Shown here: in pieces, positions 1 to 64,000 of the stretch | How the letters are laid out: each line of letters begins with the position of its first letter | Numbering within the stretch: position 1 is the stretch's first letter | Source: Fimbriimonadales bacterium | GTDB taxonomy: Bacteria; Armatimonadota; Fimbriimonadia; Fimbriimonadales; ATM1 | Direction of reading: 5' to 3' | Assembly (NCBI GenBank): GCA_026129745.1 | Contig: JAHCHL010000004.1 | Coordinates: forward strand, 1-64,000 | DNA length: 64,000 bases | Translations under genes and position numbers: made by a program | The notes under the pieces: model-generated | The model's input: the letters and a program-made list of their open reading frames with translations, nothing else | Databases searched by the model: none | Told to the model about the DNA's origin: nothing

Positions 1-287
1 AGATAGAAAAACATAGGGTAGATCATGCCACCCGCCGGCGTAGGTGGCCGGGTTGCTGCGGGGGGGGGTGCGCCTGATGGGGGACTGGTCGATGTCGATG
101 ACCTTGTCGATGCTCTCGTGGCCTTCGATGCTGTCGTGCGCGGCCCAGGTGGTTCGGGTGCCGTAGACTTCGACCATGAGGCGTGGGAAGAGGGTTTCCT
201 TGACGAGGGTGGATTTGCCGCTGCCCGTCACCCAGGGGAATGGAGGCGTCTATGGAATGGAGGTTGGAGGAACTCGCGTTGGCTCTA
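1..287 (-). pseudogene. uvrA: uvrA fragment (excinuclease ABC subunit A), frame-disrupted, cut by window edge
   Basis: Reading the minus strand, positions about 235-1 encode [14 protein letters not shown], then [15 protein letters not shown] and SNPATYAGG. This matches the second Walker A region of UvrA and the following [17 protein letters not shown] block. Just upstream, in a different frame, [13 protein letters not shown] resembles the UvrA strand that precedes Walker A. The two parts do not join: a TAG lies in frame just 5' of the Walker A part and several residues of the usual IPLGxxxxVTGVSGSGK are missing. The RTP-RSNP junction carries an extra proline codon within a nine-G run (60-68). 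No start codon is present. Base composition is clearly richer in G+C than the neighbouring genes. It may be a remnant, a transferred fragment or a chimeric contig end. The homology is secure; the status is not. Confidence 0.72.
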
Positions 288-842
288 CTAGTTTCCAGAA
301 GCGCGATTACGAAGCAAGTAACGCCCAACGACCCATGCAACAAAAACGCCGCAGAGTGCGCCGGCTATCCAGCCCAGCATCACCTGCGACGGAAAGTGTG
401 CGCCAACGTAAACGCGCGACAAACCGGTGAGGAATGCGACGAGCGCCCACGGAAGACCCCACTTCCATCCGAGTTGAAACCAGAAGACAACCGCGACAGC
501 AGCCATGTTCGCCGAGTGCGCGCTGAATGTGCCGGAACTGGCGAGCAGATTGCCAAGTACGCGCACGTCATCGAGAATTGCAGCAGGGCGCGGCGCAAAG
601 TGGAGCCACTTCGCAAGATCGCAGATTTCGTTGGCCAGAACAACCGCAACGATCGAAGCAAGAACTGTGATGCGCGTCGAGCTTCGATAGAACAACAAGA
701 AAAGTCCAAGCGCGGCAAGCGCAATTCGCAAGAACCAGCCTTTGATGCCGAGGCTGAAAAACCAAAAGACCGGATCGAGCGCCGGCGATGCCCAGCCGCC
801 ATTGATCCAATGAAACAGAGCAACGTCCCAACCGCCCAGCAT
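288..842 (-). CDS. PAP2-family membrane phosphatase (undecaprenyl-diphosphatase-like)
   Basis: A 184-aa polytopic membrane protein with the three PAP2 signature regions: K-x6-RP (KWLHFAPRP), a serine-histidine motif (SAHSAN), and SRVYVGAHFPSQ, the SR-x5-H motif. The family dephosphorylates lipid pyrophosphates or phosphatidate at the outer face of the inner membrane, for example recycling undecaprenyl pyrophosphate for peptidoglycan synthesis. The last motif normally ends H-x3-D; here that position is Q, and PSGH is altered to FSAH, so activity may differ. The gene follows the histidine kinase gene by 5 bp on the same strand and was probably co-transcribed with it. Substrate is not predictable from sequence. 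Confidence 0.85.
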   Translation of the reverse strand: MLGGWDVALFHWINGGWASPALDPVFWFFSLGIKGWFLRIALAALGLFLLFYRSSTRITVLASIVAVVLANEICDLAKWLHFAPRPAAILDDVRVLGNLLASSGTFSAHSANMAAVAVVFWFQLGWKWGLPWALVAFLTGLSRVYVGAHFPSQVMLGWIAGALCGVFVAWVVGRYLLRNRASGN

Positions 843-847
843 CGCGC

Positions 848-2116
848 CTATCGATCACCCATTTGCATCGGAAGCCGAACCGTAAAGGTCGATCCAACGT
901 TCAGTTCGCTTTCGACTTCTACGGTTCCGCCGTGCGCGTTGACGATGTGCTTTACGATGGAAAGGCCAAGTCCCGTGCCGCCGGTTTCGCGCGAGCGAGC
1001 GCGATCGACACGATAGAACCTTTCGAAAATCCTAGGAACGTGTTCGCTCGCAATGCCGATGCCCGTGTCGGTGACTTTGAGAACTGCCTCTCCATCTTCC
1101 GTTGACAGCGTGACGCAGATTTTGCCTTGTTGCGTGTAGCGAACGGCGTTGCTCATGAGATTCTGTACCACTTGGACCAGTTGGCCTTCGTCTCCGTAGA
1201 GCAACAGGGTTTCGGGTGCGTCCAGTTCGAACTCGATTCCCTTCTCTTGAGCGCGAATGATGAAGTCTTGTGCGACGTAGCGAACGACATCGGCAAAATC
1301 GAGCGATTCGACGGCGGTCTTTTGCGATTCCGCAGACGAGAGGACGAGCAAATCTTCCGACAAGGCAGTCAGTCGATCGACCTCGAAAATGATCCTGCTG
1401 AGAAATCTATTGCGCGTTTCTTCTGGCAGTTCATCGTCTTGGAGAATTGTCTCCGCCATCGAGCGGATCGAAGCCATCGGGGTTCTGAGTTCGTGACTGG
1501 CATTGGCAACGAAGTCGGTACGGACTCGTTCAAGCCTTCGAAGCTCTGTAATGTCATTTGCGACGACAAAGAGCAGCTCGGGATCGTCGGCGGCAGGATA
1601 CGCTTTGGTTTCGACGATTCGTTCTTGAGGATGGCTAAGTTGGATCTCGGCCCGCACGAGCGCATCTTCTTGCGCGGCCTTGGCACCAAGCTGTTGAAGA
1701 TCGACGCTGAGTGAGACTTCAAGCAAGGTCCTGCCGACAAGGTCTTCAAAGTTGAAGAAACGTTTTGCAGACTCGTTCGCCCATCGAATCGTTCCGTCTT
1801 TGCCGCAGACGAACACGGGGGCATCGAGTCCGTCGGCAAGGTTTTGCATTCGGCGCTCCGCCGCTTCGATTTCATGGGTAAGAGAACGGAGTTCAGATTT
1901 CGCCGATCGAAGCTCCCGGATCCAATCCTGCGCGGCGTTTCGCATTCTTGAAAGAGCGCCGATCATCGCCAGGGAAGCGGCCAACGCTCCGATGCCAAGC
2001 CACCAAACGCTTCCTGGGAAAGCTCCGGTCAGGCTGAATGCCATTGCCGCCAGCAGAACGATAGCGGCGACGACCGCGACGAGCCACTGGGGTCGGAAAT
2101 CGGTGTGCTTGAGCAC
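848..2116 (-). CDS. PAS-domain sensor histidine kinase (PhoR-like)
   Basis: 422 aa. Two membrane helices (about residues 11-30 and 37-55) precede a short coiled segment, a PAS domain (about 90-190), a HisKA domain with phospho-acceptor His208 in ASHELRTP, and an HATPase_c domain with N box QNLMSNAVRYT, G1 box DTGIGIA, F box FERFYRVD and G2 box GGTGLGLSIVKH. It should autophosphorylate and phosphorylate a response regulator, but none is encoded in this window. The first in-frame start is GTG at 2116. This start and about ten codons lie inside a 52-bp palindromic repeat (2083-2134), so the N-terminal tail before the first helix is repeat-derived. It lies 15 bp downstream of the 701-aa secreted protein gene. 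Confidence 0.93.
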   Translation of the reverse strand: MLKHTDFRPQWLVAVVAAIVLLAAMAFSLTGAFPGSVWWLGIGALAASLAMIGALSRMRNAAQDWIRELRSAKSELRSLTHEIEAAERRMQNLADGLDAPVFVCGKDGTIRWANESAKRFFNFEDLVGRTLLEVSLSVDLQQLGAKAAQEDALVRAEIQLSHPQERIVETKAYPAADDPELLFVVANDITELRRLERVRTDFVANASHELRTPMASIRSMAETILQDDELPEETRNRFLSRIIFEVDRLTALSEDLLVLSSAESQKTAVESLDFADVVRYVAQDFIIRAQEKGIEFELDAPETLLLYGDEGQLVQVVQNLMSNAVRYTQQGKICVTLSTEDGEAVLKVTDTGIGIASEHVPRIFERFYRVDRARSRETGGTGLGLSIVKHIVNAHGGTVEVESELNVGSTFTVRLPMQMGDR

Positions 2117-2134
2117 GCGGGGATTCTGGCACTA
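2083..2134. repeat. 52-bp palindromic interspersed repeat, copy 1
   Basis: This copy matches 5776-5827 at 47 of 52 positions in the same orientation. The core forms a hairpin with arms GTGC/GCAC; the loop differs between copies (TTGA versus CTTA) while the arms are kept. On the minus strand it starts with TAGTGCCAGAATCCCC, so the TAG is the stop codon of the upstream 701-aa gene, and the GTG in the hairpin is the start of the histidine kinase. Confidence 0.8.
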
Positions 2135-4237
2135 TCGCTCGATTTGTCTGCGTATTTCGCTTGGCAAATCGGCGTACCTAAAGGGCCCACTTTGCACGAC
2201 GAATGCTCCCTCATAGACTATTTTCCATTCGACTCCAGGTCTAACCTCGATCACAAAAGTTGTCCGAGCCTGCGAACCAACAAAATACTCTCCCGTCAAT
2301 ACAACTGACGGGTGAGTCACGTCGCCGTAGGACGCGAAAGCAATTTGAAGTTCTTGGCGCACGTATTCAAGCGTGCGAGGCACGGACAGGAACCCATCGA
2401 GCGACTCGTATCGTATTGGGCGATTACTGACCAACGCCGTTTCATTCGCCGTGCGCGCCAGCAGTGCGGAGTCACTGTCGAATCCATTGGGCAACGCTTC
2501 CGACCCGGTAAGAAGAATATCAGGTATCTGAGCTTGGCTCCACTCACGGCTTCGTTCACATGCGCGAGCATGAAGCCCAATCAGATTGGCGGCGAAATCC
2601 TGTTGCTCGGGGCGCATCGCAGCAATGCGAAGCGGTTCACCGCGCTCAACAACCATCTGCCATTGCACGTCGTCGAGCGACCCTAACAGATAATAAGCCG
2701 AGCGAGGGTATGCACCGATGTTGCTTAGAGCGGTATGACCATTAGTTAGAGCCACAAAAACCGCGTAAGTCTCAGCTACCGAACTTATAAAAGCGCTTTG
2801 GCGTGCCTTGTAACAAAAAACTGAATAGTTCCGAAGGTGAGTCTCTTTCTCTACTAACGCTATCTGAACGAATTGCTTGAGTGCAGGACGTGGAACCCGA
2901 GCCATTTCGGCTCGAATGGCATTTTTCGGTCTGATCAGCAGCCAACCGTTCTCCAAAGAGATTTGATGGTCTTTGCTCAATAGGTTTGTAAAAGCAAGGA
3001 GGAGAATCTCCCCATTTCGAATTACTGCGAACATATCATCGTTCAACTCATCGCTAACGCATGCTGCCAAGTTGACACCAAGTTCCTTGGCAAGACCCAA
3101 AAGTGCATCCGTCACCGAGTAAGACAGCGGATCGTATTTTTCGGGATCAGACATAGCTTTACGTAACAATTCGCTGGGATTCGCAAAGTTGGAGAGCAGC
3201 GTTTGCCATTTTCCCAAACGACCTAGTGGCAACAGTTGATTGAATTCAGCCGACAATGAAGAAAGCGGGGCGGTTGCTGAGGCTTGCAAACTCAATGGAC
3301 TATCATCAACGGAGGGTTGATCCAACGGTATCGTAACCCCTGCAACCGAGATGATTTCTCCAGAGGGAGCATAGACCGCCAGCTCACAAACCAGGCTCTC
3401 CGTCACTTTAAGAAAGAGGTTGATTTTATCAATGCCGAATGACGCTCTCTTGGCTTCCGAAAGAAGTCGAACAGCCCATGGACGCACCTCCTCATCGCTG
3501 TAAAGCTCCGAAGGAAATGATTCGATGAGAGTTCGCTGTGATTTCAAATAGCTATCGAGGAGTGGCTGTCGCTCTAGTTCCAACTTTCGTTGCGATCGCG
3601 TTGGACTAGATGAGTAGACGACCGTTCGTCCATACGGCAGCTGTGATAGCTCATCAGGCCCTACCTCTAGTAGGAGGCGGCCCAACAGTACCCTCGCTGC
3701 GGAAGTGATTTGTGGATTGAAGCTGGCTGAGGGGCTGTAGGATGGATTTCGCAGATCAATCCCAAGCTGGCGCAGCGATGCAATTGTCGCATGAGCAGTC
3801 GCTTCAGCATCGGAATGTTTCCCGATGAACTCGCGTTCACATTCAAGAGACTTTGAGATCACGGAGCGAATCTGGCGTTTATCCGCTTCCTCCAGTTCCT
3901 TCTGGCGGTCAGACGGCCGCACAATACGTTCATCGCTTGCTTGCCAATCAGAGTTAAGGATGTATGCAATGTTGCTTAACAGTTCGTTGGCGGGAGCACT
4001 CGAGCACTTGACGACGATCACTTCGTTTCCAAGGCGACCAGGGCAACGAGCCTTTATGCCAACACCTGATTCAAGTTCTGAGAGGAAAGTAGTCACGGTC
4101 GAGGCGCGAGTCTCTACCGTGACTGTTGCGGGGGGCTGTGCCAAAGCAGACCCACAGATGCCGAATGCAGCCATCGCTGGCCACAAGTTCCATTGCCGTA
4201 TCGCAAGCAACGGCGAAGTTCGCTGTGGTCGAATCAC
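2132..4237 (-). CDS. Secreted protein of unknown function with possible STN-like N-terminal domain
   Basis: 701 aa with a signal peptide ending near SALAQP (about residue 34). The next segment, TVTVETRASTVTTFLSELE followed by GVGIKARCPG and ELLSNIAYILNSDW, has the strand-helix pattern of the STN domain found at the N termini of secretins and TonB receptors; this is weak similarity. The rest is a long soluble mixed alpha/beta chain with no motif I recognise. Its stop codon lies in the 52-bp repeat, 15 bp before the histidine kinase start, which suggests co-transcription with a sensor kinase. Function unknown. Confidence 0.8.
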   Translation of the reverse strand: MIRPQRTSPLLAIRQWNLWPAMAAFGICGSALAQPPATVTVETRASTVTTFLSELESGVGIKARCPGRLGNEVIVVKCSSAPANELLSNIAYILNSDWQASDERIVRPSDRQKELEEADKRQIRSVISKSLECEREFIGKHSDAEATAHATIASLRQLGIDLRNPSYSPSASFNPQITSAARVLLGRLLLEVGPDELSQLPYGRTVVYSSSPTRSQRKLELERQPLLDSYLKSQRTLIESFPSELYSDEEVRPWAVRLLSEAKRASFGIDKINLFLKVTESLVCELAVYAPSGEIISVAGVTIPLDQPSVDDSPLSLQASATAPLSSLSAEFNQLLPLGRLGKWQTLLSNFANPSELLRKAMSDPEKYDPLSYSVTDALLGLAKELGVNLAACVSDELNDDMFAVIRNGEILLLAFTNLLSKDHQISLENGWLLIRPKNAIRAEMARVPRPALKQFVQIALVEKETHLRNYSVFCYKARQSAFISSVAETYAVFVALTNGHTALSNIGAYPRSAYYLLGSLDDVQWQMVVERGEPLRIAAMRPEQQDFAANLIGLHARACERSREWSQAQIPDILLTGSEALPNGFDSDSALLARTANETALVSNRPIRYESLDGFLSVPRTLEYVRQELQIAFASYGDVTHPSVVLTGEYFVGSQARTTFVIEVRPGVEWKIVYEGAFVVQSGPFRYADLPSEIRRQIER

Positions 4238-4277
4238 TTTACACCGTTCTCCATCAGGCTACTGTCCGACAATCAGC

Positions 4278-4511
4278 TTAATGCGCTACACAAGCGCAAC
4301 CTTGACCAGATGTTTGGCTACAAGGCGTGACCTCAGAGCAGCAGTGGTTCACACACCTAAACGGGTTCAACTTTTTCTCACAACATGGGTCGATTGGCCG
4401 TTCCCCGCCCTGCAATGAGTAGATTGGAGCGGCAAGGAATCCGCCCAAGCAGACAATCGCAACCCACGATAGCATTTTGTGAGCACGATTCTTGTTTCTT
4501 GCGTGTTGCAT
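4278..4511 (-). CDS. Small exported Cys-rich peptide
   Basis: 77 aa. A positively charged N terminus and a hydrophobic segment (MLSWVAIVCLGGFLAAPIYS) form a signal peptide or anchor. The remaining ~40 residues carry eight cysteines, including CCEKK, NHCCSE, TPCSQ and GQGCACVAH, an even number suited to four disulfides. The start ATG is 4 bp after the stop codon of the VKOR-DsbA gene, so translation is probably coupled. The arrangement suggests, by inference, that this peptide is a client of that disulfide-forming system. A toxin, bacteriocin-like or structural role is possible; no family recognised. Confidence 0.7.
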   Translation of the reverse strand: MQHARNKNRAHKMLSWVAIVCLGGFLAAPIYSLQGGERPIDPCCEKKLNPFRCVNHCCSEVTPCSQTSGQGCACVAH

Positions 4512-4515
4512 ATGT

Positions 4516-5669
4516 TTACTTCTGTTTTTTTATTGATTGGCGAGAGTGCGAGCTTGAAGAAGGAAGAGTGCCCTGTGGGTTCCGATCCCGCTTAAGCTCG
4601 ACTTCCAGAGTTTCGGGCGACACAACGTCACGCTTGCTATCACCTGGATAAACCAAGATAATCATCGGCGTGCCCGGCAAGTCGAGCTGACGGGCGACGG
4701 CCAAGTCACGTGTCAATCTAGACTCAGCCATTGCGACGCCACCTTTTCGGTGCCTGGCTCGTTCGTCGTTATTGGATCGAACTTCTGAAAGGATGCTTTG
4801 GTAGCCAGCCAACTCTCTCGGTCGCTCAACCGCGCATCGGCCGAGAAACTTCCAAAATGAGTCGTCGTCGAGCGTCTCAATGAGCCGAGCCACCAGTGCA
4901 GAAGGGGAGTCGTTGCGAAGAGGAAAGTGACGATAGACGAGCCTGAGGTTCTCGTAAGTTTGGCACAGGCTCATCAATTGCGGAACCGCCTGGTGGCAGG
5001 CCCCGCAACCGAGGTCGGAGAAAACGATCGCCGTAAATTCCGCGTTCGCAGAGCCCAACGTCCGGCTATCCTGCGGCGCGAGGTCCGAGAAACTGATTTT
5101 CGCAAGCGCTTCACGATCCAGATCTAGCACGGTCTCTTGTGGCAACAATATGCCCTGTACTATCGAGCCCGAAACCGCTATTGTGGCAATCGAGGACATA
5201 AAGACAACGGCTTTCTTGGGCTCCTGGGGGGGGGGGGCGAGTTTTCCAGGCGTGCCTGAATCGTATGGCAAAGGAAAATCAAGCAGAACAAGACTCCCGA
5301 TGCCAAGCACCAGCTACAGAGTAGTTTGAGATCGACGACAGCGAAACCTGTCAACCACAGACTTACAAACGTCCCAACCGCTGAGAACCCGTACCCCGCA
5401 ATGAACAGCAGTCGGCGAGGCGCCCCCGGACCTTTGGTAGATCTAACTCCGATGATCAGAGCCAAGGTTACGAAAGCCGCCAGGCCGAAGACCGCGACGG
5501 GTACCCCAAACCATTTCGCACTTGGGTGATAGGCGAGTTCATTGCAGCCCGACCCAACGCCGCAAGGAACAATCGCCCGCCGAACGTGGGCAAACGAAAG
5601 CACTCCCGCCACGTAGACTCCCGTCGCTGCGAGCAAGAACTGATGCCGATCGTTAACCAAGTTCGCCAA
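4516..5669 (-). CDS. VKOR-DsbA fusion (disulfide bond oxidase), frame interrupted at a G12 tract
   Basis: Two overlapping frames together encode one protein of about 384 aa. The first part (TTG start, 5669) is a VKOR membrane domain with loop cysteines (PCGVGSGC), a Ser and FGVPVA motif, four or so helices, and the quinone-proximal CSWC motif. The second part is a DsbA/thioredoxin-like domain with CGAC in DLGCGACHQ and a cis-proline region LPGTPMI. The VKOR frame leaves the DsbA frame inside a 12-nt C tract (plus strand G, 5226-5237); 13 or 10 residues in the tract would fuse them. VKOR passes electrons to quinone and reoxidises the periplasmic thioredoxin domain. As written, the VKOR part ends 16 codons past the tract, and the DsbA part could only start internally. 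Downstream is a Cys-rich peptide gene. Confidence 0.85.
5226..5237. repeat. G12 homopolymer at the VKOR/DsbA frame switch
   Basis: Twelve consecutive G on the plus strand. In the minus-strand gene this is four proline codons in the linker between the VKOR and DsbA domains. A length of 13 (or 10) joins both domains in one frame; 12 does not. Confidence 0.9.
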
Positions 5670-5775
5670 CTGATCCGCCCATATCTCTGAACCCTAACTT
5701 CATCAAGCCGGGGCCAACAGGCAATATTGTACCACCTCCTGGGAGCACATGCATACGGTGCTCGGCCAGCAGCAG

Positions 5776-5827
5776 GCCACTGGGGTCTTAGATCGGTGTG
5801 CCTTAGCACGCGGGGATTCTGGCACTA
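5776..5827. repeat. 52-bp palindromic interspersed repeat, copy 2
   Basis: Second copy of the repeat at 2083-2134 (47/52 identical, same orientation), in the 204-bp gap between hslV (plus) and the VKOR gene (minus). The same GTG-start reading frame exists here (encoding LRHTDLRPQW after the start) but it runs into unrelated sequence overlapping the VKOR gene, so it is not a gene. Nothing else was recognised in this gap. Confidence 0.8.
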
Positions 5828-5873
5828 ACCAGGTGCACTCCCGTGTCGCGAGCGTATCGGTAAACTCCTTTCG

Positions 5874-6410
5874 ATGATTCGTTCGACGACAGTAATCGGC
5901 GTGATGCGTGATGGGAAGGTTGCGGTTGGCGCCGACGGGCAGGTCACGCTTGGCGACCAGGGTGTGGCGATCAAGCATACGGCGAAGAAGGTTCGCAGAA
6001 TTGGGCCGGGAGGGAACGTAATCGCGGGTTTTGCCGGGAGCGTTGCAGACGCCCAAGCTCTGACAGAGAGATTCGAAAAGAAGCTCGAGCAGTATTCCGG
6101 CAACGTGCGCCGCGCGGCTGTCGAATTTGCGAAGGATTGGCGGACCGACAAGATTCTCCGGCAACTGAATGCGATGATGATCGTCGCGTCGTCGGATGCG
6201 CTGTTGCTGGTCTCGGGAGATGGAAACGTGATCGAGCCGGACGAAGGGGTTGCAGGGATCGGGTCAGGTGGCCCGTTTGCTCTGGCTGCTGCTCGTGCGC
6301 TGATGGCTCACACGACTTTGTCTGTCGAAGAGATTGCGCGAGAGGCGCTTTTGATCTCGGCGGATATCTGTGTTTATTCGAACGACAAGATTAATGTTGA
6401 GACGATCTGA
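5874..6410 (+). CDS. hslV: ATP-dependent protease proteolytic subunit HslV
   Basis: 178 aa, the usual HslV length. The N terminus STTVIGV, then [15 protein letters not shown] and [10 protein letters not shown], is the HslV signature; maturation would expose Thr5 or Thr6 as the catalytic nucleophile. HslV forms a double hexamer that degrades unfolded cytoplasmic proteins when capped by the ATPase HslU. The C-terminal part has [14 protein letters not shown] as in the family. No hslU is in the window, unlike the common hslVU operon. No strong Shine-Dalgarno sequence is seen before the ATG. Confidence 0.95.
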
Positions 6411-6455
6411 GGGCGATCTGTACTCGACAGTCCATCGTGGTTGGACATCGACGGC

Positions 6456-6749
6456 CTACGCGCTGGCCCACTCAGGGAGGGCGAGGGCATCGGCGACAAC
6501 CCCGACGTACCAGTGCTCGACATCGTGTGGCCCGAGGGGGACTTCGTGCCAGTCGTATTGGTAGCCTGTGATCAGTCCTTCTTCGAGCAGGCGCTCGGCG
6601 AGTTTGTACTTGGGTAGCCAGACCTCCTTGACCACTGGGTACATGTGAGACGGCATCGGTTCGAGCATGTGCCTGTAGTCATCGCTAACGTCCACGATGG
6701 TGATCTTCGCCATGTTGTGCTTCCACAATTCGCCGTCGATTTCCGCCAT
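6456..6749 (-). CDS. Small conserved-looking hypothetical protein
   Basis: 97 aa from the ATG at 6749, which is preceded by a good ribosome binding site (GGAGGTG, 4 nt before the ATG); a longer in-frame start exists at 6806 but has no comparable site. Acidic, soluble, rich in aromatic residues (WKHNMAK, HMYPVVKEVWLP, YQYDWHEVP, EHWYVGVV). No family recognised and no membrane segment. It is convergent with hslV. Confidence 0.65.
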   Translation of the reverse strand: MAEIDGELWKHNMAKITIVDVSDDYRHMLEPMPSHMYPVVKEVWLPKYKLAERLLEEGLITGYQYDWHEVPLGPHDVEHWYVGVVADALALPEWASA

Positions 6750-6865
6750 GAGCACCTCCGTATGCTGCTTCCGATTGAAGGGACGAAACGGAGGTTCGGA
6801 AGGCATCGCAGAGAGCGGGCGTTTGCGATGAAATTCATGATTAGCCTTGGGTTGATCTATGAGCC

Positions 6866-6895
6866 TTGACTCATAAATGTAGCTTATGCTACACT
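6866..6895 (+). promoter_or_regulatory. Candidate promoter with inverted-repeat operator
   Basis: TTGACT (6866-6871) and TACACT (6890-6895) are spaced by 18 bp. The inverted repeat GTAGC-TTAT-GCTAC (6879-6892) overlaps the spacer and the -10 box, the usual place for a repressor site. The start codon of the cytochrome c barrel gene follows at 6909, leaving a very short leader. Confidence 0.45.
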
Positions 6896-6908
6896 AGCCT
6901 CTCATAAG

Positions 6909-8018
6909 ATGATGGTGAAGTGGCTAATCTTGATTGTCATATGTGGCCTTTTCGGCGAGATCTTGGCGATACCGCAGTTTGCCCGCGAATACAAGATGGC
7001 GTGCGCCAATTGCCACACCCAGCCACCAAAGCTAAACCTTCGCGGGCAACGGTTTGCTGACTCCAACTACCAATCAACGAAGTTGAAGGAAGGCGAGGCC
7101 GAAGCGATCGCGCTCTGGGTGAGCGGGATGGCGCAGACGGTGTCCTCAAGTCCGGAGACGATTCGCACCACACCGAATAGGGTCGAATTCATTTCCGCTG
7201 GACGCGTCGGAACTTTCGCTTATTTTGTGGAGTGGCGCGCTGTGAGCAGGGAGGTTTTGCCTACCGGTTTGATTCGTGATCGCAGCGGACGATTCGAAGA
7301 CTTATTCTTGATTTATGAAATGGATTCCAACACCGAGTTTCAAATTGGGCAATTTCGCGCACTTTCGCAAATTGACGTTTCAAGAAGACTGAACCTCGCA
7401 GAACCGACGGCCTTCGCAACATCGCTTGCTGGGCCGGGTGGCCCGAATTCTCGGATGACTTCCTTGCGCGGTTTTTCATTGTCAGGGCGTTCACCATCAG
7501 CGCGCGTCTCACGCAAAATCGGTGATGACGAGAATCTGGTACTGACAATTCCGTTTCCTGGAGAATTCAGCGTACCTGTGACGAACGAAGCGCGTTCGAC
7601 GGCGAGTTTCGAGTTCGAATCAACGCCAAAGGGAGTGTTCCTCGAGGTATTCAGCCGACGCGAATTGAAATCGCTGGGAGCTCATGCGTTCATCGGGAGC
7701 AATCAACGATATTTGATCGGAACTGCAGGACAATACGATTGCGGAAATCTGTTTTTCGAGGGCGGTGTATCGTTCGCTTCGGCGGCTGGCGATTCCGAGT
7801 TTCGAATGAGCGCAGGCGTTGAATGGATTCCACATTTCACGGCTGCCTTTGGCGCAAGGCTCGATTATCGGGACGCTCCAGGATTCAAGCCAATACTCAA
7901 TCCGTACGCAAGCTTCTGCCTGCCGTTCGGCGAAACTGCAATGAAGCTGATCGTTGAGGGCAGGTTTCAGCAGAAGCGATATCCGCAGTTTTTGCTGGAG
8001 TTAAGTTGGATGTTTTAG
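6909..8018 (+). CDS. Exported cytochrome c-type protein with predicted outer-membrane barrel
   Basis: 369 aa. A signal peptide (WLILIVICGLFGEILA) is followed by one heme-binding CANCH motif (Cys32, Cys35, His36) in an ACANCHTQPPKLN context. The remaining ~310 residues alternate polar and hydrophobic residues with many aromatic strand ends, finishing in LLELSWMF with a terminal Phe, as in outer-membrane beta barrels. By inference it may carry electrons at or across the outer membrane, or the motif may only be a covalent heme anchor. ATG ATG at 6909/6912 leaves the exact start open. It is convergent with a second cytochrome c protein gene, 4 bp away. Confidence 0.8.
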   Translation: MMVKWLILIVICGLFGEILAIPQFAREYKMACANCHTQPPKLNLRGQRFADSNYQSTKLKEGEAEAIALWVSGMAQTVSSSPETIRTTPNRVEFISAGRVGTFAYFVEWRAVSREVLPTGLIRDRSGRFEDLFLIYEMDSNTEFQIGQFRALSQIDVSRRLNLAEPTAFATSLAGPGGPNSRMTSLRGFSLSGRSPSARVSRKIGDDENLVLTIPFPGEFSVPVTNEARSTASFEFESTPKGVFLEVFSRRELKSLGAHAFIGSNQRYLIGTAGQYDCGNLFFEGGVSFASAAGDSEFRMSAGVEWIPHFTAAFGARLDYRDAPGFKPILNPYASFCLPFGETAMKLIVEGRFQQKRYPQFLLELSWMF

Positions 8019-8022
8019 TTGA

Positions 8023-9387
8023 TTACCGAGATGCTCCACCGCCAAGCGGAGAACCGCCGAAGGGGCGAAACGGTGAGTTGTAGTCGCGATTGTCCTCAAT
8101 GCCGACGCCATCGACAGTATAAGGAATCACCAACAGCATCATCTCGTCAGTCGTCTGCTCGCCCCATCTGACGACGCGGGGGGGGTCGCTTGGTTGACGC
8201 GGATTGTTCGATGAATTGTCATAAGCAGCTTCGACATGAATCACGCTACCGCGAGGAAGCTTGATCGGTCTTGCAAACTGATACTGCAATTGCCAGTTGA
8301 AGTCCCAGTCTTCAACCCAGACAAGTGGAACTTCTTTGCCGTCCGGCGTTACCGCATAGGCCTTCATCGACTTGCCGAGCAAGTGCATGTGGGGCATTGC
8401 GCCATAGAGCGTTACGTCCGCAGGTATTCGCATATTCCACTTGGCGACATGGTTCTCGGCACCTGCAGGAATTCGCAAACCGATGTTTGCGAGCCACGCG
8501 AGATTCATCTTTTGCTTCGGCGGTTCTTTCGCAAAGTACAAGCCGATCTGCGTTTGGTCGTGCTCTTCTTTGCCGGTCTTGTTGTAGTGAATTTGGAGGA
8601 CGATCGTCGTTCCGGGTTTCAGCTCGAATGCAGCATAATCCGGCGTTTCGTTGGCTCTCAGGCCAGGCGCCCATCCGCCTAAAGCGCCGCTCGGAATGAC
8701 GCCCACGCCGCCAAACGTCGAATAGCCGGGCTGCCCGTCGTTTTGCTGCTTCTCCATTTCGATGGCGCGACCTGAGTCGTCGAGAAACGCGATAACGTGA
8801 TGAACGACGCGCTTGTTGTCTGGGCGAACTGCCATCGCGCGGATCCACTTCGTCTCTTTGTAGTCGGTCTTGATGACGAAGTTGCGGTAGTCGTCGCGGC
8901 CTTCTGCTGCGATCTTGTATGGCCTCGGAGGAGAAAGGATCACATCTGGCTCGCCGAGCGCCCATTCGGAGGAGAAGGTCGGTGGCTTCGGCGCCTTCGA
9001 CTTGTCGCCGATTGGCGCTCCCGCATCGGCCCAGGCACGAATCGCCGCGATCTTTTCTGGTGACAGCACATTTACATCGTGAAAGTCGTTGTAGCCCTGC
9101 TTCGCTTTCCAAGGCGGCATGAGCTTCCTCTCGACGGAAAAGGCGATCAGTTGTGCCCGCTTCATTGCGTCCTCGTAGGTCAAGAGCGAGAACGGCGCAA
9201 CCTCGCCAGGACGATGGCATTCGACGCAGTGCTCGAAGAGAATGCCAGCCACTTCTTCGGCATAGGTCACCGCTTTGGGCGTCGAGCTTGCCGTCGGATT
9301 GGAGCCTGCCTGCTCGACAGAAGACAGCCAGCCGGCCAAGCAAACGGTCAAGCCAATCGATGAAATCGCAATCGTTATTCCCTTCAT
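8023..9387 (-). CDS. Exported cytochrome c / copper type II monooxygenase-like fusion
   Basis: 454 aa with an N-terminal signal or anchor (GITIAISSIGLTVCLAGW). A cytochrome c motif HCVECHRPG (Cys54, Cys57, His58) leads a c-type domain with the Met-containing LMPPWKA. The C-terminal ~300 residues resemble the copper type II ascorbate-dependent monooxygenase (PHM/DBM) fold, with candidate copper ligands in VVHHVIAF, LQIHYN and MPHMHLLG. Fusions of this kind are common in Acidobacteria-like genomes; substrates are unknown. Heme and copper centres suggest electron transfer from the heme to the copper site. The gene ends 4 bp from the convergent cytochrome-barrel gene. An in-frame run of eight G (8178-8185) does not disturb it. 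Confidence 0.85.
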   Translation of the reverse strand: MKGITIAISSIGLTVCLAGWLSSVEQAGSNPTASSTPKAVTYAEEVAGILFEHCVECHRPGEVAPFSLLTYEDAMKRAQLIAFSVERKLMPPWKAKQGYNDFHDVNVLSPEKIAAIRAWADAGAPIGDKSKAPKPPTFSSEWALGEPDVILSPPRPYKIAAEGRDDYRNFVIKTDYKETKWIRAMAVRPDNKRVVHHVIAFLDDSGRAIEMEKQQNDGQPGYSTFGGVGVIPSGALGGWAPGLRANETPDYAAFELKPGTTIVLQIHYNKTGKEEHDQTQIGLYFAKEPPKQKMNLAWLANIGLRIPAGAENHVAKWNMRIPADVTLYGAMPHMHLLGKSMKAYAVTPDGKEVPLVWVEDWDFNWQLQYQFARPIKLPRGSVIHVEAAYDNSSNNPRQPSDPPRVVRWGEQTTDEMMLLVIPYTVDGVGIEDNRDYNSPFRPFGGSPLGGGASR

Positions 9388-9569
9388 ATCCTGCCTCAGA
9401 ACCAGTGTAATAGGATACCGCCCAAACCGTTTGAATCTCTCCGAATTTCGTCAACCAAGCAATTCAACCCATAAGATTGGGTCCTTTGAAGTTAAGGGGG
9501 CACTTTGGGCGTAGTAGAATCATCCGGCTCGGACCTCGCATCCCGCTATGGTCTGCCGACATTTCATCT

Positions 9570-10709
9570 ATGGCTTCTGGGTTTCTGAAGCGGAATCGAG
9601 TGGGCATCTCGTTTGTTGTCGTGGGCGCCGCCCTATTCGGCCTGTACTTCCTGTGGAACTGGGCCGCGTATTCGCTGACGGTCGGAGACAAGGTATTCCC
9701 GCCGCTCGAACCCAAAAAGGTCAACCTGATCGGCATCGACTTGGCCGGCGAGAAAATCATCGTCGCGAACGGAATCGCTCAGTTGGTCCAGGATGAGGGC
9801 GGAGGCTTTGAGTCCCGGGAACAGGATGGTCAGCCGGTGGGAGCGACGGGGGCCAAGATTCCGATGGCTGCGCTCGTGTCGACCTTGCAAGGCAGCCCCG
9901 AAGGGCTCGAAGAGCTGGTCATGGCACTCAACAAGATTGAGCATCAGATCCTCCCTGACGAGCGGTACACATGGGACGCTTCCGACATCAGAAAGGCCCT
10001 GGATGGTGACTCGGCACTCCAGACCAAACTGGAGAACGACCTCAATACGACCCTCAGCGGGGAGCCGACAACCACGCTCAGCCGCGAGGCGACCTTCAGC
10101 GGGATCTGGATTCGCGTACCGATTTCCGTCATGGTAAGCGTCGGTAGCGACCGCCGAACTGTGGAGTCGACGGTTAGTTTGAACTACACAACCGAGCTTG
10201 TCCGGAGGGTTCAGCGGCATGACTCCGTTCGAAACAAGTTTGATGTCGACGGCCGCACGCTGAGCTTCGTCTACGAAGAGGTTTGGGGATCGCTGCGAGG
10301 CTCCCCCGCAGCGGACGTGAGGCGATCTTTAGAGAGGTTCATCAATCCTGAGCGGTCAAAAGCGCTGTCAAGCCCAGCAGAACGCCTCCTCGCGAGGGTC
10401 AACGTGCTTGTGACGGATCTCGAAATCGAAGGCGTTTCACTCGAGGAGTTTCCTCGCACCGACGGCAAGGGAAACTCTTATACGATCAACCTCGACCTCA
10501 ATCGCAATGGCAGGGACCGGCTGTGGCAGTACACCCGTAAAAACCCCGGGTGTCAGTTACTTTTCGTCGTTGACGGAGTCGCAATCGCTGCGCCGGTTGT
10601 CCAACATGAAATGAAGTACTATACAGCGGCGATCCAGAATATTCTCGAAGAGGATTTAGCGCGAGAAGCCGTCGATCTCATCAAGAACTCAAAAGTATCT
10701 AGACTATGA
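9570..10709 (+). CDS. Membrane-anchored SecD-like exported protein
   Basis: 379 aa from the ATG at 9570; an in-frame start at 9477 would add an unlikely Arg-rich tail. One membrane helix near the N terminus (VGISFVVVGAALFGLYFLW) anchors a large extracytoplasmic domain. Residues about 330-360 (INLDLNRNGRDRLWQYTRK, then LLFVVDGVAIAAPV) resemble the SecD periplasmic segment in which a folded domain ends with a conserved DGxxxSAPV. The SecD transmembrane core is missing, so this is not a full SecD. It overlaps the following lipoprotein gene by 4 bp (ATGA), placing it first in an envelope operon. A role in folding or export of the lipoproteins is inference. Confidence 0.65.
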   Translation: MASGFLKRNRVGISFVVVGAALFGLYFLWNWAAYSLTVGDKVFPPLEPKKVNLIGIDLAGEKIIVANGIAQLVQDEGGGFESREQDGQPVGATGAKIPMAALVSTLQGSPEGLEELVMALNKIEHQILPDERYTWDASDIRKALDGDSALQTKLENDLNTTLSGEPTTTLSREATFSGIWIRVPISVMVSVGSDRRTVESTVSLNYTTELVRRVQRHDSVRNKFDVDGRTLSFVYEEVWGSLRGSPAADVRRSLERFINPERSKALSSPAERLLARVNVLVTDLEIEGVSLEEFPRTDGKGNSYTINLDLNRNGRDRLWQYTRKNPGCQLLFVVDGVAIAAPVVQHEMKYYTAAIQNILEEDLAREAVDLIKNSKVSRL

Positions 10710-11434
10710 CCATTCGAATTTTCGCATCCGCATTAGTTGTCGTTGCACTTGCATTGGGCTGCGGGCCTTCGCCCACAGCCGGCACAACTGGGCCAAAAAA
10801 GGAAGTCCATAAAGCAGATGCATCGACTCCTGCTGACTTATTTCCGCTTTCCGTCGGCAACGCATGGACATACAATTTGTCCGTTGATCAGCTTCAGAAT
10901 GGTCAAGTTACTGCGTCGCAAACGATGGAACGCGTGTTCAAAGTTGAGAAGGTCGATCAAACATCGAATGGAACCGTTGGGCAAATCGTCATTTACGATG
11001 AAGAGCAAAAGCCAGTCGCGTCCTTCAAGATTCTTGTCAATGACAAGGGACTTTTTCAAATGACGGTTGGCTCACCGGGTAACGAGCTTGCTTATGACGC
11101 TCCATTGCCGTGGGCGACGTGGGGAACTGAAGTCGACAAGCAAGTCGATCATAAGACTCGCGGACCGCTTGCAGGAAGTCGAGAGATCGGAACCATCGAA
11201 TCTGCGACGTACTATCGCGGAGAACGCGAAGCCGATGCGTTGACTCAGCGGTACGCGTCCAAGTCGTATGACAGCACTCAAAAGTACCTTCGCGACGACG
11301 GCACCGGCTTGGCTGCGACACAGCGAAGCTGGTTCGCTCCGAAGGTTGGATTGGTCAGGTTGGTCGAAGCGATCACAAATGGCCAAGTCACTCAGCGAAG
11401 CACATGGGTTTTAAAAAGTCACACGGTGAAGTAA
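10706..11434 (+). CDS. Lipoprotein 1 of a four-gene exported-protein array
   Basis: 242 aa with a lipobox LALGC (Cys about residue 19). The mature part begins with a Lys/Thr-rich linker, then DLFPLSVGNAWTYNL, a motif shared in spirit with the third gene (YFPLTPGAEWEY). The C-terminal part has FAPKVGLVRLVEA. These strand-rich domains are typical of exported bacterial proteins that begin with a FPLxxGNxWxY strand. Start overlaps the SecD-like gene (ATGA), and the stop overlaps the next ATG by one base (TAATG). Function unknown. Confidence 0.8.
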   Translation: MTIRIFASALVVVALALGCGPSPTAGTTGPKKEVHKADASTPADLFPLSVGNAWTYNLSVDQLQNGQVTASQTMERVFKVEKVDQTSNGTVGQIVIYDEEQKPVASFKILVNDKGLFQMTVGSPGNELAYDAPLPWATWGTEVDKQVDHKTRGPLAGSREIGTIESATYYRGEREADALTQRYASKSYDSTQKYLRDDGTGLAATQRSWFAPKVGLVRLVEAITNGQVTQRSTWVLKSHTVK

Positions 11435-12138
11435 TGAGAGTAAACGGAATCCTTGCCATTGCTTTCTTTGTTTTTCTTAGTGCGGTCTTTGGGTGCGCTA
11501 AGAAGGAAGCGGAATCGACAAATGCAAAGCCAGACTCGGAGACACCGACAGAAAGTCGAATCGAGATTCCAGATGAACTGATGACGCCGGCGCTTCGCGC
11601 AATCGGTGCGCCGTTCGACAAACCGATCAAGATGCGATTCAGCGGGTTTGCTCCAGGCATAACAGAATCAACAAGGGTTGGAAAAGTCACCGCGATCGAG
11701 GACGGAAAAGTCCACTTCACATTTACTTGGTCCAATGGTTTAGGCGACGATAAGTATGTTTCCGGACCTGATGGAATCTTTGTCAGCAGACAGTTCGGTC
11801 GCGACTTCGATCCGCCTGTCATGTACGCCCCTGTGACGTTTGCTATCGGCGACGAATGGGAACACTCCTACACTATTCAAGTGGAAGGTAACGCAGTCGA
11901 AGTCAAGTCGAAAACAAAAGTTGTCGGGCAAGAGAAAGTGACGCTTCCGATGGGCGAATTCGATGCGAAAGTCATCGAAGAAACTGGAACACTCAAGTCG
12001 CCAACGATGAACGTGACGATGACCGGTAAGTCGTGGCTTGTCGATGGCATCGGAATCGTCAAAATGCAAGGCACTCAAAAGGGCAAGCTGAACGGCGAAG
12101 AAGTTTCGACCGACATATCGATGGAGATAATGGGATAA
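11434..12138 (+). CDS. Lipoprotein 2 of the array
   Basis: 234 aa, starting at the ATG that shares one base with the preceding stop (TAATG). The N-terminal signal ends in a lipobox-like SAVFGC. The mature protein has a Thr/Glu-rich linker and a strand-rich domain with AIGDEWEHSY and LVDGIGIVKMQGT, which matches the end region of genes 1 and 3 (GIGLLK, VGLVR). It is likely a paralogue of its neighbours that has lost part of the FPLxxG motif. Predicted to sit in the inner or outer membrane leaflet by lipid anchor. Function unknown. Confidence 0.78.
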   Translation: MRVNGILAIAFFVFLSAVFGCAKKEAESTNAKPDSETPTESRIEIPDELMTPALRAIGAPFDKPIKMRFSGFAPGITESTRVGKVTAIEDGKVHFTFTWSNGLGDDKYVSGPDGIFVSRQFGRDFDPPVMYAPVTFAIGDEWEHSYTIQVEGNAVEVKSKTKVVGQEKVTLPMGEFDAKVIEETGTLKSPTMNVTMTGKSWLVDGIGIVKMQGTQKGKLNGEEVSTDISMEIMG

Positions 12139-12156
12139 CGGTTAGGAGAAGGCCAC

Positions 12157-12765
12157 ATGATTACCTTGTTAGTTGCGACAATCGTATCGGCGCCTGCGGC
12201 GAACTACTTTCCGCTGACGCCTGGCGCCGAATGGGAGTACGCGATCATTGGCGGACCTGCGCTGAGTCCAAAGAGGCTTGTTTATAAGGCAGTCGAACCG
12301 GTTCAAGTTCAAGGCAAAACCGTAAGTCCGCTCGAAAGCTTCATCGATGGGAATCGTGATTCGATCACCTACTACACGACTCATGAAGGCTTTCATGCCG
12401 TCGCCGGTACGCACGAAGGAACGTTGCTGTCGCAGCCGATTCCATTCCTGCCTGTCGATCCAAAGCGCGGACAGAAGTGGGTGTTCGCAGGACACACCGT
12501 CGTATTGGGTGGAGAAGCGAACGAGCAGTCAACATACACCGTGAACGGATTCGAAACCGTCGAAGTGATGGGGCAAAAGATCAATGCCGTCAAGATCACT
12601 CGCCAGTCCGAAGCGCAAGTGGACGGAATGGGCCTTTTTAAGACCAAGAGCATCGATTGGTATGGCGACGGAATCGGGCTGTTGAAGTCAGAGAAAAGCG
12701 TCGAAGTGAAAGACGGCGCGAAAGTTACGTACCTTCTTGTTCGAACGGCAGGTTTGGTTCGATGA
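12157..12765 (+). CDS. Exported protein 3 of the array
   Basis: 202 aa with a very short hydrophobic leader (MITLLVATIVSAPAA) that may be a signal peptide; no lipobox Cys. The mature domain starts with NYFPLTPGAEWEYAI, close to the DLFPLSVGNAWTYNL of the first gene, and ends with IDWYGDGIGLLKSEK. It begins 18 bp after the second gene and its stop overlaps the fourth gene (ATGA). Probably a periplasmic strand-rich protein; function unknown. Confidence 0.78.
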   Translation: MITLLVATIVSAPAANYFPLTPGAEWEYAIIGGPALSPKRLVYKAVEPVQVQGKTVSPLESFIDGNRDSITYYTTHEGFHAVAGTHEGTLLSQPIPFLPVDPKRGQKWVFAGHTVVLGGEANEQSTYTVNGFETVEVMGQKINAVKITRQSEAQVDGMGLFKTKSIDWYGDGIGLLKSEKSVEVKDGAKVTYLLVRTAGLVR

Positions 12766-13415
12766 GATTCGCGGCGTCGGTATTCGCCGGCTTCATGGCA
12801 GCTTTGCTTTTCACCGGAGGCTGTTCCTGCTCCGGAAAGGGAACTGGGTCACCGATTGGCGCTTCCGAAGAGCTGTTTCCTTCGGCGTCAGGCAAGCAGC
12901 CGATTACGCTGAACCTTGGCGGCATCATGCTCGATCGGGCAGAGCTGGAGGTCGAGTCGAAAGGAAACAGTCGCACGCTTCGAATTCTCAATGAGGGCGT
13001 CGAAATCGAGCGAGAAGTCTATCGAGTCGACAGCAGCGGAATCTCTTTGGAAAGCCTTGGAACCGGTTCTGGCGATCAGTTCGACCCACCCTTGACACTC
13101 ATTCGATTTCCTGCCAAGAAGGGCGATTCCGTCGAGTGGGAAGGATCCTATCGCTATGGCAACATTCGCGCAGTCAATGCCAAGGCCACAAGCACGACTC
13201 AGACCGAGCAGGTCTCGCTCGCGACCGGCTCCGCTGAAGCCATTCGGGTCACCGTCGAACTCGAACTGAGCGATGGCTCTCCAAACCCTGCTAAGAGAAA
13301 ACTCGATTTCTGGTTCGTCAACGGATCCGGCCCGGTCAAGAGAGACTTCGGACTCAACCAGACACGCGAACCTCGCGTGCCCACTCCTACGGACAACAAG
13401 CCGGAAGAGGGTTAG
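12762..13415 (+). CDS. Lipoprotein 4 of the array
   Basis: 217 aa from the ATG at 12762, which overlaps the previous stop codon (ATGA). Lipobox LFTGGC precedes CSGKGTGSP. The mature part begins EELFPSASGKQP, aligned with the FPLxxG start of genes 1 and 3 but otherwise diverged; the C terminus is a Pro/Thr-rich tail. It is 21 bp upstream of moxR. Probably the most diverged of four related exported proteins. Confidence 0.75.
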   Translation: MRFAASVFAGFMAALLFTGGCSCSGKGTGSPIGASEELFPSASGKQPITLNLGGIMLDRAELEVESKGNSRTLRILNEGVEIEREVYRVDSSGISLESLGTGSGDQFDPPLTLIRFPAKKGDSVEWEGSYRYGNIRAVNAKATSTTQTEQVSLATGSAEAIRVTVELELSDGSPNPAKRKLDFWFVNGSGPVKRDFGLNQTREPRVPTPTDNKPEEG

Positions 13416-13436
13416 GGATATACTGCGCCGCCAAGG

Positions 13437-14384
13437 ATGAGAGTAGAAGAAGCAGCGGCGCAAGTCAGGAAGGAAGTTTCCAAAGCCGTCGTCGGTCAGG
13501 ACAAACTCGTCGAGCACGTCCTGGTCGCGCTGTTTGCTGATGGGCACGCGCTGCTCGAAGGTGTGCCGGGCGTCGCCAAGACGCTTCTGGTTCGAACCAT
13601 CGCCAAAACTCTTTCGCTGGAGTTCACGCGAATCCAGTTCACGCCCGACCTCATGCCGAGCGACGTCATCGGCACGAACGTTTTCGACCAAAAGGCCGGC
13701 GAGTTTCAACTGCGAAAAGGTCCGATATTCACCCAGATCCTGCTCGCGGACGAAATCAACCGAACGCCCCCAAAGACTCAGGCAGCTTTGCTCGAAGCGA
13801 TGGAAGAGCGCCGGGTCACGATCGACGGCTCACCGTTTCCGCTGCCGTCACCTTACATGGTCTTCGCCACGCAGAACCCGATCGAGTTCGAAGGCACGTA
13901 TCCTTTGCCTGAAGCGCAGCTCGACCGCTTTCTATTGAAGATCATCGTGCCTTATCCGGAAGAGCGAGATGAGGCGACGGTCCTTCAGCGATACTCCGCA
14001 GGCTTTCGTGCGCAGAAGCTTGAGCAAGCTGGCGTGCAGCCGATTTTGGATGCAGCCGGACTCGAAGCACTTCGGCGAGAAGTCAGCTCGGTTAGAGTCG
14101 AAGACCAGATCATCGACTACATCAACAAGATCGTTCGCACAACGCGCAACTCGGACCTCATCGCCGTAGGCGGATCGCCGCGCGCTGGTATCGCAATCCT
14201 GCTCTGCTCGAAGGGTTTGGCGGCCATTCGTGGCCGCGACTTCGTCACACCTGACGACGTAAAAGATGTGTCGCTTCCCGTGCTGCGGCACAGAGTGTTG
14301 TTGCGACCTGAGGCAGAAATCGAGGGGTTGACGCCCGACCAGATTATTCTAAGCCTGTTCGAATCATTGCCCGTGCCGCGCTAA
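13437..14384 (+). CDS. MoxR-family AAA+ ATPase
   Basis: 315 aa with the full MoxR pattern: VVGQDKLVEHVLVAL, Walker A GVPGVAKT (42-49), TPDLMPSDVIGT, Walker B ILLADEINR, the TPPKTQAALLEAMEER helix, and sensor 1 region FATQNPIEFEGTYPLPEAQLDRF. MoxR ATPases act as chaperones for maturation or metal insertion of partner proteins, usually next to DUF58 and VWA genes. Here the direct neighbours are exported lipoproteins and PpiC, while a DUF58 gene lies 40 kb away (54213). Cytoplasmic. Confidence 0.95.
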   Translation: MRVEEAAAQVRKEVSKAVVGQDKLVEHVLVALFADGHALLEGVPGVAKTLLVRTIAKTLSLEFTRIQFTPDLMPSDVIGTNVFDQKAGEFQLRKGPIFTQILLADEINRTPPKTQAALLEAMEERRVTIDGSPFPLPSPYMVFATQNPIEFEGTYPLPEAQLDRFLLKIIVPYPEERDEATVLQRYSAGFRAQKLEQAGVQPILDAAGLEALRREVSSVRVEDQIIDYINKIVRTTRNSDLIAVGGSPRAGIAILLCSKGLAAIRGRDFVTPDDVKDVSLPVLRHRVLLRPEAEIEGLTPDQIILSLFESLPVPR

Positions 14385-14452
14385 GAGTCGCTTAGAACCG
14401 CAAGGCCATCGAAAGCGTCTACCCAAAACACAAAGCAAGGAGAAACCAAATC

Positions 14453-15331
14453 ATGTTCGGAATAGCCTTCGGCCTCTCTCTCGCCCTTCAGTCTCTTACT
14501 CTCAACGGGATTTTGCCTGGCGCGCAAATGCAGCGCGTGCCGGCAGCGGACGAAGTCGTCGCGACGCTTAATGGAAAGCCAATTCTCGCTTCGGAAGTCA
14601 ACAAGGTCTTGTGGGATTGGGTCGGTTACCCGATGACTCAGCAAGTCATCGGCATGATCATGGTCGAAGAGGCGGCGAAGGACGCGGGCGTTTCAGTTTC
14701 CGATGACGAAGTGCGAAAGGCTGTCGATGAGCAGCTCGCCCAATACAAAGCAAACATTCCGGAAGGAAGGACCTTTGAACAGCACTTGCGCGCGATGGGC
14801 ATTCCGTATTCGCAAGTTTGGGTGCAGGTTCGACAGAGCATGCTCTTCGAACGCATCGCGATGAAGGACTTCAAGCCTGAGGCGCTGAGAAAGCTCGCGC
14901 ATATCGTCATCAAGCCCAAAGACTTCAGCGATCGAGCGCGTCAAGATGCGATGAACAAAGCAAGTGAGATCATCGCGTGGGCAAAGGGCGGCGAAACATG
15001 GGCGTCACTTGTCGAACAGCACAGCGAAGACATCGCGACAAAGCCGCTCAATGGAAGCCTCGGTTGGGTTGGGCCGCACGTCTTGCCCGAAGACATCATG
15101 GCCGCGGCCGCATCGGCACAGACTGGCGCGATCATCGGCCCTTTCGTGACATCCGACGGCATCGTTGTAATCAAAGTCGAGAGTGTGGGCCCGCCGCCTG
15201 AGAACGAATTGGAAGCAGCCAAGAACGCCTATCTTCAGCGAGCGCAAATGCTCTTGCAGCAAAAACTGCGTGACGAATACAAGCACGAAAACAAGCTGGT
15301 TCCGGCAATTAAGAACAATGGAGGCCAATAG
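14453..15331 (+). CDS. Exported peptidyl-prolyl isomerase, SurA/PpiC type
   Basis: 292 aa with an N-terminal hydrophobic leader, an N-terminal chaperone helix region (VVATLNGKPILASEVNKVL) as in SurA/PrsA, and a parvulin rotamase domain (about 145-245) with LRKLAHIVIKP, GSLGWVGPHVLP and GAIIGPFVTSDGIVVIKVE. It should assist folding of exported proteins in the periplasm. A strong ribosome binding site (AAGGAG) precedes the ATG. It sits between moxR and bcp in the envelope operon, consistent with a protein-quality function. Confidence 0.92.
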   Translation: MFGIAFGLSLALQSLTLNGILPGAQMQRVPAADEVVATLNGKPILASEVNKVLWDWVGYPMTQQVIGMIMVEEAAKDAGVSVSDDEVRKAVDEQLAQYKANIPEGRTFEQHLRAMGIPYSQVWVQVRQSMLFERIAMKDFKPEALRKLAHIVIKPKDFSDRARQDAMNKASEIIAWAKGGETWASLVEQHSEDIATKPLNGSLGWVGPHVLPEDIMAAAASAQTGAIIGPFVTSDGIVVIKVESVGPPPENELEAAKNAYLQRAQMLLQQKLRDEYKHENKLVPAIKNNGGQ

Positions 15332-15336
15332 CTCCG

Positions 15337-15783
15337 ATGCTCCAGGTCGGCGACAAGATTCCGGACTTCACTTTGCAAGATCAAGACGGCAACGCTGTTT
15401 CTTCCAGCGACCTGATCGGCGAACCGTTCGTCATCTACTTCTATCCTAAGGACGATACGCCCGGGTGCACGAAACAGGCTTGCGCCTTTCGCGATTCGCT
15501 ACCGCGCTTCAAGGGCGTCCGCGTTATCGGAATCAGCCCGGACAGCGTGAAGTCGCACAAGAAGTTCGCAGAGAAGTATTCGCTGCCGTTTACTTTGCTG
15601 TCGGACGAGGGCCACAAGGTCGCGGAGATGTTCGGGGTTTGGGTCGAGAAGAGCTTGTACGGGAAGAAGTATTGGGGCAATCAGCGGTCGACGTTTCTGT
15701 TTGACGAGCACGGGATCGTGAGAGCGGTTTGGGAGAAGGCAAGCCCCGATCAGAATGTAGGTGAACTTGTCGCTATTCTTTAG
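15337..15783 (+). CDS. bcp: Peroxiredoxin, thioredoxin-dependent thiol peroxidase (BCP/PrxQ)
   Basis: 148 aa with the BCP motif FYPKDDTPGCTKQAC: peroxidatic Cys44 and resolving Cys49 five residues apart. It reduces hydrogen peroxide and organic peroxides with thioredoxin electrons. The fold continues through VIGISPDS, SLPFTLLSD and the WGNQRSTFLFDEHG strand. No signal peptide, so cytoplasmic. It lies 5 bp after the PpiC gene, the last gene of the operon. Confidence 0.95.
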   Translation: MLQVGDKIPDFTLQDQDGNAVSSSDLIGEPFVIYFYPKDDTPGCTKQACAFRDSLPRFKGVRVIGISPDSVKSHKKFAEKYSLPFTLLSDEGHKVAEMFGVWVEKSLYGKKYWGNQRSTFLFDEHGIVRAVWEKASPDQNVGELVAIL

Positions 15784-15844
15784 TACTGTTACAATATATA
15801 TACCAGGTTTTGTTGTTTAATCTTTTCTTTGTTCTTGTAGTACT

Positions 15845-16290
15845 ATGGGCGGTATGGGTGGCCGATTGACGACTGGCTTAATCTTGATTACTGCCGTGGG
15901 ATGCTCTCAGCGCGAGGTGAGGTTGCGGCTCATTGAAGCTTCGACAGGAGCCCATACCCCCCCCCGTGGATCGGAGCAAGCAAGGCACGCACCCTCTTAA
16001 GGCTGTGTGGTTGCGGATCGTGCCACAAGCTTGTAACACGGCTCAGCGATTCGGAACGGCGAAAGATTGACTTTGTCACTATTAGGGGGTACACCGAGAT
16101 GGCCGTCGACCTTCAAAAGACCTTCGATTGGGACGCTGTCCGCTTTGCTGAATACAACCAGGCAGACTGGGACAAATTCTACGGCTCATCAGAGTGTCCA
16201 CGATTCGGACTTGTTAAGAATGGCCGCTTCGCTGAACAAGCGTTTGCCACCGAAGCAGATGGCGAACTGACTCCGGGAGGAGGAAAGTGA
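15845..16290 (+). CDS. Thioredoxin-like lipoprotein, frame interrupted at a C9 tract
   Basis: ATG at 15845 opens a frame with a signal peptide and lipobox-like TAVGC (Cys20), which reaches the run of nine C (15957-15965) and then stops after ~15 more codons. One added C (or loss of two) continues into a frame encoding PWIGASKARTLLRLCGC, then GSCHKLVTRLSDSERRKIDF and on to the stop at 16290, giving about 148 aa. CGCGSCHK and a later SSECPRFGLVKNG strand look like a thioredoxin-fold reductant domain. The stop overlaps the next GTG start. The intact protein is thus a predicted membrane-tethered thiol protein. As with the VKOR-DsbA gene, the break lies in poly-C. Confidence 0.65.
15957..15965. 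repeat. C9 homopolymer at a frame break
   Basis: Nine C inside the thioredoxin-like lipoprotein gene. Ten C (or seven) would restore one open frame from 15845 to 16290. Confidence 0.85.
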
Positions 16291-16808
16291 TACGACTTGT
16301 GACTCTGACGGCCGGCCTTTTCCTACTCGTGTGCCTTTTCGCTGTGTCGCAAGATCTTCAGTCGCTTGCGCGTTCAATTGTGGTACCCAATCTGAATTCC
16401 ACAGCGAAACAGTACTTCAGTGAACACCTGAAGAAAGATCCGGCAATAGGAAGCCGCAACTTTGTCCGCACTCCGCTATCGAGAACAAACCATCTCATCG
16501 TTCTTGTGGGCAACTGCGAAGAGTGTGCCGACAAGATGATTTTGAGGATTGCTGAGGTGTCGTTAAGTGCCGGGGTACCAGCTTTCTATGTCTCGAAGGT
16601 CAATCCGACAGGCGCTTTACTAACTGTTATGGACAAGCCAATCTCCTCGAGCGTTGTCATCGATGCGGACGGATCCGTTCACGAGAGACTGAACGGATTC
16701 TTTACTCCTCGCGTTTTTCTTATCGATGCTGATGGGCGCATTTCATGGAAGCAAGATTCACCCGAACTGGCCTCGTTAGCTAATCGCCTGAAGGAGTTCC
16801 ACTCATGA
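16287..16808 (+). CDS. Exported thioredoxin-fold protein with CEEC motif
   Basis: 173 aa, GTG start overlapping the preceding stop (GTGA). A single hydrophobic leader (LVTLTAGLFLLVCLFAVS) anchors or exports it. The mature part has a redox-like strand and motif LIVLVGNCEECADKM, then SSVVIDADGSVHERL and PRVFLIDADGRISWKQ, which follow the TlpA/thioredoxin-like fold. CEEC is an unusual active-site pair. It probably reduces or oxidises thiols in the periplasm. It overlaps the next pseudopilin gene by 4 bp, so expression is coupled. Confidence 0.7.
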   Translation: MIRLVTLTAGLFLLVCLFAVSQDLQSLARSIVVPNLNSTAKQYFSEHLKKDPAIGSRNFVRTPLSRTNHLIVLVGNCEECADKMILRIAEVSLSAGVPAFYVSKVNPTGALLTVMDKPISSSVVIDADGSVHERLNGFFTPRVFLIDADGRISWKQDSPELASLANRLKEFHS

Positions 16809-17380
16809 AACATCGCGGGCTAACGATTGTCGAGATCCTCATTGGGATCGTCATAATCGGCATCATCGCGGCAATCGTCATCGCCGTCGGCGGACCTGTT
16901 AAGCGACAGGAACAAGTGGGTACTTGCTATGCGAATCTGCGGAACCTGCACCTTGCCATCGAAATCTATCGAAACAATTACGGCGGGGCTGAAAGGCTGG
17001 TAGGAGATGCAGCAGGGTTGGGACTGCCTCCGTACTTTCTAAACACAGAGACCGGGAAGATATTGGTCGGTGAGCGCGACCAATGGATGTGTCCGGCTCC
17101 CAAGCATTACGATCCAAGGAAGAAGTTCCCCGAGATCGAGCCAATGTGGTGGGGCAATGACCCCACCTATCCGCCTTACGAGGAAGTCACCGCGAAATAT
17201 AAAGGTGGAACGCCACTAACGCTCGACTTCAACCACAACAATCACGCGATTGTTGACATCAACTCGCACTTGCAGCAGAAAAGGATCCTGTTTCTAACGC
17301 TAGACGGAAACATCGTTGACAAGCAAGTCAAGCAAGGTTACATTGGAACTTTTCATTTCAACATTTTTGAGATCGATTGA
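16805..17380 (+). CDS. Type IV prepilin-like protein (pseudopilin)
   Basis: 191 aa. MKHRG-LTIVEILIG then a hydrophobic helix is a prepilin leader with cleavage after Gly5 and Glu5 of the mature chain. The globular domain contains CYANLRNLHLAIEIYRNNYGG and two Cys far apart. It resembles GspG/H-like pseudopilins of secretion-type pili. ATGA overlap with the CEEC protein gene; it precedes a Cys-rich exported protein. Its presence between redox and Cys-rich genes suggests assembly or export of the latter, which is inference. Confidence 0.82.
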   Translation: MKHRGLTIVEILIGIVIIGIIAAIVIAVGGPVKRQEQVGTCYANLRNLHLAIEIYRNNYGGAERLVGDAAGLGLPPYFLNTETGKILVGERDQWMCPAPKHYDPRKKFPEIEPMWWGNDPTYPPYEEVTAKYKGGTPLTLDFNHNNHAIVDINSHLQQKRILFLTLDGNIVDKQVKQGYIGTFHFNIFEID

Positions 17381-17402
17381 AGCTAATGATGCAGGAATGA
17401 TC

Positions 17403-17771
17403 ATGAAAACAAATCTAATCTTGCTGGCAATCTGCCTGGTTGTTGGAATTCTGCTCGGCACACTGGCACTTGCACAGGTGGTTCCGTGCAGAACCAGCTA
17501 CAACATGCCGACTCCTTGCAGCGGACTCACCTACTATAACTGCTGGGATGGATGCACCTACGTCGATCAAGGAGCGGCAAAAAGCGATTGCACTATCGTG
17601 TTCTCTGGCGCTTGTTGCCAATGGCGAGAAGAACCGCACACTTGCACTGGCGGAAGCTGCAACAACTGTGGGACGCTGACTCTTGCAGTGGAGTATGTCC
17701 AAGGGCAATACAACTATGAGTGCCGCACTTTCGGATCGGGCGGCGACAAAGTCTGTTTTCCGGCTGACTGA
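17403..17771 (+). CDS. Exported Cys-rich protein
   Basis: 122 aa from the ATG at 17403, preceded by an AGGA ribosome binding site (17393-17396); an in-frame ATG two codons upstream is the alternative. Signal peptide LILLAICLVVGILLGTLALAQ. The mature ~95 residues hold twelve cysteines, among them VVPCRT, YNCWDGC, GACCQW and SCNNCG. Even number suggests six disulfides. No family recognised; it could be a secreted toxin, adhesive or small structural protein. It follows a pseudopilin and CEEC protein in a close-packed cluster. Confidence 0.75.
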   Translation: MKTNLILLAICLVVGILLGTLALAQVVPCRTSYNMPTPCSGLTYYNCWDGCTYVDQGAAKSDCTIVFSGACCQWREEPHTCTGGSCNNCGTLTLAVEYVQGQYNYECRTFGSGGDKVCFPAD

Positions 17772-17773
17772 AC

Positions 17774-18331
17774 ATGAAGGACAGGAAGGCTCAGCTGATC
17801 GTGGCGGCGAGCTTCGTCGCTGCCACGATCTTCGTGATTTGGCTCGTTTGGTTCAGGGAATACACCCCAGACGGCGCTGCTCGAACGCTCGGGCACCGGT
17901 TCATCGAAGGGGACACCGAATGGATGTTTGAGAGCGCTTCTGCCGAAGAAAGAAGTGGCCCAGGATTCACTCGTGAACTCCTGGACAGTTTCTGGAACAC
18001 CCATGCGAAACCTCTTCTCGATGGCGCTACGATTGTTGGAGAGGAGCAGATCATTCCTTATTCCGGAGGGAAAACTGTCATCAAGTTTCGGATACGGCTC
18101 AAAGACGGGAGTGAACACGTCGCCGGAGTCTTCGCTCAAGTGGTCGAAGGCAAGCCGCTCTACGGCATCATCGAAAACTTGGTTTACTTCGTCGGCGATA
18201 TCAAGTTTGCTGACACAACCGAGTCCATCGAGAGAGTTCGCCAAGCATGGAGACTTTACAAGCCGTGGTTCCGCGAACAAGGAGTCACGAAATGGTACGG
18301 GACCCAGAGCGGCAGGTACTTCGACATGTGA
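17774..18331 (+). CDS. Membrane-anchored protein, possible NTF2-like domain
   Basis: 185 aa with one N-terminal helix (LIVAASFVAATIFVIWLVWF) and a soluble outer domain: GHRFIEGDTEWMFESAS, a linker, then strands VIKFRIRLKDGSEHV and LYGIIENLVYF. The cone-like mix of one helix pair and curved strands is compatible with an NTF2/SnoaL-like fold, but this is a weak guess. It starts 3 bp after the Cys-rich protein gene, the last gene of this cluster. Function unknown. Confidence 0.65.
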   Translation: MKDRKAQLIVAASFVAATIFVIWLVWFREYTPDGAARTLGHRFIEGDTEWMFESASAEERSGPGFTRELLDSFWNTHAKPLLDGATIVGEEQIIPYSGGKTVIKFRIRLKDGSEHVAGVFAQVVEGKPLYGIIENLVYFVGDIKFADTTESIERVRQAWRLYKPWFREQGVTKWYGTQSGRYFDM

Positions 18332-18346
18332 CCGAGGACTATGCCG

Positions 18347-18913
18347 CTACTTCTCTGGCATTTTGTGAACGATCGCATCTTTCGGAGTGACGGTCGAAGC
18401 GTACTTCGCCGGGTCTTTCGAAAACGACGTTCCGCATCCTGCGCAGCAGAAGTAATAGCGCACACCTTCATGATCGACGTAATCTGGAAGCTTCGCGATA
18501 TTAATCTCTTCGCCCATCACAGGGCACTTGTCGATCACTTCTTTTTCAGGAACCGCTGACAGCTTCTTGGGATCGGCATCGAACGCTTTCTTGCTTGCTT
18601 CGCTGGCAAAGTAGTACCGAACGCCGTTGTAATCGCTGTGCGCGACCGCCTTCTTGTAATCGATTCGCTTCTTGGTTATGACGTCGAACTGAGCCACGCC
18701 GATGATGCCTTCGTCCTTCCACTCTTTCGTATACTTCTTCGGATCGGCGTTGAACTTCGGAATGCATCCTTCACAGCAAAGCGTGTACTGCACGCCTCGA
18801 TAGTAGTAATCGAGTCCCATGCCTGTGGAATCGTGCTGCCCAACAGGACAAATCGTCTCGGGCGCAGTGCCCTGAACTGAGATTGCGGCTACCGCCAAAA
18901 GCGTCGTTATCAT
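18347..18913 (-). CDS. Exported multi-YHS-domain metal-binding protein
   Basis: 188 aa with a signal peptide (ITTLLAVAAISVQG). Two Cys-rich YHS/TRASH-type units are clear: ICPVGQ...YTLCCEGCIPKF with DPKKY, and KCPVMGEE...YFCCAGCGTSF with DPAKY; a middle unit, GVRYYFASEASKKAF, has lost the cysteines. YHS domains bind metals, often copper. It is divergent from the ArsR-CopZ-CopA operon across an 85-bp gap, so copper sensing or storage in the periplasm is likely. Three-unit layout is unusual. Confidence 0.85.
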   Translation of the reverse strand: MITTLLAVAAISVQGTAPETICPVGQHDSTGMGLDYYYRGVQYTLCCEGCIPKFNADPKKYTKEWKDEGIIGVAQFDVITKKRIDYKKAVAHSDYNGVRYYFASEASKKAFDADPKKLSAVPEKEVIDKCPVMGEEINIAKLPDYVDHEGVRYYFCCAGCGTSFSKDPAKYASTVTPKDAIVHKMPEK

Positions 18914-18977
18914 CTGGATCTCCTTCGTTCGATTTCACTCCATTTTACGCCATGGAACCTGGATCCGTCTTGGCCGT

Positions 18978-18989
18978 ATATTCAAATAT
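18978..18989. promoter_or_regulatory. Candidate ArsR-family operator (inverted repeat)
   Basis: ATATT-CA-AATAT is a perfect inverted repeat 10-21 bp upstream of the ArsR gene start and within the 85-bp divergent region shared with the YHS gene. A further ATAT lies at 18994-18997 over the ribosome binding site. Typical ArsR/SmtB operators have this AT-rich dyad form. Binding is inferred. Confidence 0.5.
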
Positions 18990-18998
18990 CAGGATATA

Positions 18999-19388
18999 AT
19001 GAATTCGTCAGTGACACTCCAGATGGTCTGCAAAGCGCTTTCCGACGAGACCCGGCTTCGAATTGCCCGGTGCCTGTCGAGGTCGGATCTTTGCGTGTGC
19101 GAGCTTGCCGACGCCCTCGACTTGCCTCAGTCGACTCTTTCGAACCACCTCGCTAAGCTCCGAAGCCTCGGCATCGTGGATACGAGACGGGTCGGCACTT
19201 GGGTCTACTATCGGCTCGCCCCTGACCAGCAGGCGAACATCGTTCGGCTTTTCGAGACGTTTGACCATTCGGACGAACGGGCAACGCTCGATGACGAACG
19301 GCTCGAAAAACGGCTGTCGATGCGCATCAACGGCCAATGCGCCCGGAGCTATGGCCAGCTCAGTCCGCTGACGGACCGGAATCCATGA
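18999..19388 (+). CDS. ArsR/SmtB-family metal-responsive repressor
   Basis: 129 aa winged-helix repressor. DETRLRIARCLSRSDLCVCELADAL carries the ELCVCD-type metal-binding pair (CxC in alpha3) of ArsR/CadC-like sensors, followed by the recognition helix LPQSTLSNHLAKL and a wing VGTWVYYRL. Metal binding would release it from the operator in front. It overlaps copZ (ATGA), so it controls copper export here. A C-terminal Cys (QCARSY) may add a ligand. Confidence 0.93.
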   Translation: MNSSVTLQMVCKALSDETRLRIARCLSRSDLCVCELADALDLPQSTLSNHLAKLRSLGIVDTRRVGTWVYYRLAPDQQANIVRLFETFDHSDERATLDDERLEKRLSMRINGQCARSYGQLSPLTDRNP

Positions 19389-19588
19389 ATACACTAACTT
19401 TCAAATCCAACGACATCCATTGCGACGGTTGCGCAGCCAGCATCGTGCGCGCAGTCTCTTCCCTTTCTGGCGTTCATGACGTGAAGGTCGACGTCGATAC
19501 GAAAACGATTTCCGTCGACATCGAAGAAAGCGCGAATCCCGATTCGATCAAGGAAGCGATTGAAGACGCAGGCTTCTCCGTAACCTAA
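19385..19588 (+). CDS. copZ: Copper chaperone CopZ (HMA domain)
   Basis: 67 aa single heavy-metal-associated domain with the HCDGCAAS motif (cysteines 13 and 16) and ferredoxin-like strand order. Delivers Cu(I) to the copper ATPase that follows. Its ATG overlaps the arsR stop (ATGA), and it precedes copA by 7 bp, so all three are one operon. Confidence 0.94.
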   Translation: MNTLTFKSNDIHCDGCAASIVRAVSSLSGVHDVKVDVDTKTISVDIEESANPDSIKEAIEDAGFSVT

Positions 19589-19595
19589 TCTGACG

Positions 19596-22139
19596 ATGAC
19601 GCTCTTCGTCGCTGCGGCGTGGTTCGCGGCGATCGCCCTGATCGCCTGGTTTTTCTTCGGGCCGCGAAAGGCGGCAAAGGCTGCGGCATCCAGCGGCGTT
19701 CAAGAAATTCAAATTCTTGTCAGCGGAGCGTACTCGCCGAGCCGGATCGCGGTAGAAGCCGGGCGTCCGGTCCGATTGATTTTTGACAGGCAAGAGACCG
19801 AGACGTGCTCGGATGAAGTCAGCATTCCGGACTTCGGAATCAAAGCCTCATTGCCTGCATTCGAGAAAACAGTCGTCGAGTTTGTGCCAGACAAGACGGG
19901 CGAGTTCACGTTCTCTTGCTCGATGGGCATGTACCGAGGCACGCTCCTCGTCGAAGCTCCAAGCGTTACCGATGAAAGCGTCGCCGAATTGGACATTGGC
20001 GGCATGACCTGCGCAGCGTGTGTGAGCAGAGTCGAAAAGGGCTTGCGCCGCGTTCCTGGAGTCGTCGACTGCAGTGTGAATCTCGCGACAGAGACAGCGC
20101 GCGTCAAACTCTCACAGGGAGTCGCGGTTGAAGACCTCATTCGAGCGGTCGACAAGACCGGCTACACGGCAAGTCCGCGCGTAGCTGACAGCGACGCGAA
20201 GCGCGATGCCGAACGTGCGCGCGAAGCAAAGGCATTGGGTGCGAAGTTCTGGACGGCCATCGTTTTGACCGCGCCAGTCGTGGCGACATCGATGCACGTG
20301 CCCGGCGTCCCGATGATGCCCCCATGGCTCCAGCTTTTGTTTGTGACTCCAGTCATGTTTTGGGCTGGGGGTCACTTCTTCGTCCAGGCCGCGAAGGCGT
20401 TACGGCATCGAAGCGCGGATATGAATGTGCTCATCGCGCTTGGCACCGGCGCAGCCTACAGCTACAGTCTGACGCAGACTTTTCCAATCCGCCACCACGC
20501 CGAGGTGTATTACGAAGTCGCTGCCGCCATCATCGCATTGATTCTGCTCGGAAGGTGGCTCGAAGCGAGGGCCAAGGGCAAGACCGGCGACGCGATTCGG
20601 CAGCTCCTTCAAATGCAAGCGAAGACTGCACGGGTTGTTCGCGACGGCCAAGAGTCGCAAGTCCCCATCGAGGAAGTTTCCCTGGGCGATCTCGTTATGG
20701 TTCGCCCTGGAGAGCGGCTGCCCGTAGACGGCGTCATCGTAGAAGGCGCAAGTGCGATCGACGAGAGCATGCTCACAGGCGAAAGCATTCCTGCTGATAA
20801 GGCTGTCGGCGACAAAGTGTATGGAGGGACCCTCAACCGAGAAGGCGCATTCACCTATCGCACTACTGCAGTTGGAAAGGACTCCGCTCTCGCCAGAATC
20901 GTCCGACTCGTTCAAGAAGCTCAAGGGTCGCGCGCCCCCATCCAGAAGCTGGCGGATCGCATCACCGCGATCTTCGTTCCCATCGTGCTGATGGTAGCGG
21001 CAACAACGTTTGCGGTGTGGTTCGGGATCGTCACTCCTGGGTCTATTGTCGGGGCGATGGTTCCATCAGTCGCTGTACTCATCATTGCGTGCCCATGCGC
21101 GCTTGGACTGGCGACGCCCGTCGCGGTGATGGTCGGAACCGGCCGATCGGCCCAGTTGGGTGTGCTTATTCGGGATGCTGAAGCGCTGGAAAGGCTCGCC
21201 AGAGTCGACACGGTCGTCTTGGACAAGACCGGCACCGTCACAACCGGCAAGCCAGTTGTAACTGCCATGGCGACCGCAAACGGCAATGACGACGAACTAC
21301 TCGCCGTCGCGGCCTCAATCGAAAAGCTGAGCGCCCATCCGCTGGCTGAGGCGATCGTGGAAGAAGCGAAGGCTCGGAAACTCAACTTCAGCCCGGTCGA
21401 GGACTTTCGTTCTGTCACAGGAAAGGGTCTTGAAGCAAAGGTCGGCGGCAAGCGCGTCGTTGTCGGCACGAAGTCTTTCATGGAGTCTTCCGGCATTTCG
21501 CTGAACGGATTCGTCGAACGCGCTGAATCGATGGCGAGGAAGGGACAGACGTCGGTCTATTTGGGCATCGAGGGCGAAGTCGTCGCGGTCATTTCACTGG
21601 CGGACACGCCGAAAGCAGAGGCAGCAGAAGCGATCTCGCGGCTCAGGAGACTGGTCGACCGAATCTGGATGATAACTGGCGACAACAGGCCAACGGCAGA
21701 AGCGATCGCCCAGCAAGTCGGAATCGACAGCGTCATGGCGGAGGTCCTTCCGGAGGACAAATCGGCTGCCATAAAGAGCCTTCAGTCGGAGAGTCGCGTC
21801 ATTGCGATGGTCGGAGACGGAGTCAACGACGCGCCCGCGCTCGCGCAGGCTGATGTCGGAATCGCGATGGGATCGGGTGCGGACATCGCACTGGAAACTG
21901 CGGATGTCGCGCTCATGCGTAGCGACCTGCACGGCGTTCCGAACGCTATCTTGCTAAGCCGTGCGACATTGTCCACAATCAAAGGCAACCTGTTCTTCGC
22001 GTTTATCTACAACACGCTCGGGATCCCGCTTGCAGCCGCTGGTTTGCTCAGCCCGATCGTCGCTTCTGCGGCGATGGCGCTCTCAAGCGTTTCGGTGGTT
22101 AGCAACGCACTTAGGCTTCGAACTTATCGACCGAAGTAA
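19596..22139 (+). CDS. copA: Copper-translocating P-type ATPase with N-terminal cupredoxin domain (CopA)
   Basis: 847 aa. An N-terminal helix (residues 3-21) is followed by a cupredoxin-like domain (34-120) with potential copper ligands Cys71, Cys108, Met110 and Met112, then an HMA domain with GMTCAAC (136-142). The ATPase core has TGES, the CPC motif in the ion-channel helix, the phosphorylation site DKTGT, HPLAEA and GDGVNDAPAL. It exports Cu(I) from the cytoplasm. A membrane-tethered cupredoxin fused before HMA is an unusual layout; it could receive copper outside the cytoplasm or store it, depending on topology. Operon with arsR and copZ. Confidence 0.95.
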   Translation: MTLFVAAAWFAAIALIAWFFFGPRKAAKAAASSGVQEIQILVSGAYSPSRIAVEAGRPVRLIFDRQETETCSDEVSIPDFGIKASLPAFEKTVVEFVPDKTGEFTFSCSMGMYRGTLLVEAPSVTDESVAELDIGGMTCAACVSRVEKGLRRVPGVVDCSVNLATETARVKLSQGVAVEDLIRAVDKTGYTASPRVADSDAKRDAERAREAKALGAKFWTAIVLTAPVVATSMHVPGVPMMPPWLQLLFVTPVMFWAGGHFFVQAAKALRHRSADMNVLIALGTGAAYSYSLTQTFPIRHHAEVYYEVAAAIIALILLGRWLEARAKGKTGDAIRQLLQMQAKTARVVRDGQESQVPIEEVSLGDLVMVRPGERLPVDGVIVEGASAIDESMLTGESIPADKAVGDKVYGGTLNREGAFTYRTTAVGKDSALARIVRLVQEAQGSRAPIQKLADRITAIFVPIVLMVAATTFAVWFGIVTPGSIVGAMVPSVAVLIIACPCALGLATPVAVMVGTGRSAQLGVLIRDAEALERLARVDTVVLDKTGTVTTGKPVVTAMATANGNDDELLAVAASIEKLSAHPLAEAIVEEAKARKLNFSPVEDFRSVTGKGLEAKVGGKRVVVGTKSFMESSGISLNGFVERAESMARKGQTSVYLGIEGEVVAVISLADTPKAEAAEAISRLRRLVDRIWMITGDNRPTAEAIAQQVGIDSVMAEVLPEDKSAAIKSLQSESRVIAMVGDGVNDAPALAQADVGIAMGSGADIALETADVALMRSDLHGVPNAILLSRATLSTIKGNLFFAFIYNTLGIPLAAAGLLSPIVASAAMALSSVSVVSNALRLRTYRPK

Positions 22140-22149
22140 ACTCGAAACG

Positions 22150-23025
22150 ATGCTTCGCGCCGTTTGTGTTGTGGGGGCGACGGTCGGTTTCTCTGCCATT
22201 TTCGCGCAGACCCCGCACGTCTCCATCTCCGCCGACTTCAACCCGCAACTCAATTTCACGCCAGAAGGCGCAGTTCGGTTTCGCATGTACAACGACGAAG
22301 CGCAGTTCTCGCGGATTCGGCTCGGCATAACTCTTGAGAACGGCTGGGTCGCCCGTATCCACCAGAAGATCGGAAGGATCGACAACGATCCGGACGACTC
22401 GGGCACGGAAGTCGCTTTTTTGGAGAGGCCGGGTTGGTGGCGAGTTGGGAAGATTTACGCGCCATTTGGCGGTGGTCGCGTCGTTCGCGAAAACGGATAC
22501 GGCGCTCTGGCTGATTCGACGCTACTGATTGGAGACATGCCCATTCTTGTTTCTTATATCAACAACGGCAAGGGCAAGCAGCACGGTGTGGTTGGCCGAG
22601 TCGGCGCAACGTTCGGACTTTCCGTTGCCTACGGTGAACACTTTGGTATTGGAAGCACCTCCTTTACACAGATCCGCCCACCGGAAGCCAGTCTTGGCGC
22701 AGGGCGCGGATATGGCTTGATCATTGGAGCGGACGTCGAGAAGTCATTCGGCGGACTCACCGCATCCATCGAGTACATGTGGCTTCGAGACGGGTCGACT
22801 TTGCTGGATCGAGACGAAGAGTTGCTGAATTTCCGGGGCGCCTATCAGTTTCCTTACGGGCCATTGATCGAAGGAGAAGCCACGTATACTTTTCGCGATT
22901 CATCGACGAACTTTCGAATCGGCGCACAGCTGTCTGCAATCGACAAAGTGTTTTTCGTTCCTTCCGTGAGATACTACGAGAAGTTCGGCTGGCGAATCGG
23001 TTTGGGGCTGAGGGTCCGGTTGTGA
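22150..23025 (+). CDS. Predicted outer-membrane porin-like barrel protein
   Basis: 291 aa with a signal peptide (VCVVGATVGFSAIFAQ). The rest alternates hydrophobic and polar residues as in 12-16-strand barrels: VSISADFNPQLNF, FRMYNDEAQFSRIRLGI, VRYYEKFGWRIGLGL, ending LGLRVRL. It starts 10 bp after copA, so it may belong to the copper operon as an outer-membrane channel; that link is inference. The next gene's GTG overlaps its stop (GTGA). Confidence 0.75.
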   Translation: MLRAVCVVGATVGFSAIFAQTPHVSISADFNPQLNFTPEGAVRFRMYNDEAQFSRIRLGITLENGWVARIHQKIGRIDNDPDDSGTEVAFLERPGWWRVGKIYAPFGGGRVVRENGYGALADSTLLIGDMPILVSYINNGKGKQHGVVGRVGATFGLSVAYGEHFGIGSTSFTQIRPPEASLGAGRGYGLIIGADVEKSFGGLTASIEYMWLRDGSTLLDRDEELLNFRGAYQFPYGPLIEGEATYTFRDSSTNFRIGAQLSAIDKVFFVPSVRYYEKFGWRIGLGLRVRL

Positions 23026-23756
23026 AGCGCGCGTTGCTTCCTATTGTTGCCGGTGCAATCGCAGGCGGCGTGGTCGGAATTATTCTGGGTCCTGCGTTCG
23101 GTTTAGTCGCGGGAATTGCGGTGTTCGCCCTCTCTGGAATGGCGGCGCTCGCAGCATCGAATGCGAATTCGGATCCGCTCCGCACGGGAATCGATAAAGT
23201 CGACGAACTTCATCCGAACCTTCGGCAACGACTTAGGCCGCTGCTTCGCTCCCAAGAAGAGATTCGTACTCTTCTGGACAAGAACTCAAGCAATCCGATA
23301 CTCTCGGTGCTGTCGTTCGACATTCAGTCCGAAGTCCAGCAAGTTCTTTCGCGCGCAGGCGATTTGCTCGAGGCGAGAGGGAAGCTTCGGAAACTCATGT
23401 TTGGGTCGGCGACGGCCAAGTCGCAGCTCACCGCACTCGAAGCGAAACGCCTACAAGCGAGCGACGAACAGGTAGCGGCCTCAATCGATGAAGCGATCGG
23501 CGCACGGAAGAAGGAAATCGAGAATTACGAAAGACTTCAAGTTCTGGACAATCGGATCGAGGCCTCGCTCGCAAGCGCCGAGTCGATTCTGTCCGAACTG
23601 AAATCAAGGGTCATCAAAACGATCGCCGAATCCGCAGATGCCGAGCGCGAGTACAGTCGGCAAGAACTCTTGGAGATGGCGAAGCGCATGGAGACGATCA
23701 GCCGTACAATGGAAGAGTCTGCAAAAGCATTGAACATGGAGGGCTTTGAAAGTTGA
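23022..23756 (+). CDS. Membrane-anchored coiled-coil protein
   Basis: 244 aa, GTG start overlapping the previous stop. N-terminal hydrophobic region with glycine-rich helices (VAGAIAGGVVGIILG, GLVAGIAVFALSGMAAL) followed by a long charged helical part with heptad-like Leu spacing (QLTALEAKRL, EIENYERLQVLDNRIEASL, LLEMAKRMETI). Probably two membrane helices and a cytoplasmic coiled coil. No family recognised. Its stop overlaps the next gene (TTGA). Confidence 0.72.
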   Translation: MKRALLPIVAGAIAGGVVGIILGPAFGLVAGIAVFALSGMAALAASNANSDPLRTGIDKVDELHPNLRQRLRPLLRSQEEIRTLLDKNSSNPILSVLSFDIQSEVQQVLSRAGDLLEARGKLRKLMFGSATAKSQLTALEAKRLQASDEQVAASIDEAIGARKKEIENYERLQVLDNRIEASLASAESILSELKSRVIKTIAESADAEREYSRQELLEMAKRMETISRTMEESAKALNMEGFES

Positions 23757-24190
23757 GCACAGGACGACGCGCGTACGATCTGCTGCGCGCTTATATCGGC
23801 CATCATTGGGAACGTTTGGAGAACATCTTCGAAGCCGACGCGAGAAAGGAACTAAATGAGTACTTGCGCGGACCGCAGATTCCAAGCGAACCGCCTCCGG
23901 TTCCGGATGATGCAAAGCCGAGTGCGGACGTTGCGGACGATCCGACGAAACCGATGGATGTCGCAACGGCATACAAAGTTCTCGATCTTTCTCCTGATGC
24001 GACGCTCAGCGACCTCAAAGCTGCTTACAATCGACTTTTCGAGCGAAGCCTGCCGACAAACTTTCCGGAAGGAAGCGAAGAGCGAAGGAAAGCGGCAGCC
24101 GTTCACTTGCGCGTCCAAGAGGCTTACGAAGTGCTGCTGCCAAGGCTCGATGCAAGGCTCAAGCGCTTTCGATCCTTGGACATCGAATGA
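23753..24190 (+). CDS. Protein with degenerate J-domain-like C terminus
   Basis: 145 aa, TTG start overlapping the stop of the coiled-coil gene. N-terminal helical part (YDLLRAYIGHHWERLENIF), Pro-rich linker (SEPPPVPDD), then DVATAYKVLDLSPDATLSD and LKAAYNRLFERSLPTNFPEG, a J-domain helix II pattern, and a helix III with KAAAVHLRVQEAYEVLL. The catalytic HPD is missing (ERSLPTN at that place), so it is unlikely to stimulate DnaK ATPase. Translational coupling suggests a complex with the coiled-coil membrane protein. Confidence 0.7.
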   Translation: MSTGRRAYDLLRAYIGHHWERLENIFEADARKELNEYLRGPQIPSEPPPVPDDAKPSADVADDPTKPMDVATAYKVLDLSPDATLSDLKAAYNRLFERSLPTNFPEGSEERRKAAAVHLRVQEAYEVLLPRLDARLKRFRSLDIE

Positions 24191-24240
24191 GGCTTACCGT
24201 GGGCCACAAGACGCGCATCATGTACAACTAAAGGAAACGA

Positions 24241-25077
24241 CTACTTTTCATTGTTCGATTTGTCCTGCCGTTCCTTCAACTTGTTCTCCGCTCTCCTTAG
24301 CTTCTTTAGTCCCGGAGAGATCTGCCTAAACGACTGATCGTCGAAACCTTTTTGTCGTGCGATCGTTTCATCGTCACCGACTGTGTCGGGAGCCTCGTCA
24401 CTCTGGCCAAGTACACCGCCAAGATACATCGCAATCTCCTGAAACGCCTGCATATGCGGCACTACCTTATGAAAGTCGGTGTCGATTAGGCAGGGATTCG
24501 TGATAAGTCGAACTTTGTTCAGCAGAAAGATCGGCACTCCAAGCGAGTGAAAGACTTGATGAGGAATTGAAACATTGTCAACTTCTTGAATCATTCCGGC
24601 AATCCGATCCTTCTTGCTCGGCTTTCTCACTTTGTAGCCTTTGTAGTAGCTGGGTTCAGCAAACTCCCTGTGAAATTCATTGATTGCCTTTTGGGAAATT
24701 GTCGCAGCTCGCCTGATAGTTTGCTCTACTTTTTCGACTACGCCTTCAAGTGTGAAAGCACCTACAACATTTGGATCGACAATCCGATCTATGCGATTGA
24801 GCGCGTACCAGTAAGAGTCCACAAACTGAAAGAAAGCATAGGCTTTGCCGCAGAAGCCGAGAATCGCAGGAACTTGATCAATTGAATCAGCAGAAGTGTC
24901 AGCATTCCATAGCCAAAAGGGCTCCATTCCCTCGACTCTTGCGCACAAGGTCGCTAATATCGGGATTGCTTTGGGACTCGTATGAACTTGCGCTCGTCTT
25001 CGATAGACAAGGGACTTATCGACTCCCATTCTCTGGCCGACGTCGTAATAGTCTCGGAACGACGACTGAATTAGCAT
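24241..25077 (-). CDS. Hypothetical protein
   Basis: 278 aa soluble protein. N-terminal YYDVGQRMGVDKSLVYRRR could be a helix-turn-helix or substrate-binding helix. No catalytic motif recognised; the C-terminal 70 residues are charged and probably extended (KLRRAENKLKERQDKSNNEK). Its start directly abuts the stop of the mscS-like gene, so both are probably one transcript. Function unknown. Confidence 0.68.
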   Translation of the reverse strand: MLIQSSFRDYYDVGQRMGVDKSLVYRRRAQVHTSPKAIPILATLCARVEGMEPFWLWNADTSADSIDQVPAILGFCGKAYAFFQFVDSYWYALNRIDRIVDPNVVGAFTLEGVVEKVEQTIRRAATISQKAINEFHREFAEPSYYKGYKVRKPSKKDRIAGMIQEVDNVSIPHQVFHSLGVPIFLLNKVRLITNPCLIDTDFHKVVPHMQAFQEIAMYLGGVLGQSDEAPDTVGDDETIARQKGFDDQSFRQISPGLKKLRRAENKLKERQDKSNNEK

Positions 25078-25992
25078 CTACGCCCTTTCGTCGGACTGCA
25101 TCTCTGCAGTTCGCAAGTGAACATCGCGCTGCGGATACGGAATCTCAATTCCCTGCTCGCGCAATTCCTTTAGAACTTGAAAATACACATTGCTCTTGAG
25201 TCTTGTAGGTCGGCGCAGATGCGAACTCGTAAACACCGTTAGACCGAATTCAATGCTCGAATCTGCAAAACCGAGAATCACCACATAAGGTTCCGGATCT
25301 TCAAGAACTCCCTCGGCGCGAAGCGCCGCGTCAATGAGCGCCTTCGTCACCTTTTCCGGATCGCTCTTATAGCTGACGCCAACCGTAAGGCGCAATCGTC
25401 GAACCGCTCCCGTTAGCGACCAATTGATTAGATTGCTGGAAAGCAGCCATGAGTTTGGAACGACGATCGCGGCCTGATCTCTCGTAACCAACACAGTCGA
25501 ATAACTTCCAATCTTGCTGACGTCGGCTTCCAACTCCTCGACTTCGATTCGGTCGCCCGGTCGGACTGTTCTGCCGAGCAACAGCACGATTCCGCTTACG
25601 AAGTTCTTTGCAATCTCTTGCAATCCGATGCCAATGCCAAGACCAAGCGCTCCGGAAAACAGCGCAACGCTCGTCAGATCGAGACCCATGTACGACACCG
25701 TTGCCGCAAGGCCAACGACGATAAGAACGTAGTACGTCAGGGTGGATATGGCGTTTTGCACGCCCTGATCGATCGTCGATTTTCTAAAGAGTCTCGAATG
25801 CAACAATCGGCGAATGAGCTTGGCAACAGCGAACGTGAGAAGAACCGCAAGAATGACTGTCAGAATCCGAGCGACCGAAAACTCCAGGTCTCCAAACTTG
25901 AACCTTGGCTCGTTCATCCACTCGATCGACTCGTAGAACCAGCTCACAATGATCCTTATAGTCTGGCACAGGTCCAGAAATCGAACTCGCAA
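25078..25992 (-). CDS. Small-conductance mechanosensitive ion channel (MscS family)
   Basis: 304 aa; the first in-frame start is used, though an internal Met at residue 26 (MNEPRFKFGD) is also plausible. Three hydrophobic helices include the pore helix GALGLGIGIGLQEIAKNFVSG, followed by GRTVRPGDRIEVEE, then the beta domain with IPNSWLLSSNLINW-type VVPNSWLLSSNLINW and the C-terminal alpha/beta region. Opens under membrane tension to release solutes during osmotic downshock. Divergent from the sugar dehydrogenase gene. Confidence 0.9.
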   Translation of the reverse strand: MRVRFLDLCQTIRIIVSWFYESIEWMNEPRFKFGDLEFSVARILTVILAVLLTFAVAKLIRRLLHSRLFRKSTIDQGVQNAISTLTYYVLIVVGLAATVSYMGLDLTSVALFSGALGLGIGIGLQEIAKNFVSGIVLLLGRTVRPGDRIEVEELEADVSKIGSYSTVLVTRDQAAIVVPNSWLLSSNLINWSLTGAVRRLRLTVGVSYKSDPEKVTKALIDAALRAEGVLEDPEPYVVILGFADSSIEFGLTVFTSSHLRRPTRLKSNVYFQVLKELREQGIEIPYPQRDVHLRTAEMQSDERA

Positions 25993-26052
25993 GGCCGAAT
26001 TCTAATGATCGATCGGAACTGCTGGAGAGCGAATCCTCGTCTTCAATGAGTA

Positions 26053-27171
26053 ATGATGTTTAAGGCTTACGTGGCAACTTGTACCGCTTTGCTGTGCGCT
26101 GCTTGCGGGAATTCCGCGGCTGAAGAGCCGCAAGCGACTTCGGATTTCAGAGTAGAAACAGTCGTCGAGAACGTCGAAGTTCCTTGGTCGATCGTGTTCA
26201 CGTCGAAAGACCGAATGCTGTTTACGGAACGCGCCGGCAGAGTTCGCTTATTCGAGAACGGTCAGCTTAGGCGCGAACCGATGATCGTTCTCGACGATGT
26301 TCGTGCTCGAAGCGAAGCGGGCCTCATGGGCATGTGTTTGCATCCAGACTATGCAACAAACAAGTTCGTCTATCTCGCTTACACGTCGACGAGTGAAAAC
26401 GGAAACGTTCGCGTCGTTCGTTTTAGAGACAATGGAACGCGGCTGGTTGAACCAAGCGTTATCATTTCGCGTATTCCCGCAGCACAGAATCATGCCGGAT
26501 GTCGAATTAGATTCGGTCCGGACAAGAAATTGTACATTACGACTGGCGATGCTCTCGACATGAACATCGCGCAGCGACTCGATTCTTTGGGCGGAAAGAT
26601 TCTGAGAATCAATGACGACGGTACGGTTCCGTCGGACAACCCATTCGTGAATCAACCAAATGCGCGCCCAGAAATCTGGTCATACGGTCATCGAAACCCG
26701 CAAGGCATCGATTGGCAACCCGGAACAAACCTGCTTTTCTCAACAGAACACGGACCATCCGGATTCGAGGGCAAAGGCGGAGGGGGGGACGAAGTCAACA
26801 TCGTCGAAAGGGGAAAGAACTATGGGTGGCCGATCATCCATCACAACATGACGCGAGATGGAATGGTGTCTCCGCTGCTCGAATACACTCCAGCAGAGGC
26901 TCCCGCAAGTGGAACGTTCTATCGCGGAAAACTCCTCGCAAAGTACAAGAACAACTTCTTCTTCGGGTGCTTGGTAGGCAATGGAATCATTCGGGTTGAA
27001 CTCGACGGAAGGCGCGTCGTTTCGCAAGAGAAGATCCTGAAAGAGCTGGGACGAATCCGCGAAGTCGCAGAAGGACCGGACGGCGCGATTTACTTCTCGA
27101 CCTCAAACCGCGACGGTCGAGGGAATCCGGCAAGAAACGACGACCGAATCATGCGGATCGTGCCACGATAG
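26053..27171 (+). CDS. PQQ-dependent soluble aldose/sugar dehydrogenase-like lipoprotein
   Basis: 372 aa with lipobox LLCAAC (Cys about 18). The six-bladed propeller family is recognised by VPWSIVFTSKDRMLFTERAG, GLMGMCLHPDY, NHAGCRIRFGPD, DGTVPSDNPF, YGHRNPQGIDW and GGDEVNIVERGKNYGWP. Enzymes of this family (Asd/GdhB) oxidise sugars in the periplasm with PQQ and calcium. The catalytic His is retained in NHAGC, although the usual NHNGG is altered. No PQQ synthesis genes are in the window. Confidence 0.92.
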   Translation: MMFKAYVATCTALLCAACGNSAAEEPQATSDFRVETVVENVEVPWSIVFTSKDRMLFTERAGRVRLFENGQLRREPMIVLDDVRARSEAGLMGMCLHPDYATNKFVYLAYTSTSENGNVRVVRFRDNGTRLVEPSVIISRIPAAQNHAGCRIRFGPDKKLYITTGDALDMNIAQRLDSLGGKILRINDDGTVPSDNPFVNQPNARPEIWSYGHRNPQGIDWQPGTNLLFSTEHGPSGFEGKGGGGDEVNIVERGKNYGWPIIHHNMTRDGMVSPLLEYTPAEAPASGTFYRGKLLAKYKNNFFFGCLVGNGIIRVELDGRRVVSQEKILKELGRIREVAEGPDGAIYFSTSNRDGRGNPARNDDRIMRIVPR

Positions 27172-27209
27172 TCGTTGCTATGATCGCGAACCACGCTCGA
27201 AGGTGCAGC

Positions 27210-27686
27210 ATGAAACTAAGATTTCTGCTTTCGGCTTTGCTTCTCGCCATCCCGATCGTTGCAATGTCTCAACCCGAGAATCCTGCGCTGCGGAGGGAAA
27301 TTGAGGGCGTATACAAGAAGTTCGACGCGGCTTATTCAAAGAAAGACATTGAAGGAATGATGGCTTTGCTCCACGGCTCGTATGTTCATGTCGACCCAAA
27401 TGGCTTCAAGTCGAACAAAGCGCAAATGAAGAAAGCTCAAGAAGAAGCACTGAGTGAAATACATTCCATCAAGTCTAAGTGCGTCGTAAATGCAATCTAT
27501 GATCACGGATCAGAAGTCGTCGCATGGATAACAATGACAGTAGACTCAAAGTTTGATGACGGCGAGAAGCTAATTTCATCAAGGTTTACGATGAAGTTCG
27601 CAGAAACGCTGGTGAAAACGGAAAAGGGTTGGCAGATAACTTTCTCTCAAGTATTGCCCGATTCATTTATCCTCCAGCTAACTTGA
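27210..27686 (+). CDS. Exported SnoaL/NTF2-like (DUF4440-type) protein
   Basis: 158 aa from the ATG at 27210, preceded by a plausible ribosome binding site (GAAGGTG). Signal peptide FLLSALLLAIPIVAMS, then REIEGVYKKFDAAYSKKDIEGMMALL and KGWQITFSQVL, the cone-fold pattern of the NTF2-like superfamily. Function in this lineage unknown. Its 3' end overlaps atpC on the other strand by about 20 bp. Confidence 0.8.
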   Translation: MKLRFLLSALLLAIPIVAMSQPENPALRREIEGVYKKFDAAYSKKDIEGMMALLHGSYVHVDPNGFKSNKAQMKKAQEEALSEIHSIKSKCVVNAIYDHGSEVVAWITMTVDSKFDDGEKLISSRFTMKFAETLVKTEKGWQITFSQVLPDSFILQLT

Positions 27687-28071
27687 TTCGGTTCGCTGCT
27701 CTTTCAAGCGCGGCGGTCGCGCGGTCAAGATTCAAATCGCTCGACTTCTCTTGCAGCCGCTGTTTCGCTCGTTCTGCGGCAGCCATCGCTCTGGCACGGT
27801 CGATGTCACCGCTTCGCTCAGCGGCGTCTGCAAGCACAATCACGTGCTCTCCGTCCGTTTCGAGAAAGCCTCCTGCGATGGCGACCTTTTGCATCGTGCC
27901 GCCGGCATCGCGAAACTCGAGAACGCCGACGCGAAGCTGCGTGATGAACGGTTCGTGCTGAGCCTGCACTCCGAGGTACCCCGTCACGCCTGGCGCGATT
28001 ACTGTATCCGTCAATTCGTCGATGACGGTTTTGTCCGGCGCAACAACTGAAAGCTGGAACGTCGACGCCAT
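27667..28071 (-). CDS. atpC: ATP synthase F1 epsilon subunit
   Basis: 134 aa. N-terminal beta sandwich with TVIDELTDTVIAPGVTGYLGV and EPFITQLRVGVLE, C-terminal two-helix domain rich in Ala and Arg (AAAERAKQRLQE). The C-terminal arm regulates ATPase activity. It lies 3 bp after atpD. No other ATP synthase genes are in the window, so atpDC form a separate unit from the remainder of the complex. Confidence 0.95.
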   Translation of the reverse strand: MASTFQLSVVAPDKTVIDELTDTVIAPGVTGYLGVQAQHEPFITQLRVGVLEFRDAGGTMQKVAIAGGFLETDGEHVIVLADAAERSGDIDRARAMAAAERAKQRLQEKSSDLNLDRATAALERAANRIKLAGG

Positions 28072-28074
28072 TGG

Positions 28075-29576
<1,502 letters not shown>

Positions 29577-29700
29577 TCGTACTGAGTGGGAATTGGTTCA
29601 CAGTTGATGAGCATCCTATGTGGCCTGATGGCAGCCAATACATCTGCATCGAAGCAGGCCAAAGAAAGCCCTTGCTTTTCTGCGACTTGTAGTACTCAAG

Positions 29701-30019
29701 TTGGAACATTCTGTGAAATCTGCGATATAATACGTGTGATATGCTTTTTGCCATGTCGGCGTAAATTCATGGCGATAAAGCACTTCAAGGGTGACTGACA
29801 GAGGGAGGATTCAATCCGAATCTGGGAGTCGATCAGTAATTTTGCTGGTGGTCATGGGTGCCCCAGCCTTGACTTGATTCGATCAAAAGGAGAAGGGCGA
29901 CAATCGTCCGAAAGGCGACCGCTTGCGGTGGCGCCCCAGGCTGAGTTACTGCTCTCACCTTTGGTCCAAGATGACTAGAGAACTTTGCACCCGGTAAGGG
30001 TGCTTGTAGGGAGAAATAA
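29701..30019 (+). promoter_or_regulatory. Candidate promoter and long 5' leader of the SdrD-type secreted protein gene
   Basis: TTGGAA (29701-29706) and TATAAT (29726-29731, 19-bp spacer) would start RNA near 29738, giving a leader of about 280 nt. Inside it, ACCGC-TT-GCGGT is a perfect hairpin, enclosed by GGGCG/CGCCC arms near 29896-29936, so the leader appears structured. No start codon with a good ribosome binding site is seen before 30020 (AGGGAGAAATAAATG). No known riboswitch class was recognised. Confidence 0.4.
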
Positions 30020-31336
30020 ATGAATAGATTCAAAGCAATGTGCGGCCTCCTCGCAGCGGCCGCGCTGGCAGTGGGAGGAGCAGGCACTTCTGCGTTCGCC
30101 TCCTGCCCAGACTCGATTACTCTCACGCTTGAGCCACAGAATCGACAGTTCACGATGACCTACGTGCCCGACAGCTATGCTGTCATCGGGGGCAACACGC
30201 ACATTTGCTATGACCTTGAGACGATCGGCCATAGTGAACAGCTGAGCCACTTCGTTATCGGTCTCTGCGTCGGGCAGAGCGTCGTATCTGTTGAATACAA
30301 CGGCGATCCCTTTTCAGACTACTCGGTTGGCCCAGACGGCTCGACAGGAGCATACGGTCTGAAGATTGGCAGTGACAATGAACCACCAAACGGCAGGTAT
30401 TGCATCGTAGTTCAAGGCGCATGGGAACTTGGCTGCACAACAGTGACGATGAAGAAGCAGAATCATCAGTCGGGCGAGATCAAAGGCATCTCTTGCAACC
30501 CGATCGTGGTCCCGCCCCAGTTCTGCATTGGCGGCGAGAAGTTCTACGATGCGAACGCCAACGGCCAGCGTGACCCGGGCGAACTGGGTATTCCTAACTT
30601 CCGAATCGCTTGGTCCTACACGACTCCGGACAATGTCGTCGTGTCTGGCACCGCCGTGACGGATGTTGATGGAATCTGGCGCGTTTGCGATATTCCAGAA
30701 GGATCGTCGTACAGCGCGTATGAGATGCTCCCACTGGGAACGTGGATCCAAACGATGCCGCTCGATCCTGTGACGCAACAGCCGACCGGATATGAAGGCA
30801 TCGTAAATGCAGACGTCCTTAATCTGGACTTCGGCAACCTTTGCCTTGGTGGCGGTGGCGGACACACGATGGGCTTCTGGTCGAACCCGAACGGAAGGCA
30901 ACTGTTCAATGCACAAGGCGGACTTGCCTTGGTCAATGCGCTGAACAAGGTCAACACCGCGGGCAACTTCGTTGGCCCATTCGCCAACCATTCGCAGTTC
31001 CGCTCTTGGCTCCTCGGCGCAAGCGCGACGAACATGGCATATATGCTCTCTGCTCAAAATGCGGCGATGAACCTCAACGTTCACGTCGGATTCGTCGATG
31101 GCAACTCGCTGGTTTACATCGGCGGAGGCTACGGAAACACGGGTGTGGGTAACAACTACATCTCGATCAACGACCTCATGCTCGCTGCGAATGCGAGTGT
31201 GGGCAGCGATCCGCTCACACTTGCCGGACATCCGGCACGCGACTATCAAGAAGCGTTGAAGAATGCGCTTGATGCGGCGAACAACAACCAAAACTTCGTT
31301 CAGCCAGTAGCGTGTCCTGTCAACTACGGCGACTAA
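30020..31336 (+). CDS. Secreted protein with SdrD B-like repeat domain
   Basis: 438 aa with a signal peptide ending near SAFAS. After an N-terminal Cys-containing domain, residues about 170-200 read GGEKFYDANANGQRDPGELG, a classic SdrD/CnaB-type strand with calcium-type DANANGQRD, and CDIPEGSSYSAYEML. Next is a GGGHTMGFWSNPNGRQLF motif and an all-beta/helical C-terminal domain. No catalytic residues recognised. Likely a surface or extracellular structural protein. It is followed by a strong hairpin shared with the convergent subtilase. Confidence 0.8.
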   Translation: MNRFKAMCGLLAAAALAVGGAGTSAFASCPDSITLTLEPQNRQFTMTYVPDSYAVIGGNTHICYDLETIGHSEQLSHFVIGLCVGQSVVSVEYNGDPFSDYSVGPDGSTGAYGLKIGSDNEPPNGRYCIVVQGAWELGCTTVTMKKQNHQSGEIKGISCNPIVVPPQFCIGGEKFYDANANGQRDPGELGIPNFRIAWSYTTPDNVVVSGTAVTDVDGIWRVCDIPEGSSYSAYEMLPLGTWIQTMPLDPVTQQPTGYEGIVNADVLNLDFGNLCLGGGGGHTMGFWSNPNGRQLFNAQGGLALVNALNKVNTAGNFVGPFANHSQFRSWLLGASATNMAYMLSAQNAAMNLNVHVGFVDGNSLVYIGGGYGNTGVGNNYISINDLMLAANASVGSDPLTLAGHPARDYQEALKNALDAANNNQNFVQPVACPVNYGD

Positions 31337-31361
31337 CCTCAACGTCCCGTAACGACCCATG

Positions 31362-31393
31362 GTGGCCGAGCCGGAAGATTCCGGCTCGGCCAC
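31362..31393. terminator. Strong hairpin between convergent genes
   Basis: A perfect 15-bp stem (GTGGCCGAGCCGGAA with a 2-nt loop) placed 25 bp after the secreted protein stop and 4 bp before the convergent subtilase stop. It can serve both directions; there is no strong T run. Confidence 0.8.
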
Positions 31394-31397
31394 TCAC

Positions 31398-33143
31398 TTA
31401 TTTCCTGACGTTCACAGTAGCTGACCACGCCGAGTTTCCTGCAGCATCGAAGGCGAGCACTCTGAGAGTGTGCCAACCCTTCTTTGCGGTCCTCGAGTTC
31501 CAGGTCATGGAGAACGGCGCGGCAGTCGATGTCGCAACACGCTTGTTGTTGACATAAAGCTCCACTTTGGTCACTCCTACGTTGTCGCGGGCGTCGACTG
31601 TTACGAGCGTGGTGTTCCCGATCGTGCTGCCTTCGAGCGGAGACAGTATTGTCACTGTCGGTGCCTGTGTGTCTGCTGCGACACGTTGAACCACAATTTC
31701 TGCTGAAGCGCTGTTCGAGGAATAGTCCTTTGCTTCAGCACGAATCGAGTGCTGACCTTCTGACCAATTGGATGCATTCAGTGTCCATGTATATGGAGCG
31801 GAGAACATTGTGCCTTGCGAAACACCGTTGACATACAGGGTAACGCTCTCAATCCCAACATTGTCGGTCGCACCGATCTTCACGCTGAACTGTCCTGAGA
31901 CTTGCTGTCCGTTCGATGGTTCCAATATCGTCACTTGTGGAGCTTCGACATCTGGGCTTCCGCCCCCACCGCCGCCGCCTTGCACTGCCATTTGGACTGC
32001 AGTTAGTGCGTTCGCTCTTCCGTGGCCGTAGTACATGTCCCAACCGGGTGCGCCAGCATCATCAGCAGAATCTTTCAGGATCTGCGCAACCTGGTCACCA
32101 GTCAACGATGGGTTTGCTGAGATGACGAGCGCTGCAATTCCGGCAACGGTTGGGGACGAAATCGAAGTTCCCGAAACAACGCCGTATCCACCGGCTCTGG
32201 TTGTTGAGCGTGCGTCGCCTGGGGCAGCGATGTCGATTGCAGGCCCATAGTTCGACCACGAATAAATGACGTTGTTCGCATCGAGTGCCCCAACTGTCAA
32301 GATGTATGGGTTGTCGGGATAGCTCCGGTACGCTCCTTGGTTGCCGGCAGAACTGGTTACAACGCCGCCTCGTGACATGAAGTATTGTGCAGCTGACCTT
32401 ACGGTCGAACTGTCGCTCATTTCGAAGCTGATGTTCGCGACGCGTGCACCCCTATCAGAAGACCAAGTCAACGCGCTCGCGGCCGTCGAGTAGTAACCGT
32501 AGCCTTGCGCGTCCGTAATTCGCATCGGCATGATTTTGCAGTTCCATGCGACCGATGCAATGCCTTTGCCATTGTTTCCAGCAGCTGCCGCAACGCCTGC
32601 TACTGCTGTTCCGTGTCCTGCGACATCGCTCGTGTCTGAGTTGTTTGAGAACGTATTCCATCCAGGAACGATGTTCGCAGCCAGGTCCTCATGTGTTGCA
32701 CTAACACCCGAGTCGAGAATGGCAATGATTACATCGGGGCTACCTGTTGTGTAGCTCCAGGCAAGTGGCGCATTGATTCTATTCAACTGCGGCTGATTCA
32801 CATACCACGGATCGTTTGGTGTCACTTGCGAAGATGCGATCGCTTTGTCCAATTCTGCAAACTCAACTCCAGGCCGATTCTTGATGGTGTTCAACGCGGC
32901 CTGTTCATTCGCATGTGCGGGCAGTCGGACGATCTTGACTCCAATGCTCGGAATCTCACTTTGCACTTGTCCCCCAACTGCATTTAGTGCCATCGACCTT
33001 TGGGCTGCTGTCGAGCTATCGGAGAATTTAACCAGCAAGCGCCCGGGTACATGTCCTTGGGCGCCAGCGCTTGAAACCGCTATGAACGTAAAGCCGAAGC
33101 TGGCTACCACGGCCAGAAATCGTAGAACTGTTAAATGGACCAT
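31398..33143 (-). CDS. Secreted subtilisin-family serine protease (S8) with two Ig-like domains
   Basis: 581 aa. Signal peptide and inhibitor-like propeptide (PGRLLVKFSDSS to about residue 105), then the catalytic domain with Asp144 (AILDSGV), His177 (GHGTAVAG), oxyanion Asn268 (SSAGNQG) and Ser327 (SGTSISSPT). After a Gly-rich linker come two bacterial Ig-like repeats that each begin with DxxAPxVTIL and have DNVGVxxVxLYVN. It should be secreted and self-processed. Convergent with the SdrD-type protein gene across the 15-bp stem. Confidence 0.96.
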   Translation of the reverse strand: MVHLTVLRFLAVVASFGFTFIAVSSAGAQGHVPGRLLVKFSDSSTAAQRSMALNAVGGQVQSEIPSIGVKIVRLPAHANEQAALNTIKNRPGVEFAELDKAIASSQVTPNDPWYVNQPQLNRINAPLAWSYTTGSPDVIIAILDSGVSATHEDLAANIVPGWNTFSNNSDTSDVAGHGTAVAGVAAAAGNNGKGIASVAWNCKIMPMRITDAQGYGYYSTAASALTWSSDRGARVANISFEMSDSSTVRSAAQYFMSRGGVVTSSAGNQGAYRSYPDNPYILTVGALDANNVIYSWSNYGPAIDIAAPGDARSTTRAGGYGVVSGTSISSPTVAGIAALVISANPSLTGDQVAQILKDSADDAGAPGWDMYYGHGRANALTAVQMAVQGGGGGGGSPDVEAPQVTILEPSNGQQVSGQFSVKIGATDNVGIESVTLYVNGVSQGTMFSAPYTWTLNASNWSEGQHSIRAEAKDYSSNSASAEIVVQRVAADTQAPTVTILSPLEGSTIGNTTLVTVDARDNVGVTKVELYVNNKRVATSTAAPFSMTWNSRTAKKGWHTLRVLAFDAAGNSAWSATVNVRK

Positions 33144-33280
33144 GATTCTTGTCTTGCTCGCTTTGCGCGAGAGTCGCGCAGGAGCACTCCTGAGGTCCTA
33201 TTCCTTCGAATCGGGAGGCTGTAACTCGTATAGAAACTTGTATCGAGTTCTTTCGGTTCGTTGCGTTATAATCGTTTCTG

Positions 33281-34852
33281 GTGAGCCATCTTCTCCTGCT
33301 CGTCGCCCTTCAGTTGCCGGTGGGCCCACATCTTCCGGCAAGAGTCGAGAGCGAAATCCACAGGCTAAATTCCGAAGCACAGGTGGCTCTTTCCGAGGGA
33401 AGGTTCGAAGATGCTCGAACAATCTTAAGCCACTGGCCAGGCGGCGCCATCGAGTACGAAATTGTTCGGTCAGAGGATACGGTTCCAAGCATTGTCGAAG
33501 AGGCCGCTCGGGATGCCGCTGATGTGTTCAGCACGGCCACAGAAGGAAAGCTGAGGTTTCTCGAAGGGCCAAATCCGCGCATTCGAATCGAGATCATCAA
33601 GTCAGCTCTACCCGGGGACCAACCACCAAAGTGGTCCGAAGGCAAAGTGCTTGCGAGAATCCCGTTAAGCTACGGCAATCCGACGAAAGAGATGCCTCGC
33701 CGGGCTATTGTCACCGCTATCGCACGTGCATTTGGCGTCGCTCTGGGTCACACACCAACTCAAGAGCATCGGACAGTAATGGGCGTCGACGACCGCGCTG
33801 AAACCTCCGCTCCTGTAACCCTATCCGATGATGAGCTGAAGATCATTAGGCATTTGTTGGATGCGCGCTCGCAATTAGTTGCCGCCGCGGAATCCGGCAA
33901 GAGAATTGTTCCAGCCAAACCGTTATTGTCGCTTTCTCCAACAGACATCAATCTGGGAACTGTCGACGAGGGTGATAAACCAACTGCAAGCGTCGTTATC
34001 AGAAATGAGGGAAATGCACCGCTCGAGATCGATTGGGAGATCTCTTGTCGATGCCTCATGGTGCCAACGAAGGAGCCGCTAATGCCCGGCGAATCGCGTG
34101 CTGTGCCGCTTGGAATCGACACCAAGGGGTTTCAAGGCAGTTTCTGGAAGGAAGTTTCACTCTATACGAACGATTGGGAGAATCTGAAAAACCAGATCGT
34201 ACTTCGTGTCGAGTCATTGCCATACTATCGCGTCATTCCGGACGGCATCACGAAGATCAATCTTAAGGATGAAGGTGAAACTGTTTATGAATTCATTGTT
34301 TACACCTTCATAGACAGAGGCTTGAAAATTCTTTCCACTAACCCAAGCATGAATGGACTGACTGCAGAAATCGAAACTTTCGATGGCGAAGTATTCGACC
34401 CCATCTTTTCAAAGTCCCCAACTAGGCGCAATGGTTATCGGGTCTTGGTGAGATTCAGCAGCGACTTTCCGAGCGGAACGGTTCAATGCAACGTATTGCT
34501 GTCCACAAATCTTGCCGCAAGACCGACATACAGCATTCTCATTCAAGCAAGCAAGGGACTTACCGCATCGCCGCAGTCGGTTTACTTCGGCGGTGTGCCG
34601 GCTAACACGGAATCTGTTCGCAGCTTTCGAGTGACTCACCCTACCGACGCTTTCAAAATACTGGAGATGAAGGCAGAGGGCGGCCCCTTCGAAGTTTTCG
34701 CGGCTGAAGACAACTCCTCGGGATTTGGATATCGTGTTAATGTGCAATTCAAAGGCGGCGCTCCAGGACCGCTTAGCGGCAAGGTTGTTATTCGAACTGA
34801 TCACCCAAAGTACAAGGAGATTGTGGTCCCGATTTCTGGGATGGCAAGATAA
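33281..34852 (+). CDS. Secreted protein with DUF1573 domain
   Basis: 523 aa, GTG start with a short hydrophobic leader (SHLLLLVALQLPVG). The N-terminal ~200 residues have a pattern reminiscent of secreted peptidases or chaperones (AIARAFGVALGHTP) but without a clear active site. Residues about 215-310 form a DUF1573 (ASH/MSP-like) domain: LSLSPTDINLGTVDEGDKP, VVIRNEGNAPLEIDWEISCRC. The C terminus repeats the pattern (ASPQSVYFGGVPANTESVRSF). DUF1573 proteins are cell-surface or periplasmic, and a Cys in SCRC is typical. Function unknown. Confidence 0.78.
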   Translation: MSHLLLLVALQLPVGPHLPARVESEIHRLNSEAQVALSEGRFEDARTILSHWPGGAIEYEIVRSEDTVPSIVEEAARDAADVFSTATEGKLRFLEGPNPRIRIEIIKSALPGDQPPKWSEGKVLARIPLSYGNPTKEMPRRAIVTAIARAFGVALGHTPTQEHRTVMGVDDRAETSAPVTLSDDELKIIRHLLDARSQLVAAAESGKRIVPAKPLLSLSPTDINLGTVDEGDKPTASVVIRNEGNAPLEIDWEISCRCLMVPTKEPLMPGESRAVPLGIDTKGFQGSFWKEVSLYTNDWENLKNQIVLRVESLPYYRVIPDGITKINLKDEGETVYEFIVYTFIDRGLKILSTNPSMNGLTAEIETFDGEVFDPIFSKSPTRRNGYRVLVRFSSDFPSGTVQCNVLLSTNLAARPTYSILIQASKGLTASPQSVYFGGVPANTESVRSFRVTHPTDAFKILEMKAEGGPFEVFAAEDNSSGFGYRVNVQFKGGAPGPLSGKVVIRTDHPKYKEIVVPISGMAR

Positions 34853-34855
34853 AGC

Positions 34856-34930
34856 TGGAGCCGGCGACAGGACTTGAACCCGCGACCCGCTGTTTACAAA
34901 ACAGCCGCTCTACCACTGAGCTACGCCGGC
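34856..34930 (-). tRNA. tRNA-Thr (anticodon TGT)
   Basis: 75 nt including an encoded CCA. Acceptor GCCGGCG/CGCCGGC with discriminator T, D arm GCTCAGTGGTAGAGC, anticodon arm GCTGT-TTTGTAA-ACAGC (anticodon TGT, reads ACA), five-nt variable loop and T arm with TTCAAGT loop. Two GU pairs in the T stem. It begins 3 bp downstream of the DUF1573 protein stop, on the opposite strand. Confidence 0.97.
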
Positions 34931-35101
34931 GACCGCGCTATTTTATCCCCTACGGCGCAGACGCCGAGGCGAAGATCTGATTACATTGCCTGGTTAATGC
35001 AACCCCGACTATGGGAGGAAACCCTTTGAGAAAGCCAACGACCGCGACCCACGGTCTGCATTGCACCTATTTGCACGCCTCTTGATCGGCTCACGGAAGC
35101 T

Positions 35102-35132
35102 GGCTCTCACTCCATTTGGAGGGTTTTGAGCC
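35102..35132 (+). promoter_or_regulatory. Hairpin covering the ribosome binding site of the first pseudopilin gene
   Basis: Nested stems GGCTC/GAGCC and CTCC/GGAG (loop ATTT) place the GGAGG ribosome binding site (35118-35122) in the inner stem, with the ATG immediately after the outer stem. This form can sequester the site in the manner of a thermometer or autoregulatory leader. Inference from pairing only. Confidence 0.45.
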
Positions 35133-35573
35133 ATGAGACCCAAGCGCAGAAGTTCCGGATTTACAATCATCGAAGTAGCCGTCGCGCTCTTCATCGTGCT
35201 TGGCGGTGCACTGATCTTCTCGGTCCTGATGACCATGGCCGTGAAGTCCGGCAAGATGGTTGGCAACCACCAACAGGCCGTCAGCATCGTTCAACACAAA
35301 GTCGACCAGTTGCGCGCAGTAGGGTTCGGGAGGCTGACCCATATCGAGCTCTCCGATGCCGGAATCATCGATGCCGTTCCCGACGAAGCTCCATTCACAT
35401 TCACTGAAATCGATCGGCTTGAACAGTTCTTTCCAAACCCTGTCGGAACCATCCAAGTCCAGGACATCGGCATCAATGTTCGCCAAGTGACGGTGACGCT
35501 TGTTTGGACCGGCAGCGCATCGCGGCAAGGCAACGGCCAGATGTCTGTCACTACCTACATTTCAAGGAGTTAG
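35133..35573 (+). CDS. Type IV pilus minor pseudopilin, PilV-like (module A)
   Basis: 146 aa. RRSSG-FTIIEVAVAL is a prepilin leader with cleavage after Gly and conserved Glu5. The following helix and soluble domain (SIVQHKVDQLRAVGF, TVTLVWTGSAS) match the PilV/GspI style of minor pilins. Parallel member of module B is the gene at 37862. The genes A1-A3 are spaced 3 and 1 bp. Such minor pilins initiate pilus or pseudopilus assembly. Confidence 0.85.
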   Translation: MRPKRRSSGFTIIEVAVALFIVLGGALIFSVLMTMAVKSGKMVGNHQQAVSIVQHKVDQLRAVGFGRLTHIELSDAGIIDAVPDEAPFTFTEIDRLEQFFPNPVGTIQVQDIGINVRQVTVTLVWTGSASRQGNGQMSVTTYISRS

Positions 35574-35576
35574 CTT

Positions 35577-36104
35577 ATGCGACGCAAACGCGCCTTCACA
35601 CTCTTGGAAATCCTGATCGCTGTGTCGGTGATGTCGTTCGTACTGATCGGCGTTACTCAAATGACCATCAACTTGACTCGTGGATTCGAAAGAACATCCG
35701 CTCAACTTGACGTCGACCAAACCGCAGGGCTTGCCATTCTTCGCATGACACGCGATTTGCAAGAAGCGAAGGAGGTCATTATTGTCAGCCCAACGTCGCT
35801 TCGCGTTTACTATCCGCAACTCACAGCTGAAGGCACCTACAACCGGCAGATGAGAGATGAGATCAACACGGTCGACTATTACCGAGGTGACCCGAATGGT
35901 CTGCCAAACCCAAATGGAACCGCTCTCATCAAAGTGGTTGGCAGTCAAGCGCCTGATGTTGTCTGCGAAGGCGTTACGGAACTCAGATTCACCAGCTCGA
36001 ACCCGAGCAGCGTCGACGTGACGATTCATGTCGATCGGCAGAGTGTCGGACGCAGAGTCGAAACTCAAATGATTCACAGAGCGATTTTCTTGAGGAACTA
36101 CTAA
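35577..36104 (+). CDS. Type IV pilus minor pseudopilin, PilW/GspJ-like (module A)
   Basis: 175 aa. RRKRA-FTLLEILIAV prepilin leader, with Ala at the cleavage site in place of the usual Gly, so processing may be slow or need a tolerant prepilin peptidase. The soluble domain has AILRMTRDLQEAKEVIIVSP, typical of PilW/GspJ. It starts 3 bp after the PilV-like gene. Homologous to the gene at 38311. Confidence 0.85.
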   Translation: MRRKRAFTLLEILIAVSVMSFVLIGVTQMTINLTRGFERTSAQLDVDQTAGLAILRMTRDLQEAKEVIIVSPTSLRVYYPQLTAEGTYNRQMRDEINTVDYYRGDPNGLPNPNGTALIKVVGSQAPDVVCEGVTELRFTSSNPSSVDVTIHVDRQSVGRRVETQMIHRAIFLRNY

Positions 36105-36105
36105 G

Positions 36106-37638
36106 ATGAATTCACGACTGATTCACCAAAATAAACGTCAGCGCGGATCCACATTGTTCGCAACGCTTGGATTCGTATTCATCCTCGCATTGCTCGGATC
36201 GGCAATTCTTTCATCGACGATGCAAGGGCTGCACCTGACGCGCCATCAAAGCGAGAAAGCTCAAGCGTTCAATATCGCGGAGTCAGGCGCAGATCTTGCT
36301 GTTCGTTGGCTCAAAGACCAACCTTATCCTCCATTCGGAACCACTCCATTCGACCCATTTGGCGGCACATTCTCGCTTGGAGAAGGCACCTACAGCGTGA
36401 CGATCTATCCGCACCCAAACAACATCGGATCATCGCTTAAGGTGTATACGATCGTATCGACTGGAACCCTGGGTACGCGATCTGAGCGTGTGGAAGTCGT
36501 CGTCCGCGAGCAATCTTTCGGACGATATGCGTACTTCACAGACCGCGAAGTCTCTTCCGTTTCAGGTGGTGCGATTTGGTTTATGTGGAGCGACAGGATT
36601 CGCGGCCCGGCACATAGCAACAACCGAGACGGAAGCAACTTCAGAGTGTCTTGGCAGAATGGCGGACAACCCATCTTCGAAGACCAAGTCACATCGTCTG
36701 GAAGCGAGATTATCTACTCGCCTTCGAGACCGACAACAGAACCCCAATTTCTGAGCATCTATCGAACGGGAAGCAGAGGCTATCAGCTCGACGTCGACCC
36801 GATTCCTTTGCCGAACTCTTCTGACTTGCAACGAGACGTTGCTTGGGGGGGGTCTACTGGGTTTCCCACTACAAATGGAGTATACGTACCTTCGAACGGC
36901 GGCATCTTCATAAGGGGCAACTCCAGCATCAACATGTCGGTAAATGGGAGCGGCAATCAGGTGTTTCAAATCACTCAAGGTTCGAACGTAACGACCGTTA
37001 CGGTCGATACACTGAATAATGTGCGACACGTGCAAGTGAACAGCGGACCGACGACGACGGTTCCAGGTGCAGGCTCTGGCGTTGTCTACTCGATGTCGAA
37101 CATCGAGGGTTTGCAAGGAACCATTGCGAACAACCATACAACCGGCGGATCAAATCCAGAGGTCCTTGCACGAAACGCATACACCATTGCTGTCGATGTG
37201 AACGCTGAGCGTTTCATTCGCGTTACTGGAAACCTGCAGTATCAGTCCACGCCGAATCCTGCTCTGCCAATCACGCATCCTACGAACGTGGTTCCAGGCA
37301 CGCTTGGCTTGCTCGCAAGAGACGTCCGAATCGCAAGCACAGCTCCCACGAATCTAAGAATCGACGGTTTGATCATGGCAGGCAGCGAATCGACCTCAAA
37401 CGGCAGCTTCTACCTCGAGAATTGGTCGACGAAGGCTGTCGGAACGCTCACGACCATGGGTGGTTTGATCCAGAAGGCGCGCGGCCCCGTCGGAACGTTC
37501 TCCGGCTCCGGAATTGTTTCGGGCTACGCGAAGAATTATTGGTACGACACGAGGCTTGCTGACTTTCCGCCTCCCTACTTCCCAACGACGGGTCTATATG
37601 ACAGGCTGTCGTGGAGACGCTTAGCGATGTCGAACTAA
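36106..37638 (+). CDS. PilX-like pilus protein with long repeat-rich C terminus (module A)
   Basis: 510 aa. QKRQRG-STLFATLGFVFIL is a prepilin leader lacking Glu5, as in PilX. The following helix shows AFNIAESGADLAVRWL, the PilX N-terminal domain. The remainder is a long beta-rich region, with YAYFTDREVSS and GSNPEVLARNAY. A G8 run (36845-36852) is in frame (WGGSTG). It follows the PilW-like gene by 1 bp, closing module A. Homologous to the gene at 38883. Function: minor pilin or tip adhesin-like protein (inference). Confidence 0.82.
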   Translation: MNSRLIHQNKRQRGSTLFATLGFVFILALLGSAILSSTMQGLHLTRHQSEKAQAFNIAESGADLAVRWLKDQPYPPFGTTPFDPFGGTFSLGEGTYSVTIYPHPNNIGSSLKVYTIVSTGTLGTRSERVEVVVREQSFGRYAYFTDREVSSVSGGAIWFMWSDRIRGPAHSNNRDGSNFRVSWQNGGQPIFEDQVTSSGSEIIYSPSRPTTEPQFLSIYRTGSRGYQLDVDPIPLPNSSDLQRDVAWGGSTGFPTTNGVYVPSNGGIFIRGNSSINMSVNGSGNQVFQITQGSNVTTVTVDTLNNVRHVQVNSGPTTTVPGAGSGVVYSMSNIEGLQGTIANNHTTGGSNPEVLARNAYTIAVDVNAERFIRVTGNLQYQSTPNPALPITHPTNVVPGTLGLLARDVRIASTAPTNLRIDGLIMAGSESTSNGSFYLENWSTKAVGTLTTMGGLIQKARGPVGTFSGSGIVSGYAKNYWYDTRLADFPPPYFPTTGLYDRLSWRRLAMSN

Positions 37639-37690
37639 AACCAACTGCATCGAGTACGTTCGTTTGAGCTCACGATCGACGTTGTTGACA

Positions 37691-37728
37691 GACCGTCCCC
37701 TTCGATTCCTAACTTGAGGGGGGCGGTC
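37691..37728 (+). terminator. Hairpin terminator after pseudopilin module A
   Basis: GACCGTCCCC pairs with GGGGGCGGTC (one bulge), loop of 18 nt, followed by GAATTGTTTATT. It is 52 bp after the module A stop and 134 bp before module B. The 223-bp gap otherwise shows no gene. Confidence 0.6.
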
Positions 37729-37861
37729 GAATTGTTTATTGTCGACCTCTAATTCCGCCTTGGGAAATTAGATTCTTCTTGATCGTAATACTTCTACTTC
37801 CAGGAAGAACTACTTGGATTGCGCCAGCTCATTTTAGGGAATCAAGCATAGGTAGTCATAT

Positions 37862-38314
37862 ATGAGAAAGCGTAGCCGCGGATTCACATTGGTCGACTCG
37901 ATGATCGGATTTCTCATCCTAGCCATCGGGGCCTTGGCATTCTGTGCGACAGTGCCGGTTGTCAGTCGGTCCCACCACATGGCCGATGAACAAACGAAGG
38001 CTGTTCAGATTGCCCAGTGGCAGATTGAGCAAGTTCGACAGGCAGGCTTTCTCAACTTGACTTTCGAAAGGCTTTACCCGCTTGGTCTTGTGGATGACTG
38101 GGATGGCGATGGACCCATGAAGTTCACGAACGCACCCGTCGTGCAAGCCGGCAGGTTCTCCCCGTCCGCGCAATTGCGAAAAGGCACTGGAGAATTGGAG
38201 ATTGTCGATCAAGGATCCGACATTCGTGAAATCCGAGTTACAGTCAGATGGACTTCTCCGGCAGGAAAGGATCGTTCCGTGGAACTAACCACGCTTGTTG
38301 GGAAGGACACATGA
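37862..38314 (+). CDS. Type IV pilus minor pseudopilin, PilV-like (module B)
   Basis: 150 aa. KRSRG-FTLVDSMIGF prepilin leader, with Asp instead of Glu at position 5 of the mature chain, a rare and possibly weaker assembly signal. Similar to module A member at 35133 in length and in the QIEQVRQAGF and REIRVTVRWT parts. SD-like AGGTAG lies 6 nt before the ATG. Starts module B. Confidence 0.83.
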   Translation: MRKRSRGFTLVDSMIGFLILAIGALAFCATVPVVSRSHHMADEQTKAVQIAQWQIEQVRQAGFLNLTFERLYPLGLVDDWDGDGPMKFTNAPVVQAGRFSPSAQLRKGTGELEIVDQGSDIREIRVTVRWTSPAGKDRSVELTTLVGKDT

Positions 38315-38886
38315 AGAAACGAGGATTCTCATTGGTCGAAGTGCTGACAGCTTCGGCTTTGCTCGCGATCATGATCTTAGCAGCGATGTCGTTGCTCGCC
38401 AACACGCTACGATCGTTCCATCGCACCGATCGGCAAGTCGATGTCAGCGATGCGAGCGCGATCACACTAAGAAAGATTTCAGAGCAACTGCGCTCGGCAG
38501 TGTCGGTCGAGATTCTTGCGTCGGGGCGAGAAGTCGCATTCGAGCTTCCGCTTCGGAACTCGACCCTCGACCCGTTGACGGGAGAATACGAGTACGCGAC
38601 ACCCGTTCGCTCCGATGGAATCGACCGCCGCTACTACGTAAACTCTGCTGGCGAGCTTATGTATCGAGAAGGATCCAATGCTCCCAAGCGGATCATGACT
38701 CGCATCCTTGCCAAAGACACCGATCCCGAATCGGTCTACTACAACCAGGACTACCCAGTCTTTGAACTCCTCAAAATCGGGAATCGCAATTCACTGCGAA
38801 TCATGATCATTGCGGAGGAGAAGACTTCAGCCGGATATGTGCGCAATCGCATGTCCACAGAATCCCTGCTAAGGAACGTGCAATGA
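38311..38886 (+). CDS. Type IV pilus minor pseudopilin, PilW/GspJ-like (module B)
   Basis: 191 aa from the ATG at 38311, which overlaps the preceding stop (ATGA). MKKRG-FSLVEVLTASAL prepilin leader with Glu5; soluble domain with ITLRKISEQLRSAV and RMSTESLLRN. Counterpart of the gene at 35577. Stop overlaps the PilX-like gene (ATGA), so all three in module B are translationally coupled. Confidence 0.85.
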   Translation: MKKRGFSLVEVLTASALLAIMILAAMSLLANTLRSFHRTDRQVDVSDASAITLRKISEQLRSAVSVEILASGREVAFELPLRNSTLDPLTGEYEYATPVRSDGIDRRYYVNSAGELMYREGSNAPKRIMTRILAKDTDPESVYYNQDYPVFELLKIGNRNSLRIMIIAEEKTSAGYVRNRMSTESLLRNVQ

Positions 38887-40544
38887 AAAACAAGACTTTC
38901 AATCGCGGGGCGGCGTCCGTACTGATTCTATTCGTCATGATGATCGTTCTATTCTCGCTGTTCGCTGTCAGTCAATTGGCGGGCGGAAGCATGCTGCGAA
39001 GCAAGAACGAAGTCGACGCTGCGCAAGCGTTTCAAGTCGCTCAGGCCGGCGCCGATTATGCATTTCAAAGGGTGATAGAACAAGCCGAGAAGGATAAAGG
39101 CGTCATCAAAGAGGCTTCTTATCTCTTGAGCGATTTGCCAATTTCGCTTCCCGACGGAATCGACGGAGATGTTTACGTGCAGCCCGTGAGCGGCGGCATG
39201 GAAGCTTGGATCACTTCAGAAGCGAAGATTGGCCGCGTTGGTCGCAGCGTTCGCGTCCTCGTGTCTGCAAAAGATGTCGGTATTTGGAACAACGCGATCT
39301 TCGCGGGTACCGGCGCATCCGGACAAGCGATCAACGGCAACGTTGACATTCGCGGATCGGTCCACTTGCTCGGCGACGGCGAAGCGTTCGAAGACCTTAA
39401 CGGAAATGGCAAGTGGGATGCCGGAGATCCATTCACAGATGTCAACGGAAACGGACGTTGGGATCCAGGCGAGCCGTATGTCGATGCGAATGGGGACGGT
39501 GTGTACACAGCTCCAGAACCCTACAATGACAGCAACGGCAACGGAAAGTACGATCCACCTTTGACGGTAACCGAGCTCAACTCTGCCTTCAGTGGAACGG
39601 CGCACATCGGAAACAACTACAACGGAATTCCCTCGACGTTGTCGAGCCGGATTCCATCGATTCCAACCGAAAACGGTTTGCGCTCGCTCGGAACAGAAGT
39701 TCGAGTTAAGCACGGACTGATTCGCCTGCAAGGTGCGGCGACGATAGGACAAAGTTCACCCGCTTCGGGAGACAAGGGAACGATCTCAGGATCGTTCGTG
39801 AACGACGGCTACACAGGAAATCCCGGTGCCGGCGGCGTTACATCCGATAACGGAACCGGCGCAAAGTACGACCTCGGCGACCGCGTTAAGTTTCCGCTGA
39901 TTCACGGCGTCGGTGCTCGTCCCTACACCTATCCTGGCAACGGCGTCAACTACGCGACGCACAAAACATTTCTCGATGCGAACTCGCTGACGATTCCCGT
40001 GAACACGATCAAGCCGAATACGCCAGCATTCAGCTATTCGGATGGAAACGGAAATTCTGTGCAATGGACGCCTGCTTCTGGCGGAAACAACGCAAGACTA
40101 ACGATCAACGGAATCGTCAAGATTAACGGTAATCTGGACTTCGGCGAGAAGCACACGACGATCGATTTCGACGGCCGTGGAACACTCTACGCGACCGGCA
40201 ACATCGACATCCACTCGAACATACTGCCCGTCAACGGAAAGCTGTTCCCGACCCAAACCGCAATCGGCTTCATCGCGCTGCAGAACATCAACCTTGCAAC
40301 CGGTCCGGGAGACGCGCAGCTCTCAATGATGGGTGCGTACTACGCGCAAGGCACAATCACAAGCCGCAAACAGAACCAGATCGCTGGCACATTCGTCGCA
40401 AACTACTACGACATGGGAACGAACGTTCCAAACATCTATCAAGTTCCTACGCTTTCGAAAAACCTCCCACCCGGAATGCCCGGCGACGAGTCGATTGTTT
40501 CGCTCAAGCGCAAGAGTTGGAGAGAGCGAGTTCCAAACAACTAA
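38883..40544 (+). CDS. PilX-like pilus protein with EF-hand-like calcium repeats (module B)
   Basis: 553 aa. NRG-AASVLILFVMMIVLF leader without Glu5, PilX style, then AFQVAQAGADYAFQRV. Residues about 175-230 contain four units of the calcium-loop form DxNGNGxxDxGDP (LNGNGKWDAGD, VNGNGRWDPGE, ANGDGVYTAPE, SNGNGKYDPP), separated by 12-15 residues. Calcium could stabilise or regulate the tip protein. The rest is a beta-rich adhesin-like part (QGAATIGQSS). Ends overlapping the convergent PhyH gene by 4 bp. Confidence 0.83.
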   Translation: MKNKTFNRGAASVLILFVMMIVLFSLFAVSQLAGGSMLRSKNEVDAAQAFQVAQAGADYAFQRVIEQAEKDKGVIKEASYLLSDLPISLPDGIDGDVYVQPVSGGMEAWITSEAKIGRVGRSVRVLVSAKDVGIWNNAIFAGTGASGQAINGNVDIRGSVHLLGDGEAFEDLNGNGKWDAGDPFTDVNGNGRWDPGEPYVDANGDGVYTAPEPYNDSNGNGKYDPPLTVTELNSAFSGTAHIGNNYNGIPSTLSSRIPSIPTENGLRSLGTEVRVKHGLIRLQGAATIGQSSPASGDKGTISGSFVNDGYTGNPGAGGVTSDNGTGAKYDLGDRVKFPLIHGVGARPYTYPGNGVNYATHKTFLDANSLTIPVNTIKPNTPAFSYSDGNGNSVQWTPASGGNNARLTINGIVKINGNLDFGEKHTTIDFDGRGTLYATGNIDIHSNILPVNGKLFPTQTAIGFIALQNINLATGPGDAQLSMMGAYYAQGTITSRKQNQIAGTFVANYYDMGTNVPNIYQVPTLSKNLPPGMPGDESIVSLKRKSWRERVPNN

Positions 40545-41251
40545 TGAAGTTGAGACTCGCCTGAAAGCTTCGTTGCATGCTCGCCTTCGTAGTGGCAAAT
40601 GAAGGACCGTCGAAATCGATCCTTTGTCCGATTCGGATAGCTGCCATGAATGACGAGCCCGCCGAAGAACAAGACATCACCTGGGTCAAGCGCGGTCGGC
40701 GTCCACTCGACGCCGGCCGGCACTTTTGTGGCGTCGCTTGTGAAGCTCCAATCGGTGTCGGCTTCCTCTCTTTCGAGCAACCCGAGTTTGTGGCTTCCTG
40801 AAGCCATCAGCATCGAACCGTTCTCCTCGTCTGCACGGTCTAATGCGACCCACGCCGCCGCAATGGGCGTTGTTCGAAGATAGAGATTGTCTTGATGAAA
40901 CGACTGTCCCCGCGCGCCGGGCGGTTTGAAATAAAGCATCGTTTGGATCAGCACCGCGCGTTGACCCAATACATCGCTTACTGGCTCGACGAGTCTTGGG
41001 TCGTTCATCCAGGCTCTCGTTTTCTCGTCGTAATGATGCATTTGAATCAGCCGAGGATATTTCTGCAAGGGGTCCGGCTGATCAGAACCAGACTTTGACG
41101 GAACTCCTGCAAAGTCACCAGGGTGCGAGCCTTCAGCGTTGATTGCCATGTAATGGTCGATCATCTCGGCAATCTCAGCCTGATCAAAAACTGCTTTGCG
41201 GATCAGGAATCCGAACTCTTCGACTCGGTCCCTTTCTTCACGTGACAACAC
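40541..41251 (-). CDS. Phytanoyl-CoA dioxygenase family protein (Fe(II)/2-oxoglutarate)
   Basis: 236 aa. The iron-binding facial triad is present: His119 and Asp121 in FHQDNLYL and His202 in VIHGSYPN, with Arg downstream (NRTKDRFRRSF) for 2-oxoglutarate. The double-stranded helix strands FHQDNLYLRTTPIAAAWVAL and GSMLMASGSHK fit PhyH/EctD-like oxygenases. It hydroxylates small molecules; substrate unknown. Cytoplasmic. Convergent with the PilX-like gene. Confidence 0.93.
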   Translation of the reverse strand: MLSREERDRVEEFGFLIRKAVFDQAEIAEMIDHYMAINAEGSHPGDFAGVPSKSGSDQPDPLQKYPRLIQMHHYDEKTRAWMNDPRLVEPVSDVLGQRAVLIQTMLYFKPPGARGQSFHQDNLYLRTTPIAAAWVALDRADEENGSMLMASGSHKLGLLEREEADTDWSFTSDATKVPAGVEWTPTALDPGDVLFFGGLVIHGSYPNRTKDRFRRSFICHYEGEHATKLSGESQLH

Positions 41252-41344
41252 GCCACCCTATTCGACGGAACGAGCCGGCTTCCTCCGAATCGAAGGGCAA
41301 TATAAGACTGAAGATCGCCTTCCGACGGACTGATAATCAATCCT

Positions 41345-42040
41345 ATGAGGGAAATAATCATCGCCTTAGTTGTCGTGGCCGCAGCCGGCTGCGGTGCAGG
41401 AGCAAGCGACGCGCAAACTGAATTGCCAGCTCCCAACAAGTCGAGGGAGAAGGCCGACAAGCCGGTGCTGCCTGCTGGCAACGGCGGCAAGACCGCTGTG
41501 AAGCCGGCTGGAACTTTGAAGCCGGACTCGCTTCCTGAGGGATCGATTAAGGAAGTGCCGACTCCAAGCATCGAACCTGCACCTGAGACGGATGCGAAGT
41601 GGACCGCTGTTGGCGGCGCAGGATTTGGATTCGACGCAGTCTTACCGGGCAAGCCGCAACCTCTCGACTCATCCTTTGAATCCAACCGAGGCAAAGCCTC
41701 CATCAAGGGATTCGTTTGCGAGCACCTTGATTCGGTGTTCATGGCATTGGGTGTTAACGCGCCGGGCGGAATTCGTTCTGCTGAAGAAGCAAAGCGAGAA
41801 CTCGACGACTTCATCAAGGGGTTCGCGCAAACCAGCGGAATTCGCCTGAACGTGATCAAGTCAGGAGTTGAGAACAGCGTCTACTGGATGGATCTCGCTG
41901 GACAAAGCGGCGACCAGCAAGCGCGAGCTTTCGTCTGCGCAACGCGCAAAGGCGTTTATTGCGCTGTTGTTGTCGGCAATCCCGCAACGGTCAACTCAAG
42001 CGACGCAGACAAGTTTCTTAGCGAATTCCAGCCGAACTGA
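41345..42040 (+). CDS. Lipoprotein of unknown function
   Basis: 231 aa with lipobox VAAAGC (Cys about 16), a long Lys/Pro-rich linker (KPAGTLKPDSLPEG) and a compact domain with GFDAVLPGKPQPLDSS, FVCEHLDSVFMALGV and FVCATRKGVYCAVVVG. The pattern of a globular domain after a spacer is common for envelope lipoproteins. No motif recognised. Its stop directly abuts the convergent M42 gene stop. Confidence 0.78.
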   Translation: MREIIIALVVVAAAGCGAGASDAQTELPAPNKSREKADKPVLPAGNGGKTAVKPAGTLKPDSLPEGSIKEVPTPSIEPAPETDAKWTAVGGAGFGFDAVLPGKPQPLDSSFESNRGKASIKGFVCEHLDSVFMALGVNAPGGIRSAEEAKRELDDFIKGFAQTSGIRLNVIKSGVENSVYWMDLAGQSGDQQARAFVCATRKGVYCAVVVGNPATVNSSDADKFLSEFQPN

Positions 42041-43102
42041 CTACTTGTACGAGTAGTCGCCGTTGTGAGCGTCTTCAATGTACCTTGCGAGCAGCTTCAC
42101 GCTCGCATCGACATCATCGGAATGCACCGTTTCGTTGACTGTATGCACATACCTCGTTGGTATCGATAGAGTAAACGAAGGAATGCCTCCGTGAAGCCTC
42201 TGAATACCTCCCGCGTCGGTTCCGCCGAACGGGAGGACTTCCATTTGATGCTTGATTTTGTTCTTCTCAGCAAGTTCTCGAAAGTGCTCGACGATCTTCG
42301 GATGGCAGATCAATGACGAGTCCATGATTTTGATTGCCGTTCCTTCTCCGAGCTTCGTGACGTGGTCGGTTTCCGGAATACCTGGAATGTCGTTCGCCAA
42401 CGTTATATCGATGGCGATGGCAACATCGGGCTTGATCGCCCACCCCGAAGTGGTGGCTCCTCTTAGCCCCACTTCTTCTTGCACGGTCGCAACGGCATAG
42501 ACGTCGACGGAATGAGTCTTAGCCGCTTTCACTGCTTCGATCATCGTATAAACCGACACTCGGTCATCCATGCATTTGCAGGTGCAAAGCTTGCCCATTT
42601 GCTGGAATGTTCGATCCATGGTCACCATATCGCCAAGACGCACCTTCTTCTTGGCTGTGTCGCCGTCCATACCGATGTCGACAAAGTAGCTGTCTGTCGT
42701 AACTGGCTTGTTTGCTTCTTCTGGCGTCAGCATATGCTTCGGTTTCGTTTGAAGGCCTAACAGCCCGTTGATCGGACCGCTCTTCGTATGCACGATCACA
42801 CGCTGAGACGCCATTTGACGAGGATCCCATCCCCCGAGCGGTTGAAGTCTTAGGAAACCCTTGTCATCGATGAACTTCACCATGAAACCGATTTCATCCA
42901 TGTGGGCTGCGAGCATCAGTTTCTTGGGTTCTCCCTTCTTGGCCTTTTCCGTTGCCGCCTTGAAGCAAATCATGTTTCCCATCGAGTCAACGGAGATATC
43001 GCATACTTTCTTGAGTTCCTCACGCACGATTTCCCGAATCGCGTCTTCTTGACCTGGCACTCCGTGCGCTTCGGTCAGTTTTTGCAACAGCTTCACATTC
43101 AT
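42041..43102 (-). CDS. M42-family (M20-like) aminopeptidase/endoglucanase-type peptidase
   Basis: 353 aa. Metal ligands follow the family order: His in AHMDE, Asp in CMDDRVSVYT, Glu pair in VQEEVGLRGA, Asp in IAIDITLAND and His in PTRYVHT. Catalytic Glu is the first of EE. TET-type dodecameric aminopeptidases of M42 degrade peptides in the cytoplasm; some are annotated as endoglucanases. Length is typical. No signal peptide. Confidence 0.95.
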   Translation of the reverse strand: MNVKLLQKLTEAHGVPGQEDAIREIVREELKKVCDISVDSMGNMICFKAATEKAKKGEPKKLMLAAHMDEIGFMVKFIDDKGFLRLQPLGGWDPRQMASQRVIVHTKSGPINGLLGLQTKPKHMLTPEEANKPVTTDSYFVDIGMDGDTAKKKVRLGDMVTMDRTFQQMGKLCTCKCMDDRVSVYTMIEAVKAAKTHSVDVYAVATVQEEVGLRGATTSGWAIKPDVAIAIDITLANDIPGIPETDHVTKLGEGTAIKIMDSSLICHPKIVEHFRELAEKNKIKHQMEVLPFGGTDAGGIQRLHGGIPSFTLSIPTRYVHTVNETVHSDDVDASVKLLARYIEDAHNGDYSYK

Positions 43103-43118
43103 AGAAGCTGCTTTTTAC

Positions 43119-43145
43119 CCGGGTGGAGGAGAACCCTCCACCCGG
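43119..43145 (-). terminator. Hairpin after the VWA gene
   Basis: CCGGGTGGAGG and CCTCCACCCGG form a perfect 11-bp stem with a 5-nt loop, 8 bp after the VWA gene stop on the minus strand and before the M42 start. No T run on the minus strand. Confidence 0.7.
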
Positions 43146-43152
43146 AACCTAC

Positions 43153-44586
43153 TCACGCACGCCCCAGTTGATCGAGTCCCGACTTGATGATGTCGAGTGG
43201 AACGGGCAGCCGGTGCGCTCGAACACGCTTTCCTGTCGCCTTTGCAATTTCGTCGACTAAGAACCCATCCTTTGGATCCTCGAGCGCGACGACTATTATC
43301 TTCCCGCACTCGATTGGGAGCGCATTCCACGTCTTCCATTGTTCAAGCGGCGCAAACTGAAGCGCTGTCGCATCAGGCGTTAGGGTCTTCAATGCGCCGG
43401 CATGACGGGTTGACAGTCTGTCGATGAATGCACGGTCTCTTTCCTCGGCAACGAATGATCGCGTGAAATTCCGCAGATTGTGCGCAAATTGCGCTCCGCG
43501 CTTGCGCTCATATACCGCCAGATTCTCGTCGTATCTGCGCTCCAAAATCTCGAGCGAAGCGATCATCTCGCCCATCCGGTCGATTAGAGCCAGGGCGATC
43601 GGTGACTCCGATAGCGGGTGATTCAGCAAGGCGAGCTGCATGTCTCTTGCACGTTGGCGGACTGCGCCTGCGTGTTCGGAACTATGCACAGTGACGACCT
43701 CATCCTCGATCTCGGCGGCTAAGGCGATCAGATACTCCAGCGTCACTTCGTCATTCTTTTGGAACTCTTGCGGGAACGCCGGCATGATGACCTGCTCTTC
43801 GTCGGATCCTGCAGCCGAATAGGTGATCAAGATCGGCACGGGATCTGTGCTTTCGATCGGAATGACGATCGACTTGCTTTCTCCCGACCAAAGGTGCCCC
43901 AGTGGCTTCGTTTCACCGCCGACGATCACGGAAACTCGCTCAACGGCGATCTCGCCGATACTCATTCGCTCTTGCGCGAACGCTTTCATGATCGAGTCGA
44001 CGTCGCTGGCGAAGTAGTGGGAGCCACCGCCATGCCTGGCCATCCCCGCCATCAAGCCCTCGTCGTAGCCGTCTCCGACGCCGATCGTCGTGGTCGTGAC
44101 TTTGTAGTCTGCGTACGACTTTCGTGCTTGTTGAGATAGCGACATTGCGTCCGTGTATTTTCCGTGATTCGCATGGCCATCTGAGAGCAGGATCACATGG
44201 CCCCCCCCAGTCACCGCCTTGGCTCCGGCAAGCCATCCGCCATGCAAGTTTGTCGAACCGCCTGGTTGCACGCGCTCAACAAGCTTCGCAAGGCCCTCGG
44301 AAGGCGGTGAAAGCGGTGCCAACTGCTCGACAAGGTGGTCGAAAATCACAGCGCTCACTCGGTCTTCGGGACCCAATGACCGAATAAGCTTCGCGGCAGC
44401 GCGCCGGGCGACGTCGATTCGCTCGAAGGCCATCGACCCGCTTCGGTCGAGGACGATGGCCAGTCGAGCCGGGGGCCTTTCCTCGATTTCGACCTCCGTG
44501 GCCGTAACGCGAATCATAAGGAGTCGGCTCGACTCGTCTTGGTGGCCGATGACTTGTGCCGACAGTAGTTTTTCTTGGTGTTCCAT
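43153..44586 (-). CDS. VWA-domain protein with complete MIDAS
   Basis: 477 aa from the ATG at 44586, preceded by GAGGAGGAAACCC; the longer frame starting at 44646 would include promoter sequence. VWA domain with MIDAS motifs DRSGSM (47-52), a Thr in GGSTNLHGG and Asp in LLSDGHAN, so metal binding is expected. The second half has a helical region (EILERRYDENLAVYERKRGA) and a C-terminal alpha/beta part. No signal peptide, so cytoplasmic. It lies downstream of a MerR-type gene on the same strand. Function unknown. Confidence 0.85.
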   Translation of the reverse strand: MEHQEKLLSAQVIGHQDESSRLLMIRVTATEVEIEERPPARLAIVLDRSGSMAFERIDVARRAAAKLIRSLGPEDRVSAVIFDHLVEQLAPLSPPSEGLAKLVERVQPGGSTNLHGGWLAGAKAVTGGGHVILLSDGHANHGKYTDAMSLSQQARKSYADYKVTTTTIGVGDGYDEGLMAGMARHGGGSHYFASDVDSIMKAFAQERMSIGEIAVERVSVIVGGETKPLGHLWSGESKSIVIPIESTDPVPILITYSAAGSDEEQVIMPAFPQEFQKNDEVTLEYLIALAAEIEDEVVTVHSSEHAGAVRQRARDMQLALLNHPLSESPIALALIDRMGEMIASLEILERRYDENLAVYERKRGAQFAHNLRNFTRSFVAEERDRAFIDRLSTRHAGALKTLTPDATALQFAPLEQWKTWNALPIECGKIIVVALEDPKDGFLVDEIAKATGKRVRAHRLPVPLDIIKSGLDQLGRA

Positions 44587-44626
44587 GGGTTTCCTCCTCA
44601 GTTCAGATTTGCCTCGCACTTGCGCG

Positions 44627-44663
44627 ACACTTATAGTGTAACACAACTGACATTAACTGTCAA
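44627..44663 (-). promoter_or_regulatory. Promoter of the VWA gene with two operator-like dyads
   Basis: On the minus strand TTGACA (44658-44663) and TACACT (44635-44640) are 17 bp apart. The dyad TGACA-GTTAA-TGTCA (44648-44662) overlaps the -35 and spacer, and ACACT-TAT-AGTGT (44627-44639) overlaps the -10. The GACAGTTA octamer recurs near the start of the neighbouring MerR-type gene (45232-45239). Confidence 0.65.
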
Positions 44664-44667
44664 GTGG

Positions 44668-45216
44668 TCAGAGGACTTTTTTTTGCAAAGCGCGAAGGGC
44701 AGCCCTTAGTTCCCTAGCGAGATCAGCCTCGGCATCGATTTCGAGAAACGAGTGCTCAGTCAGCGGGATGCGCCTGACGAGCCTCTCATCTGACTCCTTG
44801 TAGCGGAGTCTCGACTCATAGACCCGTGGAGCCTCCGAGAGCGAAAAGCTCTTCGATGGCCAAATTTCAAGTGATGGCTTGGTCTCGTCTCCGGCCAGCC
44901 ACTTCTCCGCTTCCTGCTCAAGAACCTCGTCCGGAGCTGATTCAAGCTCAGCGAGCTGCTTGGAGATCAGTTCTAACCGTAGGCCGTGGTCCAAGGATGC
45001 TCTGACGATGATCAGCATCAGCAAGTGCTGGTAGGTGTACCGCGCGAATTTCGCCGGCCCAATGGGTGGAGGGATCAGACCCTCAGACACATAGTAGCGA
45101 ACCGTGCGCTTGGTCAGCTCCTTGCCCCTGCCCGTCCGCAACAGTCGATTGGCGGAATCGACCAGCTCCTCGAGACTGAATGGAGCGAGCGAGCGATATC
45201 TTCGAACCGTCGGCAC
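44668..45216 (-). CDS. MerR-family-type transcriptional regulator
   Basis: 182 aa, GTG start. N-terminal winged helix with LVDSANRLLRTG, ELTKRTVRYYVSEGLIPPPIG (MerR HTH and wing Tyr-rich motif), ARYTYQHLLMLIIVRASLDHG, then a helical effector part (AELESAPDEVLEQEAEKWLAG). No cysteine metal site, so ligand unknown. It lies upstream of the VWA gene, with operator-like dyads between, and an octamer of these near its own start, so it may regulate both. Confidence 0.85.
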   Translation of the reverse strand: MPTVRRYRSLAPFSLEELVDSANRLLRTGRGKELTKRTVRYYVSEGLIPPPIGPAKFARYTYQHLLMLIIVRASLDHGLRLELISKQLAELESAPDEVLEQEAEKWLAGDETKPSLEIWPSKSFSLSEAPRVYESRLRYKESDERLVRRIPLTEHSFLEIDAEADLARELRAALRALQKKVL

Positions 45217-45245
45217 GCCCTAAGCTTACTCGACAGTTAGAAGCC

Positions 45246-45274
45246 ATTGTAACAGACGCGGTCGAAGCGTTAAA
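45246..45274 (-). promoter_or_regulatory. Candidate promoter of the MerR-type gene
   Basis: Minus strand TTTAAC (45269-45274) and TACAAT (45246-45251) with a 17-bp spacer, 30 bp before the GTG start at 45216. An octamer GACAGTTA (45232-45239) shared with the VWA operator follows. The 145-bp gap between this gene and the HIT gene otherwise shows nothing. Confidence 0.5.
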
Positions 45275-45361
45275 GCAAGCGCAGTGCCTCTGGCCACCAC
45301 TTCAAGGCAAGTCGCCATAGGAATTCGATGGCCTCATCCCGAACTGCACCCTAGTCAGACC

Positions 45362-45853
45362 ATGGATCGAATTTGGGCTCCTTGGAGATACACGTATATT
45401 AAATCCGCGCGCGAGGGCAGCGGCGAGTGCATCTTTGTCGAGCTGCCTGCACAGTCCGATGACCGAAAGAACCTCATTCTCTATCGCGGACAATCGGCGT
45501 TCGTGATTTTGAATGCATTTCCTTACAACAACGGGCACTTAATGGTCGCTCCCTATAAACACACTTCCGATTTAGAAGAGCTCAATGATGCGGAGTTGCT
45601 TGAAATTCAACAGCTTGTGCGAGATTGCGTGCGCTGGCTTTCGGCGGCGTACCATCCAGAAGGGTTCAACATTGGCGTGAATCTCGGAAGGGCAGCCGGA
45701 GCGGGAATCGAAGACCACCTCCACTGGCACATCGTCCCTCGCTGGTCGGGGGATACGAATTTCATGCCGGTCGTTGGCGAGGTCCGCGTGCTGCCCCAAA
45801 GCCTCGAGGAATCCTACGATTCGATCAAGGCCGTCATCGATTCCGAAGGGTAA
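45362..45853 (+). CDS. HIT-family protein (Ap4A phosphorylase/nucleotide hydrolase-like)
   Basis: 163 aa from the ATG at 45362 (MDRIWAPWRYTYI, the typical start of this HIT branch; the longer frame from 45284 is unlikely). Core motifs NAFPYNNGHLMVAP and DHLHWHIVPRW contain the HxHxH histidine triad with the catalytic middle His. Cleaves or transfers nucleotides such as diadenosine polyphosphates. Precedes valS by 37 bp. Confidence 0.93.
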   Translation: MDRIWAPWRYTYIKSAREGSGECIFVELPAQSDDRKNLILYRGQSAFVILNAFPYNNGHLMVAPYKHTSDLEELNDAELLEIQQLVRDCVRWLSAAYHPEGFNIGVNLGRAAGAGIEDHLHWHIVPRWSGDTNFMPVVGEVRVLPQSLEESYDSIKAVIDSEG

Positions 45854-45890
45854 ACTCCAGCCAGCTTTCGCAACAGGAAGGTGTTTTCGA

Positions 45891-48503
45891 ATGACGGATT
45901 CGACGCTTTCCACCCGCTACGACCCGAAGCTGGTGGAAGAACATTGGTATCGCACGTGGGAATTCGCCGGCCTTTTCCGGCCTGAGTATCGCCGCTCTGA
46001 ACGGCGGTTCTGCATTACAATACCCCCCCCTAACGTCACCGGTAGCTTGCACATGGGGCACGCCCTTTGCTATTCCATTCAAGACGCCTTGGGTCGCTGG
46101 AAACGGATGCAGGGCTATGAAGTTCTCATTCTTCCTGGCACCGATCACGCAGGCATTGCGACGCAGAAAGTTGTTGAAAGTCAGTTGCGAGAAGAAGGCA
46201 AGTCGCGCTTCGATCTGGGACGCGAGCTGTTTGTCGAGCGTGTTTGGAAATGGAAAGAAGAGTCGGGCGGGACGATTCTCAAACAGTTCAAGCGATTGGG
46301 TTTTGCATTCGATTGGAGCCGAGAGCGCTTCACGATGGATCCGGCTTATCACGATGCAGTTTTGAAAGTGTTTATCGACTGGTTTGAGCGAGGGCTTATC
46401 TATCGCGGCAAACGCATTGTTAACTGGGACCCTGGCCTCAAAACAAGCCTAAGCGATATCGAGGTTTATGATGAAGTTAGACGAGGAAAGCTATATCATT
46501 TCAGATATCCGTTCGCAGATGGATCTGGTCACATCGTGATCGCGACCACCCGGCCTGAGACCATGCTCGCCGACGTCGCTGTTGCCGTCAATCCGAGTGA
46601 CGACCGGTATTCCAAACTCATTGGCAAGACCATCCTCTTGCCACTCGTCGGTCGCGAGATCCCCTTGATCGCCGACGAGTATCCGGATCCGGAATTCGGC
46701 ACCGGAGCCGTGAAGGTCACACCCGCGCACGATCCAAACGATTACGAAATTGGATTGCGAATGGGAATCGACATGATCAGCGTACCGGTTTGCATCGACG
46801 AAGACGCAAAGATAATCGCTGAAGGAACGCCCTATCACGGACTTGATCGGTATGAAGCGCGAAAGCGAATCGTCGCAGATTTAGAAAGTCAGGGCTTAAT
46901 TGAAAAGATCGAAGACTACGACATCCCACTCAAGATCAGCGATCGCAGCGGCCAAGTCATCGAGCCACTTCTTAGCGAGCAATGGTTCTGCAAAATGAAG
47001 GAATTGGCCGCCCCAGCCATTGAGGCGGTGCGGTCTGGAGAAGTGAGGTTTTCGCCACCACGATATGCGGATGTTTATCTGAACTGGATGGAGAACATCC
47101 GTGATTGGTGCCTTAGCCGACAGCTCTGGTGGGGCCACAGAGTCCCCGTCTATTACGCAGAAAACGGCGACCCGATTGCCGCCATGAACCAACAGGAAGC
47201 GGAGCAGAAGGCGGGTGGCCCCGTCACTCCCGATCCGGACGTGCTCGACACGTGGTTTTCAAGCGCACTTTGGCCGTTCGCGACCCTTGGATGGCCTGCG
47301 CAAACAGAGGATCTCGAACGATACTATCCGACAAACGTGCTCGTGACCTCGCGCGACATCATCTACCTGTGGGTCGCCCGTATGATCGTCGATGGGATCG
47401 ACCAAATAAAGAAGATTCCATTCCACGACGTTTACATTTACGCGACGGTGCTGACCGAAGATGGCAAGCGAATGAGCAAGTCGCTGGGGACCGGAGTCGA
47501 TCCCATCGCATACATCGACAATTATGGAGCCGACGCAATGCGGTTCTCGCTGTTGGTGCAAACCGGATTCAATCAGGAAATCCGTTTCGGCGACAAGCGA
47601 ATCGAAGAAGCTCGCAACTTTTGCAACAAGATTTGGAACGCATCTCGCTTCGTCCTCATGAATCTCGATGGGTACTCAGAAGGCGAAATCGAAAATCTGC
47701 AACTTGAGGATAAATGGATTCTTTCGAGGCTCTATGCCTGTTCTAACGCAGTTAATACGGCCTTGAATAGTTACAACATGATGGATGCCTGTAAGGCACT
47801 TTATGACTTTTTCTGGAGCGATTTTTGCGACTGGTACATTGAGATCGTCAAATCGAGGTTGGCCAGTCGCGATCAGCGCGCTGTGCCACAGAGAGTGTTG
47901 CATCGCTGCTTGGACACTTTCTGCCGACTGTTGCATCCGTTCATGCCGCATATCACCGAAGAGATTTGGCACAAATTGCCTGGAACGGATACGCACGCGT
48001 TTCTCGATTATATGGATTGGCCTGTCATTCCGATCGAGTGGAGAGACGAGGCCATCGAACGTGAAATGATAAGGCGACAAGAGATTGTACGGGAAGCCAG
48101 AAGCCTTCGCCAGGAGTTTGGACTGTCCCCCGGGCTTGTGCTTCCTGTCATCCACATTGTTGGATTCGATGGCGACACGGAATTGATTCGCACACAAGCG
48201 CGTTTCGAGAGCGTTGAGACGAGCGTGCCCATCGGAGTGCACGTCAGTTCAACGGTCGCAGGAGTCGACGTTCACTTGCCGATCGAGGGACTGGTGGATC
48301 CGGTCAAAGAGATCGCGCGGCTCGAACGCGAAATGGTCAAACTCGAGGCCGAGCTAAAGCCCCTAAAGTCCCGGCTGGAGAATCCCAGCTTTGTCGAGCG
48401 TGCAAAACCAGAAGTCGTGCAAAGGGACAAAGAGGCGGCCTTAGCTATCGAGGATCAGATCGCAAAGATGGAGTCACGCATCTCGCAATTCAAAGCGATG
48501 TGA
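45891..48503 (+). CDS. valS: Valyl-tRNA synthetase
   Basis: 870 aa from the ATG at 45891, with AAGGTG ribosome binding site. Class Ia signatures: HMGH (54-57) in PPPNVTGSLHMGHA, the editing domain, KRMSKSLG (about 525-532) and an anticodon-binding domain, ending with a coiled-coil arm (LEREMVKLEAELKPL). Charges tRNA-Val and edits threonine. A C8 tract at 46023-46030 codes PPP in frame. Length usual. Confidence 0.98.
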   Translation: MTDSTLSTRYDPKLVEEHWYRTWEFAGLFRPEYRRSERRFCITIPPPNVTGSLHMGHALCYSIQDALGRWKRMQGYEVLILPGTDHAGIATQKVVESQLREEGKSRFDLGRELFVERVWKWKEESGGTILKQFKRLGFAFDWSRERFTMDPAYHDAVLKVFIDWFERGLIYRGKRIVNWDPGLKTSLSDIEVYDEVRRGKLYHFRYPFADGSGHIVIATTRPETMLADVAVAVNPSDDRYSKLIGKTILLPLVGREIPLIADEYPDPEFGTGAVKVTPAHDPNDYEIGLRMGIDMISVPVCIDEDAKIIAEGTPYHGLDRYEARKRIVADLESQGLIEKIEDYDIPLKISDRSGQVIEPLLSEQWFCKMKELAAPAIEAVRSGEVRFSPPRYADVYLNWMENIRDWCLSRQLWWGHRVPVYYAENGDPIAAMNQQEAEQKAGGPVTPDPDVLDTWFSSALWPFATLGWPAQTEDLERYYPTNVLVTSRDIIYLWVARMIVDGIDQIKKIPFHDVYIYATVLTEDGKRMSKSLGTGVDPIAYIDNYGADAMRFSLLVQTGFNQEIRFGDKRIEEARNFCNKIWNASRFVLMNLDGYSEGEIENLQLEDKWILSRLYACSNAVNTALNSYNMMDACKALYDFFWSDFCDWYIEIVKSRLASRDQRAVPQRVLHRCLDTFCRLLHPFMPHITEEIWHKLPGTDTHAFLDYMDWPVIPIEWRDEAIEREMIRRQEIVREARSLRQEFGLSPGLVLPVIHIVGFDGDTELIRTQARFESVETSVPIGVHVSSTVAGVDVHLPIEGLVDPVKEIARLEREMVKLEAELKPLKSRLENPSFVERAKPEVVQRDKEAALAIEDQIAKMESRISQFKAM

Positions 48504-48559
48504 TCCTGCGGACGAATTGCTGCTCCTGATCGTAAGAATCGGGTGATTGGATTTCCAAT

Positions 48560-49876
48560 ATGACGCGCAGGAAGTTTCTCCTCGGCTTGGTCACGCTGCT
48601 GATTCTGTTGGCAGCGGCGATGGCAGTTGCTTGGATTTTCTCCGATTCAGGGTCGGACGGGCAGCTTGCGAGAGCACTCGATCGGGCCCGGAAAAATGGG
48701 CTTGTAGTCGATCTCCCAGAGCTTGAGTCGTCGATCCCCGGGCCCAACCCTGCAGCGCTCGCGGCATGGAAGCGCGCCGACGAAATGGAGTACGCCTCAA
48801 CAGACACATCGGGGCTCGTTGCGGCAAGAGCCTGGTCCGAGGTCTTCGATCAGATGAGGCGTGGCCATGCAAATTCAGCGGACGCTGAAGCTGCCCTTGC
48901 GATAGCGAAAAACAAACTGGAAGCTTTCGAAGCCGCGGTTAACCTTGGCCCATTCACGATTGAAAGGAGCTGGGACGAACTCCACACGGCGCAATTTCCC
49001 GAATCGCAGTTTTTCCGTAACGGAATCAGGCACATCGCGGCCAGAGCGGTTTATCTCGCTCAGACAGGCGACGTCGATGGAGCCATTCGAGACCTTAGAA
49101 CGTGCATGCACATCTTCAAGCTGGTGTCCGAACAGCCCTTCTTGGTTGGGAAAATGGCCCATGCTCGAACTGTCTATCCAATCGCGCAGGCCGTTCAATC
49201 GATGGCTACCATGCTTCGAGGCAATTCGTCAGCTCTCAAGCAAATCGAGGACTCGATATCTGACTTTGCCGTCGATGAATCAAGCAAATTCTTAGGACAC
49301 CAATTGGCAGCGCTGCGACACGCGACGGCGCTAATGCGGACCCAGAATCGACAACCTTCCGAATTCACGCAGCGAGACATCGGCTTCTTGGACTGGTACT
49401 ACATCAAGGGCGCACGTGGAGCCGAGGCGATGCTCGCTGAGTACTTCGTAGAGCTGGCAAAAGTTTGGCCGGACCCTGAAGCGGTCCGAAACGTTCAAAG
49501 AGAGTTTCGTTCGACGAGTGCGTTCTTGGATCCTGGAGTTGGGTTGGCCAAGGCGCTCGTGCCGAGGCTCGATCGGTTTGCTGTGCAAATCAATACATCA
49601 AGCGCATTTTGCCGAGTGACAAGGATAGGCGTAGCGGCGCTGCGGCTGCGTTCAGCAAGCGGAGATTGGCCCACCTTGATGGAGGCCGCGGCCTCGGCAG
49701 GTGTCTCGGCGGTAGACCCCTTCGCCGGAGAGCCGTTCAAGTACAGAATTCAGTCCCATGGTCTCGTTGTCTACAGCGTTGGACAGAATCTTCGCGACGA
49801 CGGTGGCAATGTCGATCGTCGCGAAGGACACGATGACTTCGTTCGGTTCGTGATTCGACTACCGAACAACCCTTAG
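48560..49876 (+). CDS. Membrane-anchored exported protein of unknown function
   Basis: 438 aa with an N-terminal helix (FLLGLVTLLILLAAAMAVAW) and a long soluble extracytoplasmic domain rich in alpha-helix (EAALAIAKNKLEAFEAAV, YLAQTGDVDGAIRDLRTCMH, WDELHTAQFPE). It ends with GEPFKYRIQSHGLVVYSVGQNLRDDGG, which resembles the C-terminal motif of pilin-like or planctomycete/Armatimonadota exported proteins. Function unknown. Its 3' end overlaps the convergent rhodanese gene by 18 bp. Confidence 0.78.
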   Translation: MTRRKFLLGLVTLLILLAAAMAVAWIFSDSGSDGQLARALDRARKNGLVVDLPELESSIPGPNPAALAAWKRADEMEYASTDTSGLVAARAWSEVFDQMRRGHANSADAEAALAIAKNKLEAFEAAVNLGPFTIERSWDELHTAQFPESQFFRNGIRHIAARAVYLAQTGDVDGAIRDLRTCMHIFKLVSEQPFLVGKMAHARTVYPIAQAVQSMATMLRGNSSALKQIEDSISDFAVDESSKFLGHQLAALRHATALMRTQNRQPSEFTQRDIGFLDWYYIKGARGAEAMLAEYFVELAKVWPDPEAVRNVQREFRSTSAFLDPGVGLAKALVPRLDRFAVQINTSSAFCRVTRIGVAALRLRSASGDWPTLMEAAASAGVSAVDPFAGEPFKYRIQSHGLVVYSVGQNLRDDGGNVDRREGHDDFVRFVIRLPNNP

Positions 49877-50236
49877 TCCCTCTTCCGTCCATCTGCGCCA
49901 ACCGCCAGCCACGCTTACTGCATCTGCGAATCCCATCTCCTTTAGCACTTTCGCCGCAAGAAGGCTGCGATATCCGCCTCCACAATAGCAGACTACTTTC
50001 TGGTTCCGGTCTTGCAACTTTGGGTCGCGCTTGTGGTGTTCGTGATCCGCGTGCACTTCCAAAACTCCGCGAGGAACATTGTAAGCACCATCGACGTGGC
50101 CCTCTTCAAACTCGTGAGGCTCGCGAACATCGAGGATCAGCCATCCCTCTGCGCGATAAGTTTCGACGTCGCCCGGCGCGATTTCGCTGACCGTTTGGCG
50201 CGCCTCATTGACGTAATCATCGAGCGTGCGTGCCAT
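49859..50236 (-). CDS. Single-domain rhodanese-like sulfurtransferase
   Basis: 125 aa with the rhodanese fold: ILDVREPHEFEEGHVDGAYNVP and active loop VCYCGGGYRS with catalytic Cys85. Transfers sulfane sulfur or handles persulfides. Length fits a single-domain form such as PspE/GlpE. It follows comEC's direction and starts 4 bp before the comEC stop, so it may be expressed from the recF-comEC transcript. Confidence 0.93.
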   Translation of the reverse strand: MARTLDDYVNEARQTVSEIAPGDVETYRAEGWLILDVREPHEFEEGHVDGAYNVPRGVLEVHADHEHHKRDPKLQDRNQKVVCYCGGGYRSLLAAKVLKEMGFADAVSVAGGWRRWTEEGLRVVR

Positions 50237-50240
50237 CGTA

Positions 50241-51698
50241 TCAAAGTATATCTTCGTCGCTCATTTCTTCCTTGCGAATACGATACGGCCTGCTCACGGC
50301 AAAGAGACCGCCGACTCCAGCCGCGGCCGCCCAAGCTGGAATCGGACGCAACTCGACAGCGGCCCAGTGCGGTGACGCAAGCGTTGCATTGATCCAATCG
50401 ATCCACGCGCACGCCGAGCCAGCCAGCGAAAAATCAAAGCCATGGCTCAGCGGCTCACTCACATAGGAAAACAGCTGACCGAGTCCGACTCCAAGGTAAA
50501 CGAATGGTACAGCTGTAGCCGTCAACAAATTGGCGATCGGCGCAATGAGCGAAACCTGGCCAAAGTGCGCAGCAAGGATCGGCGCGCTGCCAAGTTGTGC
50601 GATGACAGTCACAATCAGGGCGACGGCAATCCAACGTGTTGCAATTTGCATGGTTCTGTTGCGAATGCGTGACGTCTTGCTTACGATCCATCTATTCGCT
50701 GAAGGAACGAAAAGAATCAAGCTGGCGACTGCAACGAAACTCAGCTGAAAGCCTGCATCGAACACAGCAGCAGGTTCATACATCGAAAAAAGCAGTGCAG
50801 CGAGACCGAGCAAAGAAAGCGTGTCCGGAGTCCTCTTTAAGGCTTGGATCGCGAAGAAGCTGCCAGCCATCACCGTCGCACGTAAGACAGGAGGCTTCGA
50901 ACCAACCGCAAAGCAGTAAATGACAAGCAAGACGATTGCAAGGATGCATTGAACGGTTCTGGGAATCGGAAGATGCGAAAGAAGGAACATCAGCACACCC
51001 GCAATCAGGAGAACATTGAATCCGCTGGTTGCAAGCAAGTGCATCGTTCCTGCGCGCTTCATGTTTTGATGGACACTCTGGGAAACCAACCCTTGTTGCC
51101 CGGCTACGATTCCCATGGCAAGTCCAGCGCGCTCTTTCGGCAAATGACGCAAAAGCCTATTCCACGTCGAAGTCCTCCACTCAGACCCGATCGCTCCTAA
51201 CCCCTTGCCCGGCTCCAACAGCTCGACGGATCCGCCAAAAACGACATACATCGATTGCGATACCCCCCTCTTTTCCCAGTACCTGATCGATTCACCTTTT
51301 ATCGGAGCGACATTGCCCGTAACTTGCACATAGTCTCCTGCCATTAGCCATTGCGATGATCTTGCTGTTACCAGAATCGACCTGCTTTCAGATCGCAAAA
51401 CGAAGCTCTGCGAGCGCAGTCTTAGATTCGGCGTTTCGGAAACGTATCCAGTAACTTCATAGTGACCCGGAGCAAGTTCTGGACCTGGAGTCGGGGCAAA
51501 GAGTGCGCGTGAAAATCCCATAAGCATCAAGGCAAATGAAAGCCACAGGTGCCTTCTCGACAAGGCGATAGACAATGTAACTAAAAGCAGAAACCAAAGC
51601 GAATAAAGCGCCAATAAACCCGCAAAGAAAGCAGGTAAACAGGCTATTAATGGCCTTTGGCAAAAATGTGGATATCTTGTTTCAATCTTCTGCCACAT
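50241..51698 (-). CDS. comEC: ComEC/Rec2-related DNA uptake channel, without lactamase-like domain
   Basis: 485 aa polytopic membrane protein. The competence domain shows AGLAMGIVAGQQGLV, MHLLATSGFNVLLIAGVLMFLLS and GSKPPVLRATVMAGSFF. The protein ends shortly after the membrane region; the usual ~250-residue metallo-beta-lactamase-like domain at the C terminus is missing. In the family, this membrane part transports single-stranded DNA. Its start overlaps dciA by 17 bp. Confidence 0.9.
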   Translation of the reverse strand: MWQKIETRYPHFCQRPLIACLPAFFAGLLALYSLWFLLLVTLSIALSRRHLWLSFALMLMGFSRALFAPTPGPELAPGHYEVTGYVSETPNLRLRSQSFVLRSESRSILVTARSSQWLMAGDYVQVTGNVAPIKGESIRYWEKRGVSQSMYVVFGGSVELLEPGKGLGAIGSEWRTSTWNRLLRHLPKERAGLAMGIVAGQQGLVSQSVHQNMKRAGTMHLLATSGFNVLLIAGVLMFLLSHLPIPRTVQCILAIVLLVIYCFAVGSKPPVLRATVMAGSFFAIQALKRTPDTLSLLGLAALLFSMYEPAAVFDAGFQLSFVAVASLILFVPSANRWIVSKTSRIRNRTMQIATRWIAVALIVTVIAQLGSAPILAAHFGQVSLIAPIANLLTATAVPFVYLGVGLGQLFSYVSEPLSHGFDFSLAGSACAWIDWINATLASPHWAAVELRPIPAWAAAAGVGGLFAVSRPYRIRKEEMSDEDIL

Positions 51699-52131
51699 CT
51701 TGTATGCGGCGTAGCGCTTTCATCTTTCCTAACGCGCGTCGACCTACCTCCTCGATCTCGCTAACTTCAAACGTAACATCAATGCTTTCCGGTTCGAGTG
51801 CGCCGAATTCATTAGAATCTGCGACTTCGGACGGTTGCACCACTGCTCCAACGGTAAATCGAATGTCGTCGAAAACATTCTCGATTCGATTGAGTTTTTC
51901 GAGAAGTTCTTGTTTATGCATGCGCAACTCTTGTGCCCAAGACGCACTTGACACGGTCACAAACAATGTTCCTGATTCAAACTTTTCTGGAGAGCATTTC
52001 TTGGCGAGGTTTTCGCCAACAACTTCTGACCAATGCGCCCAAATTCTATGTGCGCGCACGAGCTTTACCAACTCCGGCCTGCCCAGCGCGGCCGACATCA
52101 CGTCCTGTAGTCGCTTTGGATCTCTGCTCAA
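51682..52131 (-). CDS. dciA: DciA-like (DUF721) helicase-loading protein
   Basis: 149 aa with the DUF721 core: RIWAHWSEVVGENLAKKCSPEKFESGTLFV then WAQELRMHKQELLEKLN. DciA loads the replicative helicase DnaB in bacteria that lack DnaC/DnaI. The C-terminal third is variable. It overlaps the recF stop by 4 bp (ATGA) and the comEC start by 17 bp. The recF-dciA pair is typical of origin-linked regions. Confidence 0.85.
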   Translation of the reverse strand: MSRDPKRLQDVMSAALGRPELVKLVRAHRIWAHWSEVVGENLAKKCSPEKFESGTLFVTVSSASWAQELRMHKQELLEKLNRIENVFDDIRFTVGAVVQPSEVADSNEFGALEPESIDVTFEVSEIEEVGRRALGKMKALRRIQDVAED

Positions 52132-53246
52132 GCGGCCCTCACTGTTCCGTTAGATATATAAAAGATTTTGGAATTATCTGATAAATATGAGTCGACAGCG
52201 GCGAGGTCTGTCGCTGTAACAAACACCTGGCCAAGTTCTCGTGATACTTCGAGGACGTGTTGCCTTCTCGTCACATCGAGGTCCGAAAAGATGTCGTCCA
52301 ACAAGAGAGCGGGCACGCGGCCTTCTCTTGTAGTCCAATAGTCCATTTGAGCAAGCTTGATGGCAAGAACCGCGGTTCGCGATTGCCCTTGACTTGCAAA
52401 TGAAAATGCACTTTTGCCATCGACGAGAATCTCGATGTCGTCTCGATGCGGACCGCAAGTTGTTGCGCCAATTACAATGTCGTTTGGTCGCTTTCGTTCT
52501 AATTCTGCAATCAAATCATTCGCAGTAACCGCATCGTCGTTCAATTGGTACTGCAGCGACAATCGTTCGTTGTCACCAGCCAACTGCATGTGTCTTGTGT
52601 TCGCTAAGACGGAGAGCTCCGATAGGTAGCCGCTTCTCATCTCTCGAAGAGTTGCTCCAGATAAAGACAGCTTTTTATCCCAGACTTCTAAATTTCTTGC
52701 TTGCTCGCTTCCATCCCTGACGCGCTTGAGCAAGGCGTTCCGATGCTCGAGGCTGCGCTTGTATTCAGAGAACGATCGCAAGTACTTAGCACTGAATTGA
52801 GAGATCTCCAAATCGACGAACCTTCGTCGCCAAGATGGTTCACCTACAATCAATTCCAAATCGACAGATGCAAACGCTATGGTCGGCGCTCTCCCTAATA
52901 GGTCTTGAATCCGAGGCAACTGCGATTCGCCGATCGTTGCAAACCTTCTGCCTGTCTTCGGAATCGTGATTCCTATTTCGGAATCGCCAAGGTTCGCTGC
53001 GATGGAAGAAGATTCCGCGCCAACTTGGATCATCGCCTTGTCCTTCGCCCCTCGAAACGACCGTGTTGTCGAAATCACTGATATCGCTTCGAGTAGGTTC
53101 GACTTTCCCTGCGCGTTCGGTCCAATGAGCAGATTCAGCTCTTCGCCAAACTCAACTTCAAGATTTGAATAGTTCCGAAACTGCCGCAGCCTAAGGGTCT
53201 CAAAACGAATGGCTTCTCCACACCTCCGGAATGATTCAAGAAACAC
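52128..53246 (-). CDS. recF: DNA replication and repair protein RecF
   Basis: 372 aa from GTG at 53246. LRLRQFRNYSNLEVEFGEELNLLIGPNAQGKSN contains the RecF start and Walker A; ABC signature SFASQGQSRTAVLAIKL and Walker B VPALLLDDIFSDLD are present. RecF acts in gap repair and fork restart, with RecO and RecR. A non-standard start (ATT at 53210, GGAG 5 nt before) would match the usual RecF N terminus better, but the GTG is kept. Downstream dciA overlaps by 4 bp. Confidence 0.95.
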   Translation of the reverse strand: MFLESFRRCGEAIRFETLRLRQFRNYSNLEVEFGEELNLLIGPNAQGKSNLLEAISVISTTRSFRGAKDKAMIQVGAESSSIAANLGDSEIGITIPKTGRRFATIGESQLPRIQDLLGRAPTIAFASVDLELIVGEPSWRRRFVDLEISQFSAKYLRSFSEYKRSLEHRNALLKRVRDGSEQARNLEVWDKKLSLSGATLREMRSGYLSELSVLANTRHMQLAGDNERLSLQYQLNDDAVTANDLIAELERKRPNDIVIGATTCGPHRDDIEILVDGKSAFSFASQGQSRTAVLAIKLAQMDYWTTREGRVPALLLDDIFSDLDVTRRQHVLEVSRELGQVFVTATDLAAVDSYLSDNSKIFYISNGTVRAA

Positions 53247-53440
53247 TTTAACTATCCTCGTTGCTCTTTTTGTGTTGGAACGGAATGTTGAGAACAGTAC
53301 TCATTGAGGCCGAATGTCGCCAAAAACGCCGTAGAGATCTTGGGGAAAATCCAGGAGAAACGGTGTTGAAAACGAACCAATTCTCCACAGTAGCCAAGCC
53401 CCAGATCTTCCCCACAGTGGTTATGAAAGGGTTCTTCACA
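53214..53440. other. Candidate DnaA-box cluster, possible origin region
   Basis: Four 9-mers close to the DnaA box TTATCCACA: TTCTCCACA at 53214-53222 and 53381-53389, TTCCCCACA at 53408-53416, and TTCTTCACA at 53432-53440, all in one orientation, the last three at 27 and 24 bp spacing. The region covers the recF start, the 189-bp gap and the RDD stop. None is a perfect box. Confidence 0.4.
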
Positions 53441-54182
53441 GTAGGCCGTGACGCCGCGCGTATTTCATCACGGTGGCCTCCATCAAATAGACTGGGTGAA
53501 CGTCCATATACGACCCGATGCCATGCCTATTGGCGACGGGCAGCCACACTTCTTTTAGGAGCCTCTGCTGAACGTAGCCAGGCATGTCCGGATACCGATC
53601 GCATAGCGTCTTCACCGCGAGGTACTCCTCGATGGTCATGCCGCGGAGATCGCCGACGAGCTCTTCAAGCGGGTGCTCTGCTTCGGTCAGTGCCGTGCTG
53701 AGCGGCACCGGATCCACATTTCGTCTCTCGCGCACGACGATGGTATTCGCGGCAAGGTCCCCAAGTCGCTGGCTCTTTTCCGTGAAAAACATCGCCATCA
53801 GTCCAAGAGTGTAGAAGCTTGGCAGCATATCGCCGAGCCTCAAGATGTTGCGAAGAAATGCTGCGCCGGGTGTGACCGGCGAGCCGTCCGCCATTTTCAC
53901 GCGTATTCCAAAGGCCTTCTTGCCAAGGGTCTGGCCGTTCCAAAGTGCTTCGAGTAGTATGTGGTAGCCAAGAAAGATGACCAATGTGAGGACGGCCATC
54001 ATAAGCATTCCCATTCCGGGAGACACTAACGCGATGAGCACGGTCAACATGGACACCGCATAGATCAAGATGGCCATCACAATCGTGTCGATCAAATACG
54101 CACCGACTCGGGAACCAATTCCAGCGAGTGGGTACTTGATCGCCACCTTTTCAGGGGTCAGGATTGCGTACTCGACTGGCAC
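53436..54182 (-). CDS. RDD-family membrane protein
   Basis: 248 aa. The RDD signature is in GSRVGAYLIDTIVM (Arg, then Asp in helix 1) and later LRLGDMLP; about four helices, with GQTLGKKAFGIRV. RDD proteins are small transporters or membrane scaffolds of unclear function, often near MoxR, DUF58 and SpoIIM genes. Here it is divergent from DUF58. The C-terminal 100 residues are soluble (VGDLRGMTIEEYLAV). Confidence 0.88.
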   Translation of the reverse strand: MPVEYAILTPEKVAIKYPLAGIGSRVGAYLIDTIVMAILIYAVSMLTVLIALVSPGMGMLMMAVLTLVIFLGYHILLEALWNGQTLGKKAFGIRVKMADGSPVTPGAAFLRNILRLGDMLPSFYTLGLMAMFFTEKSQRLGDLAANTIVVRERRNVDPVPLSTALTEAEHPLEELVGDLRGMTIEEYLAVKTLCDRYPDMPGYVQQRLLKEVWLPVANRHGIGSYMDVHPVYLMEATVMKYARRHGLL

Positions 54183-54212
54183 CGAAGTGAGCGTACCTCA
54201 GGGGTTGTCGAC

Positions 54213-55523
54213 ATGATCTTCAGATGGCGATTCTTCGCGCTATTGTCGATTGCGATCGTCATTGCCATTTTGGGCTCGTTCGATTCGTCGCTGTTCGCAT
54301 TCATATGGCCGCTGAATATCGCCGTGTTCGGGCTGGCTCTTGTTGCTTATGCGCTCGCACCGAGCGGACGGGACCTTAGAATCGAAAGGAAGTACGATCG
54401 CGTGCTGAGCGTTCGCGTGCCTAACCTCATTCGATTGCGCGTAACCAATGAGGGCAACCAGCGAATCAGATTTAGACTGCGAGACGAACCGCCGGCCGAG
54501 TTCTCCGTCGATGTGCAAGAGTTCGATTTGGATCTGGAGCCAGGGCAATCGAAGGAGCTACGCTATCACGTCACACCGGCCGAACGCGGGGACTACTTCT
54601 TCCGTGACTCCTTCATGAGGGCCGACGGACCTCTCGGAATCGTTGCACGCCAATCACGTCTGCGCACTCGCGAGATCGTTCGTGTCTATCCGAATGTGCT
54701 TGCGCTCAGGAAATTCGACCTTCTCAAGCAGCGTGGACATCTGCGACAGATCGGCATCAGGAGATCGCGGCTAAAGGGAGTCGGTACGGATTTCGACGCG
54801 TTGCGGGACTACGCAAGTGGCGACGACTTTAGAAAGATTGACTGGAAAGCGACGGCCCGCCGCGGGAAGCTGATCGTCAAGGAATTCGAAGCGGAGAGAA
54901 ACCAGCCCGTCATCCTGGTGGTGGACTACGGGAGGCTGATGATGGCGGATGTAGGCAACATCGAAAAGCTCGACTATGTGCTTGACGCGGCCCTCATGCT
55001 TGGGAACGCGGCTTCGACAGCGAACGACCAAATCGGGTTGCTCATCTATGCCGATCGCGTAGAAAGGTGGATTCCTCCAAAGAGAGGTCGAGGTCAACTT
55101 GGCGTCGTCATCGAGGCATTGCACGCACTTCGTGCCGAGCCGATCGAGCCGAATGCGAAGGACTCCTTCAACTACCTCGCCACTCGGTGGAAACGGAGGA
55201 GCCTTATGGTCGTCTTCACGGAATTAGAGGATTCGGACGCCGCAAAGCGCCTCCTCACGGTTCTTGGTCCGTTGGCGAGGCGCCACATCTGCCTCGTCGT
55301 CAGCGTCGCTGATCCGGCTTTGCATGCACAACGACACGCCGCTCTCGACGAGCCGCTGGGGCCTTACCTGAGAACCTCGGCAAACCTTTATCACGAAGAA
55401 CGCGAAGGAGCTCAGCGCCTCCTAAACGCTGCGGGGGTTCGCACGCTCGATTCGGAGCCGGAGACCCTCGCGACCGATCTTGTCAACTACTATCTCGACA
55501 TCAAAGCGACTCAGCAGCTATAA
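54213..55523 (+). CDS. DUF58 domain protein
   Basis: 436 aa. Two N-terminal helices, an extracytoplasmic/linker beta-rich part, then the DUF58 motif KGVGTDFDALRDYASGDDFRKIDWKATARRGKLIVKEFEAER, followed by a VWA-like domain with VILVVDYGRLM (degenerate MIDAS, D-x-G-R) and LMVVFTELED. DUF58 proteins partner with MoxR ATPases; the MoxR gene is at 13437, not adjacent. A strong hairpin follows the stop. Confidence 0.93.
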   Translation: MIFRWRFFALLSIAIVIAILGSFDSSLFAFIWPLNIAVFGLALVAYALAPSGRDLRIERKYDRVLSVRVPNLIRLRVTNEGNQRIRFRLRDEPPAEFSVDVQEFDLDLEPGQSKELRYHVTPAERGDYFFRDSFMRADGPLGIVARQSRLRTREIVRVYPNVLALRKFDLLKQRGHLRQIGIRRSRLKGVGTDFDALRDYASGDDFRKIDWKATARRGKLIVKEFEAERNQPVILVVDYGRLMMADVGNIEKLDYVLDAALMLGNAASTANDQIGLLIYADRVERWIPPKRGRGQLGVVIEALHALRAEPIEPNAKDSFNYLATRWKRRSLMVVFTELEDSDAAKRLLTVLGPLARRHICLVVSVADPALHAQRHAALDEPLGPYLRTSANLYHEEREGAQRLLNAAGVRTLDSEPETLATDLVNYYLDIKATQQL

Positions 55524-55530
55524 AGAAACG

Positions 55531-55561
55531 ATTGGGAGGCAGCCAATGGCTGCCTCCCAAT
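55531..55561. terminator. Strong hairpin between DUF58 and prepilin genes
   Basis: ATTGGGAGGCAGCC, AAT loop and GGCTGCCTCCCAAT form a perfect 14-bp stem, 8 bp after the DUF58 stop and 21 bp before the convergent prepilin stop. Confidence 0.85.
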
Positions 55562-55582
55562 TCGAATTGTCCAGCGTTACGC

Positions 55583-55927
<345 letters not shown>

Positions 55928-56430
55928 CTGTTCGATCCTCCGGTGCTTTGAGAAATTGACACGGGTTTTCCCCCGCTCAGGCCAAACATTCCACTCCGTG
56001 CGCCGGGGCCTTCCAAGCAATATTGCGGGTTTCAAGGCAGTTTTCCCAATTGGAATGTGGATAACTTGGGCTAGAGAAGCTTCATTCCTCAAAAGATCTT
56101 AGCCTGAAACACGAAAACTATTGGGTACTAACAAGTACATATCGAGAAGCTTATTGAGAAATACTCAGAAAGTGCGAAAGACTAACGATTCATTTGGCAT
56201 TCTTTCAATGAGTGTAAAGCGAAGCTGGTATCGAAGTCACCAGTGTGGGAAACCTGTCTTAACAATATGAATTGCTCATAAAAGAGCACGATAACCGGCG
56301 AAAAACCGCGATTTGCGAAGAAATCACACTCCATGTGTGCATACTGGGCGGTTGCCTTGGGACAGATTCTGGGCGGATACTCGCTCATCCCGGCCCAATC
56401 TTCGGCCGGCGGAGTAGAGAGGGGCATTGA
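55928..56430. other. 503-bp intergenic region upstream of the DnaA-like gene, possible origin
   Basis: No gene seen. It contains a perfect DnaA box (TGTGGATAA, 56056-56064) and a near match (TGTGGGAAA, 56244-56252), in an AT-rich stretch about 56090-56340. The DnaA-like gene starts at its end. Together with the TTCTCCACA cluster at 53.2-53.4 kb this is a candidate replication origin region. Not tested by GC skew. Confidence 0.4.
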
Positions 56431-57393
56431 GTGACTAAACAAGAATTGTCCAAACCGTCTGGACGAGACCGAGGCGCCTTTGAAGTGTTGCCGTGCAACC
56501 GTGGGGCGCATGACCTTTCGATGGACTTCGCGCACGGGCATGAACGGTTCGGTGTGATCTCAGGCCCTCACGGCTGTGGAAAGTCGCACTTGCTTCGCGA
56601 GACTGCCGTTGAAGCGCACAAGGAGCTGGGGGCGAGCGTAGGGCTGATCTCCGCCTCTGATGTGACTCGGCCGGGATACGGTTTCTCCAGTCCAGACATT
56701 CTCGTCGTCGACGATCTTGGCGAGGGCGCAGGGTCAGGCAGGTCGAAGAAGAGACTTGAAGTCGAACTGGAACGGCGGGTTCGGTCGGGCAAGCCGACCT
56801 TTTGTGCGGCGACCGTCGCGTTCAAAGCCATATCAAACTTTCTTCCGTTTCCGCGCAAGTGGAAAAAGGCAGAGATCAAAGAGCCGACCGACTCGGAGCG
56901 GGAGGGAATTTTGCGTTCAATTTGCCGCGCCGAAAGACTCGAGCTACCTGAAGAAGTCGTAAAAACGGTCGTCAGATTGATCCCACGCGACGGAAGGGCA
57001 CTGCTCGGCGCGGTCAAGAGGCTCAAATTTGCGTGCAAGAACAAGAGCGAGCCGATTTCACAAATCCGCGCCGCAGGTGTGTTGGACCCATTGATTTCGA
57101 AGGGATCCGGATTCGATCTTCGCGACATCGTGGTCGATTGCGTCAGTCTTTCGCTCGATTCCCAGCTGCGACGCAATGACGACGAGTTCCAGTATCAGCT
57201 CTCGACCTATGTGATGCGCGACGAAGCTTGGCTTGCAGAATCAAGCGTCGCTGAGTACCTGGGATTTACACCAGGTGAGACTTTTCGGATTCTGCGCGAC
57301 GCACGCACTCGTCTCCAATGTAACGACGCAATTTTCAGCCGCAAACTCGATTCGACGATTCGACTCATTTGCAAACGACTCGACGATGTCTAA
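56431..57393 (+). CDS. dnaA: Divergent DnaA-like replication initiator
   Basis: 320 aa without DnaA domains I-II. Residues 17-225 align with DnaA domain III: FEVLPCNRGAHDLS, Walker A GPHGCGKS (45-52; TH replaced by SH), Walker B DILVVDD (89-95), and DGRALLGAVKRLKFACK in place of NIRELEGALNRL. Residues 226-318 match domain IV: QYQLSTYVMRDEAW and SSVAEYLGFTPGETFRILRDARTRL, the helix-turn-helix, with the signature DHTTV altered to GETFR. It starts 3 nt after a short TGA and GTG context; GTG at 56431. Unlike Hda it has the DNA-binding domain. Likely initiator or a DnaA-derived regulator. Overlaps a GGDEF gene by 8 bp. Confidence 0.72.
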   Translation: MTKQELSKPSGRDRGAFEVLPCNRGAHDLSMDFAHGHERFGVISGPHGCGKSHLLRETAVEAHKELGASVGLISASDVTRPGYGFSSPDILVVDDLGEGAGSGRSKKRLEVELERRVRSGKPTFCAATVAFKAISNFLPFPRKWKKAEIKEPTDSEREGILRSICRAERLELPEEVVKTVVRLIPRDGRALLGAVKRLKFACKNKSEPISQIRAAGVLDPLISKGSGFDLRDIVVDCVSLSLDSQLRRNDDEFQYQLSTYVMRDEAWLAESSVAEYLGFTPGETFRILRDARTRLQCNDAIFSRKLDSTIRLICKRLDDV

Positions 57394-58696
57394 GCCTGAA
57401 CCACTGACGCCACGATTTATCGTCCAGGAAGAAAACCTGGCAGATGTAGCGTCGCATCTGGCGAGAACAGAGGATACAGTACGACCTGAGGGCACCCTGC
57501 CGGGAATGAAGCAGGTCAGAGACTTACCCCTCTGGCCCATCTGGGTAAATCCGGAACATTTGGTTCGAACTGCCTTGGTTCTCATGCGAGGCCATGGAGT
57601 GTCGGGCCTGGGCGTAATCGAGGGCAAAGAGTTCGTCGGTGTCTTGTACATCGAGGACTTAGCCGGCGTGGCAGAAGACACGCCGGTGTCCGCTTTCGTC
57701 CGAAAAGACGTTGAGGCAGTATCGCCTGTCGCGACGCTGCGCTGGGTTTCCGAAATGATGGTCGGGCGCAACGTTCCCAGAGTCCCGGTTGTCGACGAAG
57801 GCAAGTTTCTCGGCATTGTCTCGGCTCAAGATCTGCTTAAGGACATCGGCAGGAATTACGATCCCCTCACGCAGCTTCCCTGGAGCGACGCGCTTCGCGA
57901 GTGGGGGCTGCGCCATCTCGAAGCCGGCGATGAAGTCACCATTGTCTTCTTTGACCTCGACGACTTCGGAAGATTCAACAAACAGTACGGCCACCTCGTC
58001 GGCGATCAAGTGTTGCGCCGTGTTGCGGATGCGCTGCGATCGAAAGTCGCGACCGCGACCGACTTGCTTTGCCGATACGGCGGGGATGAGTTCGTAATCG
58101 GAACGTTGCGAGCGCGCGAAGAAAGCGAAGCGCTCGCGCAAGAGATCGTTTCGAGCATCAACGGGTTGGAAGTCGAAGGCGCGGCGATGCCAATTACGAT
58201 TTCACACGGAGTCTTCGGCGGACGGCGAACCAAAGAGCGCCCAGGAACCCACATCGCCGCGACGCTCGACAACCTCATCAATCAAGCGAGCAAAGAGTGC
58301 ATGGCGCGAAAGGCCGCGCGGATTGCCCCCCCCCAGCAAACTGGCGAACCGCTGGATTTCAAATCCGTCGAATTGGTTAGCGCGGTGGCATCGCCGTCGA
58401 ATGGCGGTTTTCGTGGTGTCGTCGTTTTGTCCGCCGGCGAACGGTTGCTCACCGGAGTCGTTCCCATGGCGACGTCGGCGGCGCGCGCTTCTGCGTTCGC
58501 CGTGGCGGCTGCTCTCAACGAGGCCTCATCCGAGCGTTGCCAAGTCCTGGATGTCATCGAATCCGATACCGCCGCGGGGAATGTCATGACCGTCGTCGGC
58601 ATGAAAAGCAATCGCGCCGTCGCCGCCTCACGGCTCGCAACATCAAACCCCGCCGAAGACGCCGCCCGCATCGCGCTCGAAGCGTTTGCAGTTTAA
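57386..58696 (+). CDS. CBS-pair and GGDEF domain protein (diguanylate cyclase-like)
   Basis: 436 aa from the ATG at 57386, overlapping the DnaA-like stop by 8 bp. Two CBS motifs (NPEHLVRTALVLMRGHGVSGL; AVSPVATLRWVSEMMVGRNVP...VSAQDLL) precede a GGDEF domain with DPLTQLPWSDALREW, FFDLDDFGRFNKQYGH and RYGGDEFVIG, so the catalytic loop is intact. A C-terminal ~110-residue domain follows (VELVSAVASPSNGGFRG). Makes c-di-GMP, probably gated by nucleotide binding to CBS. A C9 tract (58326-58334) is in frame. Confidence 0.92.
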   Translation: MSKPEPLTPRFIVQEENLADVASHLARTEDTVRPEGTLPGMKQVRDLPLWPIWVNPEHLVRTALVLMRGHGVSGLGVIEGKEFVGVLYIEDLAGVAEDTPVSAFVRKDVEAVSPVATLRWVSEMMVGRNVPRVPVVDEGKFLGIVSAQDLLKDIGRNYDPLTQLPWSDALREWGLRHLEAGDEVTIVFFDLDDFGRFNKQYGHLVGDQVLRRVADALRSKVATATDLLCRYGGDEFVIGTLRAREESEALAQEIVSSINGLEVEGAAMPITISHGVFGGRRTKERPGTHIAATLDNLINQASKECMARKAARIAPPQQTGEPLDFKSVELVSAVASPSNGGFRGVVVLSAGERLLTGVVPMATSAARASAFAVAAALNEASSERCQVLDVIESDTAAGNVMTVVGMKSNRAVAASRLATSNPAEDAARIALEAFAV

Positions 58697-59661
58697 CGAA
58701 TCTCGATTCCAAGCGCTGACGCCAGACCGTATTTCTCCACCCATAACTCGGTTCCGTCGAAGAGCACGGGGAGCGGCAGCGTGATTCTCTTTTCACCGAC
58801 CACCAGCTCGCGGGATGCGATCACGAGTGCAACTTTCCGCGATCCCACGGTTGCCGTATAGAAGCCCCAGTCGTTTGCCGACAGCCGGCCCGCCACGGCG
58901 CGAAGAGTGCGGCGCAGTGGAACGAAGACATTCCCCTCAGGGGATCTCTTCCCGACGATGGCGGCGTCTGCGATTCGAACTCCCACGTTCTGCAGCCTTT
59001 GGAAATCCATTTCCGCCATCAGTCCGTTGGAGAGCGCAAGCCGCGCTGCATACTCGGTCACGCTGTAATCGACTTTTGTCAACGGCCGCCAGCCGGGGTC
59101 TATGGCATTTGGGTCTGATGGCTGGAGGGAAAGTCCCGCATGAACCGATACCTTTCCATCCACCGCGATCAATTTGTGATGCCGATCGAGATCCGGACGG
59201 GTTGTCGGTGCCGTGAACCAACTGACTTCTCCCAACCCACAACCTGAAAAAGTGCCAACGCGGTATGCCCCGATCCGTGAGACCATCGCCATCGTCGGGT
59301 CGGCCATCAGTCGTCCAAATTTTGCATCCGAATAAATGCTGGTGTCTAGTCTGAGGTTTCCAGCCGCATATTCTGTAGTGGAGGACCGCGCGAAGCTGTG
59401 GGAAACAGAGATAACGCGAACGGACCGCGGTGTCGCCCCAACGAGCTCCCCATAGCGTTGGTACAGATAACTGTCTGAATGCAGGATTAACTCCCGATCG
59501 ACTGTTAGCGGCTCGCCTTCGACTTGAGCGAAAGTGGGTATGTCGCGAGCGTTTTGCGAGTAGTTCTTTAAGCGTTCCGCAAGTGGGACCTGTGGATCAG
59601 CCGCTAATACTGCAATCAAAATTACGAGAGAAATCATTGAAGTGCTCCTAAGTTGTTTCAT
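58693..59661 (-). CDS. Exported protein with copper amine oxidase-N1-like domain
   Basis: 322 aa from the ATG at 59661, which overlaps the stop of the upstream transglutaminase-like gene (ATGA). Signal-like leader (SMISLVILIAVLAAD). The N-terminal domain has a possible phosphodiesterase-like or enzyme part (SFARSSTTEYAAGNLRLD, RHHKLIAVDGKVSVHAG). The C-terminal 75 residues, VPLRRTLRAVAGRLSANDW to LPLPVLFDGTELWVEKYG, resemble the copper amine oxidase N-terminal-like repeat used for surface binding. Function unknown. Confidence 0.78.
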   Translation of the reverse strand: MKQLRSTSMISLVILIAVLAADPQVPLAERLKNYSQNARDIPTFAQVEGEPLTVDRELILHSDSYLYQRYGELVGATPRSVRVISVSHSFARSSTTEYAAGNLRLDTSIYSDAKFGRLMADPTMAMVSRIGAYRVGTFSGCGLGEVSWFTAPTTRPDLDRHHKLIAVDGKVSVHAGLSLQPSDPNAIDPGWRPLTKVDYSVTEYAARLALSNGLMAEMDFQRLQNVGVRIADAAIVGKRSPEGNVFVPLRRTLRAVAGRLSANDWGFYTATVGSRKVALVIASRELVVGEKRITLPLPVLFDGTELWVEKYGLASALGIEIR

Positions 59662-60980
59662 CTGGGCGGCCTGGGGTCTGCTGTTACCTTCGAGGGTATC
59701 CAGTCTTCGAACATAATCGGTGCGTTCCTCATCCACCACTCAGCCCTGATTGGTGTCCATGTGCCTGCGAGATCGTCGTAAACCAGGCCATGATGCTCAC
59801 CCTCGTGAACTCCGGATACATGGGTGTGCCAGTAGGGCGTCTGCTTCCAATACCAGTGATCCGGATCGTGAAACGCAGGCGGGTTTCGATAGCCTCGGCC
59901 TAATAGATCCTTCTTCTGCGCGGCGCACGAGTCCCAGATCGCGGTTGTTCCGACAAAGTCCTGGCCATTTTTTATGGTAATGCTGTGAAACGACCAAGCA
60001 AACGACCGGTAAAGGGAATCCTGAAGCGGATCATCGCCGATACCGCAGATTGGGTAGGTGATGAACCCAGCAGCTGGGCTCCCGATCTGACGCTTGAGAT
60101 AGCGAAAACCAATGCTGCACACGGCGAGAGCATTTACGATTGAAGCATCTACGCAATGACCGGATACGTAGCCGCCTCCCGCCCAAGTGTCAAGAATGTC
60201 CTTGAGATGATACAAATAGAGCGTGTCGCTGGCGCTCCAACTGAGCCACTGAGCGGGCTGATCGCCGATGTATGCTACGCCTGGTCTCTGGAAAAAGAAC
60301 CCGAGAGTCAGTCGTTGCGCGGCATCGTTCTCAGTCCGCGTCTCAGCATCCCAATAGCTGATCCCGCCTTCCCCCGGGCGATACCTTGCCCACTTGCACG
60401 TGTAGCGCAAGAACGTCACCCATGCCGGCGACATGGGCGGTTTGGGCTCGTCCAGCACGATGAACACCTCGGACTTCCTCTTGTTCGTCCAGCCGCCGAA
60501 CATAGGCGGTTCCACCGGTGCACATGTGACAACTTCGCCGATCAACCGCGCATGGTCCACGAAATCCGGAACCGACTCCGGGAACCAGTGGATGTCGTTC
60601 GGCGGGTGCATCCCATGGCCTCCGGGAGCGTCGCACGCTGATTCCGTCCAATAAATCGCCGATGTAAGTTGGCTATAGAGCATCGAGTCGGTAACAGCCC
60701 AAACGCACGGCTGCTCACCCGGATCCCAGCGAATTCGCACTCCAACTCGGCTGCCCGCCTTGAAGCAAACCGCCTTCTCCACATACTCCCACTTTGGGCT
60801 GGTGTCCGGTGGCGGAAACACAAGGTCGGAGTCGCCCTCGACCAGCCCCATGCGGAGTGAATAGATTTCCCCTCCGATGTCCACGAAGTACTCCACGCTC
60901 ATCGCGGAGCAGAAGCAGGCGAGCCAAGCTGCCGCGATGGTCGTCCATGCTTTGAGCGAATTTCCTGTCCTTGCGCTCAT
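59658..60980 (-). CDS. Secreted transglutaminase-like cysteine protein
   Basis: 440 aa from the ATG at 60980, with AAGGAGG ribosome binding site. The leader SLKAWTTIAAAWLACFCSAM is a signal peptide. The catalytic triad of the transglutaminase-like fold is Cys276 (GHCVDASIVNALAVCS), His332 (SFAWSFHSITIKNG) and Asp350 (TAIWDSC). The N-terminal half is beta-rich with Cys. It could be a secreted protease or crosslinker. An RNA leader and a GA repeat lie upstream. Confidence 0.8.
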   Translation of the reverse strand: MSARTGNSLKAWTTIAAAWLACFCSAMSVEYFVDIGGEIYSLRMGLVEGDSDLVFPPPDTSPKWEYVEKAVCFKAGSRVGVRIRWDPGEQPCVWAVTDSMLYSQLTSAIYWTESACDAPGGHGMHPPNDIHWFPESVPDFVDHARLIGEVVTCAPVEPPMFGGWTNKRKSEVFIVLDEPKPPMSPAWVTFLRYTCKWARYRPGEGGISYWDAETRTENDAAQRLTLGFFFQRPGVAYIGDQPAQWLSWSASDTLYLYHLKDILDTWAGGGYVSGHCVDASIVNALAVCSIGFRYLKRQIGSPAAGFITYPICGIGDDPLQDSLYRSFAWSFHSITIKNGQDFVGTTAIWDSCAAQKKDLLGRGYRNPPAFHDPDHWYWKQTPYWHTHVSGVHEGEHHGLVYDDLAGTWTPIRAEWWMRNAPIMFEDWIPSKVTADPRPPR

Positions 60981-61014
60981 GTTGCAGGCCTCCTTTACGG
61001 ATACCACAAAATGG

Positions 61015-61050
<36 letters not shown>

Positions 61051-61122
61051 AGTCGCCACATAAAATCCAGTATTTTTACCGGTACCACCTTTCCGCTGTC
61101 TGGAGTGCGCGAGAGGGGCGGC

Positions 61123-61194
61123 CATGGAACACTCTTCTCCGGGCGAAAAATTAGGAGCCGGGGTCTAACCCTCGCTCCGAGGGTGGGGTTTACC
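61123..61194 (-). promoter_or_regulatory. Structured RNA leader, copy 2 of the atpD-type element
   Basis: 24 identical nt (61136-61159) with 29522-29545, the same GGTAAAC upstream and GTGTTCCATG downstream. Hairpin GGAGC-GA-GGGTTAGACCC-CG-GCTCC followed by TAATTTTT; the loop region differs but pairing is kept. The CTCC can pair with the following GGAG. Its ATG (61125) opens a 25-codon peptide frame (61048-61125, stop TGA before the GA repeat). It could be a leader peptide or attenuator for the gene at 60980. The rest of the 367-bp gap 60981-61347 shows nothing else. Confidence 0.55.
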
Positions 61195-61347
61195 CAGTCG
61201 GTGACGAGCGGCGGCAACAGGACAGTCACGGCTAAATATCCTTGGTACAATCAGAACCCCTAAGCAGAAAGAGTTCTGTCCCTGTCGTTTAGGTCAATTC
61301 CAACCCCGTTGCGAACCGAACGCCACGACTTCTGTAGAATAGCTTAG

Positions 61348-63012
61348 ATGATTAAGGTTGAGGGGATTAGAATTGCGACCTGCGCCTGTGCGGCAGCGGC
61401 ATGGTCGTTGAGCGGAGCGCAGATGCTCCCGCCGGATCAGGGAGACCCAGGGTGGCCGGACCCACCAGCACATGGAGCGATTACCTACGAACCCGGCCAG
61501 TATGATCCGAATGCGCAGCCCCCGCCCGACCCGGCGGTCTGTCCGGCGGGGCCGAGGTGGAGCGATCCCAAGGGCCGTTTCGACTGTATCGGAGCGATTT
61601 GCCTTCCTCATCCGCCCCAGTCCGTTTCTATCGAGGGGCAGCAGGTCGAGACAACTATCGTTGTCACGTGGGATCCGGTCCAGGTGCTGTGGGGACAAGG
61701 CACCACGCTCGCCGCTCTGCACCCTTCACAAGGGCACTTCGGCGACAACCTATGCAAGAAGTTCACCGCTCTTCATCCTGGCCGATGGCGAGTGAAAGCG
61801 AAGGTGGATGTCATCGCGAACGGCCAGTCTATCACCGGATACCCGAGGTTCTACCATGTCGAAGCGGCTGTCGTCGGAGGGCCGCTGAGGATCGATGACA
61901 AGTACAAGGCCGATGAAGCCGTGTTTACGCTGCACCCTGTCAGTTGGAAAGTCGATCCCGAAGGAAAGCAGCCACCCCAATTAGAGAAACAGGAATATCC
62001 CTGGTATGGCACAGACTTCGACTACGATCCGTTTCTATACCGAGGCGGCGGATTCGGGCGATGGTGCCGGCCTGGAATGCAGCCCGCGAATGTCTTTGAG
62101 GCAAAGCCGCTTTGGCTCCAGCCTCCAGGGACGAAGGTTGCTTTCTCCGTAACCGAACCGGGGTGCTTGCTCAATCGAAATGACGCCGAGCTTCTTCCCG
62201 GACCCAGCCGGCTTGGGACTCGTGGTTTGCCGTGTAACGCCCAAGGCGTCGGGCCGTACGCATATATAGGATCGTGCGGTGGTGCCGGGCAACGGTTCAC
62301 CTTGACGGCTCAGTATATGTGGGATTCGGATACTTCGGCGATAATAAACCAGCCATTCGCCCCGCTCGCGACAGACAGTTCGAACAAGTACTGGGACAAG
62401 AACTCACCCGAACTGACGGAAAACGGTAAAGAGTACAACACGTTCCTCGTTCACCGGCCAAACGAAGCAAAACAATGGCCGCCAGGCGATCCCAACAGCT
62501 CTGCCTATCAGAACAATCCCGACATTTCGATCTGGCCGACGCCGGCAGGCTTCAGCGGAGGCATCCTGCTCTATCAATTAAAGGATAACGAAGGCAAAGG
62601 AATGCCTGGCGTGTGGGTGCAGGAAAGATTCCAGTATCCAGAGCAAGTTCCCGAAGGGGTGAGAACAAACGCGAGCGGGAATAAGTGGGTTACTCAGCGT
62701 TACGCGATTTTCTCGGCCCAAAGGGAATGGCGGCATGGGCCGCTCGTGCTCCCCATCAATCATCGCCTCACAACGACTTGGAGCAAAGAGATCGGAGTTT
62801 TCGGTCCCGACTACTTGTTCCTTCCCAACGACTTGGTACCCGATCCGCCCGCTCAATTCGTGCTGCAAGGACATGAGTATTGGGCTGGAACGGACAAAGC
62901 AACGTACGACTTAGTGCCGGAAACCGGACGATACTTCGGCATTTTCGTCGGACGAACCCGCATCGTCATCGAGAAAGGCAAGCATGTCCGACAACCGGAC
63001 ATAGAAAGGTAG
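61348..63012 (+). CDS. Secreted protein of unknown function
   Basis: 554 aa with a short leader (IATCACAAAAWSLSGAQ). The mature protein is proline-rich (DPNAQPPPDPAVCP) and beta-rich, with several Cys (PAVCPAGP, RFDCIGAICLP, NLCKKF, RWCRPG, PGCLLN, GLPCNAQ, GSCGGAG), but no catalytic motif recognised. Divergent from the transglutaminase-like gene, so both may belong to one secreted set. Function unknown. Confidence 0.78.
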   Translation: MIKVEGIRIATCACAAAAWSLSGAQMLPPDQGDPGWPDPPAHGAITYEPGQYDPNAQPPPDPAVCPAGPRWSDPKGRFDCIGAICLPHPPQSVSIEGQQVETTIVVTWDPVQVLWGQGTTLAALHPSQGHFGDNLCKKFTALHPGRWRVKAKVDVIANGQSITGYPRFYHVEAAVVGGPLRIDDKYKADEAVFTLHPVSWKVDPEGKQPPQLEKQEYPWYGTDFDYDPFLYRGGGFGRWCRPGMQPANVFEAKPLWLQPPGTKVAFSVTEPGCLLNRNDAELLPGPSRLGTRGLPCNAQGVGPYAYIGSCGGAGQRFTLTAQYMWDSDTSAIINQPFAPLATDSSNKYWDKNSPELTENGKEYNTFLVHRPNEAKQWPPGDPNSSAYQNNPDISIWPTPAGFSGGILLYQLKDNEGKGMPGVWVQERFQYPEQVPEGVRTNASGNKWVTQRYAIFSAQREWRHGPLVLPINHRLTTTWSKEIGVFGPDYLFLPNDLVPDPPAQFVLQGHEYWAGTDKATYDLVPETGRYFGIFVGRTRIVIEKGKHVRQPDIER

Positions 63013-63020
63013 GAACAGCA

Positions 63021-64000
63021 ATGCTTAGCATTACAATTTTCATCGCTTCGGTGTTGCAAATCGGATACACCGCTCAAATCGAGCAGCCGGTAGGGCAACC
63101 AGGTGATATTCCAAAATCCACGTCACTTAACGGCTGGGTGCGTAGAGCGGACGCGATTATCGTCGGCCGTTTTCGCGCGCATAATCCTGAATCCGGGTTA
63201 TCTGACTATTACGACACGAACTCCCTCGAGGATGCTCCCGGCGATCCTCCGACTTTGCGCGTGTTCCGGCACCGGTTCGACGTGGTGCTTAATGTCGTTG
63301 GCCAGACGCCACAGACAGTGGTCGTTCTCGAAGAAGCGACACTCACACCACACTATCATGGAGTGTTCCAGGATGATGGCGATCTGTTCCTGCTGTTTCT
63401 GTACAGTCCGGGGCCGAACGGTCGAATTCGTCTGGCAGGCCGTGCGGCTGGATTCTTTGCCGAGTCGGATACCCAATATTACATCGGTGACAAGTATTTC
63501 AACTTTACGCCGCTAAACAGCTGCTCCTTTACCGTAATTGGACAGACTCCAGTGGAGAAGTACGTGGGCATCGTTTACCAGAGTTATGTACATGGGCCAG
63601 CACGATCTGGGACGGCCACAATAGCAGCAGCAGCCCCTGAGGGTCGTTGGGAAGAAGGGCAGTGGGTATGCCGCCCGGGCATGGACGGACCAGGTTGGAT
63701 GGACTTCTACACAAACACCATCGAGCCTGGACTGTTGCAGGTTGCGGGTGACGACAAGAGATTGAAACTTGCCGTGCTCGGCTGCTCGGTGAGGAGTGGC
63801 CGAATCCAACGCATATCGGAATGGAAGGCTCTCATCGCCGAAATAGACGCGACCTGGCCCGACCTCGATGATTGGGGGTTGCCATTTAATCTTCGATCCT
63901 ATGATGAAGATCCGATGTACCTCATCTCGCTTTTCACCGCCCGCTTACCCGCACTGCGCAGCGAGGCGGTTGAGAAGCTTCCGGTCAACATCGCGCAGAA
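63021..64000 (+). CDS. Exported protein of unknown function, truncated by the window end
   Basis: At least 326 codons without a stop, from ATG at 63021 (AGGAACAGCA before). Short hydrophobic leader (LSITIFIASVLQIGYTAQ). Then RADAIIVGRFRAHNPES, VVLEEATLTPHYHGVF and LFLLFLYSPGPNGRIRLAG: beta-rich, probably a periplasmic or secreted domain. It follows the 554-aa gene by 8 bp. No family recognised. Confidence 0.7.
   Translation, partial: MLSITIFIASVLQIGYTAQIEQPVGQPGDIPKSTSLNGWVRRADAIIVGRFRAHNPESGLSDYYDTNSLEDAPGDPPTLRVFRHRFDVVLNVVGQTPQTVVVLEEATLTPHYHGVFQDDGDLFLLFLYSPGPNGRIRLAGRAAGFFAESDTQYYIGDKYFNFTPLNSCSFTVIGQTPVEKYVGIVYQSYVHGPARSGTATIAAAAPEGRWEEGQWVCRPGMDGPGWMDFYTNTIEPGLLQVAGDDKRLKLAVLGCSVRSGRIQRISEWKALIAEIDATWPDLDDWGLPFNLRSYDEDPMYLISLFTARLPALRSEAVEKLPVNIAQ

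Follow-up and report, generated by a model that had tools for sequence, protein, structure and literature searches.

Organization of the Locus

Two open reading frames on the minus strand of the 64,000-nt window (the whole stretch of DNA that was analysed), from an uncultured member of the Armatimonadota, encode the two parts of a VKOR-DsbA disulfide oxidase. The VKOR half, a four-TM oxidase domain, occupies 5178-5669 with a TTG start at 5669, and the frame encoding the DsbA half occupies 4516-5310. The two are in different frames and overlap across a homopolymer of 12 G on the plus strand (5226-5237), which is C12 on the coding strand and forms the frame junction in the loop between TM4 and TM5. 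Codon starts fall at positions 2 mod 3 in the VKOR frame and 0 mod 3 in the DsbA frame. At the tract the VKOR frame reads ...ARLENSPPPP, continues out of register as RSPRKPLSLCPRLPQ and stops at 5178, and the other frame reads ...PPPQEPKKAVVFMSSIATIAVSGSIVQGILLPQ... onward into a segment (4516-5225) that comprises a TM5 linker and the DsbA-like thioredoxin half and is open up to its stop. The start listed for the DsbA frame, a GTG at 5310, sits inside the overlap with VKOR and is not likely to be the real gene start of this half; the part of the frame that matches homologues starts at the tract. An ATG at 5197-5199, just ahead of the TM5 hydrophobic stretch, was noticed on reading the sequence as a possible internal start for a membrane-anchored DsbA, and no ribosome-binding site was seen at normal spacing from it.

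The VKOR half matches Pfam VKOR (PF07884, 2.9e-14) and the DsbA half matches Thioredoxin_4 (PF13462, 1.1e-6) and DSBA (PF01323, 1.1e-5). Alignment with homologues determined that the catalytic residues are kept in both: the VKOR active-site CSWC (5307-5318) and loop cysteines C36 (5562-5564) and C42 (5544-5546), which align with conserved cysteines, and the DsbA active-site CGAC (4996-5007) with the cis-proline motif TP downstream. Apart from the break at the tract, no second stop or frameshift was found in ~380 codons. Codon use is coding-like in both halves according to a codon model in which one training gene (57300-58696) had been entered out of frame; the result for that gene is void, and the other scores should be little affected. 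A PDB sequence search with the VKOR half gave no match, and a search with the closest orthologue, described below, gave relatives of the DsbA/thioredoxin type only.

Fusions of VKOR with a thioredoxin or DsbA domain are known in bacteria, the cyanobacterial VKOR homologue being an example. The protein of the window resembles them in its four-TM core with a CxxC and paired loop cysteines, in TM5, and in a C-terminal exported thioredoxin-fold domain with a CxxC and cis-proline. Unlike these fusions, in which both domains lie in one open reading frame, its frame is broken at the C12 run between TM4 and TM5, and it is a second, divergent copy in a genome that also has an intact one (G000:C18, 380 aa). 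The preliminary description had reported a split fusion with both domains complete, and had placed the frame change exactly in the 12-nt homopolymer such that 13 or 10 nt would fuse the halves. The first point is borne out by the Pfam matches, the intact motifs and a fused orthologue, and the second by the open reading frames and frame arithmetic.

Next to the split gene, at 2132-4237 on the minus strand, is a gene for a predicted exported protein of 701 aa with no Pfam match.

Homologues and Origin of the Tract

VKOR matches were found in 58 of the 61 genomes of the order (60 relatives and the window's own), nearly all of them in open frames of fusion length and none with an internal stop. 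The 20 homologues that were read in detail are all fused and contain no G/C run longer than 6 nt. The closest copy is that of Armatimonadetes bacterium J051 (G002), a member of the same family, where an intact 411-aa fusion lies on a 6,290-base contig that is apparently RFHN01000137.1. The fusion is followed there by a homologue of the 701-aa neighbour (L023 1944-4052), and since the same gene stands beside both copies we consider them to occupy the same locus. A role for the neighbour protein as a dedicated disulfide substrate was considered and is not claimed, as its N-terminal cysteine pair is, on reading, not in the J051 protein.

In a tree with the 20 homologues the window protein pairs with the J051 orthologue (support 100/100), and the same pairing was obtained when the halves were analysed separately (96/91 for VKOR, 100/100 for DsbA). 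Since each half has this one fused orthologue as its partner in the tree, the two belong to one gene, and this grouping, together with the shared neighbour gene, rules out a pair of adjacent genes that were never fused. The branch of the DsbA half is 1.22 compared with 0.80 for J051, and that of the VKOR half is 0.64 compared with 1.51, which may weakly suggest that constraint is relaxed on the downstream side of the tract.

The J051 gene has no tract in its linker, and its longest G/C run is 5 nt. As the closest orthologue is fused, has the same neighbour and is without the tract, the tract is recent and the halves descend from one gene; judged from these comparisons, it is a new feature of a once-fused gene. 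The preliminary description had held that an intact gene without the tract in a related strain would refute a switch. An intact, tract-free relative does exist, but it is of another genus, with 35% identity over the aligned protein, so it marks the tract as derived and does not refute switching. J051 provided the only orthologue that was found; scans of genome contigs for near relatives returned only J051 and one more distant MAG, and no viral contig scanned matched the tract with its flanks.

Long G/C Runs in the Genome

The 2.62-Mb genome contains 64 G/C runs of at least 8 nt: 53 of 8 nt, 8 of 9 nt, 2 of 10 nt and 1 of 12 nt. The window tract is thus the only run longer than 10 nt. Extrapolating the 8-10-nt runs with a geometric tail gives an expectation of 0.03-0.04 for runs of at least 12 nt, and no G12 appeared in dinucleotide shuffles of the window. 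Eight runs of at least 8 nt fall within the window (1-64000), against ~1.6 expected at the genome rate. A similar-looking clustering of G/C runs was noted on contig 16 between 36 and 100 kb.

A second gene is broken at a long run. This gene encodes a PEP-CTERM protein and is interrupted at a G10 run (G000:C16:36687-36696; L024 988-997), with the signal peptide and ~40 residues in one frame and the other 327 codons in another. A paralogue on contig 14 carries G9 at the same site (L027 975-983) and is in frame throughout, and a homologue from the same family (G005) has no run at that site. A third PEP-CTERM copy is cut short by the end of contig 16, at whose edge it lies (L160 3-644).

Both intragenic runs of at least 10 nt (2/2) therefore coincide with a frame break, compared with none of 43 runs of 8-9 nt (P ~0.001), the 43 being those for which the flanks on either side scored as coding and shared a frame; no score could be assigned to the others. 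One G9 run at a contig edge shows a shift in the codon model scores and was judged by inspection to lie in one-frame UvrA-like sequence; when it is counted as a break, P is ~0.003. The tracts of the two broken genes themselves fell under the threshold of the codon scorer, and these breaks rest on open reading frames and homology. The third run of at least 10 nt, a G10, is extragenic and adjoins a CRISPR array. At this locus (L025; G000:C18:77100-79200) the array lies beside a Cas2-like open reading frame and the G10 run follows immediately after the array.

A Candidate On/Off Switch

Our preferred explanation, which we hold tentatively and give a little less than an even chance, is that a real VKOR-DsbA gene has been made hypermutable by a new poly-C tract, that the lineage flips between ON and OFF, and that the assembled copy is OFF. 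The gene would encode one membrane protein, a VKOR-DsbA fusion that introduces disulfide bonds into exported proteins, and the poly-C tract would have arisen recently in the proline-coding cytoplasmic loop that connects the oxidase core to the TM5-DsbA arm. Changes in tract length would come from slipped-strand mispairing during replication. At in-frame lengths the fusion would be made, and since the TM4-TM5 loop can accept extra prolines the enzyme should work; at out-of-frame lengths, of which the assembled sequence would be one, the product would end in a short nonsense tail after the VKOR core and would lack TM5 and the DsbA arm. The basic function may be supplied by the intact paralogue on contig 18.

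Poly-G/C tracts of at least 8 nt vary in Campylobacter according to the PhasomeIt survey (PMC6321876), and pldA of H. pylori is toggled by an intragenic tract (PMC5469174). The locus described here is like the poly-G/C contingency loci of Campylobacter, Neisseria and Helicobacter in carrying within the gene a G/C tract in the length range for which variation is known (12 nt, against a lower limit of 8 nt) and in that a one-base change toggles the frame, 12 being out of frame and 13 in frame. The second target in this genome is a predicted exported protein, as in those systems. It is unlike them in that there are only two candidates, each known from one assembled sequence, and in that the target is a disulfide oxidase and not a surface antigen. 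The tract-bearing loci amount to two broken genes (G12 and G10) and one in-frame paralogue (G9). The VKOR-DsbA gene looks like a poly-G/C contingency locus and is placed as a candidate, not a member. The slippage switch put forward in the preliminary description fits the tract length, the intact orthologue without a tract, and the second gene broken at G10 with its in-frame G9 paralogue; switching itself, with slippage in vivo, its reversibility and any benefit, is what we infer from this pattern.

Several observations argue against a switch. Species known to be phase-variable have many contingency loci, beside which two candidate genes in a genome would be few, and the tract does not appear to be conserved, the J051 orthologue being without it. 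Frame breaks that rise with run length are also expected from sequencing or assembly error. MutS, MutS2 and MutL are present in the genome with open reading frames; mismatch repair being intact, slippage would be lowered, which counts against switching, and any switching would proceed at the lower rate of repair-proficient cells. The same three genes rule out loss of mismatch repair as the cause of the break.

The broader proposal, that a disulfide-forming enzyme and a PEP-CTERM exported protein are switched in this genome by genuine poly-G contingency loci and that these are the first of their kind in Armatimonadota, is doubtful. A literature search joining Armatimonadota with phase variation found no paper, which is not proof of absence. 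If the hypermutable-gene explanation is true, the known range of on/off switching driven by slippage would grow to include an environmental bacterial phylum and an enzyme of protein folding, and toggling an enzyme of oxidative folding would change the folding of many exported proteins together.

Alternative Explanations

The main rival, a serious but lesser possibility, is an error of sequencing or assembly: the tract would be real, its true consensus length in frame, and the gene simply an intact fusion. The pattern in which both intragenic runs of at least 10 nt are off frame and the shorter ones are not is what miscounted homopolymers would produce. The assembly is a draft in 20 contigs, and all homologues are fused. 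Against this, the 43 runs of 8-9 nt read in frame, so the assembly is not generally noisy at homopolymers, a comparison that says little on runs of 10-12 nt. A miscounted tract would, moreover, remain long enough for hypermutability. If the consensus is in error, the locus would still hold a hypermutable site in a disulfide oxidase gene, and would show that genes called across long homopolymers in draft assemblies should be treated with care.

It is unlikely that the gene is a recent pseudogene, that is, a dispensable second copy put out of frame at a slippery site, now in early decay and with switching unused. The intact paralogue on contig 18 and the longer branch of the DsbA half are consistent with decay, as are the codon scores of both halves, which rank low among those of the window; the conserved neighbour gene, however, has an even lower score. 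Decay is harder to reconcile with an otherwise uninterrupted reading frame in which all catalytic residues are kept, and with a break that sits at the one site able to revert easily.

More improbable still is that the break is tolerated by decoding. Some fusion might be produced through RNA polymerase slippage or through a -1 shift of the ribosome at the C run; alternatively, translation might start at the ATG at 5197-5199 and yield a separate DsbA arm anchored in the membrane by TM5, so that the two products would resemble a DsbB/DsbA pair. Slippage at a C12 run is possible in principle, an ATG lies ahead of the TM5 stretch, and two reviews treat frameshifting and transcriptional slippage at homopolymers in other bacteria (PMC5009743, PMC3017870). 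No conserved frameshift signal accompanies the tract, however, which is absent from the orthologue and from all homologues read, and the internal ATG is without a ribosome-binding site at normal distance. A conserved programmed frameshift is ruled out, as the tract is lacking in all 20 homologues.

Long Runs in Relatives and Other Observations

Long G runs occur in 35 of the 61 genomes. Most of those inspected fall between genes, ahead of genes or at the ends of contigs, and with such positions they show no contingency system for the order.

Some further features were noted in passing. At the start of the window's contig, a UvrA-like C-terminal fragment (26-364, minus strand) abuts a PAP2-family gene and may represent either a truncated gene or the edge of the assembly. 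The MutS2 of one relative (G047:C1:2247645-2248186) matches as two pieces in different frames and is perhaps a frameshifted gene. In another relative (G006:C13; L159 1539-1550) a G12 run lies at the head of a thioredoxin-like open reading frame, related to that at 16287-16808 of the window, near a pilin-like gene and the contig end. In two relatives the gene of a predicted secreted protein is preceded, a short distance before its start, by a long G/C run (L057 1501-1512 and L058 1501-1515), an arrangement found in promoter-type contingency loci.
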